Source: Shouchella patagoniensis (GTDB lineage Bacteria; Bacillota; Bacilli; Bacillales; Bacillaceae_D). Taken from it: DNA of 64,000 nucleotides. Under the pieces are notes generated by a model. The model saw nothing but the letters and a program-made list of their open reading frames with translations, ran no database searches and was not told the DNA's origin. Location of the stretch: positions 2,602,565 through 2,666,564 of the forward strand of contig NZ_KV917377.1 of NCBI RefSeq assembly GCF_002019705.1, read 5' to 3'. This document shows, piece by piece, positions 1-64,000 of this stretch (position 1 is the stretch's first letter; the number at the start of each line of letters is the position of its first letter). The translations under genes were made by a program, and so were the position numbers.

Positions 1-336
1 AAGAACCTGTCGTTCTTCATATGTAATGAGTTCATCACCTGCAGCGCTTTCAAAGGGCACACCTCCTGAAAGCTCCATTGGGTCCTCTGTAAAAAGATAG
101 AGCGCATCCGTCGTTTCATCAAGCCATTCCATTCGGTCAAATAAAGCTTCTGACGCTCCATATTCCTCGTATACTTGCGCTAATGCTTGTCCTTCCTCTG
201 TGAATCGCGCGATTTGTTCATCCACATAAAGCCGCTCATATAGATAAAAGACGAGCAAGCTAGATAGACCTATAACAGCTGCCGCCGTGGCGGCAATCCC
301 AAACCACACTTTTTTACGGATTGAGAAACCTGTCAT
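1..336 (-). CDS. Sensor histidine kinase, N-terminal part (runs off window)
   Basis: Only the first 112 codons are present; the gene continues leftward out of the window. The start ATG overlaps the stop of the response regulator gene (ATGA), which indicates translational coupling and a two-component pair. The protein begins with a short basic cytoplasmic tail (MTGFSIRKK), then one hydrophobic segment at about residues 9-30, then an acidic segment typical of an extracellular sensor domain. The second membrane helix, HAMP and kinase domains would lie outside the window, so the kinase assignment rests on position, topology and the partner gene rather than on catalytic motifs. Confidence 0.7.
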   Translation of the reverse strand, partial: MTGFSIRKKVWFGIAATAAAVIGLSSLLVFYLYERLYVDEQIARFTEEGQALAQVYEEYGASEALFDRMEWLDETTDALYLFTEDPMELSGGVPFESAAGDELITYEERQVL

Positions 337-1013
337 CCTGTTCCCTCAAATTTATAACCTACGCCCCAAACAGTTTGAATCATCCGACCAGCAGGACCTA
401 ACTTCAAGCGCAGAGTCTTTATATGCGTATCAACAGTTCGTAACGAACTCACACTTACATCAGTCCAAACGTGAGAGAAAAGCTGTTCCCTTGAAAACGC
501 TCTGTTCTGATTTTCCGCTAAAAATAAAAGCAACTCGTACTCTCTTCTTGTCAATACAAGCTCTTGGTCCGATTCGTACACACTCCGGGCACCACGGTTG
601 ATTCGAAGTTCTGCAAATACAAGCAAATCAGATATAGGCTTCAGTTCATAAGACCGCCGTAGTGCTGCCTCAACACGTGCCATCAGCTCTTTTGGACTAA
701 ACGGTTTAACCATATAATCGTCTGCTCCAAGCTTTAAAGCGCGAATCTTGTCTTCCTCATGGCTTCGAGCCGTTAACATAATAACGGGAAGCGCGTATGT
801 TTTCCGAACCGTCTCACATACAGAAAAACCATCCATGCCCTCCATCATCACATCTAAAATAACAAGGTCAATTTGTTTGTCTTGAATAAGGCGTAGAGCA
901 TCCGCTCCATTGCTTGCTGTTAAGGGGATGTACGCTTCCTTTTTTAAATATGTGACAACAAGTTGCAGTAATTCTGGCTCATCATCGACTACAAGAACCG
1001 TCCTTTTCTCCAT
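333..1013 (-). CDS. OmpR/PhoB-family response regulator
   Basis: Cytoplasmic transcription factor of 226 residues, the standard length for the family. The receiver domain (about 1-120) has the acidic pocket D10-D11-E12, phospho-acceptor D54 in VILDVMM and the conserved lysine K103 in MVKPFSP. The C-terminal part (about 130-224) is a winged-helix domain with the family-typical ending VDTHIKTLRLKLG...TVWGVGYKF. The start codon overlaps the stop of the upstream lipoprotein gene by one base and the stop overlaps the kinase start, so lipoprotein, regulator and kinase form one translationally coupled operon. The regulon cannot be read from the sequence. Confidence 0.95.
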   Translation of the reverse strand: MEKRTVLVVDDEPELLQLVVTYLKKEAYIPLTASNGADALRLIQDKQIDLVILDVMMEGMDGFSVCETVRKTYALPVIMLTARSHEEDKIRALKLGADDYMVKPFSPKELMARVEAALRRSYELKPISDLLVFAELRINRGARSVYESDQELVLTRREYELLLFLAENQNRAFSREQLFSHVWTDVSVSSLRTVDTHIKTLRLKLGPAGRMIQTVWGVGYKFEGTG

Positions 1014-1975
1014 TACTTTATCTCTCCTGACGCGATGGCGTGTGGGCCAGAGCCAACAGCAACTTCCCCTGCCACCGTAAATGGATCTTTGTTCACGATT
1101 GTAACTGTGTCACTATCAAAATTACTCACAAGTAACTGGTCTTGATGTATATATACATAGTTCGGGTTTTGCCCAACCTCCACAGTTCCTACCACTTCTG
1201 CTTCTTTGATTTTATAAAGTTGATGGTCTCCGTGACATAAAACAAAAAAGGAAGCGTCCTGTCCACCAGTTATAGCAATTGGCATTAATCCTACATCAAT
1301 TGTTTGTTCCAGCAAACCTGTATCCCCATCATATCCATAAATCATCTGGTTAAGTTCACCCGACTTCCCATGACCCCCAATCCATAACACGTCACCGTCA
1401 TAATACATTCCTGCTGCACGGTCAGTAACAGAAAATGAATTTTCTACCATACCTTCTTCAATATTTATTTGATAAACGCATTCCTCTTCTGTGCTTAATA
1501 CAAACAAACGTCCCTCGTCTGTTACAACCATCTCTGAAAGTTGACCACTTAAAGGAATGGAAACCATCGTCTGACCGCTTTGTTCATCAATTAATTGCAC
1601 TTCATTTTTTTCTTCAAGAGTAACTGCAAATGCTTGTTGATCTGAAACGTGCACAATGGCTGTTGCGCTCTCTTCTAACCGAGTCACTGTGTTTATTTCT
1701 CCATTCATTAAATCGAGTTTAACGATCTCCTTCCCATCATCGGAAAGTGCAGCAACCTGACCATCTCCATACGCTACTTGGGCGCTCCATGCCGACTCAA
1801 GTGGTTCCACTTTTTCTATTTGATCGTTCGTTAAATCTAAGATCGTAAGTGAGGGTTCCTTCAAATGTGAAATGAACGCGTATGAACCGTTTTCATTTGG
1901 CAATGAAAAGGGTTGACCTCCACACGCACTAAGCATTAGTGCCATCATAACAAATCCAACAAGTGATCGCTTCAT
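1013..1975 (-). CDS. Beta-propeller (YncE-like) lipoprotein
   Basis: 320 residues. The N-terminus is a lipoprotein signal peptide with lipobox LSAC (Cys 18), so the protein should be anchored to the outer face of the membrane. The rest is made of repeated units of about 40 residues with patterns such as LTILDLTND, VKLDLMNGEI, VQLIDEQSGQT and VTIVNKDPFTVAGEVAVGSGPHA, the signature of seven-bladed YVTN/YncE beta-propellers. It is first in the operon with the two-component genes, so it may act as an accessory sensor or as a target; that is inference. A GGGGGAA-type ribosome binding site precedes the ATG. Confidence 0.8.
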   Translation of the reverse strand: MKRSLVGFVMMALMLSACGGQPFSLPNENGSYAFISHLKEPSLTILDLTNDQIEKVEPLESAWSAQVAYGDGQVAALSDDGKEIVKLDLMNGEINTVTRLEESATAIVHVSDQQAFAVTLEEKNEVQLIDEQSGQTMVSIPLSGQLSEMVVTDEGRLFVLSTEEECVYQINIEEGMVENSFSVTDRAAGMYYDGDVLWIGGHGKSGELNQMIYGYDGDTGLLEQTIDVGLMPIAITGGQDASFFVLCHGDHQLYKIKEAEVVGTVEVGQNPNYVYIHQDQLLVSNFDSDTVTIVNKDPFTVAGEVAVGSGPHAIASGEIK

Positions 1976-2208
1976 GTCGTTCCCCCTTTTCCCGAACAGT
2001 ATAGCACTTAAATGTGAAATAAATACGAATTCTTAAAGGATTCACTGACGTGTATTCCCATGCTAAAAAAGCCAATCCAGCTCTGTGCTAGATCGACTAT
2101 TCTGCAACAAAAAAAGACAACGTTAAGAAGTGTTTTACCGCTTTATAATCGTGTCTCTACAGTAGCTCCGCCTCACTTTTCCTTGTCACTGTTCACACGG
2201 GCACTCAT

Positions 2209-2658
2209 TTATGTACGAGTCTCTTTGACCTTCTCTGCACGACGGATATGCTCTTTTACATAGTCAGGAGCTTTCACATCACTTAAAATGTATTCAGAGG
2301 ACAACCATTTCACCTCGTCTACTTCCTCTTTGCTTTTGGCAGTCGCTTGCCCAGATGCATGTTCACATAAAAAGACAACGTCCACTACTTGCACACCATT
2401 ATGTGTCGTAAAAAATGAGCTATACACATAATCAATTTGATCCTGTAAACGAATGCCCACTTCTTCCCATACTTCACGGATAACTGTTTTCTCAAGCACA
2501 TCTACGGCATATCCACTCGTTGCATCCACTTTCCCGCCAACTAATGAGAGCTCGCCTGGGGCATGTTCTTCTTTCTCGCTTCGTTTTATGACTAGCCATT
2601 TATTCCCTTCATTAAAAATAGCCGCTTCTACATTAACAATAAACAAGTTTAATCCCAC
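2209..2658 (-). CDS. Nudix hydrolase
   Basis: About 149 residues. The Nudix box is recognisable: GGKVDATSG..., followed by REVWEEVGI (consensus REUxEExGU), with a few extra residues between the glycine-rich start and the glutamate part. The family hydrolyses nucleoside diphosphates linked to another group; the substrate cannot be inferred here. The first possible start is GTG at 2658, but AAGGTGG lies eight bases before an in-frame TTG at 2646, which may be the real start. It lies just downstream of the MFS gene on the same strand and may be cotranscribed with it. Confidence 0.85.
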   Translation of the reverse strand: MGLNLFIVNVEAAIFNEGNKWLVIKRSEKEEHAPGELSLVGGKVDATSGYAVDVLEKTVIREVWEEVGIRLQDQIDYVYSSFFTTHNGVQVVDVVFLCEHASGQATAKSKEEVDEVKWLSSEYILSDVKAPDYVKEHIRRAEKVKETRT

Positions 2659-2685
2659 CTTATGGAAATCTTAAAAAAAGGTTTA

Positions 2686-3843
2686 CTAGCGTTCTTTTAC
2701 ACGTTCATCTAACTTGCTTTTTCCAAGTGCTAATTGAACCACAATCATAGAGACAACAAGTCCTCCCATGAATAATAGTGCAGGCGTAAAACTATTAAAA
2801 TAATCGTACATTCCCCCTACTAATAAAGGCCCTAAAGCCGCGAGTACATATCCGCCCCCTTGATTTAATGCGGATAAGGAGCTTGCTTCATCGGCTGTTC
2901 TCGTCTCAACAATTGGCAGCATTATCGCTAATGGGAACAGCCCCCCTGCACCCATACCAATAAACACCATACCAGCAAGAGGGTGACCTCCGAATAAGAG
3001 AATCAGTAAGCCCGTTAACTCAAACAAACTGCAAATAACTAATGATGTTGTTAAATAGCCATACTTTGAAACAAAGCTAGGCAATGTGAGCGAAACGGGA
3101 ATTTGAATTAGTTGGAAAACGGTTACCATCGTTCCAGCAACGGCGGTTGAGTAACCCATACTAATGACGATTGGTCCGGCCCAAGCAGTTGTTGTATAAA
3201 ACACAGTTGCCATCAAACCAAAAAACAAGGTCATAAGGAGGGCTCTTTTATTCCGAATCGGCAGGGCTGCCTTTGCTTCTTTTACATACGTGTGTTTGTT
3301 AAAAGCCAACTTCAACCACACAAAAACAGCGGCTGCTCCGAGGAGGCCCCATACGGCTAAAGAAGTTCCCCAGTTAAAGCGAGCAACCTCGTAAATCGGA
3401 ACAGATACACCAGCTGCGATACCTGCTCCAACGACAAGCGCCGCTGAATAAATACTTACCAGACCTGGCCTACCCGGGAAATATTGTTTAATAAAACCTG
3501 AAAGAAGTGGACCCGCAATCCCAATACCCACCCCTGCTAAAAAAGCGGTGGCAATTAATAAAACCGATGAACTAATCGCACCTCTCATAAAGGTTGCAAT
3601 TGTAATTAAAACGAGCGATAAGAAGATCGCCCTTTCTAAACCAAATCGTTTGCTAATTTTTGCTGCAAACGGAGCAAAAACGCCCATACAAAGAACTGGC
3701 AGCGTCGTCAACAAACTAGCTGTCATCCCACTCATTCCAAGAGAAGCTTGAATGGATTCGAGCAATGGCGACACTGAAGTAATCGCTGGGCGCAAATTGA
3801 GTGCTGCCAGAAACAAAGCGAGCAGCAAGTAAAATGTCCTCAT
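2686..3843 (-). CDS. MFS transporter, CynX/NimT-like
   Basis: 385 residues with about 12 hydrophobic segments. The opening LALFLAALNLRPAITSVSPLL, with an Arg-Pro in helix 1, is characteristic of the cyanate/2-nitroimidazole transporter branch of the major facilitator superfamily. The family exports or imports small anions or drugs; the substrate here is unknown. A GGGAG ribosome binding site sits about eight bases before ATG. The short gap to the Nudix gene suggests a two-gene unit. Confidence 0.85.
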   Translation of the reverse strand: MRTFYLLLALFLAALNLRPAITSVSPLLESIQASLGMSGMTASLLTTLPVLCMGVFAPFAAKISKRFGLERAIFLSLVLITIATFMRGAISSSVLLIATAFLAGVGIGIAGPLLSGFIKQYFPGRPGLVSIYSAALVVGAGIAAGVSVPIYEVARFNWGTSLAVWGLLGAAAVFVWLKLAFNKHTYVKEAKAALPIRNKRALLMTLFFGLMATVFYTTTAWAGPIVISMGYSTAVAGTMVTVFQLIQIPVSLTLPSFVSKYGYLTTSLVICSLFELTGLLILLFGGHPLAGMVFIGMGAGGLFPLAIMLPIVETRTADEASSLSALNQGGGYVLAALGPLLVGGMYDYFNSFTPALLFMGGLVVSMIVVQLALGKSKLDERVKER

Positions 3844-4078
3844 CGTTTTCTCTCCCTAGATCGATCAACTATTAAAAAGATCTTTCTGTCTATTCAAACA
3901 GAATAAGCAAGGGCTTATCATCCGTCAAGCATCATTTGGGGGCATGAACCATTAAAAACGCTCTTCTCAACTCGCTTGTCCACCTCTTACCTTCTTAAGT
4001 CCAACCTTTCTAAAAGGAATTACATGACTATTTTGTCGAATAATGGTTATTAGAAAAACAAGTGTAGGAGTGATGGGT

Positions 4079-4411
4079 TTGAAAATCGGGCAATTAGAAG
4101 CAATAAATTTGTTAAGCCTTGTAGAAAATCAAAAAGAATACAGCAATTTTATTGTGAGCGAGATTAACAACCATTCCTTACGTATTGCCGTCATTGACGG
4201 CGAATATCATTGGCACAGTCACGAGGACTGCGATGAACTCTTCCTTGTACTGGAAGGAGAGCTCTTTATTGATTTCGAAGATCGGACAGTCTCATTAAAA
4301 CCTGGTGAAATGTTCACAATCCCGGCAGCAACTCGCCACCGTACACGATCATACACGCGTACGGTTAATCTATGTTTCGAAAAAACAGAAACAGACATAT
4401 CGGGAAGCTAA
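4079..4411 (+). CDS. Small cupin-domain protein
   Basis: Single-domain cupin of 110 residues. The first cupin motif is visible as HWHSHEDCDELFLVLEGE and the second as PGEMFTIPAATRH, giving the His, His, Glu and His metal ligands. The reading frame extends upstream to ATG 4043, but TAGGAG at 4065-4070 is eight bases before TTG 4079 (MKIGQLEAIN), so the TTG is preferred; ATG 4073 is too close to the site. It precedes the PfkB kinase and GntR regulator and may support sugar-acid metabolism, but no specific reaction can be assigned. Confidence 0.75.
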   Translation: MKIGQLEAINLLSLVENQKEYSNFIVSEINNHSLRIAVIDGEYHWHSHEDCDELFLVLEGELFIDFEDRTVSLKPGEMFTIPAATRHRTRSYTRTVNLCFEKTETDISGS

Positions 4412-4442
4412 CGGTTCGAAGACAAAATGGACTGATATTTTC

Positions 4443-4456
4443 AATATTATAATGTT
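4443..4456. promoter_or_regulatory. Near-palindrome AATATTATAATGTT, candidate GntR operator
   Basis: Fourteen bases that differ at one position from the perfect palindrome AACATTATAATGTT at 12096-12109 upstream of the divergent DgaE/DgaF operon. In both places the sequence continues with AT and contains TATAAT, so it also looks like a -10 box. It ends about 28 bases before the kinase ATG. Being shared by the two transcription units beside the GntR/UTRA gene makes it a candidate operator for that regulator (inference). Confidence 0.5.
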
Positions 4457-4484
4457 ATACTGTTTATAAAAGGAGGCTCTCTCC

Positions 4485-5480
4485 ATGATTTATGCATTTG
4501 GTGAAGTGATGATGCGGCTGGAAGCACCACAGTATCAAAAACTACCACAAGCGTCATCGTTGCTTGTGTCTTATTCTGGAACCGGCGTCAATGTACTTAG
4601 TGGATTAAGCCATTTTGGTCATGAAACTGCGATGATTACCAAGTTGCCAAACAATTCACTTGGTGCGGCTGCGAAGTCCTATCTCCAATCTCTTGGTATT
4701 CAAACAGGGCAGAGCATTTATGGTGGAAATACGCTCGGACTCTATTTCCTTGAGCGAGGATTCGGTGGAAGAACTTCCACCGTCACTTACACGGACCGGA
4801 GCCAAAGCAGCTTTTGCACATCGCAATTGGACGAATTCGATTTAGACAGCTTGGACGCGGCAAGCCTCATTCATTTTTGCGGAATTAGTTTAGCAGTCTC
4901 CGCCCATACACGGAAATTGACGCTCGCTGTTGCTCGTAAAGCAAAAGAACGTGGGCTGACGATTTCGTTTGACTGCAACTACCGCCCGAAACTGTGGACA
5001 AACGGATACGCAGAAGCGCAACCCGTTTATGAGGAAATGCTTCGTCTAGCCGATATTTGTTTCATAACAGAAGCCGACGCAAAGTTGATCCTTGGCTTCA
5101 AAACCACATACCTACATAAAAAAGAGCAAATTGGGGACCTGCTGCCACGAGTTGCGCAAACGTTCCATATACAACTGATTGCAGGAACAATTCGCGCGGT
5201 AAAATCGGTTTCTGAACAAACACTCATAGGGTTTCTTGTCAAAGATGGATCGGTCACTTATTCACATATGCACCACCTGCATGTGTTAGACCGCATTGGT
5301 GGAGGGGATGGATTCGCAAGCGGCGTCTTGCATGGTTTGCAAACAAAGATGCCACCTGAAGAATGGATTGAATTCGCCACGTCAGCTGGAGTCTTAGCTC
5401 ATACAACCGTTGGCGACTCGCCTGTCTCCACAATTACAGATGTCTTGCGTCTCAAACAAACACTTGATTTAGAAAGGTAA
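4485..5480 (+). CDS. kdgK: PfkB-family sugar kinase, probable 2-keto-3-deoxygluconate kinase
   Basis: 331 residues with the ribokinase/PfkB fold. Visible marks are the N-terminal IYAFGEVMMRL, the glycine-rich SGTGVNVLSGLSHFG and the catalytic signature DRIGGGDGFASGVLHGL with its anion hole and catalytic Asp. The family phosphorylates sugars with ATP; the 2-keto-3-deoxygluconate assignment follows from similarity of the N-terminal region to KdgK and from the neighbouring KDPG-aldolase-like gene, which would consume the product. An AAAGGAGG site precedes ATG. The stop overlaps the start of the GntR gene (TAATG), so the two are translationally coupled. Confidence 0.8.
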   Translation: MIYAFGEVMMRLEAPQYQKLPQASSLLVSYSGTGVNVLSGLSHFGHETAMITKLPNNSLGAAAKSYLQSLGIQTGQSIYGGNTLGLYFLERGFGGRTSTVTYTDRSQSSFCTSQLDEFDLDSLDAASLIHFCGISLAVSAHTRKLTLAVARKAKERGLTISFDCNYRPKLWTNGYAEAQPVYEEMLRLADICFITEADAKLILGFKTTYLHKKEQIGDLLPRVAQTFHIQLIAGTIRAVKSVSEQTLIGFLVKDGSVTYSHMHHLHVLDRIGGGDGFASGVLHGLQTKMPPEEWIEFATSAGVLAHTTVGDSPVSTITDVLRLKQTLDLER

Positions 5481-6196
5481 TGAAAATGAAGTTAAACCGA
5501 AAAAATGGGCCGTTATATACACAAATAAAAAACATCCTTAAAGAGCGTATTTTAAGTCAAGTCTATCCCGTCAGGTCTCTCATACCACCTGAATCACAAC
5601 TTGAACTTGAGTTTGGTGTCAGCAAAATTACAGTTAGGAAAGCAGTGGAACAACTGGCAAGTGAAGGTTATGTCGATAAACGTAGTGGAATTGGTACAAC
5701 AGTGCTTGATAATGCTGCTATTATTAATATGTCGACAGGACAAAATTTCTCAAGCCATTTGCTGCAAGCAGGCAAGCAATTGTCTAAGGAAGTGCTGTCC
5801 ATTTCGCAACAGACCGCACCGCCAGACTCCTTGAAACACATTTGCTCAATAAAAGCGTACACGTTAATTGAAAGGCTCTATTATCTTGATCAAAAGCCTT
5901 ATATTTATATGGTTCATTATATCCCGAACACGATTGCCCTTTCCTTAGAACCGGGGATCTATGAACGGTCGCTTTACAACGCCCTGCAAGAATCTGGCGT
6001 TTCCTTTAATCGGTTTAGAGACGAGTTTCATGTGGCTGCCCCACCCATGGCAGTGAGCAAACTCCTGCTCATAGAACAAAAGCCACTGCTTGTACGAACG
6101 CGCTCTGCTTACGACTTACACGAATCGCTGATCGAGTATTCCATTGCTTATTATTTAACTGACTTGCATAGCTATGTCATTAATTTCAATGTGTAA
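5480..6196 (+). CDS. GntR/HutC-type transcriptional regulator (UTRA domain)
   Basis: 238 residues. Residues 8-75 form the GntR winged helix (LYTQIKNILKERIL, PPESQLELEFGVSKITVRKAVEQLASEGYV, RSGIGTTV). Residues 90-235 are a UTRA ligand-binding domain, with the characteristic LIERLYYLDQKPYIYMVHYIP and the near-terminal SIAYYLTDLHSY. Regulators of this class sense phosphorylated sugars or sugar acids. Coupled to the PfkB kinase and next to the DgaE/DgaF operon, it probably controls both; the shared palindrome is the proposed site. Confidence 0.9.
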   Translation: MKMKLNRKNGPLYTQIKNILKERILSQVYPVRSLIPPESQLELEFGVSKITVRKAVEQLASEGYVDKRSGIGTTVLDNAAIINMSTGQNFSSHLLQAGKQLSKEVLSISQQTAPPDSLKHICSIKAYTLIERLYYLDQKPYIYMVHYIPNTIALSLEPGIYERSLYNALQESGVSFNRFRDEFHVAAPPMAVSKLLLIEQKPLLVRTRSAYDLHESLIEYSIAYYLTDLHSYVINFNV

Positions 6197-6278
6197 AGCC
6201 AAATGCCTGGATTCTCCTTTTTTCTATTGGAAACTCCTGGTCTTATCTATACGCCTGTCTTTTTATTACTTCCAACTG

Positions 6279-6307
6279 TTGACAGACTTTTTGTTCGGGA
6301 GTATGAT
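6279..6307 (+). promoter_or_regulatory. Sigma-A promoter of the small RHH gene
   Basis: TTGACA at 6279-6284 and TATGAT at 6302-6307 are separated by exactly 17 bases, an almost ideal vegetative promoter. It points at the 51-codon gene starting at 6385 and leaves a leader of about 70 bases. Confidence 0.8.
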
Positions 6308-6384
6308 TCACTTGAAAAAAGTCTTCAAAGATAATCTTCATCGCCAATGGTCGATCGTTCCATTTAACCAAAGAAGGAGTCAGA

Positions 6385-6540
6385 ATGAAACGCATTCCAA
6401 AGCTAATAAAATTCCCAACCGATCTCGTTCAGCAGATTGAAACCTATCGAAAAAAGAAAAAGATCAGCACGTTCTCTGGAGCAGTATACGCCTTGTTACG
6501 AAAAGGCTTGCAAGGAACGGACCGCGATAACGTCCGTTGA
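6385..6540 (+). CDS. Small ribbon-helix-helix-type DNA-binding protein
   Basis: A 51-residue basic protein (MKRIPKLIKFPTDLVQQIET, then YRKKKK, then a short helix with FSGAVYALLRKGL). The pattern of a short beta strand (LIKFPTDLV), a helix, a polar turn and a second helix with F-x-x-A-V-x-x-L-L matches the Arc/CopG ribbon-helix-helix fold. AAGGAG lies six bases before ATG and a near-consensus sigma-A promoter lies upstream, so this is very likely a real, well expressed gene in spite of its length. It converges on dgaF with only seven bases between stops. Target unknown; a local regulator is possible. Confidence 0.75.
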   Translation: MKRIPKLIKFPTDLVQQIETYRKKKKISTFSGAVYALLRKGLQGTDRDNVR

Positions 6541-6547
6541 TCACGTT

Positions 6548-7288
6548 TTAAAGGCTACGATCCACTAACGCCTTCATTTTGCCATGCAATTTTGCAACAG
6601 CCTCCGTTTTAGTTAGGCTCGTTTCTTTATCAATAATAGATGAATACACATGGGGAATGACCTTTTCAACCCCTTCATCAAGCGCAATTTGCACAATTTC
6701 TTCTACATTTTCTAAGTCAATTCCACCAGTCGGTTCAAGCCAAAACGATTGTTTCGCACATGCTTTTGCAACAACGCGGTATTCATCAACCGTTTCAAGC
6801 CCCCTCATCGGGAAAAATTTAACGGAGTTTGCGCCCATATCTTTCATCATCGCAATCGCTGTATCAATTGGCACAACGGCCGGCTCTTCCTTCGAACTAA
6901 GCGGTCCAGTTGAAACGGCTACATAGCCAGGCTTTCCTGTAGGCGACACAAGGCAATTGATAATTGTGTCTTCATTCTCAACAGCTGCGCGCGTGTAACC
7001 CACTCCTGTAAAAACTTGATTAATGTGCTTTGGTTTATAGCTTCGCACGATTTCGCCAACCATCTTCCATTGGTTTGGGTCTCCTGCACCTAAACCAACC
7101 GAGACACAGTTGTCAATTTCCACTCCATAACCCTTCATTGCCTCTGCTGCAGCTTCGACTGTGCTATAGTTTTTCGACAATACGCCAATAAGCGCGTACC
7201 CCTCCGCTGCTTCAAAACAGTCTTTTGCGTTTTCAATTGAGCTCGCAAGCACATTTACACTAACGCGGCCTTTATAAAATGGACTCAT
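6548..7288 (-). CDS. dgaF: DgaF-like KDGP aldolase
   Basis: 246 residues from the ATG at 7288, which has GGGAGG eight bases upstream and overlaps the stop of the upstream gene (ATGA). The protein resembles the EF_0839/DgaF group of 2-dehydro-3-deoxy-6-phosphogluconate aldolases: VSVGLGAGDPNQW, VKFFPMRGLETVDEY with a probable Schiff-base lysine, and LEPTGGIDLENVEEI. The expected reaction is cleavage of KDPG to pyruvate and glyceraldehyde 3-phosphate. It is the last gene of the eight-gene operon and follows the lyase that would make its substrate. Confidence 0.85.
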   Translation of the reverse strand: MSPFYKGRVSVNVLASSIENAKDCFEAAEGYALIGVLSKNYSTVEAAAEAMKGYGVEIDNCVSVGLGAGDPNQWKMVGEIVRSYKPKHINQVFTGVGYTRAAVENEDTIINCLVSPTGKPGYVAVSTGPLSSKEEPAVVPIDTAIAMMKDMGANSVKFFPMRGLETVDEYRVVAKACAKQSFWLEPTGGIDLENVEEIVQIALDEGVEKVIPHVYSSIIDKETSLTKTEAVAKLHGKMKALVDRSL

Positions 7289-8382
7289 CGCTTTCCCTCC
7301 CATAATTCGTTAAACCGCTTCACAATGAAATCAGCGTCGCCATCAAGCAATGGCCGCGGATCTAAATCAATATGCCCTTCATTGGCATGGTAATCGCGTG
7401 TATAGATCGGAATATCGCCTTTTTTAAGCAACTCGACCAACTTCACCGCACTCATCTTTCCAAGATCGCTATCAACATGCACCCGCGCGCGTACAATAGG
7501 CCGCCCAGCAGGGTCTTCCGTAGTTTCAACACGAACTCCTTCAAGCTGATTCAATGCGTCAAAAACCTTGACTACGTCATGCTGTTCAGCAAGGCTCATC
7601 GTTTTTTGTCCATATTCATCAAGCGCAGCCAGCAGACCAAACACAGTTTCTTTGCCTACTTTCATCGCCCGGCCAATATAGGATCGATGTGCGACTGCAT
7701 AAGAAACAAACTCGTTTTTCCCAGCTAAAATCCCACATGACGGACCTTCTATCGCTTTGGATCCACTAAAAATAACAAGATCGCTCACTTCGCTAAAAGT
7801 TGAAATGCCATCTTCCGCAGCTGCATCAACGATCAACGGAATGTTTTTTTCCTTGCACACTTTGTAAATCGATTCAAGCGTTGGCATATTTTTTTGGACG
7901 CAGTGATGGGATTGAACGAATAAAACAGCTGCTGTTTTCTCATTTACTGCATGTATTACATGTTCGGGCTTGCAGCCATTGGCGTAACCAACTTCTTTTA
8001 CAATGCCGCCTCCAAGATAGACCATCGTCTCAATTGGCGCACCGTAATCAACATTATGGCCTTTCATCAAGATGATCTCATTCGCTAGTTTCGGTGCTTC
8101 CTTATGAAGATGTTCAACCAAATAAGGATCCTCTTTTGTAATAAGCCCGGCGATTGCTAACGTTAATGCTGCGGAAGCCGAGTTTGTAATCATCGCGCTT
8201 TCGCTCTGGCAATGGGCGGCAACTAGTTCTCCTGATCGCTTATAAAGCTCTGCCATTTCAAAATAGTGCTTGCCGCCATAAGCGATTCCACTTAAAACAG
8301 CTTCTGATAACGTCGAAACTCCTAAAATCGTCATTCTGCCACTTGCATTGATCGTCTTTTTTAAGCCATAATCAGAGCTCAT
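7285..8382 (-). CDS. dgaE: DgaE-like PLP-dependent lyase (SelA fold)
   Basis: 365 residues from ATG 8382, chosen because GGAGG is seven bases upstream; the frame itself is open further to 8457. SelA/cystathionine-type PLP fold with YGLKKTINASGRMTILGVST at the start, LIVDAAAED (aspartate for the PLP nitrogen) and VIFSGSKAIEGPSCG (PLP lysine). DgaE of Salmonella converts D-glucosaminate 6-phosphate to KDPG plus ammonia (established); the same role is inferred here. It overlaps the amidohydrolase gene by 11 bases and dgaF by 4 bases, so expression is coupled. Confidence 0.85.
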   Translation of the reverse strand: MSSDYGLKKTINASGRMTILGVSTLSEAVLSGIAYGGKHYFEMAELYKRSGELVAAHCQSESAMITNSASAALTLAIAGLITKEDPYLVEHLHKEAPKLANEIILMKGHNVDYGAPIETMVYLGGGIVKEVGYANGCKPEHVIHAVNEKTAAVLFVQSHHCVQKNMPTLESIYKVCKEKNIPLIVDAAAEDGISTFSEVSDLVIFSGSKAIEGPSCGILAGKNEFVSYAVAHRSYIGRAMKVGKETVFGLLAALDEYGQKTMSLAEQHDVVKVFDALNQLEGVRVETTEDPAGRPIVRARVHVDSDLGKMSAVKLVELLKKGDIPIYTRDYHANEGHIDLDPRPLLDGDADFIVKRFNELWEGKR

Positions 8383-9466
8383 GATATAACCCTCCAATGT
8401 ATACGCCAATTGGTTTAATTGTCGTCTTGCTGTACCGTTTGTTTCCGTATGAATCAATTAACTCGCTGCTTTCGTCTACTTGTCGAAAAACGGTAAACTC
8501 TGCTTTTGCCCCCGGACGAAGCTGACCAAGGTCAGCGCGCCCTATTGCTACTGCTGGCTTTTCCGTGACGGCTTGAATACATGATTCTAGTGACGACCCA
8601 AGCGCTAGCAACTTTGTTAGTGTCGTTGCCATACTATAAACCGGTCCACCCTCCTTATTGCCGTTATAAATATCCGTGCTGATTGTGTCAAAAACCACAC
8701 CCGACGTTTGTCCATACTCAGCCGCTTTAAAAGAAAAGCTTTCCGTTCCATGACCAATATCAAGCAAGACGCCCCGATCAATCGCTTTCGTTAGAGCAGG
8801 CAATGGCGTTCCTGTTTGATTAAATACATTGTTTTCTTTCCCGTTATAACAATGTGTGACTATATCTCCTGCGCTAAGCAAGTGCAGGATGTCCTCCACT
8901 TGTGGCGGCGCACTGCCGATATGAACCATCAGAGGCTTTTTCACACGGTCTTGCAGCTTTTTCGCCAGCTTTAAAGGCTCGATGCCACTTTCCCCAACAA
9001 CACTACCGCTCATCCGAGCTTTGATTCCAACGATAAACGCTGGATACATTGTCATTGCCGCCTCTGCTGCATCTAAAGAAAGATTTGTTAAATCGCTTAA
9101 TTCATCGGTCCTCGATAGTCCTACTCTTGAAATGTTTAAAAAAGACAGTACACGCGTTTTGCAACGTTCAGCAAACTCATAAAACTCCTGTATGTCATCA
9201 GCGCCACAAGTACCCGCGTCAACAACCGTTGTCACGCCTGTCTTCCAACCAATATCATCGGCCTCTGCCCCGTATGGAGGATACTTTGGAAACGCATGGG
9301 TGTGTAAGTCAATCCAACCAGGAGAAAGATAAGCATCATCAGGCAATTCGATCACATCTGCGCTGCCATCATACTGTTCGGACACTTCTTGAATCAGCCC
9401 CGCTTCAACAACAACGTCTCTCCTCTTTCCATTTGCTAGTTTTATATGTTTAAAGATCTGTTTCAT
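8372..9466 (-). CDS. Amidohydrolase/deacetylase of the EF_0837 type
   Basis: 364 residues if started at ATG 9466 (MKQIFKHIKLANG), which has AAGGAG upstream; the open frame extends to 9487. A metal-dependent amidohydrolase: SPGWIDLHTHAFP (His-x-His), IVGIKARMSG (probable carboxylated lysine), PLMVHIGSAP, DIVTHCYNGK and DTISTDIYNGN (metal Asp). The family removes acyl groups from amino sugars or hydrolyses cyclic amides. Beside DgaE and DgaF it may release the amino-sugar acid from an N-acyl precursor; that is inference. Confidence 0.85.
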   Translation of the reverse strand: MKQIFKHIKLANGKRRDVVVEAGLIQEVSEQYDGSADVIELPDDAYLSPGWIDLHTHAFPKYPPYGAEADDIGWKTGVTTVVDAGTCGADDIQEFYEFAERCKTRVLSFLNISRVGLSRTDELSDLTNLSLDAAEAAMTMYPAFIVGIKARMSGSVVGESGIEPLKLAKKLQDRVKKPLMVHIGSAPPQVEDILHLLSAGDIVTHCYNGKENNVFNQTGTPLPALTKAIDRGVLLDIGHGTESFSFKAAEYGQTSGVVFDTISTDIYNGNKEGGPVYSMATTLTKLLALGSSLESCIQAVTEKPAVAIGRADLGQLRPGAKAEFTVFRQVDESSELIDSYGNKRYSKTTIKPIGVYIGGLYHEL

Positions 9467-9505
9467 AACAATGGCATACTCCTTCATCGTACATATGCAT
9501 GATTT

Positions 9506-10180
9506 TTAAACAGGAAAAAAAGCACCCAACACCATCGCTCCGATGATAGCCCCTCCTGCTACAGGCTTATTCCATAGATAAAACAGGGCTCCTCCCAAAC
9601 AAGAGCCTAAACCAATCGGGATCGACACGCTAGCAGCGGAAATAATGATTAATGGTCCAAGAAATCTTCCGGCCGAGTTTCCGGCTCCCATCATGACATC
9701 GCTACCAAACGTTGAATTCGCTTGGCCAACTGTTAATTTTTTAATTAAAATGACAATATAGCCGATTGCAACGCCTAGCGCTAATCCTGTCAACAATGAA
9801 ACCCAAAAATTTTCAATTGGTAAAACAATGCCCGCCCCGAGCAACATCGCTGGAATACCAATCCCCACTCCCGTTAAAATGGATCCGCCAATGTCCAAAA
9901 TACCAACGAGCCCACCTTCAAGAATACGGGCAAACAAAAAGCTTGCTCCAAATGCAGCTGCAGCTCCATACCCAGCTCCTTGAATTCCGGCTTCAAGCAT
10001 GGCAACAATGGCTACTTCGTTAAAAGCGCCAACTTTATGTACATAATACATATGGGTCCCGGAAAAAATTCCGGCAGAAAGTAGCGCTACAATAATCGGA
10101 AACGACCAATCCGCATACCAAAATGATTTTTTGTATTTTAAATCGCTCTCATCTAATTGTTGAATTTTCTCAACTTCCAC
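9506..10180 (-). CDS. DUF4310 family membrane protein
   Basis: 224 residues with a charged N-terminal tail (about 30 residues) and roughly six hydrophobic helices, many with glycine-rich stretches such as GAGYGAAAAFG and GLGSCLGGALFYLW. I recognise it by position and character as the EF_0833-type family found only in this operon. With the DUF4311 protein it is probably an integral membrane pair of an uncharacterised transporter. GGAGG lies close upstream and the gap to the DUF4311 stop is 13 bases. Confidence 0.8.
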   Translation of the reverse strand: MEVEKIQQLDESDLKYKKSFWYADWSFPIIVALLSAGIFSGTHMYYVHKVGAFNEVAIVAMLEAGIQGAGYGAAAAFGASFLFARILEGGLVGILDIGGSILTGVGIGIPAMLLGAGIVLPIENFWVSLLTGLALGVAIGYIVILIKKLTVGQANSTFGSDVMMGAGNSAGRFLGPLIIISAASVSIPIGLGSCLGGALFYLWNKPVAGGAIIGAMVLGAFFPV

Positions 10181-10193
10181 GCGTATTCTCCTC

Positions 10194-10976
10194 CTACTCT
10201 ACAGAAATCAAGCTATGCAATTGCTCAAGCCAAGCCGGGACATTCATATTTAAGCTTTCGATTAATTCAATATCGATTTGGCGGAAAAACGCACTTAGCA
10301 TAAACAAGACAACAATAGCCGCAAATAATGCTTTTGTCACTTTATTCCATCCGCCATCGTCTACTCCCTTACCGACTAAGATTCCTAAAACAACGCCAGG
10401 AACCGCGTTTCCCATAATAATATGAGAGAGCCCGCCAAAGACTGTTCCCCAAAACCCCGTTCGCTTTCCGGCATCTAAAGCTGCCAGCCAAAAAATAACA
10501 GGCATGACTGGGTTAATAAGCCACTCCGCAGCAGGTGCGAGCACTTCTAGCGCAACATTCCGCAATCCTACTGGTATTGCCGCTGTTGTTGAACTTAAAA
10601 ATGCAACAACCACCATTCCTATAATAGCTCCTGCAAAACCCATTTTTTTCGGGTCATGCATCGTTTCCTCTATGCTACTTCCTTTTCGCATAACAAGAGC
10701 TGCAGCCCAGTTTGGGATAATCCGGTGATCAACATCTTGGGTGAATGCCCCTGCCCCAACCGCTGAAGCCCATGCATTAAAGAAGAAACCAAGACCAAAT
10801 GAAAAATGCGACACACGGTCTCCAGCACAAGCATTCATCTCACCTAAAGTCCGAAATGCGCCCAGCGCTTGTGACTTTGGTGCATGGAACATACGTGCCG
10901 CTCCAATGCCTACCGCAAACCCAACAAGTCCACCAATGACAAGTGACTTCAGCAAAATGACTATAAACTCGCTCAT
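10194..10976 (-). CDS. DUF4311 family membrane protein
   Basis: 260 residues, hydrophobic, with about seven membrane segments. Notable parts are GGLVGFAVGIGAARMFHAPK near the start, the SHFSFGLGFFFNAWASAVGAG loop and PNWAAALVMRKG. It belongs to the EF_0832-type family, which occurs only with DUF4310, DUF4312 and the SFCGS protein. By analogy with PTS EIIC/EIID pairs it could form the membrane channel of a permease (inference; no PTS signature is visible). Confidence 0.8.
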   Translation of the reverse strand: MSEFIVILLKSLVIGGLVGFAVGIGAARMFHAPKSQALGAFRTLGEMNACAGDRVSHFSFGLGFFFNAWASAVGAGAFTQDVDHRIIPNWAAALVMRKGSSIEETMHDPKKMGFAGAIIGMVVVAFLSSTTAAIPVGLRNVALEVLAPAAEWLINPVMPVIFWLAALDAGKRTGFWGTVFGGLSHIIMGNAVPGVVLGILVGKGVDDGGWNKVTKALFAAIVVLFMLSAFFRQIDIELIESLNMNVPAWLEQLHSLISVE

Positions 10977-10989
10977 ATCTTTACCTCCT

Positions 10990-11295
10990 CTAAGGAGTAG
11001 TCTTTTCGTTCCATTGAATCAATTCTTGATTGAATGATTTTGTTGCGACTCCCACTCTTAATGTTATATGGTAAACCACTTTTTTTCGGGGCATGAACAA
11101 AAATAAGAAACGTTCGGTATAAGTAAGAGTTTCAGCCTTTAACACTTCCACCGATTGTGGCTCCATCCGCAGGAGCAATTGATTGTTCCCTTTAAACACT
11201 TGGCGTTGGATTTTGCTCAGTGCATGGCTAATCGCCTCTTCTTTTGAGCTTCCTTTTCCGCTCACATCTACGTGTTTGTTTCCTTGTTCAACCAC
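10990..11295 (-). CDS. DUF4312 family small protein
   Basis: 101 residues with a GTG start and GGGGTGA as ribosome binding site; it starts six bases after the SFCGS gene ends. It is soluble and mixed alpha/beta: GKGSSKEEAISHALSKIQRQV followed by two strands ending in KVVYHITLRVGVA. This matches the EF_0831-type family. Function unknown; it probably belongs to the same complex as the two membrane proteins because they are always encoded together. Confidence 0.75.
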   Translation of the reverse strand: MVEQGNKHVDVSGKGSSKEEAISHALSKIQRQVFKGNNQLLLRMEPQSVEVLKAETLTYTERFLFLFMPRKKVVYHITLRVGVATKSFNQELIQWNEKTTP

Positions 11296-11301
11296 AGCTG
11301 C

Positions 11302-11655
11302 TCACCCCTGTTGCTTTTTTAAATAAGCTTCCACAATCCGTTTACCAAGCTCTTCTTTATCCATAAACCCAAACCCTAAGACTGTATAGCCATCATTAAT
11401 CGCAGTAACTCCTTCTTCGATCGATCGCATCCCGTACTTTGCTTTATAACCATATTTAGTCTGAGCGGTAATGGCCCCTGCGCCACCGCTTCCGCAAAAA
11501 GAAATGCCAAGGTCGGCAGCGACTTTATTCATCTCATCTCCTAGTTTCATATCCGCCCCCATACCAGGGACAACGATGGCCTCCGCTCCAGCTGCTTCGG
11601 CCCCCTTTCCGACATTTTGACCTTTCCCTAAACGGTCGGCAATAACAATTTTCAT
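11302..11655 (-). CDS. SFCGS-motif glycine-rich protein
   Basis: 117 residues. The central segment ISFCGSGGAGAITAQTKYGY contains the SFCGS motif that names the family (EF_0830 type). The protein begins KIVIADRLGKGQNVGKGAEAAGAEAIVVPG and ends with an EELGKRIVEAYLKKQ helix. The Cys-Gly-Ser loop sits where a nucleotide- or phosphate-binding loop or a phosphorylatable cysteine could be, as in PTS EIIB domains; this is speculation. Second gene of the operon. Confidence 0.85.
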   Translation of the reverse strand: MKIVIADRLGKGQNVGKGAEAAGAEAIVVPGMGADMKLGDEMNKVAADLGISFCGSGGAGAITAQTKYGYKAKYGMRSIEEGVTAINDGYTVLGFGFMDKEELGKRIVEAYLKKQQG

Positions 11656-11680
11656 ATGATTGGCTCCTTTTCTTCTTTCA

Positions 11681-12001
11681 TTAGTTATAGTTGGTTACTT
11701 CAAAATGAATCGCTAATAAATACGCCTCATCATCTGGCAAATGTTCGAGTAGCCGGACGATTGATCTTGCTTGCTCTAAAGACTCGTTAGAAAGCTCATT
11801 AAACATCGCTTTATCCAGAGGATCGATTGGCGCTTTGTTTGCAGAGCGTAAGATCATTTCCGCTAAGTGATTGACTAGTGCTTCTTCCTGATAGCTCTCA
11901 AGCGTCTGCTCCTTCCCTATAAAAAAGCGATTTGCTTCTTCATGCAGTTTTTGGCACAGAGCTTCATTTTGACTTTTTCGATAATACTGGCCATAGCCCA
12001 T
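11681..12001 (-). CDS. PRD-like small protein of the EF_0829 type
   Basis: 106 residues from ATG 12001, chosen because AGGGGTG lies seven bases upstream; an open frame continues to 12064. Mostly helical: NEALCQKLHEEANRFFIG, then LVNHLAEMILRSANKAPIDP, then ARSIVRLLEHLPDDEAYLLAIHFEVT. The last part resembles the C-terminal portion of PTS-regulation domains, where LPxDExxxLAIHF is typical. First gene of the operon; it may report or control phosphorylation state of the putative transporter (inference). Confidence 0.8.
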   Translation of the reverse strand: MGYGQYYRKSQNEALCQKLHEEANRFFIGKEQTLESYQEEALVNHLAEMILRSANKAPIDPLDKAMFNELSNESLEQARSIVRLLEHLPDDEAYLLAIHFEVTNYN

Positions 12002-12095
12002 TTTCCCACACCCCTTTTTTATACAGACTGTTCTTCCGATATGTAAGCGTTGCCTATATGCCAACAGTATACGCCAACTTCTCTATAAAGTACAT

Positions 12096-12109
12096 AACAT
12101 TATAATGTT
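12096..12109. promoter_or_regulatory. Perfect 14-bp palindrome AACATTATAATGTT, candidate GntR operator
   Basis: Perfect inverted repeat about 95 bases upstream of the first gene of the DgaE/DgaF operon. It contains TATAAT in the direction of that operon, so a bound repressor would cover the promoter. A one-mismatch copy in the same orientation precedes the kinase-GntR unit at 4443-4456. Confidence 0.55.
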
Positions 12110-12205
12110 TATTTCTAGTCTTTTGTAAGATTTTCTTTCGAACGTTTATTTAAAACCCCAGAAAACAGGGGATGGCGTGTTTTTCCTTACTCACTTTATT
12201 CATTT

Positions 12206-12231
12206 GTTTTAGTTCTTTCATAGACGGGTAG
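12206..12231 (+). promoter_or_regulatory. Sigma-B-type promoter of the aldehyde dehydrogenase gene
   Basis: GTTTTA at 12206-12211 and GGGTAG at 12226-12231 with a 14-base spacer fit the general stress sigma-B consensus (GTTTAA, 12-15 bases, GGGTAT), one mismatch in each box. It lies about 65 bases before the start codon. Bacillus subtilis aldY is sigma-B dependent, which agrees. Confidence 0.6.
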
Positions 12232-12298
12232 ACATAACAATGTAAGCAAAAAACAGTCAATCAACCAAATAGATATTAAAAAAGAAGGGGCGATTTTC

Positions 12299-13726
12299 GT
12301 GCGTAATCAAACAAAACATTTTATTAATGGAGAATGGATCGAACCCGCTGGATCAGACACAATTGAAGTGATAAACCCTGCAACCGAAGAAGTGATTGGC
12401 AAGATTAGCGCAGGTACAAAGGAAGATCTCGACAAAGCCGTTGCTGCAGCAAAAGCAGCTTATCCTTCTTTTTCTAAGTCTACTAGAGAAGAACGAATTG
12501 ACTGGCTAGAGAAGATTGTTGAAGGTTATAAAAAACGCAGCAGTGAATTAATTGATGTAATGACAGATGAACTTGGTGCTCCTCTGTCTATTTCAGAGCA
12601 TGTTCATTTTAAAATGGGACTTGCACACTTTAAAAAAGCGGCTGAAGCACTCAAAACATTCTCATTTTCAGAGGATCGTGATGGTCATACACTCGTGAAA
12701 GAGAGTATTGGGGTTAGTGGTTTAATTACACCATGGAACTTCCCAACCAACCAAACATCTACTAAAATCGCCGGCGCGATTGCAGCAGGAAGTCCAGTTG
12801 TATTAAAACCAGCTGAAAAAACGCCTTATGCGGCAATGATTTTAGCAGACATCATTCATGAAGCTGGCGTTCCAAAAGGGGCATTTAACCTTGTAAATGG
12901 GACAGGTGATGTGATTGGCGACGGTATTAGCTCACACCCTGATATCGATTTTGTATCCTTTACAGGTTCTGGTGGCGTTGGTGAAAAAATTATGCAAAAC
13001 GCTTCTAAAACCATTAAAAAAGTTGCACTTGAACTTGGTGGTAAATCACCACTTATTGTACTAGAAGATGCGGATATGGAAAAAGCAGCAAAAATGGCCG
13101 TTTCCAATATGTTTATGAATACTGGACAAGTGTGTACCGCAGCAACCCGTATTCTTGTGCCTAAGACAAAGAAAGACAAATTCGAAGATGCCGTTCAAAA
13201 AGTCCTACCATCATTCTCAATGGGTAACCCGCGTGAAGATGGTCATAATGCAGGACCACTTGTTTCTGAAGGTCAGTGGGATACCGTTCAATCGTACATT
13301 CAAAAAGGAATTGACGAAGGAGCGACTGTACTTGTAGGTGGAACTGGTAAACCAGAAGGTCTACACAAAGGTTACTTCGCAAAACCAACTGTTTTTACAA
13401 ACGTTTCGAACGATATGGTCATTGCTCAAGAAGAAATCTTCGGCCCGGTTATCTCGATCATTACGTATGATGATCTTGATCATGCATTGGAAATCGCCAA
13501 CGATACGATTTATGGCCTTGCAGGCTACGTCGTTGGTAATGACCCTGAACAGCTACGCTATGTTGCTTCAAACATCCGTGCCGGTCAGATTACCGTTAAT
13601 AACGCGCGGACAGACTTTATGGCGCCATTTGGCGGTTTCAAACAGTCTGGTATCGGCCGTGAGTGGGGTGACTTCGGTATTGAAGAATACCTTGAAGTTA
13701 AAGCTGTACTTGGAATGCCCTCTTAA
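12299..13726 (+). CDS. aldY: NAD(P)-dependent aldehyde dehydrogenase, AldY-like
   Basis: 475 residues, GTG start with GAAGGGG upstream. Aldehyde dehydrogenase superfamily: substrate-gate GLITPWNFPTNQ, cofactor lysine in SPVVLKPAEKTPYAA, GSGGVGEKI, the general base Glu in VALELGGKSP, the catalytic Cys in NTGQVCTAATR and the oxyanion region QEEIFGPV. It oxidises aldehydes to acids in the cytoplasm; the substrate is unknown. It is a single-gene unit with a sigma-B-like promoter and its own terminator, which suggests a general-stress detoxification role as for B. subtilis AldY. Confidence 0.9.
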   Translation: MRNQTKHFINGEWIEPAGSDTIEVINPATEEVIGKISAGTKEDLDKAVAAAKAAYPSFSKSTREERIDWLEKIVEGYKKRSSELIDVMTDELGAPLSISEHVHFKMGLAHFKKAAEALKTFSFSEDRDGHTLVKESIGVSGLITPWNFPTNQTSTKIAGAIAAGSPVVLKPAEKTPYAAMILADIIHEAGVPKGAFNLVNGTGDVIGDGISSHPDIDFVSFTGSGGVGEKIMQNASKTIKKVALELGGKSPLIVLEDADMEKAAKMAVSNMFMNTGQVCTAATRILVPKTKKDKFEDAVQKVLPSFSMGNPREDGHNAGPLVSEGQWDTVQSYIQKGIDEGATVLVGGTGKPEGLHKGYFAKPTVFTNVSNDMVIAQEEIFGPVISIITYDDLDHALEIANDTIYGLAGYVVGNDPEQLRYVASNIRAGQITVNNARTDFMAPFGGFKQSGIGREWGDFGIEEYLEVKAVLGMPS

Positions 13727-13773
13727 ATAGGTAACACTTGTGAGACATCATTTATGTGGAAGTTAAGACGAAA

Positions 13774-13804
13774 AAAAGCCTTGCAGCAAGCTGCGAGGCT
13801 TTTC
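13774..13804 (+). terminator. Terminator of the aldehyde dehydrogenase gene
   Basis: Stem AAAGCCTtGCAGC / GCTGCgAGGCTTT with a two-base loop followed by a short T run, about 50 bases after the stop. Confidence 0.8.
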
Positions 13805-13933
13805 CGTCGCCCGCAAACAGCGAAATGCATACTGGACGCGTGATTTTTTCATCAGTAAAACGGCGTGCGACATTCTTGATCAATCGAGATTTTGTCAACA
13901 AACTGAACTCCGCATGCAGGAACTTTCTTCTTC

Positions 13934-14443
13934 TTACTCTTCATTTTTGTTGATGATGCCATACAGCACGACGTCTTCAAATAAACCATTTTTTACTACA
14001 TGGTCTTTTTGGATTCCTTCATATTCCATCCCGCACTTTTCCATGATCTTTCCAGAGGCAGGGTTTGATTTCAAAAATCGTGCATAAACCCGGTGGTATT
14101 TCTTTTCACTAAATACAAACTCAATAACTGCCTTTGCTGCTTCTGTTCCGTATCCATTGCCCCAATACTCTTCTGCTATCCAGTAACCCATTTCCCCATT
14201 TCGATGAGGTTGCTGATTCGACATACTAATTGCGCCATATAACTGTCCGCTAAACTTATCTGTTACTGCAAATTCATATCGTTTATTCTCTTCGAAATTC
14301 TGTTCATGAGTCGAAATCCATAAAAGAGCGCAATCCAGTGTATAAGGATATGGAAGAGTTAACGTACTCTTATATAGATTATAATTGTTGCACATTCTAC
14401 TGACCGTTTCAGCATCCTCTTTTTTAAACAAGCGTAAAAGCAA
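13934..14443 (-). CDS. GNAT acetyltransferase (RimJ/RimL type)
   Basis: 169 residues. Typical of the RimJ/RimL/YdaF branch: GEMGYWIAEEYWGNGYGTEAA forms the acetyl-CoA site (R/Q-x-x-G-x-G/A variant) and RFLKSNPASGKIMEKCGMEYEG is the C-terminal family signature. It would acetylate a protein N-terminus or small amine; the substrate is unknown. No partner gene adjoins it. Confidence 0.85.
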   Translation of the reverse strand: MLLRLFKKEDAETVSRMCNNYNLYKSTLTLPYPYTLDCALLWISTHEQNFEENKRYEFAVTDKFSGQLYGAISMSNQQPHRNGEMGYWIAEEYWGNGYGTEAAKAVIEFVFSEKKYHRVYARFLKSNPASGKIMEKCGMEYEGIQKDHVVKNGLFEDVVLYGIINKNEE

Positions 14444-14599
14444 ACGATCTGTCTCAATTGTTTTCTCTGTTTTCTGATAAATAATCCCTTCACCTCATTC
14501 TCCTGATTTCAGCCAGATATTGCATTCCATTATACATGAAAACACATTGGTCAATTCGTTTTGTTACATGATTCTGTAAATAATATTAACGAATGATGT

Positions 14600-14684
14600 A
14601 TAAGAAAAAACCTAGGCGGATACAATGGTTATTGTATTCCCTATTCCCCCTTTAACCTCTAACAAATTGTTAGAGGTTTTTTTG
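14600..14684 (+). other. Hairpin-rich stretch ending in a terminator before the DMT transporter gene
   Basis: GGATACAAT-GGTT-ATTGTATTCC forms a hairpin at about 14618-14641 and CCTCTAAC/GTTAGAGG followed by seven Ts (14656-14684) is a good intrinsic terminator on the + strand. No open reading frame is seen between 14444 and 14620 that it could end, and the transporter gene starts some 75 bases further on, so this could be an attenuator leader or the 3' end of a small RNA. Confidence 0.45.
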
Positions 14685-14761
14685 TTTTCCACGCTCTATT
14701 CATACATCGTCTTCGGACAGGCATACAATGATATATGCTTCGTTCCGGAAGGATGAAAAAC

Positions 14762-15670
14762 GTGAATAGCTCTACTTCTCTAGCTTCTTTCTATGCACTT
14801 ACTGCTGTTTGTTTCTGGGGTATCTCATTTGTATCTGCCAAGGTGGTTCTCCCGTTTATTGATTCAAGCACGCTCCTTTTTATAAGATTTGGGATCGGTG
14901 CACTTTTTCTGTTTCTCTTGCTCCTTTTCTCAAAAGGAGCTAAACTTCCGCCTCTCCGCTATTTGCCTCACTTATTTGTATTAAGTGTTATCGGTGTTTT
15001 TGTGCATCAATTGCTGCAACTTACTGCGTTACTTACTATTGATGCCTCAGCAGCAGGCTGGATGATTTCATTTGCACCTGTTTTTACGGTAGCTTTATCA
15101 ATTGTATGTTTAAACGAACGCCTAACGCCTAAAAAATCAGTTGGTATTGTCATCGCAACGATTGGTGTGATATTGGTTATCTCTGGCTCAAATGGACAAT
15201 CAGTTGCTTTTTATGCCAACATAGGTTATTTCCTCAAGCTACTAAGCACGCTGAATTGGGCGATTTATTCCATTTTGTAAAAACAAATCGTGATTCCTTT
15301 ACCACCTCTTGCGATTACATGTTATACATGCCTTATAGGTGCGTTATTATCGATGCCTCTTTTCCTCTCAAACGAGGGCACTAAGCAACTTTATTTAATA
15401 GGTATAGTTGAATGGTCACACTTATTGTTTTTAGGTATTTTTGTTTCTGGAATTGCCTATTGGTGCTGGTCTAAAGCGATTAACACAATTGGTGCTTCTC
15501 GCACCTCTTCTTTTTTGTATGCGGAACCGATTGCTACACTGATTGCAGCTGTCCATCTTCTCAATGAAAAAATCGTACTCATAAGCATGGTTGGCGGCGT
15601 CATAATTATAGGAGGAGTTATTTTAATGAACAGAAGTGGCGATAAGTTTATAACTAGATATAAGAGGTGA
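14762..15670 (+). pseudogene. DMT/EamA family transporter, interrupted by an in-frame stop
   Basis: Ten-helix drug/metabolite transporter split by a TAA at 15278-15280. The first part ends in LNWAIYSIL, and the same frame continues directly with KQIVIPLPPLAITCYTCLIG, which is normal EamA sequence, up to 15670. Only one codon is altered; restoring it gives about 302 residues, the usual length. GGAAGG is nine bases before GTG 14762, the preferred start; ATG 14753 is also possible. Both halves keep good membrane helices and no other damage, so the event is recent, or the stop is read through, or it is a sequencing error. Confidence 0.85.
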
Positions 15671-15678
15671 TTGCTACA

Positions 15679-16242
15679 ATGTTTACTAAAAGGATTCATC
15701 AAGTGTTAGGGTCCTTAAAGTCGCCGAATATGACCGAACTACGTGATGCCATACTCTCGCTTGATGCAAAAATGAAAGATGTGTCTCCTTATTTAATGCA
15801 AGACGAACACAAACCTTATTACCGTCAATTGCTGTTCCAGTCTAAGGAAGTGGAACTGCTTGTTATGAACTGGTCTAATCTAGACTGCGCACCCCATGAT
15901 CACGGGAATTCATTTGGATGGATTCAAGTGGTTAGCAATGATTGTCAAAATACTGTCTATAAGACCAATGATGACGGTATACCGCAAGAACTATTTACCC
16001 AAACCCATAGAAACGGAAAACTCTTTCTCGCTCCAAGAAAAGGGATTCATAAAATGAAGGGAAGAAAAGGTTTAGTTACGTTACACCTTTACGCGCCACC
16101 CATTACCGGAATGAAAGTTTATGATTTACAAAAGTGCGCAGCATGCGTTGTTGCGGATGATTGTGGTGCCTGGTGGCCAGAAGAGCAACGGCAAAAGATA
16201 AGAGAATATCAACTCGCCAGTCCAGCATTGAATAAAGAATAA
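15679..16242 (+). CDS. Cysteine dioxygenase-like cupin protein
   Basis: 187 residues from ATG 15679 (AGAGGTGA upstream, eight bases). Cysteine dioxygenase family: the iron ligands are visible in CAPHDHGNSFGWIQVV and in VTLHLYAPPITGM. Members oxidise cysteine or 3-mercaptopropionate to the sulfinate. The C-terminus has extra cysteines (KCAACVVADDCGAWW). It follows the broken DMT transporter by eight bases and may have been cotranscribed with it as an exporter/oxidase pair (inference). Confidence 0.8.
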   Translation: MFTKRIHQVLGSLKSPNMTELRDAILSLDAKMKDVSPYLMQDEHKPYYRQLLFQSKEVELLVMNWSNLDCAPHDHGNSFGWIQVVSNDCQNTVYKTNDDGIPQELFTQTHRNGKLFLAPRKGIHKMKGRKGLVTLHLYAPPITGMKVYDLQKCAACVVADDCGAWWPEEQRQKIREYQLASPALNKE

Positions 16243-16299
16243 GAGGGTATAGTGACAAGGAAACGAATATGTTAAGGAGATCAAAAATGGAGGAAACAG

Positions 16300-16908
16300 A
16301 TGCTTATTTCAGAATTGCAACCAACGAAGTTAACAGATGACCAGTTAACGCAATTGCTGTTTCATTATAAAGAAGATGATGGTCAAGCCGGAGAATGCAT
16401 TTTCGTCCCTGGCAGCAGCAAAGCTGTTGAACTTCGAGTACCAAAAGCAATTGAGTTGTATAAAGCTGGAAGAGCACAAAAAATGCTTTTCTCTGGTGGG
16501 GTATCTTGGGACCAAACGAAAAAGCCGGAAGCCGTCATGATGGGTGAACGAGCTTTGAAAGAAGGTGTACCGGCAAACGATATTTTAATTGAAGACATCT
16601 CCTTACACACAAAGGAAAATGTTCTTGCATCGTTGCTTGTACTCGATCGTGCCTTCGATTTGCATAATATTAACCATATGATCATCGTTACCGCAGAGAT
16701 CCACATGCGACGCGTCTATTTAACTATGAACATGTATATGCCTAGTTGGATCACATACTCTCTCTGTCCTGTATCAGACCGGACAACAAAAGAAAGCAAT
16801 TGGTTTTCGAACCGTTATGGCCGCAAGCGGGTCGAAACTGAAGCGACCAAGCTAATCGATTATACACGAAGAGGGGCAATTGCTGACGAAGAGTTAAAAC
16901 TGATTTAA
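16300..16908 (+). CDS. YdcF-like DUF218 family protein
   Basis: 202 residues; GGAGGA six bases before ATG. Contains the DUF218 motifs: CIFVPGSSKAVELRVPKAIELY, MLFSGGV, EAVMMGERALKEGVP, ILIEDISLHTKENV and IIVTAEIHMRRV. The family (YdcF, SanA, ElyC) has a Rossmann-like fold and binds nucleotide; some act on envelope integrity. No signal peptide or membrane helix here, so a cytoplasmic YdcF-type protein is likely. Exact reaction unknown. Confidence 0.85.
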   Translation: MLISELQPTKLTDDQLTQLLFHYKEDDGQAGECIFVPGSSKAVELRVPKAIELYKAGRAQKMLFSGGVSWDQTKKPEAVMMGERALKEGVPANDILIEDISLHTKENVLASLLVLDRAFDLHNINHMIIVTAEIHMRRVYLTMNMYMPSWITYSLCPVSDRTTKESNWFSNRYGRKRVETEATKLIDYTRRGAIADEELKLI

Positions 16909-17161
16909 TCTCGTCAGTTTATCCTCTTCTTTTCTTTAAATACCCTCTTCCGTTCTTCCATAGGACACGCAAATTCCCCTCCTCTATTAGAAGAAAACGT
17001 CAATTCCTTTGTCCTTATTTTTTTCATAGATATCACAACGATAGCGCTCTTCCATACCGGGCGCCGTCAAATACTGTAAGATCATCTCGAGCGTATTTGG
17101 TTTTTTGCTTTATGATGAAATCCTTTGATATTCATTTCAACAGTACGTCGTTTACAACGCC
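16909..17161. other. Intergenic region with a possible 32-codon remnant
   Basis: No convincing gene. On the minus strand a short frame at about 16990-17090 reads MILQYLTAPGMEERYRCDIY and ends in IDVFF; the composition is protein-like but there is no clear ribosome binding site, so it may be a gene remnant. Confidence 0.25.
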
Positions 17162-17190
17162 AAAAAACACTCCTTGTACAAGGAGTGTTT
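17162..17190 (-). terminator. Terminator of degV
   Basis: AAACACTCCTTG/TACAAGGAGTGTTT near-perfect palindrome followed on the minus strand by a run of six Ts, 14 bases after the degV stop. Confidence 0.85.
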
Positions 17191-17203
17191 AAACGAAAGC
17201 TTC

Positions 17204-18049
17204 TTAGCGCGTATAATACATTAATGCAATCGCACCTGGACCTGTATGCGTACTAATAATAGGAGACGTTTCCATGATCGAGAAATTAAAGTCATCGCGC
17301 ACCTGCTTCAAGCTATCCAGGACTTGCTTACTAAAACGTTCTGCTTCAATATGGGCAATGCCTATATACCCAATATCTGAACCTTCCGTTTCCGTCTTAA
17401 ATTTATCCGTTAAGAATTCAACCACTTGCTTATACGAGCGCTTTGTTGCAACAGGCGTATATGCCCCTTCCTTAATAGCGGCAATTGGCTTAATCTTCAA
17501 AAGTGAACCAAGTAACGCTTTTCCTTTACCGATTCGTCCACCTTTTGCCAAGTATTCTAGCGTATCAACCACAATATACAATGAAGTGTTAGCACGGATT
17601 TGCTCAATCTCTTTAAGAATATCTTCTATTGATGCGTCAGCTTCTGCCATTTCAGCAGCCCGTTTAACTTGAAATGCTAATGCGGTTGAAATAAATTCAG
17701 AATCAACAACAGTCACGCCACTACCAATTTGATCCGCTGCCATTTGTGCAGATGTAACTGTACCGCTCATTGCACTTGTCATATGAATGGAAAGAACATG
17801 GGAATCGGGCTCCGCAAGCAGCTCTTCATAAACACGGATAAATTCCCCAACTGGCGGCTGAGAGCTTTTTGGTAACTCTTCGCTTGTTGTGAGTAAGTGA
17901 GCAAACTCTTTTTTACTAATATCAACACCATCTAAATAAGTGGTGCCTCCTATATTAATCGACAACGGAACGACCGTAATTCCAAGTGCATTCAATTCGG
18001 CTTGATCGAAATCACAGGTAGAATCCGTTACAATTTTAATTTTCGTCAT
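17204..18049 (-). CDS. degV: DegV family fatty-acid-binding protein
   Basis: 281 residues, the family length. Motifs: IVTDSTCDFDQAEL at the start, the lipid-ligand loop HMTSAMSGTVTSAQ, TLEYLAKGGRIGKGKALLG and the terminal SPIISTHTGPGAIALMYY. DegV/FakB proteins bind a fatty acid and present it to the kinase FakA (established for the family). No fakA adjoins. An AAGGAGG site is expected just upstream (GGAGGCTTCCATG). Monocistronic with its own terminator. Confidence 0.9.
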   Translation of the reverse strand: MTKIKIVTDSTCDFDQAELNALGITVVPLSINIGGTTYLDGVDISKKEFAHLLTTSEELPKSSQPPVGEFIRVYEELLAEPDSHVLSIHMTSAMSGTVTSAQMAADQIGSGVTVVDSEFISTALAFQVKRAAEMAEADASIEDILKEIEQIRANTSLYIVVDTLEYLAKGGRIGKGKALLGSLLKIKPIAAIKEGAYTPVATKRSYKQVVEFLTDKFKTETEGSDIGYIGIAHIEAERFSKQVLDSLKQVRDDFNFSIMETSPIISTHTGPGAIALMYYTR

Positions 18050-18381
18050 GGAAGCCTCCTTCTAACTAATTTACTTTTTTCTACTCCCATACGTTACAGG
18101 CATTTATGCTTGTAGTATGACATAGCAGGAAAGCGATGTAAACGCTTCCTAAACTAGCAGAATAATAATAATACACTGTATTTCCATAATTGTTTGTGCA
18201 ATGTTGAAACTCATTGATTCTCTTACTGTAACATGACTTAAGTTGAATACCAAAGCAAATCCATTGGTGTCATTAGCTTTACCTAAATTTTAGAAAAAGC
18301 CCTCTCTTACATAAAAACAAGACCTTCATCTTGTTATTTATTGATGTGCGAATAGAAGATACGTTTCTTTCTCCACACTCC
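18050..18381. other. Intergenic, no gene seen
   Basis: AT-rich region upstream of degV. It holds an imperfect inverted repeat GGAAAGCG...CGCTTCC around 18128-18149 that also resembles a CcpA cre site with one mismatch. Nothing else is supported. Confidence 0.3.
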
Positions 18382-18480
18382 CGGCATACACTTCGCTTTC
18401 CGCGGGCGACGGATGAGCCTCACAGCGTAGCCGTGGGTCTCATCATCATCTTTTCTCCCGCAGAGTCTACGTGTATGCCG
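18382..18480. repeat. 99-bp palindromic repetitive element (REP/MITE-like)
   Basis: Bounded by a perfect 10-bp terminal inverted repeat CGGCATACAC / GTGTATGCCG. Inside are CCGCGGG...CCCGCAG and GATGAG...CTCATC complementary arms, so the whole element could fold into one long interrupted hairpin. It is much more GC-rich than its flanks. Similar elements with a CTTTCCGCGGG/CCCGCAG pair are, to my knowledge, dispersed in Bacillaceae genomes; copy number here cannot be checked from one window. Confidence 0.6.
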
Positions 18481-18711
18481 TCCGCTAGTTGCAGATCCCT
18501 ATAGTATAAAAATTTAAAACAAATTGGTTACAGAAAAGAGTTGCCGTCCGTTTTACATAACGCATGTGTGTTGCTAAGCAAGGCCCGCGGTTCGATTGTA
18601 CAGCCTGTAAATATCCATGATAGTCAATGCCCCACTCACTTTGATCGGTTAAAAAACCATTCGTGACCCCACATACTTTTACTCCAAAAACAACAATTAA
18701 GTCAAATAGAA

Positions 18712-18750
18712 CATAAAATAAGCCAATCTGCATTTTTCGTAGATTGGCTT
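18712..18750 (-). terminator. Terminator of the MutS2-like gene
   Basis: AGCCAATCT/AGATTGGCT stem with a loop of about ten bases, T-rich on both sides, ending about 18 bases after the gene stop; it may work in both directions. Confidence 0.7.
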
Positions 18751-18762
18751 TACGTTTTTTGT

Positions 18763-20697
18763 TTATTCTTCGTCAAGAGACAGGCCGTCGACATGCTTTC
18801 TTGACATCGTATTTTTTGTTTTGCGGTACTCTTTGCTCTTAAAGATAATGTCAAAATCGTAGTCTGCCGGATACAGCTCACTTGCCGATATCGCTAGCTC
18901 GAGCCGCTTATGGTTCACCGTTTTCTTCTCGCCTTTTATTTGCACCACATAGTTCCCCGATCCGTCCGGACCCGTATAAACAATCGCGGTCTCTCCAGTT
19001 GCTGCCACTGTTACATTGTCACCTTGACTAAATGCTTTTACCGTGTCTTCGGTACCTTTTCTTTTTTTCGTTGATCGCACGTATTTATTGATAATCACCT
19101 GGCGTTTGTAGTCGTCATGATTCAGTTGGTCTTTGCTGAACCGATCTGTATAAACAGACGCTTCTTTATAAGCCACTTCATGAGCGCGTTCAACCATCGA
19201 TGGATGCATGCCTAACTTTAAAGCAATATCAAATGCTTGGCTTTTCCCTGTTTTTCCGAGGAGTAGCCTGTACGTTGGGGCAAGAGTTTCCAAATCAAAC
19301 TCCATTGATGCATTAAGAAAACCTGACGTCGTATGAGCGAATTCTTTCATTTCGCTATAATGGGTTGTCGCAAACAACGTTGCACCCTTTTGATACAATT
19401 GCTCTAAAATGACAATAGCAAGTGCCATTCCTTCTGCTGGGTCGGTACCTGACCCAAGTTCATCAATCAAGACAAGAGACCGGTCATTTGTCTGGCGCAT
19501 GATCTCGATAATGTTGACCATACGTGAACTAAATGTGCTTAAATTATCAGTAATGCTTTGTCCATCACCAATATCAACAAACACTTGACCGAAAAGAGCC
19601 GTTGAGCTTCCTTTTTCAACCGGTATTGGTAGACCTGATTGTGCCATGAGCGTTAACAGCCCTATTGTTTTTAGAGTGACTGTTTTTCCGCCAGTATTCG
19701 GACCCGTAATGACAAGCGCACGTTCGTTTTCACCAAAGCGAATGGAAAGCGGGACTGCATTTTTACCCAGCATTGGATGACGTGCTTGTTTTAAGTCAAT
19801 ATGATACGCCTCATTTACAGTCGGGGCGATCGCATCAATTGCCTGGCTGTACTTCGCTTTTGCAAAAAGCACATCATAGTGGTGCATCACTTCAATTGCA
19901 ATCTGAATTCCATATTCATAGGAGAGCAACTGTTCAGTTAGCTCATATAAAATTCGTTCAACCTCTGCTTCTTCTGCCATTTTCATAATCGAGATTTCTT
20001 CTTGAAGATCGCTTAATACGGTGGGTTCCATAAACAGTGTTGAACCAGAAGAAGACGCGTCAAGCACCGTTCCATCTACTTTTGCGCGATACTCCTTTTT
20101 GATCGAAAGCACAATACGGCCATTTCTTTCCGCTGAGGTCTTATCTTGTAAATAAGGTGTGTAGCGTTTGTTTTTCACAAGGCTTTGCGCCTTGTCTTTT
20201 AACTTATCTCGTAACGTCACCAACTGGCGTCGCAAGTACGCAAGATCACTTGATGCATGATCATCGATTTGCCCGTGACGTAAGCAACCAGCAATTGCTG
20301 TTTCAAGTGGCTCCATCTCTTCAATTGAAAAAGCATAACTCGAAACCACAGGCGCAATTCCTTCTTTGTCTTTCATAAACGCCTTTAATTTACGACAATG
20401 ATCTAGGAATGATAGCACGTGCACGAACTGATCGGCACGGACGTACAATCCTTTTTTTGCCTGCTCTAAATACTGATCGATCTCTCCAAGACTATGGATT
20501 GGCACACTCCCACTTCTAGTAAGGATACCAAGCGCTTCAGTAACCTCCGCTAATTTCTGTTCAACTTGTTTTCTGTCTTGTAGAGGTTGAAGATCGATTA
20601 TTGTTTGCTTCCCGGCCTCGGTGCGGGCGTAAGACGCCATTTCAGTTAAAATATCATGAAAGCCTAGTGCTTCAAATGCTTGTTGATTCATTTTCAT
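18763..20697 (-). CDS. MutS2-family ATPase lacking the Smr domain
   Basis: 644 residues against about 785 for housekeeping MutS2. The N-terminal core/lever region (about 1-310) is followed by the ATPase: Walker A GPNTGGKTVTLKT, signature STFSSRMVNI, Walker B LVLIDELGSGTDPAEG and H-loop ATTHYSEMKEFA. After a shortened coiled coil comes a KOW-like segment (GDNVTVAATGETAIVYTG...VNHKRLEL), then a 45-residue tail ending HVDGLSLDEE; the Smr nuclease-like domain is absent. B. subtilis MutS2 recognises collided ribosomes through this core. Two ATGs (20697 and 20691) lie after GGAGGG. The gene has a long leader with a small ORF and a terminator, typical of translation-stress control. Confidence 0.85.
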   Translation of the reverse strand: MKMNQQAFEALGFHDILTEMASYARTEAGKQTIIDLQPLQDRKQVEQKLAEVTEALGILTRSGSVPIHSLGEIDQYLEQAKKGLYVRADQFVHVLSFLDHCRKLKAFMKDKEGIAPVVSSYAFSIEEMEPLETAIAGCLRHGQIDDHASSDLAYLRRQLVTLRDKLKDKAQSLVKNKRYTPYLQDKTSAERNGRIVLSIKKEYRAKVDGTVLDASSSGSTLFMEPTVLSDLQEEISIMKMAEEAEVERILYELTEQLLSYEYGIQIAIEVMHHYDVLFAKAKYSQAIDAIAPTVNEAYHIDLKQARHPMLGKNAVPLSIRFGENERALVITGPNTGGKTVTLKTIGLLTLMAQSGLPIPVEKGSSTALFGQVFVDIGDGQSITDNLSTFSSRMVNIIEIMRQTNDRSLVLIDELGSGTDPAEGMALAIVILEQLYQKGATLFATTHYSEMKEFAHTTSGFLNASMEFDLETLAPTYRLLLGKTGKSQAFDIALKLGMHPSMVERAHEVAYKEASVYTDRFSKDQLNHDDYKRQVIINKYVRSTKKRKGTEDTVKAFSQGDNVTVAATGETAIVYTGPDGSGNYVVQIKGEKKTVNHKRLELAISASELYPADYDFDIIFKSKEYRKTKNTMSRKHVDGLSLDEE

Positions 20698-20745
20698 TTT
20701 CCCTCCTAATTTTTCCTGGCCTCCATAAACGCATGCCTAGACGAC

Positions 20746-20780
20746 AAAAAAGCCGCCATGAACAAAGCGCTCATGACGGC
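20746..20780 (-). terminator. Leader terminator (attenuator) upstream of the MutS2-like gene
   Basis: Stem GCCGTCATGA / TCATGGCGGC (10 bp with one G-U pair), nine-base loop, followed by six Ts, all between the promoter and the start of the MutS2-like gene and about 50 bases before its ATG. Read-through would be needed for expression. Confidence 0.75.
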
Positions 20781-20968
20781 AGGGTATACGTATGGTGAGA
20801 GGCGCTGATCACGGTTTTTTAAATACAAAAAAACCATGACACCTCTGCCATAGCAATAACTTCCCTTTTGGCTATGATGCGTGTTCTTAACTGATACCAA
20901 CATGCGCACAAATAAACAAACGTCGCTTCACCACGTTTTTTTGCATGTAGGCTATCCAATTTGTTGGA

Positions 20969-20992
20969 TTAGTTAAGAACAACCAGATACAT
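20969..20992 (-). CDS. Seven-codon leader peptide MYLVVLN
   Basis: AAAGGAG, eight bases, then ATG TAT CTG GTT GTT CTT AAC TAA. The last four codons lie in the 5' arm of a perfect 10-bp stem, so a ribosome stalled on them would prevent that stem from forming. Too short for homology; the call rests on ribosome site, position and structure. Confidence 0.55.
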   Translation of the reverse strand: MYLVVLN

Positions 20993-21034
20993 AAAAAGAT
21001 CTCCTTTTAAAAGGGAATAATTGATTTCACACTT

Positions 21035-21063
21035 ATCTTATGAAATGAGGAGTTATTTGTCAA
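21035..21063 (-). promoter_or_regulatory. Sigma-A promoter of the MutS2 leader transcript
   Basis: On the minus strand TTGACA (21063-21058), 17 bases, TAAGAT (21040-21035): one mismatch from the ideal vegetative promoter. It lies between the GNAT gene stop and the leader, so the MutS2-like gene has its own transcription unit. Confidence 0.8.
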
Positions 21064-21089
21064 TGGTACTTCATATAGAGAAAGAACAA

Positions 21090-21635
21090 TTAATTATTCC
21101 ATCTCCCCATGACAACAGTATGGTAATAATGACCATCTGAAAGCTTTTTATCATTTTCTAAAATACCTTCAATCTTAAAACCAAACTTTTTATAAAGATT
21201 TATCGCTGGAGCGTTTGTTTCTAGAACACTTAACGTTATTTTTTTTATTCCGATTGCATCAGCCCATGCAATCGATTCTTTTAGAAGGTTTGTTCCAATA
21301 CCGAAGCCCCAATAATCTTTTAAAACACCTACTCCAAACTCTACTTTATGGGCAAATCTTTTTAATTGATTTCCTTCGCATCTTGAAAAGCCAACAATGT
21401 TCTCGTTAACTGTTGCAACTAGAAAAAGGTTTTTTAGATCTTTCGAGTCTGTCTTAATTAATTGCTCAAAATCACTTGTATCTAAGTATGCTTCCCCTTT
21501 TTCTCTATTTAGATTTTGTGTTTCACCATCAATCTGCAATCTAATTTCAGATAAATTTTTTGCATCTTTATTACTAGCAGGTCTTATGATGAAGCAGGTC
21601 CCGTTCACATTAAATGTCTTCTGAAGAACAACCAT
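21090..21635 (-). CDS. GNAT family N-acetyltransferase
   Basis: 181 residues; AAGGAGGT seven bases before ATG. GNAT features: FIIRPASNKDAKNLSEIRLQ, VATVNENIVGFSRCEG, the acetyl-CoA loop GVLKDYWGFGIGTNLLKE and LSVLETNAPAINLYKKFGFKIEG, closest to the YhhY/phosphinothricin-like group. Substrate unknown. It is AT-rich compared with neighbours. No terminator is obvious, but the MutS2 leader promoter follows directly. Confidence 0.85.
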   Translation of the reverse strand: MVVLQKTFNVNGTCFIIRPASNKDAKNLSEIRLQIDGETQNLNREKGEAYLDTSDFEQLIKTDSKDLKNLFLVATVNENIVGFSRCEGNQLKRFAHKVEFGVGVLKDYWGFGIGTNLLKESIAWADAIGIKKITLSVLETNAPAINLYKKFGFKIEGILENDKKLSDGHYYHTVVMGRWNN

Positions 21636-21741
21636 CTCACTTACCTCCTTGTTAGTTAGTTGCCATGTAGTTCAAGGACTTATGTAAAAATCCTCGGCTT
21701 GATCTAGAAATCCCTTTAGCTTGATTCTGCCTAAGAACAAG

Positions 21742-21779
21742 AAAAAAGCACGGTTCGGCACAATGCCGAACTCATGCTC
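21742..21779 (-). terminator. Terminator of the RND pump operon
   Basis: Stem AGCA-G-GTTCGGCA / TGCCGAAC--TGCT with six Ts on the minus strand, directly after the pump stop. Confidence 0.85.
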
Positions 21780-21784
21780 ATCTT

Positions 21785-24700
21785 TTATCCTTTTCGTACT
21801 ACTTTTGCTTTTAAACCCATCAATAGTTCATACACAATTGGTACGATAACAAGTGTTAACAATGTCGAACTTGTTAATCCGCCGATTACTGTAATACCAA
21901 GACCTTTTGAAATGAGCCCGCCGCCTTCTAATCCAAATGCAAGTGGTAGAAGCGCCCCAATTGTTGCTAATGCCGTCATTAAGATCGGACGTAAACGAGT
22001 TGTGCCCGCTTCAAGCAACGCATCTCGAGTAGAGAGTCCTTCTTTTTCTTTATGAATGACGCGGTCGATTAGCACGATTGCATTCGTGACAACAATACCG
22101 ATAAGCATCAGTACACCAATTAATACCGAAATACTAATCGTTTCACCTGCAATGAGTAGACCAACAATCGATCCAATCGCAATAAATGGTAAGGAGAACA
22201 AGATCGCAAATGGAGCTAGGCCACCACCAAATGTAACAACTAAAACAAAGTAAACAATTGCAATTGCTGCTAGCATAGCTAAACCAAGTTGTGTAAACGA
22301 TTCTTCAATATCAGCTGTAACGCCACCAATTTGCGTAGTGACACCATCTGGAAGCTCTAACTCATTAACGTCATCCATAATGGCCGCCGATACACTAGAC
22401 ACATCTTCAGACAAGATCTTGGCAGAAGCTTCTGCATAAACCTGACCTTCTCGTCTTGTAATCGTTGATGAAGTTGTTCCTTCTTCAATGGTTACAAGGT
22501 CCGAAATCGGTACTTCTGTTCCGAATTGAGTCTGTACCGTTACATCTGTTAATTCATCAATATTATCATACTCTTCTTCATCGGTTGCGATGATTACATC
22601 TAAGTCTACTCCATCTTCAACAACCGTCGTTATTGCGTCATGGCTATCAACAGAGTAAAGAGCCATTCCTAGTTGTGCAGTCGTTAAACCAAGTTCGCTT
22701 AACTGTTCCTGATCGACAGAAAGTGTATATTCATCATAACGATCGGAAATGGTTGTTTCCGGTTCATCAAGATCTTCGTATCCAGCCATTAAATCAGCTA
22801 CTTCATTTACGACTGGTTCAATTTCTGCTTCAGAGTCTCCATATACACGAACAGAGAAATCACTTGATCCCATTCCACCTGTCGCAATATCTTGAGATGC
22901 CCATGTCCCGTTTTCCGTTACAGCTTCAAGATCCTCAATCACTGCATCTTTTTCAGCTGTAAAACCTTCATAGTCATCATCATACAAGATGTAGAAGATT
23001 GCTGAATTGCCACTCGATGCCATCATAGGCATTGGGCTTTGACCACCAAGCGAAAATTGGAATGTATCAATGCCGTCGCGTTCGAGCAGCACCGCTTCTG
23101 CTGCATCTACATCCGCTTCTGCATCGTCAAATGTTGTTCCTGCATTAGGGGAATACGTTGCAAAAACCATTTTTTCTTCTTCTTCAGGTAAGAAACTCAC
23201 GCCAACAAAAGGTGTGAGCATTAAGCTCCCAACTAATAACGCAACTGCTATTAGCGACGTAATCCATTTATGATTAAGCGTCCAGACGAGTAATCGACGG
23301 TACGCACCAGCTAATTTGCCTGGCTTTTCTTCATGGTGCTGATGTTTTTTGGGAATTCCTTTTTTAAACATTGAATGAGCCATCATCGGCACCACTGTTA
23401 TCGCTACAAGAAGCGATGCAAATAAAGCAAAAATCACCGTTAATCCAAATGGAAGGAATAATTCACCGACCATACCTTCAACGAGCCCAAGTGGGAGAAA
23501 AACCGCACTTGTTACAATGGTTGAAGAAAGGATTGGCTTAAATACTTCTTTTGTTGCGTCTTTAATTAACTCGCGCCCGGACAGAGATTCCTGTTTCGAT
23601 CCCATTCGTCTAAAGATATTCTCAACCACAACAATGGAGTCATCTATAACCCGACCAATTGCGACCGTCATCGCGCCTAACGTCATTAAGTTCAATGTAA
23701 TATCAAGTTGCTGCAAAGCAATCAGGGCGATAAACAGCGAAATCGGAATGGAGATAACCGATATAATCGTTGATTTGATGTTACGTAAAAACAGCATAAT
23801 AACTAAAATAGCAAATAACGCTCCGAATAATGCTTTGCTAATCATGGTGGCTACTGCTTCTTGGATCGGTTCGGCTTGATCCATTGTAATTGAAATCGAA
23901 GTGCCTTTCGCTTCAAAATCGGCAATAGCTTCTTTAACTGCTTCCGCCACTTCAACTGTATTTGCATTTGACGCTTTTACAATTTCAACGCCAATTGATG
24001 TTTCGCCATTTGTCCGTGAGATTGAGCTTGATTCTGTAACGACCTCAACGTCGGCTACTTCTTCAAGTGCTACAGTCTCCAGTTGCATCGGTGGCATTTC
24101 GTCTAAACTAAATTCTTCCCCACCTAAATCACCACTCGGGGGAGCCACGCCTTCCATTTCTTCCGCCCCAGGAGGAACCATCTCTGGCATTCCCTCCATG
24201 CCAGACGTATCTGGAATGACTGGTAGTTGCAACGATCGCAAATCTTCAAGTGTAGTCGCGCGACCATCGATTACAACCGACTGTTCAGCCCCTTCAAACG
24301 TATAAAGACCAAGAGGGAACCGCATTGACGTACCTTGTAAAAGTTGGGTGACCACCTCTTCAGTCAGCCCATTTTCAGCAAGTGCATCTTGATCAAACAA
24401 AATTTGTACTTCTTGTGCTTCTTGCCCTGTTGCAGTTACTGATGCAACTCCTGAAAGGCCTTCTAAGGAAGGAACCACTTCATCCTCAACCATTTCAGTT
24501 AGTTCAGCCAAGTCCATACCTTCTTGTGAAACACTTAGTGTAAGAACTGGGAATGCACCAAAACTAAGGCGTGAAACAGTCGGTGTTTCAACACCGTCAG
24601 TAAAATCAATGCTTTCGACAACATCTTTTACTTCTATTTCTGCCTCTTCCATGTCTTTGCTAAATTCATACTCGATTTGAATCGAAGAAAAATTTTCGAA

Positions 24701-24955
24701 AGAAGACGATTGAACGACCGCTACTCCGTCTAAATTCTCAATCGCTTGTTCAATTGGTATGGAAACCTCGTCAGCAATTTCCTCCGGTGTTGCTCCAGGA
24801 TAAACGGCCGACACACTAACAAGAGGGGCATCGATATCTGGAATAACCTCTTGATTCATTGTCGTTCCAGCGTATATGCCTGTGATAGCGATAATAATGG
24901 TTAATAGCCAAATCGCAAACTTGTTATTCATCGAAAACGAAATGATTGATTTCAT
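21785..24955 (-). CDS. swrC: RND (AcrB/SwrC-type) efflux transporter
   Basis: 1056 residues from ATG 24955, where GGGAG is seven bases upstream; the open frame extends to 25009. Typical RND protein: TM1 with MNQEVIPDIDAPLVSVSAVYPGATPEE, two large extracellular loops, and TM4 with the proton-relay motif IGRVIDDSIVVVENIFR. Loop 1 carries a low-complexity insert rich in Met, Pro and Glu (about residues 255-290). SwrC/YerP of B. subtilis exports surfactin and other amphiphiles; a similar role is inferred. It has no adaptor or outer membrane partner, as normal for Gram-positives. Divergent TetR gene upstream. Confidence 0.92.
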   Translation of the reverse strand: MKSIISFSMNNKFAIWLLTIIIAITGIYAGTTMNQEVIPDIDAPLVSVSAVYPGATPEEIADEVSIPIEQAIENLDGVAVVQSSSFENFSSIQIEYEFSKDMEEAEIEVKDVVESIDFTDGVETPTVSRLSFGAFPVLTLSVSQEGMDLAELTEMVEDEVVPSLEGLSGVASVTATGQEAQEVQILFDQDALAENGLTEEVVTQLLQGTSMRFPLGLYTFEGAEQSVVIDGRATTLEDLRSLQLPVIPDTSGMEGMPEMVPPGAEEMEGVAPPSGDLGGEEFSLDEMPPMQLETVALEEVADVEVVTESSSISRTNGETSIGVEIVKASNANTVEVAEAVKEAIADFEAKGTSISITMDQAEPIQEAVATMISKALFGALFAILVIMLFLRNIKSTIISVISIPISLFIALIALQQLDITLNLMTLGAMTVAIGRVIDDSIVVVENIFRRMGSKQESLSGRELIKDATKEVFKPILSSTIVTSAVFLPLGLVEGMVGELFLPFGLTVIFALFASLLVAITVVPMMAHSMFKKGIPKKHQHHEEKPGKLAGAYRRLLVWTLNHKWITSLIAVALLVGSLMLTPFVGVSFLPEEEEKMVFATYSPNAGTTFDDAEADVDAAEAVLLERDGIDTFQFSLGGQSPMPMMASSGNSAIFYILYDDDYEGFTAEKDAVIEDLEAVTENGTWASQDIATGGMGSSDFSVRVYGDSEAEIEPVVNEVADLMAGYEDLDEPETTISDRYDEYTLSVDQEQLSELGLTTAQLGMALYSVDSHDAITTVVEDGVDLDVIIATDEEEYDNIDELTDVTVQTQFGTEVPISDLVTIEEGTTSSTITRREGQVYAEASAKILSEDVSSVSAAIMDDVNELELPDGVTTQIGGVTADIEESFTQLGLAMLAAIAIVYFVLVVTFGGGLAPFAILFSLPFIAIGSIVGLLIAGETISISVLIGVLMLIGIVVTNAIVLIDRVIHKEKEGLSTRDALLEAGTTRLRPILMTALATIGALLPLAFGLEGGGLISKGLGITVIGGLTSSTLLTLVIVPIVYELLMGLKAKVVRKG

Positions 24956-24971
24956 TGTTTGACTCCCTATT

Positions 24972-25115
24972 TTAATTTTGGCGCTGGCAAACGGTTGCAT
25001 CGACTCCACGTCTTCTTAAACGCGCAGCGATCACTTCTAACAGTTCTACGTCTTGTTTGTTTTCTTTGGGTTTATCTGTATGTACCCATAAAAAACGATT
25101 CACTATGGTTTTCAC
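24972..25115 (-). CDS. Small basic protein cotranscribed with the RND pump
   Basis: 47 residues from GTG 25115 preceded by GGAGGGG with seven bases between. Sequence begins MKTIVNRFLWVHTDKPKENK and ends in an Arg-rich helix (IAARLRRRGVDATVCQRQN). It stops 16 bases before the pump start and lies between the operator-like palindromes and the pump, so it would be translated from the same mRNA. I do not recognise a family; a small accessory protein is possible. Confidence 0.55.
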   Translation of the reverse strand: MKTIVNRFLWVHTDKPKENKQDVELLEVIAARLRRRGVDATVCQRQN

Positions 25116-25133
25116 ACTCTCTCCCCTCCAAAC

Positions 25134-25147
25134 TGACTGACCAGTCA
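25134..25147. promoter_or_regulatory. TetR-type palindrome TGACTG-AC-CAGTCA
   Basis: Inverted repeat with perfect 6-bp arms and a two-base centre, just upstream of the small ORF and RND pump. It resembles known TetR-family sites (TGACN4-6GTCA). Confidence 0.6.
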
Positions 25148-25220
25148 TAATACATACATACTACCTAATTAACCACCTTATTTCAATGGTTATTCTTATG
25201 TAATTGTGTCTATTTTTATC

Positions 25221-25242
25221 AAAATGACCCACTGGTCATTTT
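25221..25242. promoter_or_regulatory. TetR-type palindrome AAAATGACC-CACT-GGTCATTTT
   Basis: Perfect 9-bp arms around a four-base centre, about 70 bases before the TetR gene. It shares the TGAC/GTCA half sites with the first palindrome, which suggests one regulator controlling both divergent units, itself included. Confidence 0.7.
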
Positions 25243-25313
25243 ATTAGTATCGTTTTTCTTTATTATCTGGTACGCTATCTATAAATATATAAAATGAGAG
25301 GACTGCGTTTTGA

Positions 25314-26192
25314 ATGAGCGATAAGCGAACATTACTAATTGAGGCAGCTATGCGCCTTTTTGCAAGCAAAGGGTTCCACTCAACCTCGATTCAAGAAATC
25401 GCTAAAGAAAGCGGCATTTCGAAAGGCGCTTTTTATCTGCATTTTCATTCGAAGGACGAGTTACTCGTAGCGATATTCCGTTTTTATTATGGCCGTTTAT
25501 GGGAGAAAGTAACAGACGTTGAGGAGAAAGGGTTGCCTCCAAAAGAGTCTTTTAAAAAGCAACTTGAAGTTCAGTTTCGAGAAATCGTAGGTCATAGAGA
25601 CTTTATTATTATGCAATTTCAAGAACAAGGTCTCGCGTCAAACCCAGAAATGGCAAGGTTTATGTGGGAAAAGAAAAAGGAAATCCATTTATGGTATGAG
25701 AAGAATTTGCTACGGATTTATGGAAAAGAAGCCCAGGAGTACATCGTTGATGGGAGCGTAATTTTAGAAGGGATGTTGCATTCCTATTTCCATATAATCA
25801 TGTTAAACAATCTTTCTATTTCTGCTAATACTTTAGCGCATTTTTTAATACAACGATTAGATGATGTTTTCACGTGTCTCATAAACAGAAATGAACCACC
25901 TCTTTTAACAAGAGAGTCCATTAAAATGCTACTAGCAAAAAGTCCAAATGATGTACCTGCGGCTCGAGAACAAATTGAATCAACGTTAGAAAGAATGCAA
26001 CAGATCCTCTCGACATTAGCTCTTCCTTCAGAAACACGGACAGACCTGGAAGATGCACTACAAGTACTCACAGCTGAACTAGAAAAAACCGAACCTAAGA
26101 AAGTCGTGTTTCAAGGGATGCTCGCTGCTTTTTCAAATATAGAAGAACTACGTTTGGAACGTGATAAATTGGCTTTATTGCTAGGGGTTTAA
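25314..26192 (+). CDS. yerO: TetR/AcrR family regulator (YerO-like)
   Basis: 292 residues, long for the family and similar in length to YerO of B. subtilis, which also sits next to the YerP/SwrC pump. The helix-turn-helix is at about residues 8-54 (LIEAAMRLFASKGFHSTSIQEIA, SGISKGAFYLHFHSKDELL). The C-terminal extension after about residue 200 is rich in Glu and Leu and probably a coiled coil (REQIESTLERMQQIL). Divergent from the pump with two palindromes between; predicted repressor of the pump and of itself. Confidence 0.85.
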   Translation: MSDKRTLLIEAAMRLFASKGFHSTSIQEIAKESGISKGAFYLHFHSKDELLVAIFRFYYGRLWEKVTDVEEKGLPPKESFKKQLEVQFREIVGHRDFIIMQFQEQGLASNPEMARFMWEKKKEIHLWYEKNLLRIYGKEAQEYIVDGSVILEGMLHSYFHIIMLNNLSISANTLAHFLIQRLDDVFTCLINRNEPPLLTRESIKMLLAKSPNDVPAAREQIESTLERMQQILSTLALPSETRTDLEDALQVLTAELEKTEPKKVVFQGMLAAFSNIEELRLERDKLALLLGV

Positions 26193-26201
26193 CAAAATGA
26201 G

Positions 26202-26236
26202 AAAAAGCGCCGTGTGTTATGCACGACGCTTTTTCT
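26202..26236. terminator. Bidirectional terminator between TetR and cupin genes
   Basis: GAAAAAGCGCCGTG/CACGACGCTTTTTC stem with A and T runs on the two sides, between convergent genes. Confidence 0.8.
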
Positions 26237-26825
26237 AACGATAACCTTGATAAGGTGATGGAGGAGTCAAATGGTTTGCTTCTCCCGTCCTCTGTTGATT
26301 GCCACACCAAGTTGGAGGCCCGAGAATAACCGATTCTTGAATCGGAGCAACCGCCCTAGCGTACTCATTTGGGTCCACGCAGTAAGCAAGGTTTACAATT
26401 TCTTTAGGCGTGAAGCGTAAAAAGTCTGATCCGTATACAATATCTGGGGTTGGCTGATCAAAAATTGTAAGAAGATGCGTATGATCTTGTAACGCCACAA
26501 TCCAATGAAACCATCCTTTCGGAAACTCGGATACTTGTCCTGGACCAAGCCGGTACGACATAAGTTGTTGTGTAAAAGGATTAAAAACCGTTGTAGTGAC
26601 TTCACCGGAAATAACAAAGACCAGCTCTGTTACGTTTGTATGCCAGTGTGGTTGGACGATTATGTTTTGACTTAAATGTACATTAAAGAGACCCGTTTTT
26701 ATTGCGGGTAATTGATCGGCAAATACTTGTGTGATGAAATTTTGCGAATCACGTTGATAATTGACTGTCGTTGTTGCATCAGCTGCAAGCGCTAGCCCAG
26801 GAGAAGACAAAAGATGTTGATTCAT
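26235..26825 (-). CDS. Single-domain germin-like cupin protein
   Basis: 196 residues. Bicupin/germin-like fold reduced to one domain: metal ligands in PHWHTNVTELVFVISGEV and GQVSEFPKGWFHWI. The C-terminal part (FTPKEIVNLAYCVDPNEYARAV) resembles spore-coat and oxalate-decarboxylase-like cupins. Enzymatic activity cannot be assigned. Start at ATG 26825 with an AGGAGG-type site. Monocistronic. Confidence 0.7.
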   Translation of the reverse strand: MNQHLLSSPGLALAADATTTVNYQRDSQNFITQVFADQLPAIKTGLFNVHLSQNIIVQPHWHTNVTELVFVISGEVTTTVFNPFTQQLMSYRLGPGQVSEFPKGWFHWIVALQDHTHLLTIFDQPTPDIVYGSDFLRFTPKEIVNLAYCVDPNEYARAVAPIQESVILGPPTWCGNQQRTGEANHLTPPSPYQGYR

Positions 26826-26882
26826 AGCTGAACCTCCTTTTTCCCTGCCTATTCCTATGCAGCAAATTCACACAACATGCAA

Positions 26883-26925
26883 AAAAGCCTGGCGTCTTAA
26901 GAATATGAACGCCAGACTTACATAT
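26883..26925 (-). terminator. Terminator of deoD
   Basis: GTCTGGCGTtcat...GACGCCAGGC stem with six Ts on the minus strand after the deoD stop. Confidence 0.8.
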
Positions 26926-26939
26926 TTTTATTGATGTAC

Positions 26940-27656
26940 TTATTCAGCTAGCTCAAGCGCTATCTCCATCATTTTCGTAAAGGATGTTTCACGCTCTTCT
27001 GATGTCGTTTCTTCTTGCTTAAAGATATGGTCACTTACTGTTAGAATACAAAGCGCGTTCACACCCGCTTCTGCAGCATTCATATAAAGAGCAGCGGCTT
27101 CCATTTCAATTCCAAGGATGCCCATGTCACGCCATTTCCCAGCAGCTTCTTTATCAGCGCTATAAAACGTATCGCTAGAAAGAATGTTCCCTACATGTAC
27201 CTCTTGTCCTTTTTCATCGGCAATGTTTTTCGCTTTCTCAAGCAATGAGAAAGACGCGATTGGCGCGTAGTGACCAGGTAAGTGGTACTGGCTCACATAA
27301 TTTGAGTTTGATGACGCACCCATTCCAATGATAATGTCATATAAATTCAAGTTGTCTTGAAGCGCTCCACAAGAACCGATACGAATTAAATTCTTCACAC
27401 CAAAAATATGAATGAGTTCCCACGAGTAGATTCCCATGCTCGGCATACCCATACCTGTCCCCATAACAGAAATACGCTTGCCATTATATGTACCTGTATA
27501 ACCAAACATATTACGGACGCTATTAAATTGTGTAACGTCTTCTAAAAATGTATCCGCAATAAATTTTGCGCGTAGCGGATCACCTGGAAGTAAAACCGTT
27601 TCAGCGATCTCTGCACCTTTTGGATTAATATGAGCTGTCTGTTTATGTTCTGACAT
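26940..27656 (-). CDS. deoD: Purine-nucleoside phosphorylase
   Basis: 238 residues, the standard length of hexameric DeoD. Motifs: HINPKGAEIAETVLLPGDPLRAKF, the phosphate loop MGTGMGMPSMGIYSWEL, RIGSCGAL and the ribose-binding EMEAAALY, then LTVSDHIF (catalytic Asp). It converts purine nucleosides plus phosphate to free base and ribose 1-phosphate. AAAGGAGA precedes ATG. Single-gene unit here, not beside deoC or pupG. Confidence 0.97.
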   Translation of the reverse strand: MSEHKQTAHINPKGAEIAETVLLPGDPLRAKFIADTFLEDVTQFNSVRNMFGYTGTYNGKRISVMGTGMGMPSMGIYSWELIHIFGVKNLIRIGSCGALQDNLNLYDIIIGMGASSNSNYVSQYHLPGHYAPIASFSLLEKAKNIADEKGQEVHVGNILSSDTFYSADKEAAGKWRDMGILGIEMEAAALYMNAAEAGVNALCILTVSDHIFKQEETTSEERETSFTKMMEIALELAE

Positions 27657-27835
27657 GTTCTGTCTCCTTTATCGTAATCGATTTGGCCTTCCATCTTATA
27701 CTATAGCTTGTGCATTTGCATGAATGAAATGCAAACGTCTTCCTCGTCTATCATAGTAAAATCAAAGCATATGCGCAACGAAGAATCATTCCTAGCGACT
27801 TCCTTATCTATTTCCACATCAGTTATCATTCGATT

Positions 27836-28090
27836 TTACTCATCAAGAAGCTTCTTATTTTTCTTAAATGAACTTTTTAACGAAGCATAATGGATCAAGA
27901 ACCAAAAAACACCCGCTATAATTGCTGTAGCAATAAGTGAGATCCATTCTTCTCCCCCTGAAGATAAGGACTTGTAAAAGAAAAAAGATACTAACAAACC
28001 GGATCATCCCTCGTATTATTCCTTTTACTTCTCGTTTAAACGATGGTTTTGAGGCAACGTCCGAATATTCTATCCCAGAGATGAGGCAGG
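27836..28090 (-). pseudogene. Possible frameshifted small membrane-protein gene
   Basis: On the minus strand, residues KPSFKREVKGIIRGMIRFVS in one frame are followed after a six-T run (about 27981-27986) by a second frame with SGGEEWISLIATAIIAGVFW and a Lys-rich end (SFKKNKKLLDE, stop at 27836-27838). Read together they give an amphipathic helix and a membrane helix. No family was recognised. The downstream part could alternatively be read from its own TTG start as a 53-residue membrane protein. Confidence 0.35.
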
Positions 28091-28180
28091 TTGCTCATGG
28101 AGTCGGAACTTCCTTTTCGTATTCTAGCTCTTGCTAAATCGTGAGCTATTCCTCTCAACCTTCTGAGATCTTCCTCCCCA

Positions 28181-28650
28181 ATTCCTGAGCTCCTCTCTCT
28201 AATTCCTGATCTTCTCCCCCGATTCCTGAGCTGCTCTCCCGGTTCCTGATCTTCTCTCCTGATTCCTGAGCTCCTCCTCCCAATTCCTGATCTTCTCCCC
28301 CGGTTCCTGATCTTCTCCCCCGATTCCTGAGCTGCTCTCCTGATTCCTGACCTCCTCTCCCCAATTCCTGAGCTGCTCTCCTGATTCCTGACCTCCTCTC
28401 CCAATTCCTGAGCTCCTCTCCCCAATTCCTGATCTTCTCTCTCCAATTCCTGACCTCCTCTCCCAATTCCTGATCTTCTCTCCTGATTCCTGAGCTCCTC
28501 TCCCCAATTCCTGAGCTCCTCTCCCCAATTCCTGAGCTGCTCTCTCCAATTCCTGATCTTCTCCTCTCAATTCCTGAGCTGCTCTCCCAATTCCTGATCT
28601 TCTTCCCTCATTCTTGATCTTCTCCCACGGATTCCAAAGCTCCTCTCCCG
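28181..28650. repeat. Tandem array of 23 units of 20 or 21 bp
   Basis: 470 bp made of thirteen 20-bp and ten 21-bp units. On the + strand each starts with ATTCCTGA, followed by a two-step core (GAGCTC, GATCTT, GAGCTG or GACCTC) and a pyrimidine tract (CTCTCCCC type). The + strand is strongly pyrimidine-rich, the minus strand purine-rich. Because 20 and 21 alternate, no reading frame is kept, so the long open frames on the minus strand here are not genes. Mean period 20.4 bp, close to two helical turns. It starts right after an inverted repeat that follows the dioxygenase terminator. Confidence 0.9.
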
Positions 28651-28651
28651 A

Positions 28652-28672
28652 TATTGTTCCACGGAACAATAA
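28652..28672. repeat. Palindrome TATTGTTCC-AC-GGAACAATA
   Basis: Perfect 9-bp arms with a two-base centre, at the edge of the 20/21-bp array and next to the dioxygenase terminator. It has the TGTTCCAC half of a parS site but lacks two central bases, so a protein-binding site or array boundary rather than parS. Confidence 0.5.
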
Positions 28673-28712
28673 AAAATCCCAAAGACTCCTTCAAAAGAAG
28701 TTTTTGGGATAA
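28672..28712 (-). terminator. Terminator of the dioxygenase gene
   Basis: ATCCCAAAAACTTCTT...AGGAGTCTTTGGGAT stem followed by six Ts on the minus strand, immediately after the stop at 28720. Confidence 0.85.
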
Positions 28713-28719
28713 GAGTTGT

Positions 28720-29697
28720 TTATTCTTTTGTAAATTCTTTATCGCTTCGGACGGTATCAATTTCGCGTACGACGCTTTCAATGTACTCGCGTTTCGGTTC
28801 GAGGAACGGTGGCAAGGATAGTTTTTCACCTAGTGTTTCGTATGGTTCATCGCCCATAAAGCCAGGACCGTCTGTTGCAAATTCAAATAGAATTTGTGGA
28901 GAGACACGTGTATAAAGCGATTCAAAGAAGTGACGATCCACATAGCCTGATGTGTTAAAGCCCATTGATTCAAGGTGATTTGTCCATTCATCAAGCACCG
29001 CTCGATCTTCAACACGGAAGGCAGCATGGTGGACAGTGCCATAGCCTTGGCGCGCTCTTGGCAAAATCATATTATGCTCAACAACAACTTGCGCTCCGTT
29101 ACCACCTTCGCCTACTTCATAGAGAAAAAGCGAACCTTCATGAGCAACTTCTTTAAAGTGAAGGGCGTTTTCCAATACTTGTTTGAAGAAATCTACATTT
29201 GCCACGCGGACGAAAATGGGACCAAGACCTGTAATTGCATATTCAAGTGGTATGGGACCTTTTTGCCAAGGAGTACCTGATTCTACTCCTTCGTTTTTCT
29301 CATCTGATATAAGCTGATAGTGCTGATCATCAAAATCAACAAAAGATAACGTTTTTTTCCCAAATACTTCTTTTATGCCAGTATGGTTTACATCCATACG
29401 GTCAAATCGTTTTTCCCAGTAATCAAGCGCATTATCCGTTGGAACCCGAAACGACGTTTTATAAATCTCATCGGTCCCGTGTGACCCTTTCGGAATGCCC
29501 GGAAAATCAAAGAACGTCATATCTGTTCCTGCACTCCCTTTATCATCTGCAAAAAATAAGTGATATGTTTGAATGTCATCTTGATTGACTGTTTTCTTAA
29601 CTAAACGCATGCCGAGAACGTGTGTGAAAAAGTCATAATTTTTTTCCGCACTGCTCGTAATTGCAGTAACATGGTGGATTCCTTTTAAATGATTCAT
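28720..29697 (-). CDS. mhqO: Ring-cleaving dioxygenase of the MhqO type (VOC fold)
   Basis: 325 residues, two tandem vicinal-oxygen-chelate domains. Metal ligands are in LKGIHHVTAITSS (His), HHAAFRV in domain two and RVSPQILFEFATDGPGF (Glu). MhqO/MhqA/MhqE-type proteins cleave hydroquinones and are induced by quinone stress. AAGGAGG precedes ATG. The promoter (29780-29753) overlaps an inverted repeat like the MhqR operator, supporting quinone-responsive control. No mhqR is visible in the window. Confidence 0.88.
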   Translation of the reverse strand: MNHLKGIHHVTAITSSAEKNYDFFTHVLGMRLVKKTVNQDDIQTYHLFFADDKGSAGTDMTFFDFPGIPKGSHGTDEIYKTSFRVPTDNALDYWEKRFDRMDVNHTGIKEVFGKKTLSFVDFDDQHYQLISDEKNEGVESGTPWQKGPIPLEYAITGLGPIFVRVANVDFFKQVLENALHFKEVAHEGSLFLYEVGEGGNGAQVVVEHNMILPRARQGYGTVHHAAFRVEDRAVLDEWTNHLESMGFNTSGYVDRHFFESLYTRVSPQILFEFATDGPGFMGDEPYETLGEKLSLPPFLEPKREYIESVVREIDTVRSDKEFTKE

Positions 29698-29740
29698 GTA
29701 TTATTGCCTCCTTAAAGTGGCGAATCGTTTCTTTGGTTTT

Positions 29741-29771
29741 ATCTCTAATTCAATTATACTTAATTCGAGAT
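29741..29771. promoter_or_regulatory. MhqR-like inverted repeat ATCTCTAATT-N11-AATTCGAGAT
   Basis: Arms match at 9 of 10 positions. The half site ATCTCGAATT is the one I associate with MhqR boxes. It spans the -10 region and most of the spacer of the dioxygenase promoter, the right place for a repressor. Confidence 0.55.
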
Positions 29772-29780
29772 ATTTGTCAA
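29753..29780 (-). promoter_or_regulatory. Sigma-A promoter of the dioxygenase gene
   Basis: Minus strand TTGACA (29780-29775), 16 bases, TATAAT (29758-29753). Both boxes are perfect. Confidence 0.8.
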
Positions 29781-29851
29781 CGAATGAATATCAGTCGATA
29801 CCTTTCGAAAAGTTTGTGTTCATGAGCGCTTTATTATGTACAGGCAAAAGG

Positions 29852-29882
29852 AAAAACCAACTCAAAGCAGTCGAGTTGGTTC
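29852..29882 (-). terminator. Terminator of the UbiD gene
   Basis: AACCAACTC/GAGTTGGTT stem with five Ts on the minus strand after the stop at 29927. Confidence 0.8.
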
Positions 29883-29926
29883 ATTCAAGACATCTGCTCC
29901 CTTAAATAGAGCCGATTGATTTTCTC

Positions 29927-31756
29927 TTATTGCTCCTTTGAAAGTACGCCTCCTGCTTCAAAGAAACGATTAATCCGTTGTTCTACGTCCTCATCCTCAA
30001 CTAACGGAGGTGCGTGATGCCCTTTAATACGTGCGTCAATTATGACATTGTCACAACCCCAGTGTTTGTTTGCCGTGAAACTATTCACTCCATACATGTC
30101 ATGTGACGGGTTGCTGCGGGTAAACGTTGTCCAGAGGAAATTCTGCCATGATTTGCTTACGAACTCACTGTCATCACATAAGATGATTAATGGGCAATTT
30201 TCTAGTCCACCCTCCTTCGCAAGTGCATTGGTTAAGGTTGTCATTTCTTTTCTAACTTGCGCATAGTCTTTGAACGCCTTTGTTTCAATCGCAATCACAC
30301 CAGGTATAATTAAGTCGGCTCGTTTTATTGCTTTTGCATCAAGAAGTGCTTCAGGTACTGCTGTACATAATTCTCGTTTAACATCACCATATGCCGCAAA
30401 CACAACTTTACTGCCGCTATTTAAACCTGTACCACTGTAATCCAGCGTATCAATCGTTGTATTCGTTTGGAAATGCAGGTCACGCTTTAAGTCGATTCGT
30501 TTTAATATATATTGGAGAAAAACCTCTTCATCATGTGTACTTACTGGTTCATCTTGTTCTGCCGTTAGAAACAAATATTTCGCCAAGCTAAGCTGGCCAA
30601 ACCCAAGAATGCGATTCGCGATCGTTAACAATTCAGTTGGTTGTTTCACTTCTTGGTAAGGTGTGTATCGCTCACTTCCAATCGCAAACAGGAGTGGATG
30701 CACCCCCGCTGCATCAATAGCATGAACTTCTTTTACTCCTGGAAGCTCTTGCGTCACCGCATCACCAGTTAGCTCATGAATAAGCGCACCGAAGCTTGTA
30801 TCTTCTTGCGGTGGTCGCCCAACAACGGTAAATGGATAAATGGCCCCTTTGCGTGCATAGACTTTATGCACTTTTAGGACAGGAAACTCATGCGTCAAAC
30901 TGTAATAACCTAAGTGGTCACCAAAAGGACCTTCAGGCTTCGTATCGTCCGGATATAAGTCACCTGTTATCACAAAGTCAGCATCGTGGCTCACACAATA
31001 TCCATCAACATAGCCATAACGAAAACGACGACCTGCCAACAGTCCTGCAAATAACATCTCACTAAGCCCCTCTGGTAACGGCATTACTGCCGACAATGTA
31101 TGAGCAGGTGGCCCACCAACAAAAATGCTCACTTTTAATGGCTCGCCTTTATTCGCCGCTTTTGTCTGGTGTACACCAATGCCGCGTTGAATTTGATAAT
31201 GCAAACCAACTTCCTTGTTCTGTTCGTACTCATTACCGTTAAGCTGCACGCGGTACATCCCAACATTGGCATTCATCATGCCGGGTTTATCAGGGTCTTC
31301 GGAATAGACCTGTGGCAGTGTAATAAATGCACCGCCATCATCTGGCCAAGAGTGAATAAAAGGAATATCAGAGATCTCAATCTCTTCAAGCTGTGAACCA
31401 TTTAAACCAGGCTTCCTCATTGGTAATGCTGCTAGCGCGGAAAATCCATTGCCCAAATTTTTTAATGGGTTTTTAATGGCCTTCATTGGATCATCGCGCA
31501 GCGCGATAATTTGTTCGACTTTATCCCAGTTCTTACGAAACATAAATTTACTTCGCTCAATTGAACCAAACAAGTTCGCAACAGCAGGGTATCTCGAGCC
31601 CTTCACATTTTCAAATAAGATAGCTGGTCCACCTTCTTGGTAAGTACGACGCTGAATAGCAGCCATTTCTAAGTATGGGTCCACTTCTTCTTTTATGCGG
31701 ACAAGGTGACCATGAGCTTCCAAATCAACAATGCATTCTTCTAAATTTTGATACAT
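29927..31756 (-). CDS. UbiD family decarboxylase
   Basis: 609 residues from ATG 31756 (AAAGGATGG six bases upstream). UbiD fold throughout: PAILFENVKGSRYPAVANLFGS, IPFIHSWPDDGGAFITLPQVYSED, GMYRVQLNG (prenyl-FMN and metal region), VGGPPAH and the catalytic EGPFGDHLGYYS. UbiD enzymes use prenylated FMN to decarboxylate unsaturated or aromatic acids. The length places it in the menaquinone/UbiD long form rather than phenolic-acid BsdC. No ubiX flavin prenyltransferase adjoins, so the cofactor must come from elsewhere. Confidence 0.9.
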   Translation of the reverse strand: MYQNLEECIVDLEAHGHLVRIKEEVDPYLEMAAIQRRTYQEGGPAILFENVKGSRYPAVANLFGSIERSKFMFRKNWDKVEQIIALRDDPMKAIKNPLKNLGNGFSALAALPMRKPGLNGSQLEEIEISDIPFIHSWPDDGGAFITLPQVYSEDPDKPGMMNANVGMYRVQLNGNEYEQNKEVGLHYQIQRGIGVHQTKAANKGEPLKVSIFVGGPPAHTLSAVMPLPEGLSEMLFAGLLAGRRFRYGYVDGYCVSHDADFVITGDLYPDDTKPEGPFGDHLGYYSLTHEFPVLKVHKVYARKGAIYPFTVVGRPPQEDTSFGALIHELTGDAVTQELPGVKEVHAIDAAGVHPLLFAIGSERYTPYQEVKQPTELLTIANRILGFGQLSLAKYLFLTAEQDEPVSTHDEEVFLQYILKRIDLKRDLHFQTNTTIDTLDYSGTGLNSGSKVVFAAYGDVKRELCTAVPEALLDAKAIKRADLIIPGVIAIETKAFKDYAQVRKEMTTLTNALAKEGGLENCPLIILCDDSEFVSKSWQNFLWTTFTRSNPSHDMYGVNSFTANKHWGCDNVIIDARIKGHHAPPLVEDEDVEQRINRFFEAGGVLSKEQ

Positions 31757-32006
31757 AAAACGCCATCCTTTCAACCGGTCTCTCTCTCCTGTCTATTATG
31801 CTGGCTCACTTAATCATCAGTCAAACGACATCTATACGATTTTCATTGAATAATGAGCAGGTATTACATCGTTGATAGAGAATAAATGAAGACTACAGGT
31901 TGATTAAACATAAAGCTCATCTTCATAATGCCGCTGCACTACCTAATCTGATAATTAAATTTCTATCTTTTATGAAGAAGATGACTGAAGAAAGGCGGTT
32001 CAATCA

Positions 32007-32402
32007 TTGCCCTATACAATTAACATAAACCCTCCACTAACAAACGATGCAGTCCCCTCCTTAAGAGAGAAAGTCGGCTGGGGTAGACGAGATCAGGACT
32101 TCCCAGCTCTATTTAAGCGCTGCAACTTCTATGCAGCTGCTATCGACCAATCTGGCAAACTCATCGGCTTTGGCTATGTATGTGGTATGGGTCTTGAACA
32201 CGGCTATATGGAAGACATCATTGTCGATCCTACTTATCAAGGTCAAGAAATCGGTACCGCCCTTGTAAAAGCTCTGTTACATGAGGGCGAGCGAATTGGG
32301 CTTGAAATCATTACTGTCTCTTACATGCCAAAACATACTTCTTTTTATCAGAAATGCGGTTTTATTTTTAGTGGTGGCGGTGTTTGGCAAAAGAATAGCT
32401 AA
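32007..32402 (+). CDS. GNAT family N-acetyltransferase
   Basis: 131 residues, TTG start with AAAGGCGG eight bases upstream. Compact GNAT: LIGFGYVCGMGLEHGYMEDIIV (strand beta-4), DPTYQGQEIGTALVKALLHEG (acetyl-CoA loop) and KHTSFYQKCGFIF. Substrate unknown. It converges on the scoB gene. Confidence 0.85.
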   Translation: MPYTININPPLTNDAVPSLREKVGWGRRDQDFPALFKRCNFYAAAIDQSGKLIGFGYVCGMGLEHGYMEDIIVDPTYQGQEIGTALVKALLHEGERIGLEIITVSYMPKHTSFYQKCGFIFSGGGVWQKNS

Positions 32403-32434
32403 AACCCAGGAGCATAAGCACCTGGGTTTCTTTT
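32402..32434. terminator. Bidirectional terminator between GNAT and scoB
   Basis: AAACCCAGG/CCTGGGTTTC stem followed by a T-rich run, between convergent genes. Confidence 0.8.
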
Positions 32435-32442
32435 GTTTTTTG

Positions 32443-33084
32443 TTAAACGCTAATCCCAACACGGAAACTTGCTTCCGTTACTTGCTTCACTTCTTCTAGC
32501 GTCACACCCTCTTGCAATTCAATTAACGTCATTTGCCCGTCTTTGTACGAAAAGACAGCTAAATCGGTTACGAGTAAATCAACAACTGCTTTTCCCGTTA
32601 ATGGCAATGAACAGCTTTGCTTTACTTTTGATTCACCGTATTTATTTGTATGATCCATAATGACCACAATTTTCTTAGCACCTTGCACAAGATCCATCGC
32701 GCCGCCCATACCTTTTACCATTTTTCCTGGGATCATCCAATTGGCAAGGTCGCCTGATTCGGATACTTCCATGCCGCCAAGAACGGCTAAATCGATATGC
32801 CCTCCACGAATCATCGCAAATGATTCTGCACTATCAAAATAAGAAGCACCTGTTTTAGCCGTTACTGTTTCTTTCCCGGCGTTGATTAAATCAGGATCCA
32901 CTTCTTCTTCTGTTGGATACCGTCCAATGCCTAATAAACCGTTTTCTGACTGCAACATTACATGTACGTCGTCTGGAATCATATTGGCAATAAGCGTAGG
33001 CATACCAATTCCTAAATTCACACACATTCCGTCTTTTATTTCTTTTACCGCTCGCTCGAGAATACGCTTCCGTGTCTCTTTCAT
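32443..33084 (-). CDS. scoB: 3-oxoacid CoA-transferase subunit B
   Basis: 213 residues. Family I CoA-transferase beta subunit: VNLGIGMPTLIANMI, the catalytic glutamate in SENGLLGIG, SYFDSAESFAMIRGGHIDLAVLGGMEV and the GAMDLVQGAKKIVVIMDH segment. With ScoA it moves CoA between succinyl-CoA and acetoacetate (ketone body or short acid use). It starts one base after the scoA stop. Confidence 0.93.
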   Translation of the reverse strand: MKETRKRILERAVKEIKDGMCVNLGIGMPTLIANMIPDDVHVMLQSENGLLGIGRYPTEEEVDPDLINAGKETVTAKTGASYFDSAESFAMIRGGHIDLAVLGGMEVSESGDLANWMIPGKMVKGMGGAMDLVQGAKKIVVIMDHTNKYGESKVKQSCSLPLTGKAVVDLLVTDLAVFSYKDGQMTLIELQEGVTLEEVKQVTEASFRVGISV

Positions 33085-33085
33085 G

Positions 33086-33793
33086 TTAGTTTCCCCCTCC
33101 CACTTGAGCTACCGTTCTACGTTCAATCCGCTTCTCAAATGAGTCGCCAACAAATACGTGCTGCACATAAACACCTGGCGTATGAATTTCGTCTGGGTCG
33201 AGTTCACCGAGTTCAACTAACTCTTCTACTTCAACAATGGTGACCTTGCCTGCGGTTGCTACTAACGGATTGAAGTTGCGTGATGTTTTTCGAAAGACAA
33301 GGTTTCCAAACGAATCAGCTTTCCACGCCTTTACTAATGCCACATCTCCGACGATGCCACGCTCCATAATATATCGTTTGCCATCAAACTCTTTTTCTTC
33401 CTTGCCTTCTGCCACTGGCGTATCTACACCTGTTGCTGTGTAGAAAGCAGGGATACCCGCTCCTCCTGCCCGCAGCCTCTCAGCAAGGGTTCCTTGTGGA
33501 ACAAGTTCGACTTCCAGTTCTCCATTTAGAAATTGTTGTTCAAATTGTTTGTTTTCACCTACGTAGGAAGCAACCATCTTTTTTATTTGTTTGTCTTCAA
33601 GTAGCTGCCCTAAACCAAAGTCATCAACGCCACAATTATTGCTAACAACAGTGAGGTCTGTCACACCCTTTTCTTTTACAGCTGCAATTAAATGTTCAGG
33701 TATGCCACATAGTCCAAATCCTCCAACAACTAGCGTTGCCCCGTTCTGGATCTGGCTCATTATTTGATCCGTTGAAGCGATGATTTTACTCAT
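33086..33793 (-). CDS. scoA: 3-oxoacid CoA-transferase subunit A
   Basis: 235 residues. Alpha subunit motif VVGGFGLCGIPEHLI near the start, then VSNNCGVDDFGLG, MVASYVGENKQFEQQF and ELVPQGTLAERLRAGGAGIPAFYT. First gene of a two-gene operon with scoB; a cre-like site lies 35 bases upstream, so glucose repression is likely. Confidence 0.93.
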   Translation of the reverse strand: MSKIIASTDQIMSQIQNGATLVVGGFGLCGIPEHLIAAVKEKGVTDLTVVSNNCGVDDFGLGQLLEDKQIKKMVASYVGENKQFEQQFLNGELEVELVPQGTLAERLRAGGAGIPAFYTATGVDTPVAEGKEEKEFDGKRYIMERGIVGDVALVKAWKADSFGNLVFRKTSRNFNPLVATAGKVTIVEVEELVELGELDPDEIHTPGVYVQHVFVGDSFEKRIERRTVAQVGGGN

Positions 33794-33827
33794 TCAAATC
33801 GTCCCCTTCTCAACACAATAGTCACAA

Positions 33828-33843
33828 ACGAAAACGCTTACAT
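33828..33843. promoter_or_regulatory. cre-like CcpA site upstream of scoA
   Basis: On the minus strand ATGTAAGCGTTTTCGT, one mismatch from WTGNAANCGNWNNCAW. Located just before scoAB, a secondary-carbon pathway that CcpA represses in Bacillus. Confidence 0.55.
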
Positions 33844-34037
33844 ACATTCTAACAAGAATAGCCGGATCTTTCCATTTAATCTGCAAAAGGGGACAAAGAA
33901 TGACAAACCAGCTCATGCACTTAGTGTTGTTTTCGGTTGTCGTGGTATGAAAGACGCTTCTTAGCGCTAGGCGAACGTCTCTATAGCCAGTTGAATATGA
34001 TGAAAAAGCATCTATCTATTATGCAGGGGGTGGGACG

Positions 34038-34655
34038 ATGGGTCATTCAATCAAAGCCTTTACAGGTGCTTGGATTGAAGCAATTGGAACCATTGTTGCC
34101 GCCGTCGGCGATACTCCTTCAGACACAAGACCTGAGGAAGCAACTGACTTCCTCGGTCTATGGGGCAATGTTTTGCAAGCTACAGGGAACGGTCTAATAG
34201 CAGACACCAATGAACCCGGTTCTCTTGATCAAGCCGGGAACGTTATTCAAGCGGCAGGAAACTCCATTATTGTTGGTGCGCTTATCCTGCCATTCAATGA
34301 AGACTTCGAGCAAACATTAACGATTAAAGGAAACTTATTTCAAGCCGCTGGTGGGGCCGTTTCTTTCTCCGGGGATGTAAAAGCGGATGTGAACATCGCT
34401 AGTATATACGCCTTTTACGGGGACCTTCTTCAAGTCATTGGAAACTCCATGCAAGCCCTCGCTGGCATTCTTGATTTCGAAGTTGATAGGCACGAAGAGC
34501 GCTTGAATACTACGGGAAGCTGGATTCAAGCGATTGGCGCCGTCCTTTCTGCCTTAAGCGCAACAAAATCACTAGAGAATAATGGCGTAAAAGAGGATAC
34601 CGACGAGAAAAACCTAGTCAATTACCGGAGTACATGTAAAGCAATACAGTCATAA
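34038..34655 (+). CDS. Repetitive GN-x-x-QA-x-G protein (DUF6944-like)
   Basis: 205 residues built of about six repeats with the core G-N/S-x-L/I-Q-A-x-G-N, for example LWGNVLQATGNGL, QAGNVIQAAGNSI, IKGNLFQAAGG, YGDLLQVIGNSMQALAG and TGSWIQAIGAVLSAL. Spacing is about 30-35 residues. I believe this is the Bacillus-specific family DUF6944, whose function is unknown. Hydrophobic but with no clear signal peptide. GGGGGTGGG precedes ATG. Its last 38 bases overlap the end of the convergent antiporter gene. Confidence 0.7.
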   Translation: MGHSIKAFTGAWIEAIGTIVAAVGDTPSDTRPEEATDFLGLWGNVLQATGNGLIADTNEPGSLDQAGNVIQAAGNSIIVGALILPFNEDFEQTLTIKGNLFQAAGGAVSFSGDVKADVNIASIYAFYGDLLQVIGNSMQALAGILDFEVDRHEERLNTTGSWIQAIGAVLSALSATKSLENNGVKEDTDEKNLVNYRSTCKAIQS

Positions 34656-35592
34656 TCACATAACAAGTAATAACCGTTAACGACGGTAGCCAACTTACTC
34701 GTTTTATCCCTTTATTTATATAAATTGCAGCGAGCATAACTGTTGTAAGAATTAATAGAGCAAGCAATGTAATCCAATGAACTGAACTTGCATCTCCAAT
34801 TAAAGTAGCGTCCCGATAAAATAAATCAGCCACTCCAAGCAGGATTAAGTTAAACATATTGCTTCCAATAATGACACCAACCGCTCCATTATATTGACCA
34901 CGTTTTAATGCAAGGTATACAACTGACACTTCTGGCAAGGTGGTCGCTCCAGCAATAAGCAAACTACCAATAAAAGATTGACCGAGCCCAGTGATGACCG
35001 CGATTTCGTCACCAAGTACCGTTAAGTATGACCCCGCCGCCATAATGATTAATGCAGCAATAACAAAGCGAATGATTGCACCCTTTAAAGTCAACGTTGT
35101 TTTCTTTTCAGCAGGTGGTTCATCAGGTAATTTATTTGCATGGTTTAAATAAAAAATACCTCCAAAATATAAGGCGATAATTAGCCAAACATCAATCCCA
35201 ATTCCTAAAAAGCCAACAGACGTCCTTATAAGAAAAGCACTTGCTACAACTAGTGTGAGAACAAGACCCAATAACGCAGGAATAGCTGATTGCTTCGACA
35301 CATGTACATACATTTTCTTTTTTCTAAACCACATATCAACAGCAGCTAGTACAAATAAATTAAAGGCATTGCTGCCGAGGACATTTCCCACAGCTAGATC
35401 AGGGCTACGAATCACCCCGGCTGTTACGTTTGTCGTTACTTCTGGCAATGAAGTTGCACCTGCAATTAAGACAGCACCTGCAAAAAAGCCTGTCATTGCC
35501 GTTTTTTGTTGAATCACATTTGCATACTTTGATAACTTCACTGCCGCAAATACGGTCACAGCGACCAAGAAAGCAAAAAGAAGATAAACCAT
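34618..35592 (-). CDS. Sodium/calcium antiporter (CaCA family, YrbG-like)
   Basis: 324 residues with about ten membrane helices. The two alpha repeats carry the ion-binding motif: AGATSLPEVTTNVTAGVI...AVGNVLGSNAFNLF in the first half and AGATTLPEVSVVYLALKRG...GVIIGSNMFNLI in the second. It exchanges Na+ (or H+) for Ca2+ at the cytoplasmic membrane. Monocistronic; tail-to-tail overlap with the repetitive protein gene. Confidence 0.93.
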   Translation of the reverse strand: MVYLLFAFLVAVTVFAAVKLSKYANVIQQKTAMTGFFAGAVLIAGATSLPEVTTNVTAGVIRSPDLAVGNVLGSNAFNLFVLAAVDMWFRKKKMYVHVSKQSAIPALLGLVLTLVVASAFLIRTSVGFLGIGIDVWLIIALYFGGIFYLNHANKLPDEPPAEKKTTLTLKGAIIRFVIAALIIMAAGSYLTVLGDEIAVITGLGQSFIGSLLIAGATTLPEVSVVYLALKRGQYNGAVGVIIGSNMFNLILLGVADLFYRDATLIGDASSVHWITLLALLILTTVMLAAIYINKGIKRVSWLPSLTVITCYVIMTVLLYMYSGN

Positions 35593-35741
35593 TTTGTTTC
35601 ACCTACCCTAGGCTCTTTTTTTGAGCTTTTTTTTACGGTCTTTGGGTGTCGTCCCTGCCCGTCTCACTTCCTTCTTCATAGGATGTGCAAGAAGCGTTTA
35701 TTTCACGCAACTTTTTACACGTCTGATGATGGAGGAGGATC

Positions 35742-36097
35742 ATGAACCTAACGAAACGTATTACTGCTGCACAAGCGTTTAGTTTACGTGCACTTAAACA
35801 AAACCAACAAGAAGATGGCTCGTTTGTTTTCTGCTTTGAATCCGGGCCAATGACAGACGCATACATGTTGCTGTTACTCTTCTCTTTTCATGATAACAAA
35901 ACGATGATCCGCGCCTTACAAAAGCGACTTATTACGAGCCAATCGATCTATGGATATTGGAAGCAATTCCCTGATGATAAAGGACATCTCTCTTTAACAA
36001 TTGAAGCATACGTGGTGTTGACCCTAAAAACCGTAGTCATCGGCATCAGATGTGGCGACTTGTTCAATCCCACGGGAACCGTAAAAGCTGGTTGTAA
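35742..36097 (+). pseudogene. sqhC: Squalene-hopene/sporulenol cyclase N-terminal fragment
   Basis: Residues 1-97 match the N-terminus of bacterial squalene-hopene or sporulenol cyclases: LKQNQQEDGSFVFCFESGPMTDAYMLLLL, RLITSQSIYGYWKQF and LSLTIEAYVVL. A complete enzyme has about 630 residues. After position 36033 similarity stops; the next frame reads RHQMWRLVQSHGNRKSWL and stops, possibly the original C-terminus joined by a large internal deletion. GGAGGAG precedes ATG. The product cannot be an active cyclase. Confidence 0.8.
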
Positions 36098-36098
36098 G

Positions 36099-36138
36099 AG
36101 GAAAAGCGCCGTCATTCATTGCATGACGGCGCTTTTTC
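36099..36138. terminator. Bidirectional terminator at the end of modB
   Basis: AAAAGCGCCGTCAT/ATGACGGCGCTTTTT perfect stem, A and T runs on the two sides. Confidence 0.88.
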
Positions 36139-36141
36139 TTA

Positions 36142-36810
36142 CTACTTATTCCCGATTGTTTTGATCCGCTGCACAAAGGCTAGTAGTACAAAAGCAAACA
36201 CAACAATTGATAGCACCCAATAATAAGCAAGTGCCATATTACCAGATTCCACCGCAATAAAAATGCTCGTTGGGATTGTTTGAGTGACGCCAAAAATACT
36301 TCCTGCAAACATTAACGTTGCCCCGAACTCACCAAGGGCTCTAGCAAAGCCCAGCATATAGCCAGAAACAAGTGCCCTCCAAGTAAGTGGCAATGTCACA
36401 TAATAAAAGACTTTCCACTCACTTGCACCCATTTGTCTCGCTGCTGCTTCTAAGTCATCGTCAACGGCCTCAAAACCATTTATTAACATTTGATAAATAA
36501 GAGGAAAGGCAACAACCGTTGCCGCAATAACAGCGGCCAGATAAGAAAAAACAATTGGCTGATTAAACAGATGCTCAAACCATTCTCCAATAAAGCTTCT
36601 ACGACCAAATAGCGTCAGTAACCCAAAGCCGATAACAGTTGGCGGCAAAACAAGGGGGAGCATTAAAGCCGTTTCCACAAAGACCTTCCCTTTAAAGCGA
36701 CGCTTTTTTAGCATCCATGCAGCGAAAACAGCAAGCATAAATGAAAGGACGCTCGCTACTGCAACAACTCGAAGGGAAACAACAATCGGCGTCCAAAACT
36801 CTACGCCCAT
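36142..36810 (-). CDS. modB: Molybdate ABC transporter permease
   Basis: 222 residues, about five membrane helices. Contains LVLPPTVIGFGLL and the ABC permease EAA loop: EAAARQMGASEWKVFYYVTLPLTWRALVSG, followed by ARALGEFGATLMFAG, specific for molybdate/sulfate permeases. It follows modA with three bases between. The ATPase gene modC is not present, as also in the B. subtilis yvgKLM cluster, so a shared ATPase must serve it. Confidence 0.93.
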   Translation of the reverse strand: MGVEFWTPIVVSLRVVAVASVLSFMLAVFAAWMLKKRRFKGKVFVETALMLPLVLPPTVIGFGLLTLFGRRSFIGEWFEHLFNQPIVFSYLAAVIAATVVAFPLIYQMLINGFEAVDDDLEAAARQMGASEWKVFYYVTLPLTWRALVSGYMLGFARALGEFGATLMFAGSIFGVTQTIPTSIFIAVESGNMALAYYWVLSIVVFAFVLLAFVQRIKTIGNK

Positions 36811-36813
36811 CCG

Positions 36814-37575
36814 TTAATTCCTGTTAAAGCCGTAGGACTCAAAAATTTCAAGTGGCTCTTCCGTTTGTAACCACTCATAAAAATCAGCCGTCTCCTCTTT
36901 ATCAGCAGCCTCTTCCAACAAACCAATCGGGTAAACGATCGGATCATGAGTATCTTCTGGAGCATGATCAACAATCATAATCTCGTCGCCAGATGTGCGC
37001 GCATCCGTTTCATACACAATGCCCGCATCCGTATTTCCTGTTTCTACATATGTAAGCACTTGCCGCACATCCGACCCGTACCGCGTATTTGCTTCAATTT
37101 CTTCCCACATATCAAGAGATTCCAAAGCTTGGAGCGCATACTTGCCCGCAGGTACACTCTCTGGATTTCCCATTGCAATACCTTGAATGTCTCCGCTAAG
37201 TAAGTCAGTCCACTCATTTAAGTCTTTAGCTGCCTCTGGTGTTGCAATAAAGACAAGCTGATTAAGCAATACATTTGCTGACTCCCGCACCTCGTTATCT
37301 TCCTCTAAACGTTCCATATCCGATAATGAAGCGGACAGGAATAAATCTGCAGGAGCACCTCGCGAAATTTGCTCTCTTAGTTGTCCAGAAGAACCGTAAT
37401 TAATGACCAACTCAACATCTTCTTCATCTTCATAAAGCACTTTTATTTCATCTAAAGCGTCCGTTAAACTCGCTGCTGCCATCACCATAACTTCTGTTGG
37501 TTCCTCGTCTCCAGACGTACTACAAGCAGTCAAAAACAGACAAGCGACAATCGAACTAAAAGCTTTTTTTTTCAT
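36814..37575 (-). CDS. modA: Molybdate-binding lipoprotein
   Basis: 253 residues from ATG 37575 (GGGAGTG upstream). Signal peptide with lipobox LTAC, so it is a surface lipoprotein. Domain features of ModA: VMVMAAASLTDALDEI, NYGSSGQLREQI, PADLFLSAS, GNPESVPAGKYALQAL and GIVYETDA. Binds molybdate or tungstate for the ModB permease. Divergent from the yvgK-like gene. Confidence 0.93.
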   Translation of the reverse strand: MKKKAFSSIVACLFLTACSTSGDEEPTEVMVMAAASLTDALDEIKVLYEDEEDVELVINYGSSGQLREQISRGAPADLFLSASLSDMERLEEDNEVRESANVLLNQLVFIATPEAAKDLNEWTDLLSGDIQGIAMGNPESVPAGKYALQALESLDMWEEIEANTRYGSDVRQVLTYVETGNTDAGIVYETDARTSGDEIMIVDHAPEDTHDPIVYPIGLLEEAADKEETADFYEWLQTEEPLEIFESYGFNRN

Positions 37576-37623
37576 AGTAGCCACTCCCGATTTCTATCTC
37601 ATTCCAACTATAAATTATGTTTT

Positions 37624-37650
37624 GTTATAAGTAAATCTATTTAGTTATAA
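37624..37650. promoter_or_regulatory. Direct repeats GTTATAA, 20 bp apart, between modA and the yvgK-like gene
   Basis: GTTATAA at 37624-37630 and 37644-37650, same face of the helix, in the short divergent intergenic region. The YvgK-like protein is the obvious candidate to bind them. Confidence 0.4.
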
Positions 37651-37723
37651 CTAGTTTTCATTTTCCGACCAAAAGCGTTGGATCTGTTAGAATGGATGTA
37701 GAAGAGAAAGTGAGGGATCAGAC

Positions 37724-38635
37724 ATGCTTAAGGGATCTTATACAACAGAAGAAATTGCACAAATGCTCAAAGTATCGAAACTAACTGTTTACGATTTAAT
37801 AAAAAAAGGCAAACTTCCAGCCTACCGTGTCGGAAAACAAATGCGTATTGACGCGTCTGATTTAGAAGCCTATAAACATAAAAATAAAACGGCTAGCACA
37901 GTCCCTGTGTTTACTAAACCGTCCCCCTCTCCACAGCGCTCTGTTGTCATAAGCGGACAGGATATCTCTTTAGACATACTTGGAAGACATTTAGATCAAA
38001 AGCAAAACTGGCGTTCACTGCGTTCCTATCATGGTAGTTTAAATAGTTTAATTTCAATGTACCAAAACGAAGGAGACATCGTGAGCGTCCACCTTTATGA
38101 CGGTGAAACAGGCGAGTACAACTTGCCTTATATTAATCGAATCTTAACAGGTAGATCCTATCTCGTAATCAACTTACTTAGTAGACAAGCTGGATTTTAT
38201 GTCCAAGAAAACAACCCTAAGAAACTTTATGACTGGAGCGATCTGGGCAAAGAAGGTTTAACGATCGTAAACCGCGAAATCGGCTCTGGTGCACGAGTTC
38301 TATTAGATGAAAAACTGAAGTCCCATCACATTCATTATCAAAAGCTCCAAGGCTATGAACATGAAGAAACAAGTCATCTAAGTGTAGCGAGCGCAGTCAA
38401 ACAAAAGCGTGCCGATGTAGGTATTGGCATTGAAAAAGCGGCAAAAACGGTAGGAACTGAATTTGTCCCATTAATCGAGGAACGATACGATCTTGTTTTA
38501 CTCAAGAAAGAAGAAAACATCGAACTGATTAAGCAAACCCTTTCCGTCTTAAAATCTACTTCTTTTCAGGAAGAAATTGCAGCATTAGGTGGCTATAACG
38601 TTGCACAAACGGGGGAAGTACTGTTTGAACGATGA
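37724..38635 (+). CDS. yvgK: YvgK-like regulator: excisionase-type HTH plus substrate-binding domain
   Basis: 303 residues. Residues 1-50 are a MerR/excisionase helix-turn-helix (YTTEEIAQMLKVSKLTVYDLIKKGKLPAYRVGKQMRI). The rest is a PBP-like fold of the COG1910 type: VVISGQDISLDILGRHL, GLTIVNREIGSGARVLLDEKL, ASAVKQKRADVGIGIEKAA and FVPLIEERYDLVLLKKE. It probably senses molybdate and controls the divergent modAB; a ModE role by non-orthologous replacement (inference). Confidence 0.85.
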   Translation: MLKGSYTTEEIAQMLKVSKLTVYDLIKKGKLPAYRVGKQMRIDASDLEAYKHKNKTASTVPVFTKPSPSPQRSVVISGQDISLDILGRHLDQKQNWRSLRSYHGSLNSLISMYQNEGDIVSVHLYDGETGEYNLPYINRILTGRSYLVINLLSRQAGFYVQENNPKKLYDWSDLGKEGLTIVNREIGSGARVLLDEKLKSHHIHYQKLQGYEHEETSHLSVASAVKQKRADVGIGIEKAAKTVGTEFVPLIEERYDLVLLKKEENIELIKQTLSVLKSTSFQEEIAALGGYNVAQTGEVLFER

Positions 38636-38725
38636 ATAACGTTCATTAGAAAATAGACTAACTACAGACTTGCTCAAGTAACGGCAGAGGAGGCGCTTCA
38701 TATCGAGCTCCTCCTCGAATCAGAA

Positions 38726-39361
38726 CTACAAAGCAATCTCAATTACCCTTTTTATCAACTGGTAACCAATAAAAAGCGCAACGCCCCAAATCATAATGGC
38801 TGAACCGCAGTTAATCATCTTCATCAGATGCCCTTTTCCATCTACTGAAAGGACCCAACCACCGATCCATGCCAATCCTATAAATGAAATCCATGAAACG
38901 CCAATACAAGCTACCGCAAAGGCTGCCTTCTCATAAAAGAAATGATAGTGAAGTGAATTAGTACCAATCACACCGACGGTATCAATAACCGCATGAGGAT
39001 TAATGAGTGAAACGGATATGGCAAACACTATTTGCTTTCGAGCAGATAGTGGGGATGCTCCTCCACTTCGAACACTGAAACTGCTCTTCCAAATCGAATA
39101 ACCAATATAAAGTAAAAAACAAAAGCCAATTGCATACATGCCAAGCTCTAGCGCTGGAATAGCGAGCACAAGTACTGAAACACTAAACACAGCTAGGAGT
39201 ATCAATAGCGTATCGGAAATGGCAGCCGCAAAAACGGCCGGCAGCGCTCCCCTCATTCCCCGGTGTGCAGCGCCTTGATTTAAAATAAAAATGTTTTGTG
39301 GACCAATCGGTATAATTAAACCTAATGATAAAATAAGTCCATGAACCATTGCCGCAACCAT
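38726..39361 (-). CDS. LysE-family amino-acid exporter
   Basis: 211 residues from ATG 39361 (AAAGGA seven bases upstream). LysE/ArgO fold with six helices; the diagnostic IIPIGPQNIFILNQG is present in helix 1, then AISDTLLILLAVFSV and FAISVSLINPHAVIDTVGVIG. Exports lysine, arginine or related amino acids. It is divergent from a MocR-type regulator, which probably senses an amino acid and controls it. Confidence 0.9.
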   Translation of the reverse strand: MVAAMVHGLILSLGLIIPIGPQNIFILNQGAAHRGMRGALPAVFAAAISDTLLILLAVFSVSVLVLAIPALELGMYAIGFCFLLYIGYSIWKSSFSVRSGGASPLSARKQIVFAISVSLINPHAVIDTVGVIGTNSLHYHFFYEKAAFAVACIGVSWISFIGLAWIGGWVLSVDGKGHLMKMINCGSAIMIWGVALFIGYQLIKRVIEIAL

Positions 39362-39485
39362 CCAATTTTCCTTTCCAGTTAACAATTTTTGTTGATATGA
39401 TTAGCATAATGGCGTTTCACTAATTATAAAACAACCACTGAGGCACTAATTCAACCAACCACTTTCTCATTTGAAAGGAGAAGCT

Positions 39486-40904
39486 ATGGACTGGAAACCA
39501 CAGCGATCAGATTCAAAAACATTGTTTACTCAAATTCATGACTGGATGCTTTCCCATATCGAGCGTGGCGATTGGCCGATTTCTATGAGGCTTCCTTCAC
39601 AACGGAAGCTTGCCCATGATTTAGGGGTTAATCGCAGTACAATCGTTCAAGTGTTTGAAGAATTAAAAGCAGAAGGGATACTAGAAACGATACATGGTAG
39701 CGGCACATATGTTTCAAGCAATGGATGGGAACTGCTATTAGCCCGTAAACAACCAAATTGGAATGCACATATGCAGAATAGCCTGTATACACCGAATGTC
39801 GAGACGATCCAATTAATCAATGAATTTGAACAAAAAAGCGAAGTCCTCAGACTAGGGACTGGCGAGCTTTCACCTGAGTTGTTACCACTAACAAAACTTC
39901 GTCAATCTTTAACCGAAATGGTCTTAACCGAGGAAAACATTCGTTACTCGTCACCAAAAGGGAATATCCAACTAAGGCACGCTGTCGCATCTCATTTGAA
40001 AAAAAAGGGGATCAGCGCTTTTCCAGAGAATATTTTGATCGTTTCAGGTGCTTTACAAGCGCTTCAACTCATTAGCTACGGCATACTTGCACAGCATTCA
40101 ACTGTATATTATTCAGCCCCTTCTTACGTTGAATCAATCCAGTCTTTCCAGGCAGCCGGAATGAAGCTCATTCCAATCGAAGCAGAAGACAGAAACATTG
40201 CCAAGAAAAATGCATTCTTCTATACCATTCCGACATTAAACAACCCCTCTGGTACGATCATGTCAGAAAAAGAACGCAGCGCTTTGATGCAACGATGCAG
40301 GCAAGATCAGATCCCGATCGTAGAGGATGATGTTTATGGCGACCTTACATTCACCGATCCCCCACCGCCATTAAAGGCGATGGATACAAGTGGTCAAATT
40401 GTCTATGTGGGCGGAATGTCAAAAACAATTAGCCCTGGTTTACGGATTGGTTGGATCACTGCACCAGAACCAATTATTAATAGCCTTGCCGATTTAAAGA
40501 TGCAACTGGACTATGGTTCGAGCGGCTTTTCACAGGAAATTGTCACTTACTGGCTTCAATCAGGACTTTATGAAACCCATCTCACTTCATTACGTACTAC
40601 GTTACAAAAGCGGGCCCAATATACCGAAACGATGCTAAATGAAACATTTGCAGACATTGCGACATGGGAGTCACCAAAAGGGGGCTTTTACATTTGGCTG
40701 CGATTTAATCAACCAATTATTAAGAAAGATGTATTTAAAGAGCTATTGCAACACAATGTTTTAATTAATCCCGGCTATTTGTATGACCAAAAGGACAATC
40801 ACCACATACGCTTGTCTTATGCATATGAAAGCCTAGAGCGGCTTGTAATAGGGTTAGCTCGTTTAAATAAAGTCGTCAGAAAGCGGTTATTGATCAATCA
40901 TTAA
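39486..40904 (+). CDS. MocR/PdxR-type regulator (GntR HTH plus aminotransferase domain)
   Basis: 472 residues from ATG 39486 (AAAGGAG upstream). Residues 10-75: GntR winged helix (LFTQIHDWMLSHIERGDWPISMRLPSQRKLA, GVNRSTIVQVFEEL). Residues 110-465: class I aminotransferase fold with YVESIQSFQAAGM, NNPSGTIMSEKER, VEDDVYGDLTF and the PLP lysine in YVGGMSKTISPGLRIGW. Likely controls the divergent lysE-type exporter in response to an amino acid or PLP. Confidence 0.92.
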   Translation: MDWKPQRSDSKTLFTQIHDWMLSHIERGDWPISMRLPSQRKLAHDLGVNRSTIVQVFEELKAEGILETIHGSGTYVSSNGWELLLARKQPNWNAHMQNSLYTPNVETIQLINEFEQKSEVLRLGTGELSPELLPLTKLRQSLTEMVLTEENIRYSSPKGNIQLRHAVASHLKKKGISAFPENILIVSGALQALQLISYGILAQHSTVYYSAPSYVESIQSFQAAGMKLIPIEAEDRNIAKKNAFFYTIPTLNNPSGTIMSEKERSALMQRCRQDQIPIVEDDVYGDLTFTDPPPPLKAMDTSGQIVYVGGMSKTISPGLRIGWITAPEPIINSLADLKMQLDYGSSGFSQEIVTYWLQSGLYETHLTSLRTTLQKRAQYTETMLNETFADIATWESPKGGFYIWLRFNQPIIKKDVFKELLQHNVLINPGYLYDQKDNHHIRLSYAYESLERLVIGLARLNKVVRKRLLINH

Positions 40905-41040
40905 CTGAAGAAGGCAGCCATCATGCACCTTCCAATAAACCTATTAAATAAGCAGAAAATCTTATCATTCGTTTGAATTTATAGGTAGGATCAGCTAGAC
41001 TTTTAGAGGCTTTAAACTAGTAAAAAAAGTGAGTTTATTA

Positions 41041-41817
41041 TGGTTGGTGAAGCACAGAAACAAGCATCTCTTTATTTAAAACGAAATTGGTGGAAATCAA
41101 TTGGATTTATGGTTATTTCATACCTAATTATTATCTTTTTTGGGAATCACTTTGTGGACTTCGTTTTAGCGAAGACGGATTCTCTATCAGTCCAATTTCT
41201 ATCTCAACGTCGATGAATCTCTTATCCATAGTAGGGAAAATCGGAGCTCTAATTACAAGTATTGTCCATTTTGCAATTCTCGATTATTGTTTCGGGTTAA
41301 AAGAACGAGAAAATCGATTTTTTCAGCTTTTCTTTATAGTTTTAAGAATCCACGGTTGCTTTATAAAGGCATCTTTATAAATATTATCAACATGACATTA
41401 TTATTCTCCGCCTTGATGCCTATTGGATTTGCAATTTTAGGCTTATTCACGGGTGCGATTTCAATTGGATACTTCTTCTTAATCGCAGTATCAGTTGGGC
41501 TGCTTTACCTTTATTTAGGCTTCTCTCATGTTTTATATATTCTCTACGAAGATCCCCAAAATGGATTTTTCTCTGCGGTTTCTTACAGTTTTCAGTTAGC
41601 AAAAGGCAACCGACTGCCGTTAATGGGATTGTTTTTTCTTTTTAGTCTTATTCTCGCTCTAGGTTTAGCCGTTTTTATCGTTGGCGTCTTTTTCAGTCTT
41701 GTCTATTATCACATGACACGGGTTGAATTTTATAAATTGCTTCAATCACGTTCGCCTCTTCAAACAGCAACACAAAGAAACTTTAAAAAAGCGATGAAGG
41801 AGCAGAGGAGTCAATAA
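41041..41817 (+). pseudogene. DUF975 family membrane protein, two frameshifts
   Basis: The start (ATG 41041, LKRNWWKSIGFMVISYLIII) and the end (after about 41330, FSAFLYSFKNPRLLYKGIFI and on to 41817) are in one frame, while the middle (SMNLLSIVGKIGALITSIVH... FGLKERENRFF, about 41200-41330) is in the next frame. The second shift lies at a six-T run near 41322. Joined, they give about 257 residues with five or six membrane helices, normal for DUF975. The two shifts cancel, so much sequence is kept, but the frame carries a TGA at 41215-41217. Confidence 0.8.
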
Positions 41818-41875
41818 ACCTTGTTCATTGCTTTTCATTACGTATAACGCCAATTAGTCCTTTCCGCATTTCCCT

Positions 41876-41925
41876 AAAAAGACTCCCTTGTATACGTAGA
41901 CGCATATCTACCTTTACAAGGGAGT
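41876..41925 (-). terminator. Terminator of the ThuA/Gfo operon
   Basis: ACTCCCTTGTA/TACAAGGGAGT stem with an inner GTAGA/TCTAC stem, five Ts on the minus strand. Confidence 0.85.
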
Positions 41926-41932
41926 TCTCTTA

Positions 41933-43117
41933 TTAAGCTTTCTTTACTGTATCGCGGAATTCTGCGACAGATAAACGCCTGCCACTTCTAGCTGATTCTT
42001 CGATTGCCGCAAGAACCACTTGATTCTTGAGACCGTCAGAGAAATTAGGTGTTGGCTGCTTGCCATGGACGACACCTTGCAGAAATTCATGCAGCAAGTG
42101 GATAAATGTATGTTCATAACCAATCATATGACCGGCAGCCCAGTAAGAATCCATGTATGGGTGTGATTCTTCTGTTACATCAATCGTTCGAAAGCCTTGC
42201 ATGCCGACTTCATCATCAGCTACGTACAACTCCAACTTATTCATATCTTCCATATTCCAGCGAAGGGACCCTTTCTCGCCGTTAATCTCGAATTGGTTGC
42301 GATTGCGGTTTCCACCAGCAAATCGAGTTGCTTCGAACGTGCCCATTGATCCACTTTCAAACTTAGCAATGATGGCAACTGCATCATCAACGGTCACTTG
42401 TCCCTTTTCTCCGCCTTCGACTTTGGCACTAAGGCCTCCAGTCATTGCACCAGTTGGACGTTCTTTAATAAAGGTTTCTGTTGTTGCCGATACTTCAGCA
42501 ATTTCGCCAACAAGAAAGCGCGCTACATCTAGACTATGAGCAGCCAAATCTCCAAGCGCTCCCGAACCGCACACATCTTTATTTAAACGCCAAATGAGCG
42601 GAAAGTCAGGACTCATAATAAAGTCTTGTAAATAATTTGCCCGGAAATGATAGATCTTTCCAATACGACCATCATCAATCAATTTTTTTGCATATTGAAT
42701 CGCAGGAACAAAACGATAATTATGGCAAACCATATGGATGACGCCATTTCGCGAAACGGCTTCATGCATGCGCTCCCCTTCTTCAACTGTCATTGCCAGT
42801 GGCTTCTCGGTGATCACATGCTTCCCGGCATTTGCTGCTGCAATGGCAATCTCAGCATGAGTATTGTTTGGTGTTACAATATCGATGACATCAATATCAT
42901 CTCGCTCAATCAAAACACGCCAATCTGTTTCATAGGAGGCAAACCCCATTTGATCGGCCGCTTGGCTTACCGCATCCTCGTTTCTCCCACAAATGGCTTG
43001 TAAGATTGGATTAGCATCCGTCTCGAAGAAGAACGGAATATCCCGGTAAGCATGGCTATGCGCTTTCCCCATAAATTGATAACCGACAAGTCCAATACGC
43101 ACACCTTTTTTTCCCAT
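41933..43117 (-). CDS. Gfo/Idh/MocA family oxidoreductase
   Basis: 394 residues from ATG 43117 (GGAGGGA six bases upstream); the frame is open to 43183. Rossmann domain GLVGYQFMGKAHSHAYRDIP, IVTPNNTHAEIA and the catalytic EKPLA motif, then the C-terminal beta-sheet domain (GALGDLAAHSLDVARFLVGEI with the conserved His). The length and the ThuA neighbour suggest oxidation of a sugar or inositol-like compound. Third gene of the operon. Confidence 0.88.
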   Translation of the reverse strand: MGKKGVRIGLVGYQFMGKAHSHAYRDIPFFFETDANPILQAICGRNEDAVSQAADQMGFASYETDWRVLIERDDIDVIDIVTPNNTHAEIAIAAANAGKHVITEKPLAMTVEEGERMHEAVSRNGVIHMVCHNYRFVPAIQYAKKLIDDGRIGKIYHFRANYLQDFIMSPDFPLIWRLNKDVCGSGALGDLAAHSLDVARFLVGEIAEVSATTETFIKERPTGAMTGGLSAKVEGGEKGQVTVDDAVAIIAKFESGSMGTFEATRFAGGNRNRNQFEINGEKGSLRWNMEDMNKLELYVADDEVGMQGFRTIDVTEESHPYMDSYWAAGHMIGYEHTFIHLLHEFLQGVVHGKQPTPNFSDGLKNQVVLAAIEESARSGRRLSVAEFRDTVKKA

Positions 43118-43134
43118 ATTTATCCCTCCATTCA

Positions 43135-44229
43135 TTATCGGTCTTGCGTTTTCAGCATTTGAAACACAGCTGGTTGCTCGCACGTGCTTGTTAACTCATA
43201 ATGCGTGCCCTTCTTCGATGCGTAATGGAACCCGTGCATCATCTCAAGCACATGGAAAGCAAGTTCTCCACTCGGACGAATTGAGCGGCCTTCTTGAATG
43301 GCCGTCGCCATATCTGCAAGGCCAATTCCCCGGCTGTTGTCTTCATGTTCAAAGCGTGATGGAACAACTCGCCACTCACGATCTCCTTCTGTACGAAGAT
43401 GGACATCTCCTCCAAAATGGTTTGGATCCGGGACAGATAAACTCCCTTTTGTTCCGTACACTTCGATAAATGGAAGACGGTGGTACCACGTATCAAAACT
43501 CGTAATAATAGATGCAATGGCTCCATTTTCAAAGTCAATAATGCCATTGATTTGCGTTGGTGTTTTTACCTCAATTTTTTCTCCAGCTTTTGGCTGGCTG
43601 GAAATGACCCGTGTTTTCTGCGCCACACCTGTAGAAGCGGTTACGCGTTTTGCTGGCCCAATCATATGAACGAGAGCCGTTAAATAATATGGTCCCATAT
43701 CAAACATTGGACCAGCACCTACCTCGTAATAAAAAGCAGGGTCGGGATGCCAGTGCTCATGCCCATGATTCATCATAAAGGCAGTAGCTGAAACCGGCGT
43801 GCCAATTTCACCCGAGTCAATAAGATGCCGCGCCGTTTGATGAGCCCCTCCAAGAAATGTATCAGGAGCATTGCCAACAAATAGCCCTTTCTCTTGAGCT
43901 AATTGCAATACTTCTCTTCCTTGCTCAAGTGTTGCTGTTAAAGGCTTTTCACCATACACATGCTTTCCTGCTTCTAATGCTTTTTTGGCAATTTCCGCAT
44001 GAACAGAAGGAATGGTTAAATTCAGAATAAGCTCCACTTCAGCATCAGCGATTATTTCCTCTACGGAAAGCACTCGTTTCACGTTGTATTTCTCTGCTTG
44101 TTGTTTGGCACGCGCCTCTTGAATATCCGCAACAGCAACAATTTCAAATGAATCAAATCGACGGGCGTTTTCTAAGTAAATGGAACTAATATTGCCACAG
44201 CCAATAACTCCTACTTTAATTGGATTCAC
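43135..44229 (-). CDS. Gfo/Idh/MocA family oxidoreductase
   Basis: 364 residues. NAD(P)-binding VGVIGCGNISSIYLENARRF, TIPSVHAEIAKKALEAGKHVYGEKPLTATLEQG with the catalytic Lys-Pro, and FDMGPYYLTALVHMIGPAKRV in the second domain. A paralogue of its downstream neighbour, with 17 bases between the genes. Substrate probably a sugar or sugar lactone released from plant material, since the operon carries xylose-type operators. Confidence 0.88.
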   Translation of the reverse strand: MNPIKVGVIGCGNISSIYLENARRFDSFEIVAVADIQEARAKQQAEKYNVKRVLSVEEIIADAEVELILNLTIPSVHAEIAKKALEAGKHVYGEKPLTATLEQGREVLQLAQEKGLFVGNAPDTFLGGAHQTARHLIDSGEIGTPVSATAFMMNHGHEHWHPDPAFYYEVGAGPMFDMGPYYLTALVHMIGPAKRVTASTGVAQKTRVISSQPKAGEKIEVKTPTQINGIIDFENGAIASIITSFDTWYHRLPFIEVYGTKGSLSVPDPNHFGGDVHLRTEGDREWRVVPSRFEHEDNSRGIGLADMATAIQEGRSIRPSGELAFHVLEMMHGFHYASKKGTHYELTSTCEQPAVFQMLKTQDR

Positions 44230-44243
44230 GTTTCATCCCCCTT

Positions 44244-44894
44244 TTATCTTGCTGCCCACACCATGCCATTGCGCATAAGCTGCGTAACTTCAGGCATACG
44301 TACAATTTCCGCGACATGGCCTAATGCACAATAATAAACTTTGCCCTTGCCCCATTTTTTTGTCCAGACAACCGGCATCTCGACAGTACCATTGCCCGTA
44401 TGAGGACCTTCTGCAACGGGAAATGTAGTTGTTGCATATACATCGACCGCAGGGTCAACATGCATATAATATTGTTCTGATACAACTTCAAAATCTGCCA
44501 TCCCCTCGGTTAACGGGTCATTTTCATCCTTAATGTTTACGGTATAGCGGACGCCATCATTACCTGGATGAGCGACCCACTGTCCACCAACCATAAATTG
44601 ATAGTCGGTTTCCATCCTGAACGAATCACCCATACCACCATGGAGACCAGCGAGCCCAACTCCACTTTCTACTGCTTGCATAAGTGCCTTTAATTGATCT
44701 GCTTCAATTTTTCCTTGAGTCCAATTTGGTACAATCAAATCATACGAAGTCAGTTCTTCTTGCGCTAATGTGTCTAACGTATCTGTCACTTTAACGTCAA
44801 AGCCTGCCTCGCTAAGTACTTGTTCCAAAAGTTCTGCCACTTGTTTTGGTTCATGACCATCCCAGCCACCTTGAAAGATTAATGCTTTTTTCAT
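44244..44894 (-). CDS. ThuA-like protein
   Basis: 216 residues with a class I glutamine-amidotransferase-like fold: ALIFQGGWDGHEPKQVAELLEQVL, DLIVPNWTQG, GVGLAGLHGGMGDSF and VEMPVVWTKKWGKGKVYYCALGHVAEI. The ThuA/trehalose-utilisation family often accompanies Gfo/Idh dehydrogenases. First gene of a three-gene operon preceded by a XylR-like operator and a cre-like site. Confidence 0.87.
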   Translation of the reverse strand: MKKALIFQGGWDGHEPKQVAELLEQVLSEAGFDVKVTDTLDTLAQEELTSYDLIVPNWTQGKIEADQLKALMQAVESGVGLAGLHGGMGDSFRMETDYQFMVGGQWVAHPGNDGVRYTVNIKDENDPLTEGMADFEVVSEQYYMHVDPAVDVYATTTFPVAEGPHTGNGTVEMPVVWTKKWGKGKVYYCALGHVAEIVRMPEVTQLMRNGMVWAAR

Positions 44895-44910
44895 ACGAAC
44901 TCCTCCTCTT

Positions 44911-44926
44911 TTGTAAGCGCTGTTAT
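44911..44926. promoter_or_regulatory. cre-like CcpA site before the ThuA operon
   Basis: TTGTAAGCGCTGTTAT, one mismatch from the cre consensus, between the XylR-like operator and the ThuA start. Confidence 0.5.
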
Positions 44927-44953
44927 TTTGTTTTTTTAAAAAGTGGACATGTC

Positions 44954-44975
44954 TTTGTTTCGATTGTAAACTAAG
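44954..44975. promoter_or_regulatory. XylR-type operator before the ThuA operon
   Basis: TTTGTTT-N7-AAACTAAG, the same frame and orientation as TTTGTTT-N7-AAACTAAG before xylA (51261-51282). The palindromic core is GTTT-N7-AAAC. Confidence 0.65.
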
Positions 44976-45030
44976 TCTATTTTAATGTACGTCTCTTTGT
45001 AGTTGTTGTCAACGGTTTAAGTCCGTATAA

Positions 45031-45047
45031 TGTTTAGTGAGTAAACA
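45031..45047. promoter_or_regulatory. XylR-type operator before xylR (TGTTTA-GTGAG-TAAACA)
   Basis: Perfect 6-bp arms, centre of five bases, 18 bases before the xylR start. It shares the GTTTA-N5-TAAAC core with the xylA site, which suggests autoregulation. Confidence 0.65.
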
Positions 45048-45065
45048 ATGATCGGAGTTGTTGTC

Positions 45066-46241
45066 GTGTTAAATGCCAGCCATGAATTGATGAAGGATTT
45101 TAATAAATCGACTGTTTTTCGTCTCATTAAAAGCCATCATCCCATTTCACGTGCAGAAATTGCTAAGCGGAGTGGATTAAATAAAGCAACGGTCTCTACG
45201 CTCGTAGCACAATTAATTGAAAGTGAGTTTGTTTATGAAATCGGAACAGGTAATTCTAGTGGCGGACGGAAACCCGTGCTCTTGTACTATAACCAAGCAG
45301 CGGCACATACCATTAGTATTGATATTGGTGTCAACCGCATTATCGGTGTAGCAACAGACTTATCGGGAAAGATTTTGCAACAGGAAATCCTATTGTTTAC
45401 AGATCGCTCGTTTGATCACGTTTTAGGTGAAGCGAAAAAACTGATTGCCTCCTTAATCGAACGTGCTCCTAAAAGTCCATACGGCATTTGCGGCATTGCG
45501 ATCGGTGTGCCTGGAATTGTTCAGTCAAATGGCAATGTGTTGCTTGCACCTAACTTAGGGTGGTCAAACGTTGATATTAAAACGCCACTTGAACAAACAT
45601 TCCAATTACCTATTTTAGTAGAAAATGAAGCCAATGCTGGAGCTTACGGCGAAAAGTTATATGGAGCAGGAAGCTACTATAATCACGTTGCTTATGTGAG
45701 TATCAGCATTGGTATTGGCACAGGTCAAATTAGCAACGGTCAATTGTTTCAAGGAGCAAATGGCTATGCAGGTGAATTTGGTCATATGTCGATTGATTAC
45801 AATGGCAAACGATGCCGTTGTGGCAACAAAGGGTGTTGGGAGTTGTCTTGTTCGGAACAGTTTTTGCTTGATACCGTCGCAACCAAACTAGGAGTTGATT
45901 CCATTCGCTTTGAAGATGTGCTCGCGGAAGCATATAACCAAAACCCTCTAGTTCTAAATGTCCTCACTTCAGTTGGACGCTCACTTGGTGCCGGTTTAAT
46001 TTCCATCATCCATGCCATGGATCCCGAAGTTGTTATTATCGGCAACCGGTTCTCATTGCTGAAAGATTTCTTGGAAAATCCCGTTTTAGAAGTGTTAGAA
46101 AAACAATTGCCTCCTCATTTGCAAGAGGCACCTAAAATCATGTTCTCGGAGCTTGGTCAACAATCTGGTGTCCTTGGTGGTGCTTCATTTGCGATAGAAC
46201 GATTTTTTGACGAGCATCGGATCAACCTATCGCTCACTTAA
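45066..46241 (+). CDS. xylR: ROK-family xylose repressor
   Basis: 391 residues from GTG 45066 (GGAG eight bases upstream); ATG 45048 has no ribosome site and lies just beside the operator. N-terminal winged helix (RAEIAKRSGLNKATVSTLVAQLIES) and a ROK sugar-binding domain: ISIDIGVNRIIGVATDLSG, EAGN-type ENEANAGAYGEKLYGAG, SIGIGTGQI, GEFGHMSIDYNGKRCRCGNKGCWE with the zinc cysteines. Xylose-responsive repressor by context: it converges on the xylose operon and carries three matching operators around. Confidence 0.9.
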   Translation: MLNASHELMKDFNKSTVFRLIKSHHPISRAEIAKRSGLNKATVSTLVAQLIESEFVYEIGTGNSSGGRKPVLLYYNQAAAHTISIDIGVNRIIGVATDLSGKILQQEILLFTDRSFDHVLGEAKKLIASLIERAPKSPYGICGIAIGVPGIVQSNGNVLLAPNLGWSNVDIKTPLEQTFQLPILVENEANAGAYGEKLYGAGSYYNHVAYVSISIGIGTGQISNGQLFQGANGYAGEFGHMSIDYNGKRCRCGNKGCWELSCSEQFLLDTVATKLGVDSIRFEDVLAEAYNQNPLVLNVLTSVGRSLGAGLISIIHAMDPEVVIIGNRFSLLKDFLENPVLEVLEKQLPPHLQEAPKIMFSELGQQSGVLGGASFAIERFFDEHRINLSLT

Positions 46242-46246
46242 ACAAA

Positions 46247-46278
46247 AAGCTTGCTTCCAATTAAACGGAAGCAGGCTT
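46247..46278 (-). terminator. Terminator of the xylose operon
   Basis: GCCTGCTTCC/GGAAGCAAGC stem with five Ts on the minus strand; its 5' arm overlaps the last codons of the dehydrogenase gene. Confidence 0.7.
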
Positions 46279-47319
46279 CTTCGGATAAATAACCAGTTTA
46301 ATCGTGTTCGCTTTATCGACCAGCGCTTGATTAAATGCAGCTTCTGTCTCTTCCAACAAAAAACGTCCTGTCACTATGGGATCGAAGTTCAGCTGATGAG
46401 CTTCAATTAACGCAACCGCCTTTGCATACGTATTCCGGTAGCGAAAGACCCCTAGTATATCTAGTTCATTATCTACCACATGGGAAACATTAAGCTCAGC
46501 TGTTTCTGTTGGCGGCAATCCAACCAAAACAACTCTCCCACCACGACTAACAGCAGCGACGGCACTTGCAAATGCCGCTCCATTCCCTGCTGTCTCAATT
46601 GCAACGTCCGCGCCAGTTCCTCCGGTGATCTCGGCAACCTTATGATCAACTTCTTCTTGTCCAAGCAAAACCGTGTGGGTCACGCCCATATCTTTTGCAG
46701 CTAGCAATCGACTCTCTTCTAAGTCAACGCCAATAATGGTTGTTGCACCGGCAAGTTTCGCAGCCATTGCCGACATCATTCCAATTGGTCCCATCCCCAT
46801 AATAACAACCGTTTCGCCTGCAGCCACACGTCCGCGTTCCACTGCATGGAGACCGACAGAGAAAGGCTCGATTAAAGCAGCTGTTTCGTCACTAATTGAG
46901 TCTGACACCGGAAAGACGAGGTCATGTCGAACGGCGATGTATTCACAAAACGCCCCATCGTATGGCGGTGTCGCTAAAAAGGAAACCTCTTTGCATAAAT
47001 TATAGCGTCCTGATTTACAGAAACGGCACGTTCCACATGTTCGCCCGGGCTCAACTGCCACACGTTGTCCAATTGAAAGATGGGTTACTGCATCTCCAAT
47101 CTCAACGATTTCTCCCGCAACTTCATGTCCAAGAATAATTGGCTCTTTCACCACATATGGACCAATTTTGCCATGTTCATAATAATGAATGTCTGATCCA
47201 CATAACCCGACCGCTCGAACCCGAATTAATACATCTTCTGGACCCGGTTCCGGTCTATCCACATCGCGCATGTTCAATTGACCCGGCCTAATCAACGTAT
47301 TTGCTTTCATTGTAGCCAT
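46261..47319 (-). CDS. Zinc-dependent polyol dehydrogenase (xylitol/sorbitol type)
   Basis: 352 residues. Medium-chain alcohol dehydrogenase: catalytic zinc ligands in GLCGSDIHYYEHG and GHEVAGEI, structural zinc CGTCRFCKSGRYNLC, coenzyme loop VIMGMGPIGMMSAMAAKLAG and TIIGVDLEESR (Asp favours NAD). Oxidises xylitol or sorbitol to the ketose; xylitol to xylulose fits its place at the end of the xyl operon. GGGAG precedes ATG by eight bases. Confidence 0.9.
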   Translation of the reverse strand: MATMKANTLIRPGQLNMRDVDRPEPGPEDVLIRVRAVGLCGSDIHYYEHGKIGPYVVKEPIILGHEVAGEIVEIGDAVTHLSIGQRVAVEPGRTCGTCRFCKSGRYNLCKEVSFLATPPYDGAFCEYIAVRHDLVFPVSDSISDETAALIEPFSVGLHAVERGRVAAGETVVIMGMGPIGMMSAMAAKLAGATTIIGVDLEESRLLAAKDMGVTHTVLLGQEEVDHKVAEITGGTGADVAIETAGNGAAFASAVAAVSRGGRVVLVGLPPTETAELNVSHVVDNELDILGVFRYRNTYAKAVALIEAHQLNFDPIVTGRFLLEETEAAFNQALVDKANTIKLVIYPKKPASV

Positions 47320-47338
47320 TCAAACAACTCCCATTTCT

Positions 47339-48376
47339 TTAATCCATCGAAAAACGATACACCGTCTGATGCTTGTATTCTTCGCCGGGCTTTAACCATA
47401 TTGACGGCAATCCTTTATGGTGCAATGAAGCGGGAGGTCCTTGCGCTTCCAAACAAAAACCACTATGTTTTTTTGCTTTCTTCCCATCTGAAAGGACAAA
47501 ATCCTCATTTAGTCCGTTTCCTGTATAAAACACTACCCCTGGTTGCGTTGTTTCCATACTGAGAACACGCCCACTTGTCGGTTCTTTAACTCGTACTTGT
47601 TCAGCGCTTCCTTTCTTCAATAAGAAATAATGATCGTAACCGTCACCAGCAACTTGATTTTGTTTATGACCCGAACCACTGCCACTTTTAATAAGGCGTT
47701 CACGGGAGAAGTCGAATGGCCCACCATTTCCAGAGTCAATTAAACCCGTTGGGATAAGCTCTTCATCTAACTCTAAATAGCCCTCACTTTTCATTTGTAC
47801 CTGATGTCCCGCAATTGAATGAGTGCGATCACCCGTCAAATTAAAATACGTATGGTTCGTTAGCGTCAACGGTGTCATTTCATCTGTTATGGCCTGATAA
47901 GCAATGATCCATTCGTTATCATTTGTTAGCGTATAGGTTACAGTCACCTGCACACTTCCAGGATAATTATAAGCTCGATCATTCCAACTACCTTGTAAGA
48001 CAACACCAACTTCTGTATCTGTTTGAAACGATTCTACGTTCCACAGTTTTTGATGATAGCCCGCTTCCCCACCATGCAATTCATGCCGTCCTTCACTTGG
48101 TTTAAGGTTTATTTTTTTTTCACCTAATGTAAACATAGCCTGTTGAATTCGTCCTGCTACCGGTCCAATTAATGCACCAAAGTATGGCTTGTTTTTCTTA
48201 TAATCATCAATGTCATCAAAAGCAAGTACAATATTCTCGCTTTTACCATGACGATCAGGGACGGTAAGCCTTGTGACGACTCCACCAAAATCAAGCACAT
48301 CAAGGCTCATCCCTCTATCATTTTCTAACGTAAATAACGTCCAATCATTTTTTACACTTCTTTTGGTCACTTGCAC
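47339..48376 (-). CDS. galM: Aldose 1-epimerase (mutarotase)
   Basis: 345 residues. Galactose-mutarotase fold: GGVVTRLTVPDRHGKSENIVLAFD, the sugar-binding HELHGGEAGYHQKLW, the catalytic LTNHTYFNLTG and DHYFLL, and the glutamate in FCLEAQGPP. Interconverts alpha and beta anomers of aldoses such as xylose before isomerisation. Lies between xylB and the dehydrogenase in the operon with short gaps. Confidence 0.93.
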   Translation of the reverse strand: MQVTKRSVKNDWTLFTLENDRGMSLDVLDFGGVVTRLTVPDRHGKSENIVLAFDDIDDYKKNKPYFGALIGPVAGRIQQAMFTLGEKKINLKPSEGRHELHGGEAGYHQKLWNVESFQTDTEVGVVLQGSWNDRAYNYPGSVQVTVTYTLTNDNEWIIAYQAITDEMTPLTLTNHTYFNLTGDRTHSIAGHQVQMKSEGYLELDEELIPTGLIDSGNGGPFDFSRERLIKSGSGSGHKQNQVAGDGYDHYFLLKKGSAEQVRVKEPTSGRVLSMETTQPGVVFYTGNGLNEDFVLSDGKKAKKHSGFCLEAQGPPASLHHKGLPSIWLKPGEEYKHQTVYRFSMD

Positions 48377-48399
48377 AACGATCGCTCCCTCTTCAACAA

Positions 48400-49896
48400 T
48401 TACCGAAAGTTGGCGAGCTTTTGACTTAGTTTCGCAGTTGCCGGATAAACATCTTGATAAAAGGCGAACAGCTGGTTATATACATGTACATGGTCCGGGT
48501 TAGGATGATAGATTGCTTCCTGCTTTAAAAAAGAAGCTGCACAATCTCGTAGTGATTCAAACCAGCCACTACCAACCGCTGCAAGCATCGCTGCACCCAT
48601 TCCAGGACCTTGATCGCCTGCGAGTTTCACAATGTCTACATTAAAAATATCCGCTTGCATCTGCAACCACTGTTTGTTCTTAACTGCGCCACCAATGGAA
48701 ACTACTTCCGTTATTTCTTTTCCTTGACTGCGGAAGACCTCAAGCGATTCCCTCAACGAGAATGTAATCCCTTCCAATACAGCTCGCACAAAATGCCCTT
48801 CCGTATGCCGGGCATCGATTCCAATAAAACTGGCACGGATCGCTGCATCAACGTGGGGCGTTCGTTCTCCCGTTAGATAAGGGGTGAATAGGAGACCATC
48901 AGAGCCTGGAGGAATCGTTTCAATTCCTTCAAGGAGTTCCTTAAACGGCTTTCCTTCAGAAAACGTTTGCCGAAACCAACTTAAACTATGTCCTGCAGCT
49001 AGGGTGACGCCCATTGTATAAAAAACACCAGGTGCCCCGTGGTTAAAATAATGTACTTTCCCTGCAAAATCCTTGCTGCCGCTTGCTTCATAGGACAATA
49101 CCACTCCGGATGTACCAATGCTTACGAGTGTCTTTCCTTCCTCCAGGACGCCTGCACCAATTGCTCCACAGGCATTGTCTGCCCCGCCAGCAAATACGCG
49201 TAGGGAAGCAGACAGTCCTGTCTCTGCTGCTATTTCAGTGGTAAGCGTTCCTACTTCCGCTTGTGCTTCAACTAAAGGAGGACACATCGATGGTTTAATC
49301 TGGAAGCTTTTGCACATTTCATCATTCCACTGTTTCTTTTCAATATCAAGCAACAACGTTCCTGCTGCATCGGAGAAATCCGTGTGGACTTCTCCTGTTA
49401 ATTTCAAGCGAACATAATCTTTTGGCAACATAAACACACTTGTTCTAGCATACAATTCTGGTTCATGTGTTTGCACCCAAAGGAGTTTCGTTAATGTAAA
49501 TCCTTCGAGCACTGGGTTTTTTGTTGCTTTATGAACGTTTTCAACACCTAACTTTTCATAAATCGCTTTGCATTCAGCTGTTGTGCGTGTATCATTCCAT
49601 AAGATTGCGGGGCGAAGTGGCTTATGCGTCTCATCAAGTAAAACGAGACCGTGCATCTGCCCTGAAAAACTAATGCCTTCAATTTCTTCCGGATCTCCGG
49701 AAAACGTAGCGACGATTTCCTTTAAACCTGCTAGTGTTTGCCGGACCCAATCATCAGGGTATTGTTCACTGTACCCAGCTTTTCCATGTAACAATGGATA
49801 TTCTTTTGATACCTCAAGCACAACTTCTCCAACTTGATTCACCAAGAGCAACTTCACTGCACTTGTGCCTAGATCAACACCAATAACATAACTCAT
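48400..49896 (-). CDS. xylB: Xylulokinase
   Basis: 498 residues from ATG 49896 (AGGGG eight bases upstream). FGGY kinase: VIGVDLGTSAVKLLLVNQVG, WVRQTL, ISFSGQMHGLVLLD (substrate Gln-Met-His-Gly, typical for xylulokinase), AGGADNACGAIGAG and VVSIGGAVKNKQWLQMQADIF. Phosphorylates D-xylulose. It follows xylA by a 12-base gap. Confidence 0.95.
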   Translation of the reverse strand: MSYVIGVDLGTSAVKLLLVNQVGEVVLEVSKEYPLLHGKAGYSEQYPDDWVRQTLAGLKEIVATFSGDPEEIEGISFSGQMHGLVLLDETHKPLRPAILWNDTRTTAECKAIYEKLGVENVHKATKNPVLEGFTLTKLLWVQTHEPELYARTSVFMLPKDYVRLKLTGEVHTDFSDAAGTLLLDIEKKQWNDEMCKSFQIKPSMCPPLVEAQAEVGTLTTEIAAETGLSASLRVFAGGADNACGAIGAGVLEEGKTLVSIGTSGVVLSYEASGSKDFAGKVHYFNHGAPGVFYTMGVTLAAGHSLSWFRQTFSEGKPFKELLEGIETIPPGSDGLLFTPYLTGERTPHVDAAIRASFIGIDARHTEGHFVRAVLEGITFSLRESLEVFRSQGKEITEVVSIGGAVKNKQWLQMQADIFNVDIVKLAGDQGPGMGAAMLAAVGSGWFESLRDCAASFLKQEAIYHPNPDHVHVYNQLFAFYQDVYPATAKLSQKLANFR

Positions 49897-49908
49897 TGCC
49901 ACAACCCC

Positions 49909-51234
49909 TTACTTATCGGCGTACGCATTCATCAAATATTGATTGATTGTTGCTTTAATTGTCTCAACGCGACCGGATTTATTGTTTATCTCACCAAGAT
50001 TTAACGCATGCTTTTCAAGTGCATGGAAGTCTGCTTTTCCTTCGACAATATCAAGACCAATACCTTCACTGTAGCTGTTGTAACGATTCTCAACAAAGCC
50101 ATCAAGGACGTTATCATCTATTAATTTCTGGGCCACTTTTAAGCCAATCGCAAACGTATCCATTCCAGCAATATGCGCCTGGAACAAATCTTCTGCTTCA
50201 AATGATCCTCTACGTACTTTCGCATCGAAATTTAAACCACCGCGGCCGAGCCCGCCATTTTTCAAAATTTCATACATTGCAAGTGTTGTAGAGTAAAGGT
50301 CAGTTGGAAATTCATCTGTGTCCCAACCTAATAGGGGATCACCTTGGTTTGCATCAACCGAACCAAGCATGCCATGAATTCGTGCATAACGAAGCTCATG
50401 TTCAAATGTATGACCAGCAAGGGTAGCATGATTCGCTTCAATATTAAATTTGAATGTGTTCTCAAGTCCATAATGTTGTAAAAACGCATAACCTGTCGCC
50501 ACATCAAAGTCGTACTGATGGGTCGTTGGCTCTTTTGGCTTTGGTTCAATTAAGAACTGAGCATCAAAACCAATCTCTTTCGCATACTCTGAAGCCATAT
50601 GGAAGAAACGACCAAGGTTATCCATCTCTAGCTTTAAGTCTGTGTTTAATAACGATTCGTATCCTTCACGTCCACCCCAGAACACATAATTCTCGCCACC
50701 AAGCTCTTTTCCAATTTCCAATCCTTTTTTTACTTTTGCTGCGGAGTAAGCAAACACATCTGCATTATTTGAAGATGCGGCACCGCTTACAAAACGTGGA
50801 TTCGTAAAATTGTTCGCTGTGTTCCAAAGCAATTTCGTATTACTATTTTTCATATAATCCTTAATCATCGCTACGATTTGATCCAAATTGCTATACGTTT
50901 CCTTGAGCGTACTGCCTTCAGGAGCAATATCCACATCATGGAAGCAGAAATAAGGAACGTTTAACTTTTCAAAAAACTCAAATGCTGCTTCGACACGCGC
51001 TTTCGCCAAATCCATGCCAGTAAAGCCATTCCAAGGACGTATTGCTGTGCCCGCCCCAAACGGATCAGATAAATCTTCAGTAAACGTATGCCAATAAGCA
51101 ACGCCAAAGCGAAGAATTTCCTCCATTGATTTTCCATTTACTTGTTCCGTCGGATTATAAAATTTAAACGCTAACGGATTGTTTGATTTAGGGCCTTCAT
51201 AGGCAATCTTATTTACATTTTCAAAATAACTCAT
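49909..51234 (-). CDS. xylA: Xylose isomerase
   Basis: 441 residues from ATG 51234 (AGAGGAG upstream); the frame is open to 51309. Class II enzyme with [18 protein letters not shown], catalytic His in [12 protein letters not shown], metal glutamate in [19 protein letters not shown] and [17 protein letters not shown] plus the [17 protein letters not shown] metal site. Converts D-xylose to D-xylulose. First gene of the xylA-xylB-galM-dehydrogenase operon, with a XylR-like operator just upstream. Confidence 0.97.
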
Positions 51235-51260
51235 TCCTTCATCTCCTCTTGATTCGTTTG

Positions 51261-51282
51261 TTTGTTTATTAATTAAACTAAG
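51261..51282. promoter_or_regulatory. XylR operator upstream of xylA
   Basis: TTTGTTTATTAATTAAACTA then AG: palindromic core GTTTA-N5-TAAAC, 27 bases before the xylA start. Resembles the Bacillus XylR box (TTAGTTTG...CAAACTAA). Confidence 0.75.
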
Positions 51283-51445
51283 TGTAGCTTGATTGCTAAA
51301 CTGCGTCAATAGGAGAATTAGCAGAGAGCTATCTTATCCGTCTTCCTGTACGTACTTATCGATCGTTGTTCTTTTATTGGTACTTGATATTGCCTTCCCA
51401 TTAGAACTCCATATTAAATACAAGATGGTACATCAATGAATACCG

Positions 51446-51841
51446 TTACTTCGCTTCTACACATGCCCAAGCGTCAACTTCCACTTTAAACTGAGGTGCT
51501 GCTAATGCTACAACGTAAATCATCGTTGTACACGGAAGTTGATCTCCTAAAAAAGCTCCTATGACTTCTCGACGTTTTGTTGCTTCAAAATCACCTACTA
51601 AATAAAAAACGAGCTTCGTTAAATCTTTCACACTCATATTGGCTGCTTCTAAATTTAATTGAATATTTTCTAATGCTATTTCCAATTGTTTCAAAGGATC
51701 TTCAGGCACATCGCCATTTGTCTTCATCCCTAATTGACCGGATAGTGTTAGCCAACGACCGGGACCTGTTACTTCAATTTGGTGAACATAAGGCGCAATC
51801 GGTGGATGAATGTTTTCAGGGTTGCGAGCTTGTCTCATCAC
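51446..51841 (-). CDS. RidA family protein
   Basis: About 131 residues from GTG 51841 (GGAAG eight bases before) or ATG 51838; the frame is open to 51904. RidA/YjgF fold: PYVHQIEVTGPGRWLTLSGQLGMK, LEIALENIQLNLEAANMSVKDLTKLVFYLVGD and the terminal VEVDAWACVEA. Members hydrolyse reactive enamines or imines; the arginine of the RidA active site is not obvious, so it may be a RidA-like subfamily. Single gene with no partner. Confidence 0.85.
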   Translation of the reverse strand: MMRQARNPENIHPPIAPYVHQIEVTGPGRWLTLSGQLGMKTNGDVPEDPLKQLEIALENIQLNLEAANMSVKDLTKLVFYLVGDFEATKRREVIGAFLGDQLPCTTMIYVVALAAPQFKVEVDAWACVEAK

Positions 51842-51922
51842 ACAATACACTTCCTTTCGTATACCTATATTCATAATCGATCTAATTAATAGATTATCAA
51901 ACAAAAATACTTGAAAAAAAGC

Positions 51923-52471
51923 CTAGGATTCCCTAGACTCCTCTTTCCGATAAGCTAAAGCTTCGCTTGCCCACCGTTCCAACTCCAGTAGTGCTTGCTT
52001 CATCTCAAGTCCACCGCGGTAGCCACTGCCTCGCCCACTTTTACTCACTACACGGTGGCACGGAATGGAAATCAGCACGGGGTTTGCTCCAATTGCTGTA
52101 CCGACTGCACGTACAGCCTTTGGTTTATTGATTTTCTCGGCAATAGCCGTGTACGTAACCGTAGCACCATATGGAATGTCTTGTAGCGCTTTCCAAACCG
52201 CTTCTTGAAAAGGAGTACCACTCGTTTCAAATGAAAACGAGAAAAGTTGTCGACTCCCTTGTGCATACTCATCTAATTCATTGATGTAAAGCTGTAAGGC
52301 TGATTCCTGTTCGACTAAGTTGGCGTTTGGAAAGGTACGGCCTGCCCATAAGGAAAATTGTTCCATTGTCTCATTAGGTGTACTTAGATATGCGAGTCCA
52401 CTTTCTGTTGCCGCTAAGATGAATAGGTTCCGCCACTTTGTATAATATAGCTTTTTAATGTTGGAATTCAC
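51923..52471 (-). CDS. adaB: Methylated-DNA-protein-cysteine methyltransferase
   Basis: 182 residues. The active-site Cys is in NPVLISIPCHRVVSKSGRGSGYRGGLEMKQALLELE, preceded by the helix-turn-helix TYTAIAEKINKPKAVRAVGTAIG. Repairs O6-methylguanine and O4-methylthymine by irreversible transfer of the methyl group to itself. The start overlaps the adaA stop by four bases, so adaA-adaB are coupled, as in B. subtilis. Confidence 0.95.
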   Translation of the reverse strand: MNSNIKKLYYTKWRNLFILAATESGLAYLSTPNETMEQFSLWAGRTFPNANLVEQESALQLYINELDEYAQGSRQLFSFSFETSGTPFQEAVWKALQDIPYGATVTYTAIAEKINKPKAVRAVGTAIGANPVLISIPCHRVVSKSGRGSGYRGGLEMKQALLELERWASEALAYRKEESRES

Positions 52472-53040
52472 AACGCTCCGCTCCTGTTTTTTTGATGTTG
52501 TCGGAATTGATTTGGTGTAGATGATGTCTCTTTTTTAAAAACGGTCGTGAAATAGGATGTATTCGGAAATCCAAGGATGTTCCCTATCTGACTAATTGGC
52601 GCATCGGTTTGCACAAGAAGAGCTCTTGCTTTTTGCAGCTTTTTTTTTCGAATATAGACATGCGGAGTCTCGCCTGTAACGTGTTTAAACGTTCGCTGCA
52701 AATGATAAGGACTAGTATGAAAAGCATCACCTAATTGTGCAAGCGTAATTGGCTGACTGTATTGTTGATCAATCCATGCGCACATCTCGTTAACCAATTT
52801 CTCATTAGGTGTTTGACGAAGCTCTGGCTTACATCGTTTGCACGGACGAAAATCCTCTGCAAGTGCATGTTTCACATCTGTAAAAATACGGACATTTTTC
52901 TTATTTGGCACTTTCGACCTGCACGAAGGACGACAAAAGATTTTTGTTGTTTGAACCCCGTAGAAAAAGAGCCGATCAAATGCTGTATCATTCTCTCTTA
53001 TCGCTTCCCAGTACACAACCGGCACTTCATCTGGCGTCAT
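52468..53040 (-). CDS. adaA: AdaA: methylphosphotriester-DNA methyltransferase and activator
   Basis: 190 residues. Zinc/methyl-acceptor domain at about 10-75 with the four cysteines (IFCRPSCRSK and FRPCKRCKPE), then an AraC-type domain (about 95-185) with ITLAQLGDAFHTSPYHLQRTFKHVTGETP and ISQIGNILGFPNTSYFTTVFKKE. Methylated Ada activates the alkylation response genes. First gene of the adaA-adaB operon. alkA is nearby on the other strand. Confidence 0.93.
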   Translation of the reverse strand: MTPDEVPVVYWEAIRENDTAFDRLFFYGVQTTKIFCRPSCRSKVPNKKNVRIFTDVKHALAEDFRPCKRCKPELRQTPNEKLVNEMCAWIDQQYSQPITLAQLGDAFHTSPYHLQRTFKHVTGETPHVYIRKKKLQKARALLVQTDAPISQIGNILGFPNTSYFTTVFKKETSSTPNQFRQHQKNRSGAL

Positions 53041-53376
53041 TGGGCATCACCTCACTCAATTTCGTATCGTTAGTATAAGGGATAGATAGCTGACAAAGCG
53101 GATTTTTTTAATTGATGAGCAAGATTACAAAAGAAAAACTCAAACGTACGAAAACGAGAGAATGAATCGTTAACAAGCGTCACCCTAGCTCTACTAACCT
53201 ATTGACCCTCGCAAATGCTTTTAACTTGATTCTTACTTCTAATTCATCGACTATCCCTTTTCTACAAATCAGCACACTCGTCCATATTCTCGTTCCATCG
53301 GTGAAAACGTACAATCTTACTAGATTCTTCTTACATAGAATATGTTGTACCAAAAAAACTTTTTTGAGGTGATACG

Positions 53377-53553
53377 ATGAACAATTATGGTCAGCGCAAA
53401 TGTTGTGAAGGGTTCCGCGTAAGAGTTTGTCCAGGTTGTCGTTGTAACAAAAAACACGCTTCATCCCCGGCCCCATCCCTTTCTCGTGTTGATGATCGTA
53501 ACAAGGAAACAGAAAACGATGGTCGTAGCATATTAAGGTTGTTTGAGCGTTAG
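53377..53553 (+). CDS. Small cysteine-rich protein
   Basis: 58 residues: MNNYGQRKCCEGFRVRVCPG then CRCNKKH and a charged C-terminal tail ending GRSILRLFER. GAGGTG lies five bases before ATG. Four to five cysteines in CC-x9-C-P-G-C-x-C arrangement suggest a small metal-binding or spore-coat type protein; CATAGAATA about 40 bases upstream could be the -10 of a sporulation sigma factor, but the -35 is not clear. Family not recognised. Confidence 0.5.
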   Translation: MNNYGQRKCCEGFRVRVCPGCRCNKKHASSPAPSLSRVDDRNKETENDGRSILRLFER

Positions 53554-53576
53554 ATGATTAACTTGAAAGACCAGTA

Positions 53577-53600
53577 CAACAAGAACATGATGTTCTTGTG
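53577..53600. repeat. Perfect hairpin ACAAGAACAT-ATGTTCTTGT
   Basis: A 10-bp arm palindrome about 25 bases after the small cysteine-rich gene, with no T run. Possible transcript-stabilising hairpin or regulatory site. Confidence 0.5.
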
Positions 53601-53729
53601 TACGATAACGAGTGCCTATGGACAAGCCTTGTTCTAGTAATCTCCATTCACTAATGACGCTCTACGTTTATAATTAAGATTGTCAATCTATTTTTGTCGT
53701 TAATTTAAGTAATCATAGCGCTTATCTGA

Positions 53730-54548
53730 TTAAGGTAAGAATCCCGTTTCACTGATATAGATTTGATCCGTTGAAAACTGGCTACGCAACCGGCGCACTA
53801 GTTTTTGATACGCATCTGGCTCGTACCATTTTTCCATTCCAATCTCCTTGTGTAACGCATAAATACCAAGCCGTTCCGTTCGTTTGCCTTTACTACCATC
53901 ACCCATATAAAAATCATCGATGCACACTCGATCGACCGTTTCAGATAGGACTTGAGCAAACGCTGGTGAGCTTGGCAAGAGTGGGGCAACGGTTGCTTGC
54001 GTAGCAACGCCCGCTTCACGTAAGCGCACTAACGCTTTCAGTCGACCTGCTATTGGTGGTGCGGAGGGAGAGAAATGCTTACGAATCTCATCAGAATCTG
54101 TTTCAACTGTCATGCTGACACGGACTCTCGGTCCAAGTGTTTGCAACAAGTCAATATCTCTGGTCACGAGAGAACTCCGTGTTTGCACAAATAAAAAATC
54201 AGGTGGGTTTTGCACCATTGCCTTAAGCAACCCCCGTGTCACCTGTTCTTTATGTTCAATCGGCTGATAAGGATCCGTACTTGATGACATAAAAATTGTA
54301 ACCGGGCCCTTTTTCTTTTCGCGCTTTAGCTCTTTTTCAAGGATGCTTTGCGCCCCTTGTTTTACATCAACCCATTCGCCCCAATCTTGATCACGAAAAA
54401 GCTGAACAGGCATCTGTCGTACATAACAGTACGAGCAAGCGAACACACAACCAGTATATGGATTTAAGGAATGACTATAGCCTTTTAAAAAACCGACGCC
54501 TTTATTTAAAAGCGTTTTTGGGTATTTATATAAGAATTCACTTTTCAT
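53730..54548 (-). CDS. Radical SAM protein of the spore photoproduct lyase type
   Basis: 272 residues. The 4Fe-4S cluster motif C-x3-C-x2-C is in NPYTGCVFACSYCYVRQMPVQ, followed by MSSSTDPYQPIEHKEQVTRG, VQTRSSLVTRDIDLLQTLG, and MTVETDSDEIRKHFSPSAPP, typical of the SPL/Rv2578c-like (YgcA-like) family. It lacks the length and cysteine of true SplB (342 residues), so the reaction is unknown. Between ada and alkA; probably DNA- or nucleotide-related (inference). Confidence 0.85.
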   Translation of the reverse strand: MKSEFLYKYPKTLLNKGVGFLKGYSHSLNPYTGCVFACSYCYVRQMPVQLFRDQDWGEWVDVKQGAQSILEKELKREKKKGPVTIFMSSSTDPYQPIEHKEQVTRGLLKAMVQNPPDFLFVQTRSSLVTRDIDLLQTLGPRVRVSMTVETDSDEIRKHFSPSAPPIAGRLKALVRLREAGVATQATVAPLLPSSPAFAQVLSETVDRVCIDDFYMGDGSKGKRTERLGIYALHKEIGMEKWYEPDAYQKLVRRLRSQFSTDQIYISETGFLP

Positions 54549-54637
54549 TGCAGCCTCCTATGTGAAAGAAGTATTCGAACTTTACTACGCTGCACAAATA
54601 GCTGCAAGCGCATTAAAAAGAGGGGAGCATCTTTATT

Positions 54638-55549
54638 ATGAAGTCAACAAAATGGATCAATCATCACCACGCTATTATTCGCACTGATGAGCCCTTTTCG
54701 TTTCAAGCAAACCTTGCTTATTTAAAACGATCAACAAATGAATGTATGTTTTATATAGAAGGGGGATCTGTCATACGGGCAATTGAAGTAGAAGGACAAG
54801 CGTGCCTTATCCGGATAAGCTCTGAAAACGACTCGGATTTATGGGTCCGTTTCTTGCAGCAAGCACCTTTAGACAAAGACATGCGGTACAAAGTCATCAC
54901 TTATGTGTGTGATTGGTTTGATTTATATACGGATCTAAGCCCCTTCTACTCAATGGCAGCGCTAGATCCTTTGCTTCATCAGCCGGTTTCTCACTTTTAT
55001 GGCTTGCGTGTTATGGGCATTCCTGACCTCTACGAAGCTCTTGTTTGGGGCATTCTTGGCCAACAAATCAATCTTAGCTATGCCTATACTCTTAAAAGTC
55101 GCTTTGTTGAACGATTTGGGTCAGCAATTGATTCGGACGGTATCACGTTTTGGTTGTTTCCAAAAGCAGACACCGTGGCGTCCTCATCCATAGAAGAACT
55201 GATGAACCTCGGAATGACTAGGAGAAAAGCCGAATACTTGCTGTCTGTCTCGCAATTACTAACGGATCGTACTCTATCAAAAGAACACCTCGGAAATGAT
55301 TTAAAGACAGCTGAAAAACAACTAACCTCCATTCGTGGTATTGGCCCATGGACGGCTAATTATGTCTTAATGCGGTGCTTGCGTTTTCCTAATGCTTTTC
55401 CAATTGATGACGTGGGATTGCACAATGCGATCAAGTTTATTTATGGCAGTGAACGCAAACCAACCAAAACAGAGATTTGTGAAATAGCAAAGCCTTGGAG
55501 AGGTTTTGAGTCTTATGCAACATTTTATTTGTGGCGGTTGTTGTATTAA
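54638..55549 (+). CDS. alkA: DNA-3-methyladenine glycosylase II
   Basis: 303 residues. N-terminal beta-domain followed by a HhH-GPD domain: EALVWGILGQQINLSYAYTLKSRF, LTSIRGIGPWTANYVLMRCL (helix-hairpin-helix) and FPIDDVGLHNAIKF with the catalytic Asp. Removes 3-methyladenine and other alkylated bases from DNA. AGGGGAG precedes ATG. Next to adaAB and divergent from the SPL-like gene, as in the Bacillus ada-alkA cluster. Confidence 0.93.
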   Translation: MKSTKWINHHHAIIRTDEPFSFQANLAYLKRSTNECMFYIEGGSVIRAIEVEGQACLIRISSENDSDLWVRFLQQAPLDKDMRYKVITYVCDWFDLYTDLSPFYSMAALDPLLHQPVSHFYGLRVMGIPDLYEALVWGILGQQINLSYAYTLKSRFVERFGSAIDSDGITFWLFPKADTVASSSIEELMNLGMTRRKAEYLLSVSQLLTDRTLSKEHLGNDLKTAEKQLTSIRGIGPWTANYVLMRCLRFPNAFPIDDVGLHNAIKFIYGSERKPTKTEICEIAKPWRGFESYATFYLWRLLY

Positions 55550-55681
55550 TTATAAACGTTAACTAGATCGGTTTAAAACGATACGGGCATCAAGTACCCT
55601 GAATCGATAGACGTTCATGTTCAAGTACTTGAGAAAAATAGAGTCCTTTAACAAGCGCATGTGATTCCTACAGGGCCCAAT

Positions 55682-55854
55682 TGGAGTTTGCATTTAATGA
55701 GAGAGTTCAAGTATAGACCAGTTAAAAAGCTGGAGATTTGTGATCCCAATGTGTAGATTCTGTCCTTAAGGCGGAGAATTCGAAGCCAAAAGTGGAGATT
55801 TTTCGCTTTAGCGTGGAGATTTGAGCCAATTTGGTGGAGATTCAATTTGGGATG
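55682..55854 (+). repeat. Short tandem array of 20/21-bp units with TGGAGATT core
   Basis: Six clear units from 55731: TGGAGATTTGTGATCCCAAT(G), TGTAGATTCTGTCCTTAAGG, CGGAGAATTCGAAGCCAAAA(G), TGGAGATTTTTCGCTTTAGC(G), TGGAGATTTGAGCCAATTTG(G) and TGGAGATTCAATTTGGGATG, lengths 21, 20, 21, 21, 21, 20. The first ten bases are conserved, the last ten or eleven variable. Two more degenerate units may start at 55682. The array lies between alkA and a terminator, so it is in the alkA 3' untranslated region. Confidence 0.75.
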
Positions 55855-55868
55855 TAGCATTTTGACGT

Positions 55869-55902
55869 TAAGCACCTACTCAACCTGGCAGGTGCTTCCT
55901 TT
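55869..55902 (+). terminator. Terminator after alkA and the 20/21-bp array
   Basis: AAGCACCT/AGGTGCTT stem, loop of 12 bases, then CCTTTTTTA. It would end a transcript that contains alkA and the array. Confidence 0.85.
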
Positions 55903-56265
55903 TTTATCCGTTTAAAAAACTGAGCACTATAATACGTTGACATAATCCAAGGAAGAGGGTCCAAAATCTGATAAAAAATCACTCCCCTCTAAAAAAGTTG
56001 TTGTTGTTGTATAGAACTCTGCACCTTTAGGCAGGCTGTTTATTCTGCACCGGCCAAGGTTTGCTAAGTGGGGTTCTCAAACGTTCGAACAGGAACGAGT
56101 TATCATATGCGCTCCGCACAAGATAAAGAGGATATAACCAGATGATGCGACCGGTATTGCTACATAAACAACCCCAAGCTCCGCAAGCGTTTTCGAACGA
56201 CACCACACATAAATTGCTGCGTTCATGAGACACTGTTTTTTCCCCTCTTAACTACGATTGTTTCC
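55903..56265. other. Intergenic, no gene supported
   Basis: About 360 bases without a convincing open frame or homology. A 68-codon frame on the minus strand (56027-56233) has no ribosome site and an unlikely composition. Contains four TTG repeats near 55999. Confidence 0.4.
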
Positions 56266-57090
56266 CTAATTTTCCTCCGATAAAAAAGAAGCACGGAGTT
56301 GATTGCTTTCCGTATCTTGCCCAGTCCCATACTTCCGATATAAGACGTCGGGATGAATGCGATAACAATGGCTTTTTTTTACCGTTTTAACTTGAATAAT
56401 TCTTTTTTCCGAAAGGCTTTTCATCCTTTTCGTTACACTTTTAAAATCACATTTAAGCTCTTTTGCTAAATCATTTCGGCTAAATGGCCGAAGTTCGCTT
56501 CCTTCAAACTCATCTGGATTAACGACAATCAGGTTGGTTTTGAAATGAACAAAAGGTAGTAGTTTATAGAGGAATCCGGCTTCTGTTAACGTGAGCACAT
56601 TTATGAATTTAAATGAAGTATCCGTTAACGCCAGTTTTGTGAATTTCTGCTTGCGTAGTTTTCCACGACAGTGGAACGCTTCATTCATGCTGTAGGTTAA
56701 ATAACGTCCTTCACGCTCGGAAATAAGAAGATCAACCGCTTCTAGCCTCTTCAAAATTTCAGCCGTTCGATTTTGACTTCGATTAAACAAGTGTTGGCAA
56801 TGGTATTGTGTTAAATACGTACCACGACAGTAATAAAGCTTGCCTTTTTTGTCTATCCGCATCTTCATAATCAAGTGTAATAACGCGCCCGCCTCCGTTA
56901 ATGATAGCTTGTCCATTTTCTCGCGAATTGGCGCGTGATAACAGGCAACGAATGGAGCGTGAGTCGCTCTTCTCATCTCTTTGAGTTTATAAATCCGTGC
57001 CCATGCTTCTTGTTGTTTAACCGTCCTGTAACTTGCGACTTCCGAAATGACTTCTCCCGTCTCGGCATCTACAAGGTACACTTGCTTCAT
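56266..57090 (-). CDS. Protein with two winged-helix domains, function unknown
   Basis: 274 residues, basic. Two similar segments are visible, DKLSLTEAGALLHLIMKMRID...TYLTQYHCQHLFNRSQNRTAEILKRLEAVDLL and NVLTLTEAGFLYKLLPFVHFKTNLIVVNPDEFEG...FSRNDLAKELKCDFKSVTKRMKSLSEKRII, each ending in a helix-turn-helix. The duplication is reminiscent of plasmid or phage replication initiators and of MarR-like regulators. The N-terminus (QVYLVDAETGEVISE) is unusual. No mobile element genes adjoin. AAGGGGG precedes ATG. Confidence 0.7.
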   Translation of the reverse strand: MKQVYLVDAETGEVISEVASYRTVKQQEAWARIYKLKEMRRATHAPFVACYHAPIREKMDKLSLTEAGALLHLIMKMRIDKKGKLYYCRGTYLTQYHCQHLFNRSQNRTAEILKRLEAVDLLISEREGRYLTYSMNEAFHCRGKLRKQKFTKLALTDTSFKFINVLTLTEAGFLYKLLPFVHFKTNLIVVNPDEFEGSELRPFSRNDLAKELKCDFKSVTKRMKSLSEKRIIQVKTVKKSHCYRIHPDVLYRKYGTGQDTESNQLRASFLSEEN

Positions 57091-57216
57091 AAAAATAACC
57101 CCCTTATAATTTATAATATTCTGTTATCTAAAGAATAAACGAATCCTTTTTAAAAAGAAATCGTTTTTACTCGTCGATTAGATAAACACCCATACCTTTT
57201 AGTAGCAAGAGTATTT

Positions 57217-57384
57217 TTACTTCCTTGCCTTTGATTTATTCCAGTCAACAAGTGCACCAAGCAACGTCCCGATAACGATATACACAGCTAACTGATTCGT
57301 CATCATACCAAAGATAACGCCTAAACAAAGACCAAGCAAAAGAGCCGATCCTACTCTCCGTTTTCTCGGTTGATTTTTAGTCAT
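57217..57384 (-). CDS. Small glycine-rich membrane protein
   Basis: 55 residues from ATG 57384 (AGAGGA five bases upstream); the open frame continues to 57426. Basic N-terminus MTKNQPRKRRVGS, then one or two membrane helices (ALLLGLCLGVIFGMMTN and LAVYIVIGTLLGALV), then WNKSKARK. Glycine zipper-like spacing. Family not recognised; similar small proteins occur in many Bacillus genomes. Confidence 0.65.
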   Translation of the reverse strand: MTKNQPRKRRVGSALLLGLCLGVIFGMMTNQLAVYIVIGTLLGALVDWNKSKARK

Positions 57385-57479
57385 AATAATCCTCTGCTTT
57401 CTTTTTATGTATTTGCATACACGCACAACTTCCTACACAACCTAGTTGTATGCCTGCTTAAAAAAGGAGTTTTTAGACG

Positions 57480-57746
57480 ATGACAAAAGACGAATTACTC
57501 ATCTATGTACGGAGAAAGCTAATTCTTGAAAACATCCGAGACACAACCCAATTATACCGCGAAGCCGAATCTGATGGCATTAATCCATCAGAAGTTGAAG
57601 AATTGCTTATTGACTTTTATTACAACGATTTAATGGACCTGTCCCCAATTAAAGATTCTGCGACAAGTAATCGCATCATTGATGTACATGTACATAAATT
57701 TGAATCGATGTATAGAGATCAAACAGATACTGACGAAACATATTAA
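57480..57746 (+). CDS. Small acidic protein of unknown function
   Basis: 88 residues, acidic, helical: TKDELLIYVRRKLILENIRD, QLYREAESDGINPSEVEELLIDFYYNDLMDL. AAGGAG lies about ten bases before ATG. Possibly a DNA-binding or partner-binding helical protein, but no family recognised. Followed by its own terminator. Confidence 0.65.
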   Translation: MTKDELLIYVRRKLILENIRDTTQLYREAESDGINPSEVEELLIDFYYNDLMDLSPIKDSATSNRIIDVHVHKFESMYRDQTDTDETY

Positions 57747-57794
57747 CGATAGCGCAAAATAAAATCAATCAAGACGTTTTTCCGAAAAAAGAAA

Positions 57795-57826
57795 GGTCGC
57801 AGTCACTTTGACTGCGAACCTCTTTA
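57795..57826 (+). terminator. Terminator of the small acidic protein gene
   Basis: GGT-CGCAGTCA / TGACTGCG-AACC stem followed by TCTTTATT. Confidence 0.65.
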
Positions 57827-57917
57827 TTCTCTCCTCATTTTTATTATAATCGTTCTTCCTATGCAATTCTTTAAGTTACTATACTTAAATAAAGATGATT
57901 GCAAACAAGAGTAAGAC

Positions 57918-58166
57918 TTATACAAGGATACTCCATAACAACATCGTTACGGATATCGTTACGACGCCTTGCAGCAACGTTGCCATTGTTTGCGCTTTAT
58001 ACGCATCGATTACTTCCATCCCACTAAATTCAGTCACAACCCAGAAATAGCTATCATTTACATGACTGACGGTCATCGCTCCCGCTCAATCGCCATCACA
58101 ACAAGAGCAAGTGGAATCGCTCCTTCAATGCCCATAAAGAGCAGCTTCGTTGCCGCTCTTCTTAAC
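57918..58166 (-). pseudogene. gntP: Gluconate permease (GntP) C-terminal remnant
   Basis: On the minus strand the last 75 codons of a GntP-type gluconate:H+ symporter: MGIEGAIPLALVVMAI, then one missing G, then AMTVSHVNDSYFWVVTEFSG and ATLLQGVVTISVTMLLW to the stop at 57918-57920. SHVNDSGFW is diagnostic for GntP. The upstream 370 or so codons are missing and the remaining part has a one-base deletion at about 58088. The next gene (58167) reads into its edge. Confidence 0.8.
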
Positions 58167-58760
58167 TCACGAACCACCGACATTTAACAGTGGGCTTGGA
58201 GAATACCTACTGGATAAATCGTTTATAAACAGATCAATTTCCCGAAAAAGCTTTGTTTCAATTTGCTCCCGCTTCTCCTTTGCTTCCTCTTCTGAAAGAA
58301 AATAATGCGTATTCGCCGCCTGACACCATAGGGGTAACATTGTTAAAATGTCACCAGCCCGATGCCAATAATCAGCGTCATAATGGTTAAATGGGATTTC
58401 AAGCGAAACGGTTTCTTGTTTCTCATTCCGTATATACCATTTCTTATTTGAATAGCGCAAAGAGATGTCGTCTTCCTCGAAATAAAGAGAGACCTTTTTC
58501 TGATCAACTTCAAACTGAGTACGAGTCCCCATCAAGTTGTAGTTCCGTTTCAACTCATCGATTCCCGTACCTGCACGACTCAATTCTTTTCGAATGGCTT
58601 TAAAAGACGCAATAAGCAAATCTTTATGCTCATCATTCTCGACAAGCTCTTTTTCCACTTTGCGTGTCTTCTGCTTTCTACGCAGAGGGGGGTGAATCGC
58701 ATATCTATAAACAAAGGCGAGAACGACAATAATCGCAAGCACCCAAATAAGTTCAGTCAT
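58167..58760 (-). CDS. Membrane-anchored protein of unknown function
   Basis: 197 residues from ATG 58760 (GGAG nine bases upstream). One N-terminal membrane helix (ELIWVLAIIVVLAFVYRYAI), a basic stretch (LRRKQKTRKVEKEL), and a soluble domain with KVSLYFEEDDISLRYSNKKWYIRN and HYDADYWHRAGDILTMLPLW. Cytoplasmic or surface orientation unclear. Its last codons (NVGGS) read into the edge of the gntP remnant, so the native C-terminus may have been replaced. No family recognised. Confidence 0.6.
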   Translation of the reverse strand: MTELIWVLAIIVVLAFVYRYAIHPPLRRKQKTRKVEKELVENDEHKDLLIASFKAIRKELSRAGTGIDELKRNYNLMGTRTQFEVDQKKVSLYFEEDDISLRYSNKKWYIRNEKQETVSLEIPFNHYDADYWHRAGDILTMLPLWCQAANTHYFLSEEEAKEKREQIETKLFREIDLFINDLSSRYSPSPLLNVGGS

Positions 58761-58985
58761 AAGAGTCAACTCCAGTACGAACCAATTAGCGACTTCTGCA
58801 CTAATCATGCAGAACGCCCCCTCATTATAAACGCATGTTGTTTGAATTAAAAGTCACGACTAGCTACCTAATTCTGTCTACCAATCTCCATTCATTCGCA
58901 GTCTGTTTTTTAAAAATGTTTTAACCATTGTATACACGGTTCACTTAAACATTAGTGGTAGCCAAAAGTCATTGCCATTCATTTC

Positions 58986-59300
58986 TTACCTTCTATCAAC
59001 ACGTGCTCTACTTTCGATTGTCGGGCTTTTCAACTTGCTCATTTTAAAACTGTTTGTGATTACCCGTTTAATACGGCTTCCAAGCTCCTCCGCTTGCTGA
59101 TCTTCTATCGCATGCTTAAAAACCAAATCAACAGAAAAATCCGCTTTGCTTGTTGAGACTGGATATAAGACAAGCTCCTCCCCCGTCACAAGTGCATTTG
59201 ATAGCGAGCTAACGTTAAGCAGCATTGTTTGCAACATTGCTCGTTCACGATCTGTATACGATTCATTTACGAAGATCTCAATACGTATTAGTCGAACCAT
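58986..59300 (-). CDS. Small protein of unknown function
   Basis: 104 residues from ATG 59300 (TGGAGG five bases upstream); the frame is open to 59312 (GTG). Pattern VRLIRIEIFVNESYTDRERAML then LVTGEELVLYPVSTSKADFSVDLVFKHAIED and a Lys/Arg-rich end (RIKRVITNSFKMSKLK). It looks like a ferredoxin-like alpha/beta domain. No family recognised; adjacent genes give no clue. Confidence 0.55.
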   Translation of the reverse strand: MVRLIRIEIFVNESYTDRERAMLQTMLLNVSSLSNALVTGEELVLYPVSTSKADFSVDLVFKHAIEDQQAEELGSRIKRVITNSFKMSKLKSPTIESRARVDRR

Positions 59301-59511
59301 TTCGTCCTCCACTTTACTGTTCCATTTTTACCCCCTAGCTTTTCCGCAAAAGAAACAAAATAACCCCTATCGATACAACCGTGCTGATTACATTTACAAG
59401 TAAACAATTAGTTTATTTCCACGGTATTGGGAAATATGCAGAAAAGATTCCAAAATTTTTAAATGAATAGTATGATTATTCCTATAAATACATAGATATG
59501 GGAGTGACATT

Positions 59512-60607
59512 ATGATTCATGCAGTTCGTCCTGAACTAGTTGGAGCTAAAATTGTAGAGTGGCATAGTTGTATCGTCTCAAAATCATTTGAACAGGCGAT
59601 TCTATTATAAAGAAGAAGTTCAACAGCAAATTAATACGATGGCGAAAGACGACAAAATTATGGCTTATTTTTCATTGGTTGAATTTAAACATAATCTGTT
59701 AGTCAGTCGGTATAACAAGAATGAGAGTGATTTCAGCTTAGAACATGTTGAACAAGCAACAGAGATTTATAACATGTTAAAATACCTTTATTATTTTGTG
59801 AGTGGTCAAAACGAGTACGTTCAAGAACGCTATAGGTCTGCAGTTAAAATGTTTCGAAAAGCCGAACGGTTACTAGAGTACGTTAATGACGAAGCTGAAG
59901 AAGCCGAATTTTATTTGTATACGGGCTTAGTTTATTATCGTCTTAATCAATATTTAGTTGCTTCCTCCTATATGGAGCAAGCGGAAGTAAGTTTTAAAAA
60001 AATAAATTATAAAGAGCAGGAAGTTAATTATCAGATTATTACTGCATCTATTTTTCAAGAGCTACACAACGCTAAAAAAGGGGAAGAAATTTTAAAAGAT
60101 GCTTTGATAACTGCAGAGCCATTCCCTATCGTTTATTCATTAGTACTGCGCTCATTAGGGTTAAACAAACAGAGCCTAAAAAAATTTACTGAAGCAGAAA
60201 TGTATTTTAGAAAAGCGCTTGATGTAACACAACATGAAGATACTGTATTTGGTGCAAAAACAAGATATAACTTGTGTAACTCATTGTTTAATCAAGGAAA
60301 GTACGAAGAGGCAGTTAAAAACTTTCAATTAGCTAAAACAGGTGCTATTTATTATAAAAACAATGAATATACTGCTCGTTGCCTATTTACAGAAGGGTTA
60401 CATATTAATAACGATTACAAACTAGTCGATACAGCCATTGAACTTCTTAAAACAGACGGAATGGATTTTGAAGTGGCTGAGCTATCAGAGGAAGCAGCAC
60501 GTGTTGCTGAAGATGCAGGAGAAACAGCTTTGGCGTTGAAGTATATGAAAGTTGCGCATAAAGCACGACTCTATCAAAATTCTTTAGGAGATAATCAAAT
60601 TGTTTAA
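59512..60607 (+). pseudogene. rap: Rap-family (TPR) response-regulator phosphatase, N-terminal frameshift
   Basis: The proper start is ATG 59512 (GGGAG seven bases upstream) giving MIHAVRPELVGAKIVEWHSC, the typical Rap N-terminus, but that frame stops at 59610. The rest (NRRFYYKEEVQQQINTMAKDDKIMAYFSLVEFKHN, six or seven TPR-like repeats, ending LYQNSLGDNQIV at 60607) is in the +1 frame. One extra base near 59600 explains it. Rap proteins dephosphorylate Spo0F or block ComA/DegU. Repaired, the protein has about 365 residues, normal for Rap. The downstream phr is intact. A TTG at 59588 could start a shorter protein but has no ribosome site. Confidence 0.85.
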
Positions 60608-60728
60608 GCACTTTTTCTTATTATCATTGGTAGCCGTTTCCTTTTCTACCGGGTTTTCTGATTTTATCGATTACAGTAGCGGTAATGACGTTCTTATTCA
60701 AGCTCGTGATAAAGCAGATATTTCTTAA
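60600..60728 (+). CDS. phr: Phr-type signalling peptide precursor
   Basis: 42 residues, TTG start overlapping the rap stop, with TAGGAG nine bases upstream. Short basic start (MFKHF), hydrophobic export segment (FLLSLVAVSFSTGF), then SDFIDYSSGNDVLIQARDKA and DIS. Phr peptides are secreted, cut to a penta- or hexapeptide, reimported and inhibit their Rap. ARDKA has the usual basic second residue (compare PhrA ARNQT) but lies four residues from the end, so the mature peptide is uncertain. Classic rap-phr overlap. Confidence 0.8.
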   Translation: MFKHFFLLSLVAVSFSTGFSDFIDYSSGNDVLIQARDKADIS

Positions 60729-60748
60729 ACCTATAGCTTTTAATAAAA

Positions 60749-60797
60749 AACAACGGTTCCATTTTCGTTTATAACAAAGATGGAACCGTTGTTTTTT
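60749..60797 (+). terminator. Terminator of the rap-phr operon
   Basis: AACAACGGTTCCAT/ATGGAACCGTTGTT perfect stem, loop of about 17 bases, followed by six Ts. Confidence 0.92.
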
Positions 60798-60914
60798 CAC
60801 TTCGAAGCAAGATTTTAATCTTATGAGTAACAGTACACGAGTTGGGATAGCATCGCAAATATTTAAACTCTTATAAAAAAAGTATCATCTCCTTACGATC
60901 CGTGTACTACCTCT

Positions 60915-61478
60915 CTATTCACCATCTACCTGAACCATCTTCCACGTTGATACCCAATCTTTTTGAGCAACCCGTCTAAAGAAAGTACTTCTTCGCTCAT
61001 CTGATTGATAAAGAGGCGTTGGTTTCACACGTAATTGAAGCAGATCCTCCACTCCCCAAGGCGCTGTTAAAACAACATTTCCCTCTTCACTTAACGTCAC
61101 AACTACAGCTGTTGCAGTTTCTGGGAAAGAAGCTATTGCGTCTATAGACGATGTGTATGGGGGCAAGTTGTTTTTTAGATGCATACGCGCTTGGTTCTTC
61201 ACTGACCACGGTACGTTTGGCTCGATTTGTGCGAGTTGTCTCTCCCATTTCTTTTCCTTTGTTTCACTTTTGTTCACTTGGTCAAAATAAATAACATCCA
61301 CATCCGGTAATGGAGTGGGAGCTAAAAAGCCATGTTGAACATCCCAAACTTTCGAGCGAACAAAGCCAGCAGCAATCCACCATTCAGGCAAACAAAGAGA
61401 CTGCACTATCCTTAGTACGTGCATCATGAGCTCATCCGATTTAATAACCTCAATGATTTCATCCTTCGATTTCAGCAC
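60915..61478 (-). CDS. Nucleotidyltransferase-like protein (DUF925 type)
   Basis: 187 residues from GTG 61478 (AGGAGG eight bases upstream); the frame opens at 61487. Motifs WWIAAGFVRSKVWDVQHGF and PLPDVDVIYFD match the DUF925 nucleotidyltransferase family: the G-x-x-R helix and the Asp-x-Asp pair for metal. End: WVSTWKMVQV. Physiological target unknown. Confidence 0.82.
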   Translation of the reverse strand: MLKSKDEIIEVIKSDELMMHVLRIVQSLCLPEWWIAAGFVRSKVWDVQHGFLAPTPLPDVDVIYFDQVNKSETKEKKWERQLAQIEPNVPWSVKNQARMHLKNNLPPYTSSIDAIASFPETATAVVVTLSEEGNVVLTAPWGVEDLLQLRVKPTPLYQSDERRSTFFRRVAQKDWVSTWKMVQVDGE

Positions 61479-61568
61479 GGTGTACACCTCCTTTGTACTA
61501 CATATGTAAGGGCCGTTGTTTTAAGCCATACCTTTTCCCCCCTACGATTAACTTCATATGCGAGTGGT

Positions 61569-62144
61569 TTAGGTTGAACAACGAGTTCCTTCCCAATCGC
61601 TATATACATGGCGTAAAATCGTAAGTAATGCTCCTGTCGAAAGGTTTACTTCCATACAAGGCTCGATTTTTTTCCCTGTTTTCAACACCACTTCCTCCAC
61701 ATTCGAATTCATAATAAAACAGTTGATTCCGCCTGCTTTTGTTCCTTGCTTCAAGGCTTGAAGAACATCAATTAAAATCAATTTCGAAGCAACATGTTCA
61801 AGACTTGACACTGCAACAATATAATCAAATGCATTTCTCTTAATATTGTAATCAGAAATATCAGACTGTATAAATTCCATTTGCCGTTCCACGTGAAACC
61901 TTTTGCAATAGTTTTTTAATTGATTGATTGCTGACTCAAGTAAATCAACGCAAACAATCGTTGATTGTGGCATCTTTTTGGCAATTGGAATGCCATTTCT
62001 CCCCACACCACAACCTAAGTCTAATACCCGAAGTGGTGCATCGGCAGGGAAATATGCAAGAGAATCGATGACTGTTTTAGCAGGTTGGTGGAGCCAAGAC
62101 CCTTTTAGTCGGATAATAAAGAATATATGTAGGTTTGTTTTCAT
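61569..62144 (-). CDS. Class I SAM-dependent methyltransferase (N-terminus uncertain)
   Basis: 191 residues. SAM-binding motif LRVLDLGCGVGRNGIPIAKKMPQS, acidic STIVCVDLLESAINQLK, and FDYIVAVSSLEHV. The N-terminal part before motif I is short and no ribosome binding site precedes ATG 62144, so the gene may be trimmed at its 5' end; TTATTATCC-like codons upstream do not open a better start. Substrate unknown. A parS-like sequence lies inside it at 61885-61900. Confidence 0.75.
   Translation of the reverse strand: MKTNLHIFFIIRLKGSWLHQPAKTVIDSLAYFPADAPLRVLDLGCGVGRNGIPIAKKMPQSTIVCVDLLESAINQLKNYCKRFHVERQMEFIQSDISDYNIKRNAFDYIVAVSSLEHVASKLILIDVLQALKQGTKAGGINCFIMNSNVEEVVLKTGKKIEPCMEVNLSTGALLTILRHVYSDWEGTRCST
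61885..61900. promoter_or_regulatory. parS-like site CGTTCCACGTGAAACC
   Basis: Matches the Bacillus parS TGTTCCACGTGAAACA at 14 of 16 positions; both mismatches are at the outermost bases and the inner 14 bases are perfect. It lies in the coding part of the methyltransferase gene, as parS sites often do. Confidence 0.6.
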
Positions 62145-62223
62145 GATGGTTAATGAGCTTTAAACAGATGGTGTTTCATTAGTTCCTTTTTTGCGTTTGC
62201 CATAACATTCTACTAAATAAAAG

Positions 62224-62252
62224 TTTCGCCAAGCTGTTTGCTTAGCGAAACG
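62224..62252 (-). terminator. Terminator of the type III restriction gene
   Basis: GTTTCGC-AAGC / GCTT-GCGAAAC stem followed on the minus strand by TTTTATTT, four bases after the stop. Confidence 0.75.
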
Positions 62253-62255
62253 ATC

Positions 62256-64000
62256 TTATTTCCATTCATAGTGTGAAAGCAAGCTTTCGACTGTTTGATT
62301 CGCTTGAATCTGATCATGAGGGATCAATAGATACTTCCACCTTTTCCCTCCGTGTTCTCGTTCATACTCACTTGCCACTTCACACCATTGGGCAGCCGCT
62401 TTTGCTTTATCTATTACTAAATCGGTATGCTGTTCATCGCTGCGTTTCACTTCGCAAAGAAGCTTGTCTGAAGACGTCTCAATGATGAAATCAGGGACGT
62501 AACGTTGGTTCTGACCATAACGGATATGCAACTGTTCTTTCGCGGGCTTAAACCACTTAATGACGTCATGGTCCTCTTCAAGAATAACCGTTAGCCTTCT
62601 TTCACTGTCTGAATCAAAACGTTGATACGGATATAAACATTTTTGGAATCCTTCAAACAAAAGCTGTCGAATCATCATTTTTTCCTGCGGCGGTTGACGA
62701 ACAGGACGAATATTCTTCTTTTCCACCGCAAAATAGAGCGGTTCAAGTAGTTGAAAACCCTTCACAACAGATGCTTGGTACGCCCCTGCTTGATTGTTTT
62801 CATAATACGCATTTTTTAACTGGTCATAAATAACTTGGCTCACTTTTTCTTTGTAATGAAGTACAAGCGCTGGCACCGTTTCGTTTGGATACTGTTCTGC
62901 TAACAATTGCATCATTTGCTTTACAAGGTCATGCAAAAGCGGCGCATGTTCCTCATAAGAAACTTCGGGGTAATCCGTAAGACGCTCAATAAGAACCCTC
63001 TTCGCATCGATGTCTTTGACGTCTAGAGGATGCTCAAACCGTTGTCGTTCATCTTTTAACAATAAATGGATAAACAAATCTGATGATAGTGGTTTTAGAA
63101 CCATATCGGTTGCTTGGAGCTTAAATGGTTTAAATCCCCAATCGACTTTCTCGCTAGGGGCAAAGACAATATCAGGAATGTCCATCTGTTGCTTTAGCTC
63201 CAAGACATAGTTGAGTACAGTTTGTTTTATCACCTGCTTGTCTTGGTGAACGAGTAGCCGTTCTACTTTTTGTGCCAGTTCTTCTGCATACTTGGATAAC
63301 GCTTCTGTCGTTTGAATCCCCTCAAGCTTGCGCACTTCATTTTTCGTTGCTTGAATCACTTCTTCGTGCAATTTAACTGGGGCGATGATGTTGTCTTCTG
63401 TTAATGGCCGTGCTTCAACCATCTTTTTCGACTCACTCGTTGAACTACTTCCAAGAACTAAACCTTCTTTAATGAACGACTCCGGTACATTGGCTTCATC
63501 AATAATTTCTTGGAAATGATCATGCGCAACGATTGTGAGACGATCAATCTCTTTTACACCTGTCTTTTCACCATAAGGTAACCTAAGCCCTCGACCAATC
63601 GCTTGCTCTACAAGGGTTTTTGATTTTGCGGCACGCAACGGGACAATCGTATATAAATTTGTCACATCCCAACCTTCTTTTAACATGTTAACGTGTATCA
63701 CGATTTCAACATCTGAATCCGGGCTTTCTACATGTACAAGCTTTTCAATCACTTCATCTTTTTCGAGCCCGCGTTTGCTTGAGTGAATCGTAAGAACTTT
63801 CCCTTGATAAGCACCGTTCTTCACTTCTTCCGACTCAAGAATCGTTTTGAGCAACTCTGCATGTTGCTGATCTTTAGCAATAAATAGCATAAACGGCTTA
63901 ACAACTTGAACTCCTGCCTGTTTCGCATAGACAGCAAGTTCTGTCTTCGTATTTTCATGGATAAACAAGCCATCTTCCATTTTCACTTTTTCCAATTCAG
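62256..64000 (-). CDS. Type III restriction endonuclease subunit R (C-terminal part)
   Basis: 581 codons are present; the gene begins beyond the right edge. Helicase superfamily II C-terminal half: VIHVNMLKEGWDVTNLYTIVPLRAA (motif V) and VEQAIGRGLRLPYG (motif VI). The nuclease region near the end has PDFIIETSSDKLLCEVKRSD (PD...ExK). Together with a Mod methyltransferase it would cut unmodified DNA after ATP-driven translocation. No mod gene lies in the window; it would be expected to the right. Confidence 0.85.
   Translation of the reverse strand, partial: ELEKVKMEDGLFIHENTKTELAVYAKQAGVQVVKPFMLFIAKDQQHAELLKTILESEEVKNGAYQGKVLTIHSSKRGLEKDEVIEKLVHVESPDSDVEIVIHVNMLKEGWDVTNLYTIVPLRAAKSKTLVEQAIGRGLRLPYGEKTGVKEIDRLTIVAHDHFQEIIDEANVPESFIKEGLVLGSSSTSESKKMVEARPLTEDNIIAPVKLHEEVIQATKNEVRKLEGIQTTEALSKYAEELAQKVERLLVHQDKQVIKQTVLNYVLELKQQMDIPDIVFAPSEKVDWGFKPFKLQATDMVLKPLSSDLFIHLLLKDERQRFEHPLDVKDIDAKRVLIERLTDYPEVSYEEHAPLLHDLVKQMMQLLAEQYPNETVPALVLHYKEKVSQVIYDQLKNAYYENNQAGAYQASVVKGFQLLEPLYFAVEKKNIRPVRQPPQEKMMIRQLLFEGFQKCLYPYQRFDSDSERRLTVILEEDHDVIKWFKPAKEQLHIRYGQNQRYVPDFIIETSSDKLLCEVKRSDEQHTDLVIDKAKAAAQWCEVASEYEREHGGKRWKYLLIPHDQIQANQTVESLLSHYEWK

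Follow-up and report, generated by a model that had tools for sequence, protein, structure and literature searches.

A conserved leader with the predicted anatomy of a transcription attenuator precedes an SMR-less MutS2 paralogue in Shouchella patagoniensis

We analysed a stretch of 64,000 nucleotides (hereafter the window) from the Bacillaceae genome of Shouchella patagoniensis. A leader on its minus strand is probably a ribosome-mediated transcription attenuator for a second MutS2 ATPase, SMR-less and with a KOW-like part, and the system would be the MutS2 counterpart of HflXr. This reading draws on the anatomy of the leader, its conservation and compensatory changes, its association with the paralogue and the other genes found behind it, all of which are shown below.

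Anatomy of the leader and of its protein

By its MutS2-like protein, the closest named relative of this organism is Bacillus sp. JCM 19041 (93% identity); the orthologues of Shouchella oshimensis and S. miscanthi are 61-62% identical. A GNAT acetyltransferase gene (window 21090-21635) lies directly upstream of the leader on the same strand. GNAT genes, apparently of different subfamilies, also directly precede the leader in three other loci (L010, L045, L046; the Geomicrobium cases by eye). The features of the locus are as follows.

18763..20697, minus: MutS2-like paralogue without SMR domain; the ORF as listed starts at 20697 (TIGR01069, 28-sequence alignment, structure model)
21063-20698, minus: leader of the MutS2-like paralogue, with promoter, uORF, stem, NusG-type pause motif and two terminators
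21035..21063, minus: sigma-A promoter, TTGACA (21063-21058), 17-nt spacer, TAAGAT (21040-21035); 10/12 match
21001..21006, minus: Shine-Dalgarno sequence of the uORF, AAGGAG, 8 nt before the ATG (sequence; Shine-Dalgarno sequences of orthologous uORFs by eye)
20969..20992, minus: uORF of seven codons, MYLVVLN* (MxxxVLN* or a six-codon form in 107/110 orthologue loci)
20971..20980, minus: 5' arm of P1, GUUCUUAACU, predicted anti-antiterminator, overlapping codons 5-7 and running into the stop codon (fold, RNAalifold, compensated variants)
20954..20969, minus: P2, small hairpin after the stop codon, AUCCAA...UUGGAU (own-versus-swapped z -6.6)
20897..20951, minus: P3, lower stem CCUACAUGC / GCAUGUUGG around the pause hairpin (own-versus-swapped z -21.6)
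20918..20938, minus: putative RNA polymerase pause hairpin, AAACGU...ACGUUU
20910..20915, minus: TTATTT, NusG-type pause motif, TTNTTT (motif enrichment in 71 leaders)
20883..20892, minus: 3' arm of P1, AGUUAAGAAC (fold, RNAalifold, own-versus-swapped test)
20874..20891, minus: predicted antiterminator strand GUUAAGAACACGCAUCAU, P1 3' arm plus flank (pairing with T2)
20826..20854, minus: terminator T1, GCTATGGCAGAGGTGTCATGGT plus U tract (early terminator in 61/71 leaders)
20746..20780, minus: terminator T2, GCCGTCATGAGCGCTTTGTTCATGGCGGC plus U tract (late terminator in 71/71 leaders)

Much of this anatomy had been described in a first-pass annotation, and it is borne out here: the promoter TTGACA-17-TAAGAT agrees with the consensus at 10 of 12 positions, the seven-codon ORF MYLVVLN is found at 20992-20969 with AAGGAG 8 nt upstream, and the 10-bp stem overlapping the end of that ORF joins GUUCUUAACU (20980-20971) to AGUUAAGAAC (20892-20883). 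The long second hairpin is likewise present and overlaps a first terminator; the strong terminator ends about 50 nt before the gene, and the annotation is refined in that the leader has two terminators in tandem. RNA folding, which the annotation had suggested as a check, gave -114.5 kcal/mol for the leader and -82.05 +/- 4.89 for shuffled sequences (z -6.64; 0/100 as low). The leader is predicted to carry a translated short uORF with its own Shine-Dalgarno sequence, as in vmlR- and hflXr-type attenuators.

The gene had been assigned to a MutS2-type ATPase, and its product of 644 residues indeed matches TIGR01069 with 614.7 bits (cut-off 400) over residues 4-514. The protein probably begins at the second ATG (20691) rather than at 20697, as most orthologues begin there. 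Besides this gene, the genome encodes a canonical MutS2 (786 residues) and has a third MutS match that is more distant. A tree of 37 rows has a branch, supported at 99/99, that keeps all 27 rows of this paralogue (type 1) on one side; canonical MutS2 (five rows) and a second paralogue group (four rows) each make up one side of a branch as well. The Walker A motif (GPNTGGKT, G332-T339) and residues D412, E413, G417, T418, D419 and P420 are invariant in 28 aligned sequences, and so are G559, D560 and V562. The structure model (mean pLDDT 84.5) contains a five-stranded small KOW-like barrel at 561-603 (pLDDT about 83), and at the sequence level the alignment with the KOW region of B. subtilis is weak. 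An SMR domain gave no Pfam match at E 0.001, and only about 40 residues follow the KOW-like part: a conserved tail of that length (LYPxDYDxDIIFxSKexRK) stands in place of SMR, and there is no long coiled coil. The best Foldseek match is 9a5o, an integrative model of B. subtilis MutS2 with YabR (33%), and the second is 7qv3, MutS2 of the collided disome (chain w, 40% identity over 518 columns).

The MutS2 of B. subtilis is described as splitting stalled ribosomes, a function in which the ATPase is most needed: a Walker B mutant is as inactive as a deletion and erythromycin-sensitive, and KOW and SMR mutants show intermediate activity and very modest sensitivity (PMC10897456). Because these mutants keep intermediate activity, an SMR-less MutS2 could work, especially if overproduced on demand. 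The loss of SMR and of the coiled coil also makes a changed target possible.

Conservation and pairing within the leader

We gathered 110 orthologue loci from two collections in which some organisms occur twice (e.g. L005/L033, L010/L045, L014/L053). The 106 leaders holding the exact string TTCTTAACTAA, L005 set aside, were dereplicated to 72 by shared 8-mers. Of these, 71 were used in the terminator, pairing and pause tests (L057, whose 3' arm is changed to GATAAGAAC, was dropped) and 68 in alignment A1, from which L060, L065 and L080 were dropped for their unusual length.

Conservation of the leader among the orthologues is far above chance. The gene is preceded in 107/110 loci by a uORF MxxxVLN* with the exact string TTCTTAACTAA; in two of them it counts six codons from the start that the script chose. 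The peptide varies at residues 2 to 4, and V-L-N is fixed. The other three loci are no counter-examples, because two are compensated and the third is truncated at a contig end. L046 has AAT in place of the Asn codon AAC, a synonymous change, and its partner arm has gone from GTTAAGAAC to ATTAAGAAC, which retains both peptide and pair; L101 has the uORF MSVSVSN, with GTTTCTAAC facing GTTAGGAAC; and in the truncated L082 the 3' arm is still visible. Conservation of the mini-ORF and the terminator had been proposed as a test of the annotation, and the leader passes it: uORF and stem, exact or compensated, occur in 109 of the 110 loci, the other being the truncated one, and a terminator stands before the gene in each of the 71 dereplicated leaders. 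A promoter with at least 10/12 matches lies within 110 nt before the uORF in 55/72 dereplicated leaders (3.2 expected from shuffles).

The ORF is also retained in 36 further loci, with ATG as start codon in 32, TTG in 3 and GTG in 1, and TAA as stop codon in 31, TAG in 4 and TGA in 1. These comprise 33 of the 40 class-level loci treated below together with L195 (a MutS2-side leader), L196 and L145; the scan pattern requires a VL core, and the list omits the seven of the 40 with a non-VLN-like uORF (tet(M), L245) as well as L197. Matches to the uORF pattern alone in G234 and in contig 9 of G237 look like chance, and a plus-strand match in G221 is a reverse reading of its own leader. IFVI is a macrolide arrest motif of the erm type; no macrolide arrest motif (RLR, IFVI or RYR-type) occurs among the 18 peptide forms of the 106 orthologue leaders or in MYLVVLN.

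The fold, the alignment and a few compensated variants point to an anti-antiterminator stem, P1, overlapping the uORF, with little variation otherwise. RNAalifold predicted nine P1 pairs from the 68 leaders, one of them changed on both sides in one sequence, and in L054 an A-U pair replaces G-C at the stem end. The arms read GTTCTTAACTAA in 69/71 leaders and ATTCTTAACTAA in the other 2, in a set built from leaders holding TTCTTAACTAA. Since the arms hardly vary, P1 has almost no species specificity: own and swapped arms gave -12.74 and -12.68 (71 leaders; z -1.7, 313/5000 permutations as low). Such near-invariance could also reflect a conserved peptide or a protein-binding role. Two loci with other genes, L245 and L197, retain the stem in a different reading frame, which favours pairing over peptide, and the near-fixed VLN of the other leaders favours peptide over pairing. 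P2 and P3 are species-specific in the same own-versus-swapped test (z -6.6 and z -21.6, 0/5000 permutations each; 71 leaders), in which a control pairing gave z -1.8.

The pause motif TTNTTT occurs 10-45 nt before the 3' arm in 57/71 leaders, 49 of them at 20-28 nt, and is missing from that interval in the other 14; 100 shuffles gave 14.7 +/- 3.2 leaders with a maximum of 25. The same hexamer, TTATTT, is given as the NusG pause motif of vmlR (PMC9226507).

The predicted antiterminator would be mutually exclusive with P1 and with the intrinsic terminator. In the window, the antiterminator strand pairs with T2 at -13.8 kcal/mol, a value reached by 32/2000 shuffled strands. Across the 71 leaders, the P1 3' arm with its nine following bases pairs better with its own T2 than with the T2 of other species (mean -11.61 versus -9.38 kcal/mol; z about -9.5, i.e. 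-9.6 and on repeat -9.5; 0/20000 permutations as low). Of the 25 leader windows tried, the others gave z from -1.64 to +3.90, save for an overlapping window at +6 (-5.9). No stretch tested other than the P1 3' arm is complementary to T2 in a species-specific way, and we therefore take this arm as the antiterminator. The permutation tests treat species as independent though they are related, so that the better argument lies in the several distinct types of flank that change together with the terminator: AATG/CATT, AAGCAT/ATGCTT, AGGC/GCCT and TCGTTC/GAACGA. Pairing with T1 was not clearly species-specific (z -0.2; -2.2 in the best of 16 windows); CATAGC and GCTATG pair strongly and are invariant, and covariation is therefore unable to test that pairing.

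Genes found behind the leader

To follow the leader across genomes we used a covariance model (R1) limited to the nine P1 pairs, since the MAFFT alignment of P3 was poor. Among 397 genomes of the order, 130 have both the leader and the type-1 protein, 1 the protein only, 4 the leader only and 262 neither. The protein was called at E below 1e-140, with the addition of a 55%-identical fragment in G343; the copies of G155, G343, G344 and G139 are fragmentary or interrupted by a stop. In G229, the one genome with the protein only, a leader can be recognised by eye that has diverged in both stem and uORF, which brings the paralogue behind a leader to 131/397 genomes, 130 by the model and one by eye. 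The leader-only genomes have interrupted gene copies (G049, G142), a methyltransferase behind the leader (G041) or a decayed gene (G046). Three pattern matches in viral contigs had no leader anatomy by eye. Relatives covering at least 80% of the query occur in 11 records of the plasmid collection, with short-paralogue candidates in records of Cytobacillus, Paenibacillus and Acetoanaerobium, two of which were inspected. In the Clostridia, Acetoanaerobium noterae (L296) has, by eye, a short MutS2 paralogue behind a uORF MSVIVLL*.

The second paralogue group (38-40% identity) is present in 42/397 genomes and has its own diverged leader, with no R1 match among the 397 order genomes. A script recovered the uORF core in 19/23 loci, 18 of them MSAVGSK*- or MSGVVSK*-like and one (L154) with another reading; the remaining four have a uORF by eye (MSGVVSK, MSGVGIN, MSAVVSK, MSIAGVN). 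The P1 3' arm has an exact downstream complement of 10-14 bases in 15/19 loci and of only 7 in 4, and TTNTTT lies 16-20 nt before the arm motif in 18/19. In L294 GCAGGT faces ACCTGC, versus GTAGGT with ACCTAC in leaders such as L280. Beyond the terminator, this group (L150-L156, L280-L295) has a stretch that could pair with the P1 3' arm by complementarity, and in some loci, by eye, another is complementary to the 5' end of the transcript; these complements may influence how well the read-through mRNA is translated or how stable it is.

The leader is not confined to MutS2 genes. Within the order, G212 has a second leader before a GNAT gene and G111 before an alpha/beta hydrolase gene. In a class-level sample, 79/398 genomes match the leader model, 10 of them from the order, and we examined 40 loci from 35 of the other 69. 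These precede MutS2-like genes (24), BpsA-like genes (7), tet(M) (6) and one gene each of the GNAT, LmrB-like MFS and APH-like kinds; families were assigned by a search on one or two representatives each and otherwise by eye from the translated start, and the LmrB-like case is the first large ORF behind the leader. Over both samples, GNAT, methyltransferase, alpha/beta hydrolase, LmrB-like MFS and APH-like genes are found behind the leader in L195, L196, L197, L245, L248 and L267. Genes with a BpsA_C domain (branched-chain polyamine synthase-like) follow it in L249, L250, L251, L253, L257, L258 and L263, and L145 holds a decayed gene, by eye a BpsA-family remnant.

The six tet(M) leaders (L240-L244, L279) match the model more weakly (42.1-43.2 bits; E 1.3e-5 to 2.6e-5 per genome). 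They share a seven-codon ORF, MRQGILK*, a long-range stem and an antiterminator-like flank, an arrangement like that of the MutS2-like leaders. Pairing of the P1 arm and flank with the terminator of tet(M) was computed at -8.6 kcal/mol for 19 bases and at -12.1 kcal/mol for 24 bases, the latter value being reached by 37/2000 shuffles. The peptide MRQGILK was absent from the open-licence literature searched. Translation inhibitors, the class of stimulus put forward in the first-pass annotation, are supported by the genes that share this leader, above all tet(M).

A wider proposal, for and against which we find ourselves evenly poised, is that these leaders form one homologous "VLN-stop leader" family, a dispersed translation-arrest regulon across Bacillota that would take in SMR-less MutS2 paralogues, BpsA-like, GNAT, methyltransferase, hydrolase, APH-like and LmrB-like genes and tet(M). 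The true sensor ORF of tet(M) would then be MRQGILK* and not orf12, which we take to be a 28-codon ORF farther downstream in the tet(M) leader; the short MutS2 would represent a new class of antibiotic-tolerance factor, one that splits ribosomes and is inducible, and the leader would have revealed the other unknown genes as drug-response genes. The leader would serve as a finder, any gene behind it being a candidate translation-stress or resistance gene, with functions to test for the BpsA-like, GNAT, methyltransferase and hydrolase genes, and tetracycline sensing by the widespread tet(M) would have a new reading.

Proposed mechanism, alternatives and known systems

We infer stalling, read-through on induction, an inducing drug and ribosome splitting, as follows. 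In unstressed cells, ribosomes would complete the seven-codon uORF and leave; P1 would form while RNA polymerase pauses at TTATTT, the 3' arm would be hidden, and the terminators would stop transcription. Under an antibiotic or another arrest of translation, a ribosome stalled on the uORF would cover the P1 5' arm, and the freed 3' arm with its flank could pair with the loop and arms of T2, which would then be unable to form, so that the gene is transcribed. Its product, the SMR-less MutS2 ATPase, would most likely act on drug-stalled ribosomes by splitting or rescuing them. Whether moved or inherited, this leader may also control dispersed translation-stress and resistance genes, tet(M) included.

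The terminators might instead simply end the GNAT gene that comes immediately before the leader on this strand of the window, with the uORF there by chance. Conservation effectively refutes this: the leader is kept across many genera, mostly with its own promoter, and the letters of the terminator change with the flank of the P1 3' arm. The size and strong covariation of P1-P3 and the almost invariant P1 arms would also suit a ligand-binding riboswitch or a protein-binding RNA that senses its molecule directly, the uORF being incidental. We find this improbable, given that Shine-Dalgarno sequence, start and stop are kept though the start varies among ATG, GTG and TTG and the stop among TAA, TAG and TGA, and that P2, P3 and the loop sequences vary widely, unlike an aptamer core. 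Rfam searches gave 0 matches in the window at the gathering score; at a permissive threshold the leader gave five matches, all of them sub-threshold and unrelated in kind.

A leader that reads amino-acid starvation, through a ribosome stalled on VVLN by scarce charged Val, Leu or Asn tRNA, would agree with the fixed V-L-N of the uORF peptide. It is very improbable: no amino-acid biosynthesis gene was found among the representative genes scanned behind the leader, tet(M) has ILK, GSK or VSK prevails in the second paralogue group, and L245, L197 and G229 retain the stem with another frame or peptide. Finally, the attenuator could be real and the protein act on DNA, in anti-recombination or repair, with translation stress merely the trigger. 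MutS2 was for long described as an anti-recombination protein in literature abstracts, and the SMR domain and the coiled coil are missing here. Yet the KOW-like barrel of the model and the invariant G559, D560 and V562 speak against such a role, as do the other genes behind the leader, which point to translation and drugs, and the account of MutS2 as lacking mismatch-recognition domains (PMC10897456); we regard it as unlikely.

If an attenuated ribosome-splitting factor is the right reading, the presence of a MutS2 paralogue behind this switch in 131/397 genomes would make inducible ribosome splitting a general strategy; HflXr is the one case that we found in print linking such splitting to antibiotic tolerance. 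The system also tests whether MutS2-type splitting works without the collision-binding SMR domain. In the open-licence literature on MutS2 with attenuation or paralogue, no title among the matches listed named the leader or the paralogue.

The first-pass annotation had likened the leader to erm and ABC-F genes. In its predicted logic it belongs with the antiterminator leaders of vmlR and hflXr, which attenuate transcription, and not with translation attenuation of the erm type. The leader of tet(M) in Tn916-type elements is similar in its known transcription attenuation (PMC5418344, PMC9154091), and orf12 is named as the tetM leader peptide (PMC9154091); it differs from the leader described here in its arms, GTATTCTTAAATAAAC / GTTTAAGAATAC, and in its product, a ribosomal protection protein. 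B. subtilis MutS2 (PMC10897456; structures 7qv3 and 8qpp) shares the core/lever, clamp and ATPase and, by the structure model, a KOW-like part, whereas the present protein is a paralogue without SMR or long coiled coil, with its own tail and under a predicted attenuator, in a genome that also has canonical MutS2. The vmlR leader of B. subtilis likewise combines a short uORF, an anti-antiterminator, an antiterminator, the TTATTT motif of a NusG pause and a terminator; its uORF is MIN* (MDN, MDK or MRK in other Bacilli), one terminator is described, and the product is an ABC-F protein (PMC9226507).

A further close parallel is Listeria hflXr with its rli80 leader, where a second copy of a ribosome-splitting factor again lies behind a uORF, anti-antiterminator, antiterminator and terminator, and which is induced by lincomycin and erythromycin (PMC6310831). 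It belongs to the HflX family, and its uORF has 14 codons with an RLR motif (PMC6310831), whereas the leader described here has seven codons ending in VLN* and two terminators and is found in many genera before several kinds of gene. As with HflXr, the MutS2-like protein appears to be a second copy of a splitting-factor family under a predicted attenuator, with the canonical 786-aa MutS2 encoded elsewhere in the genome.
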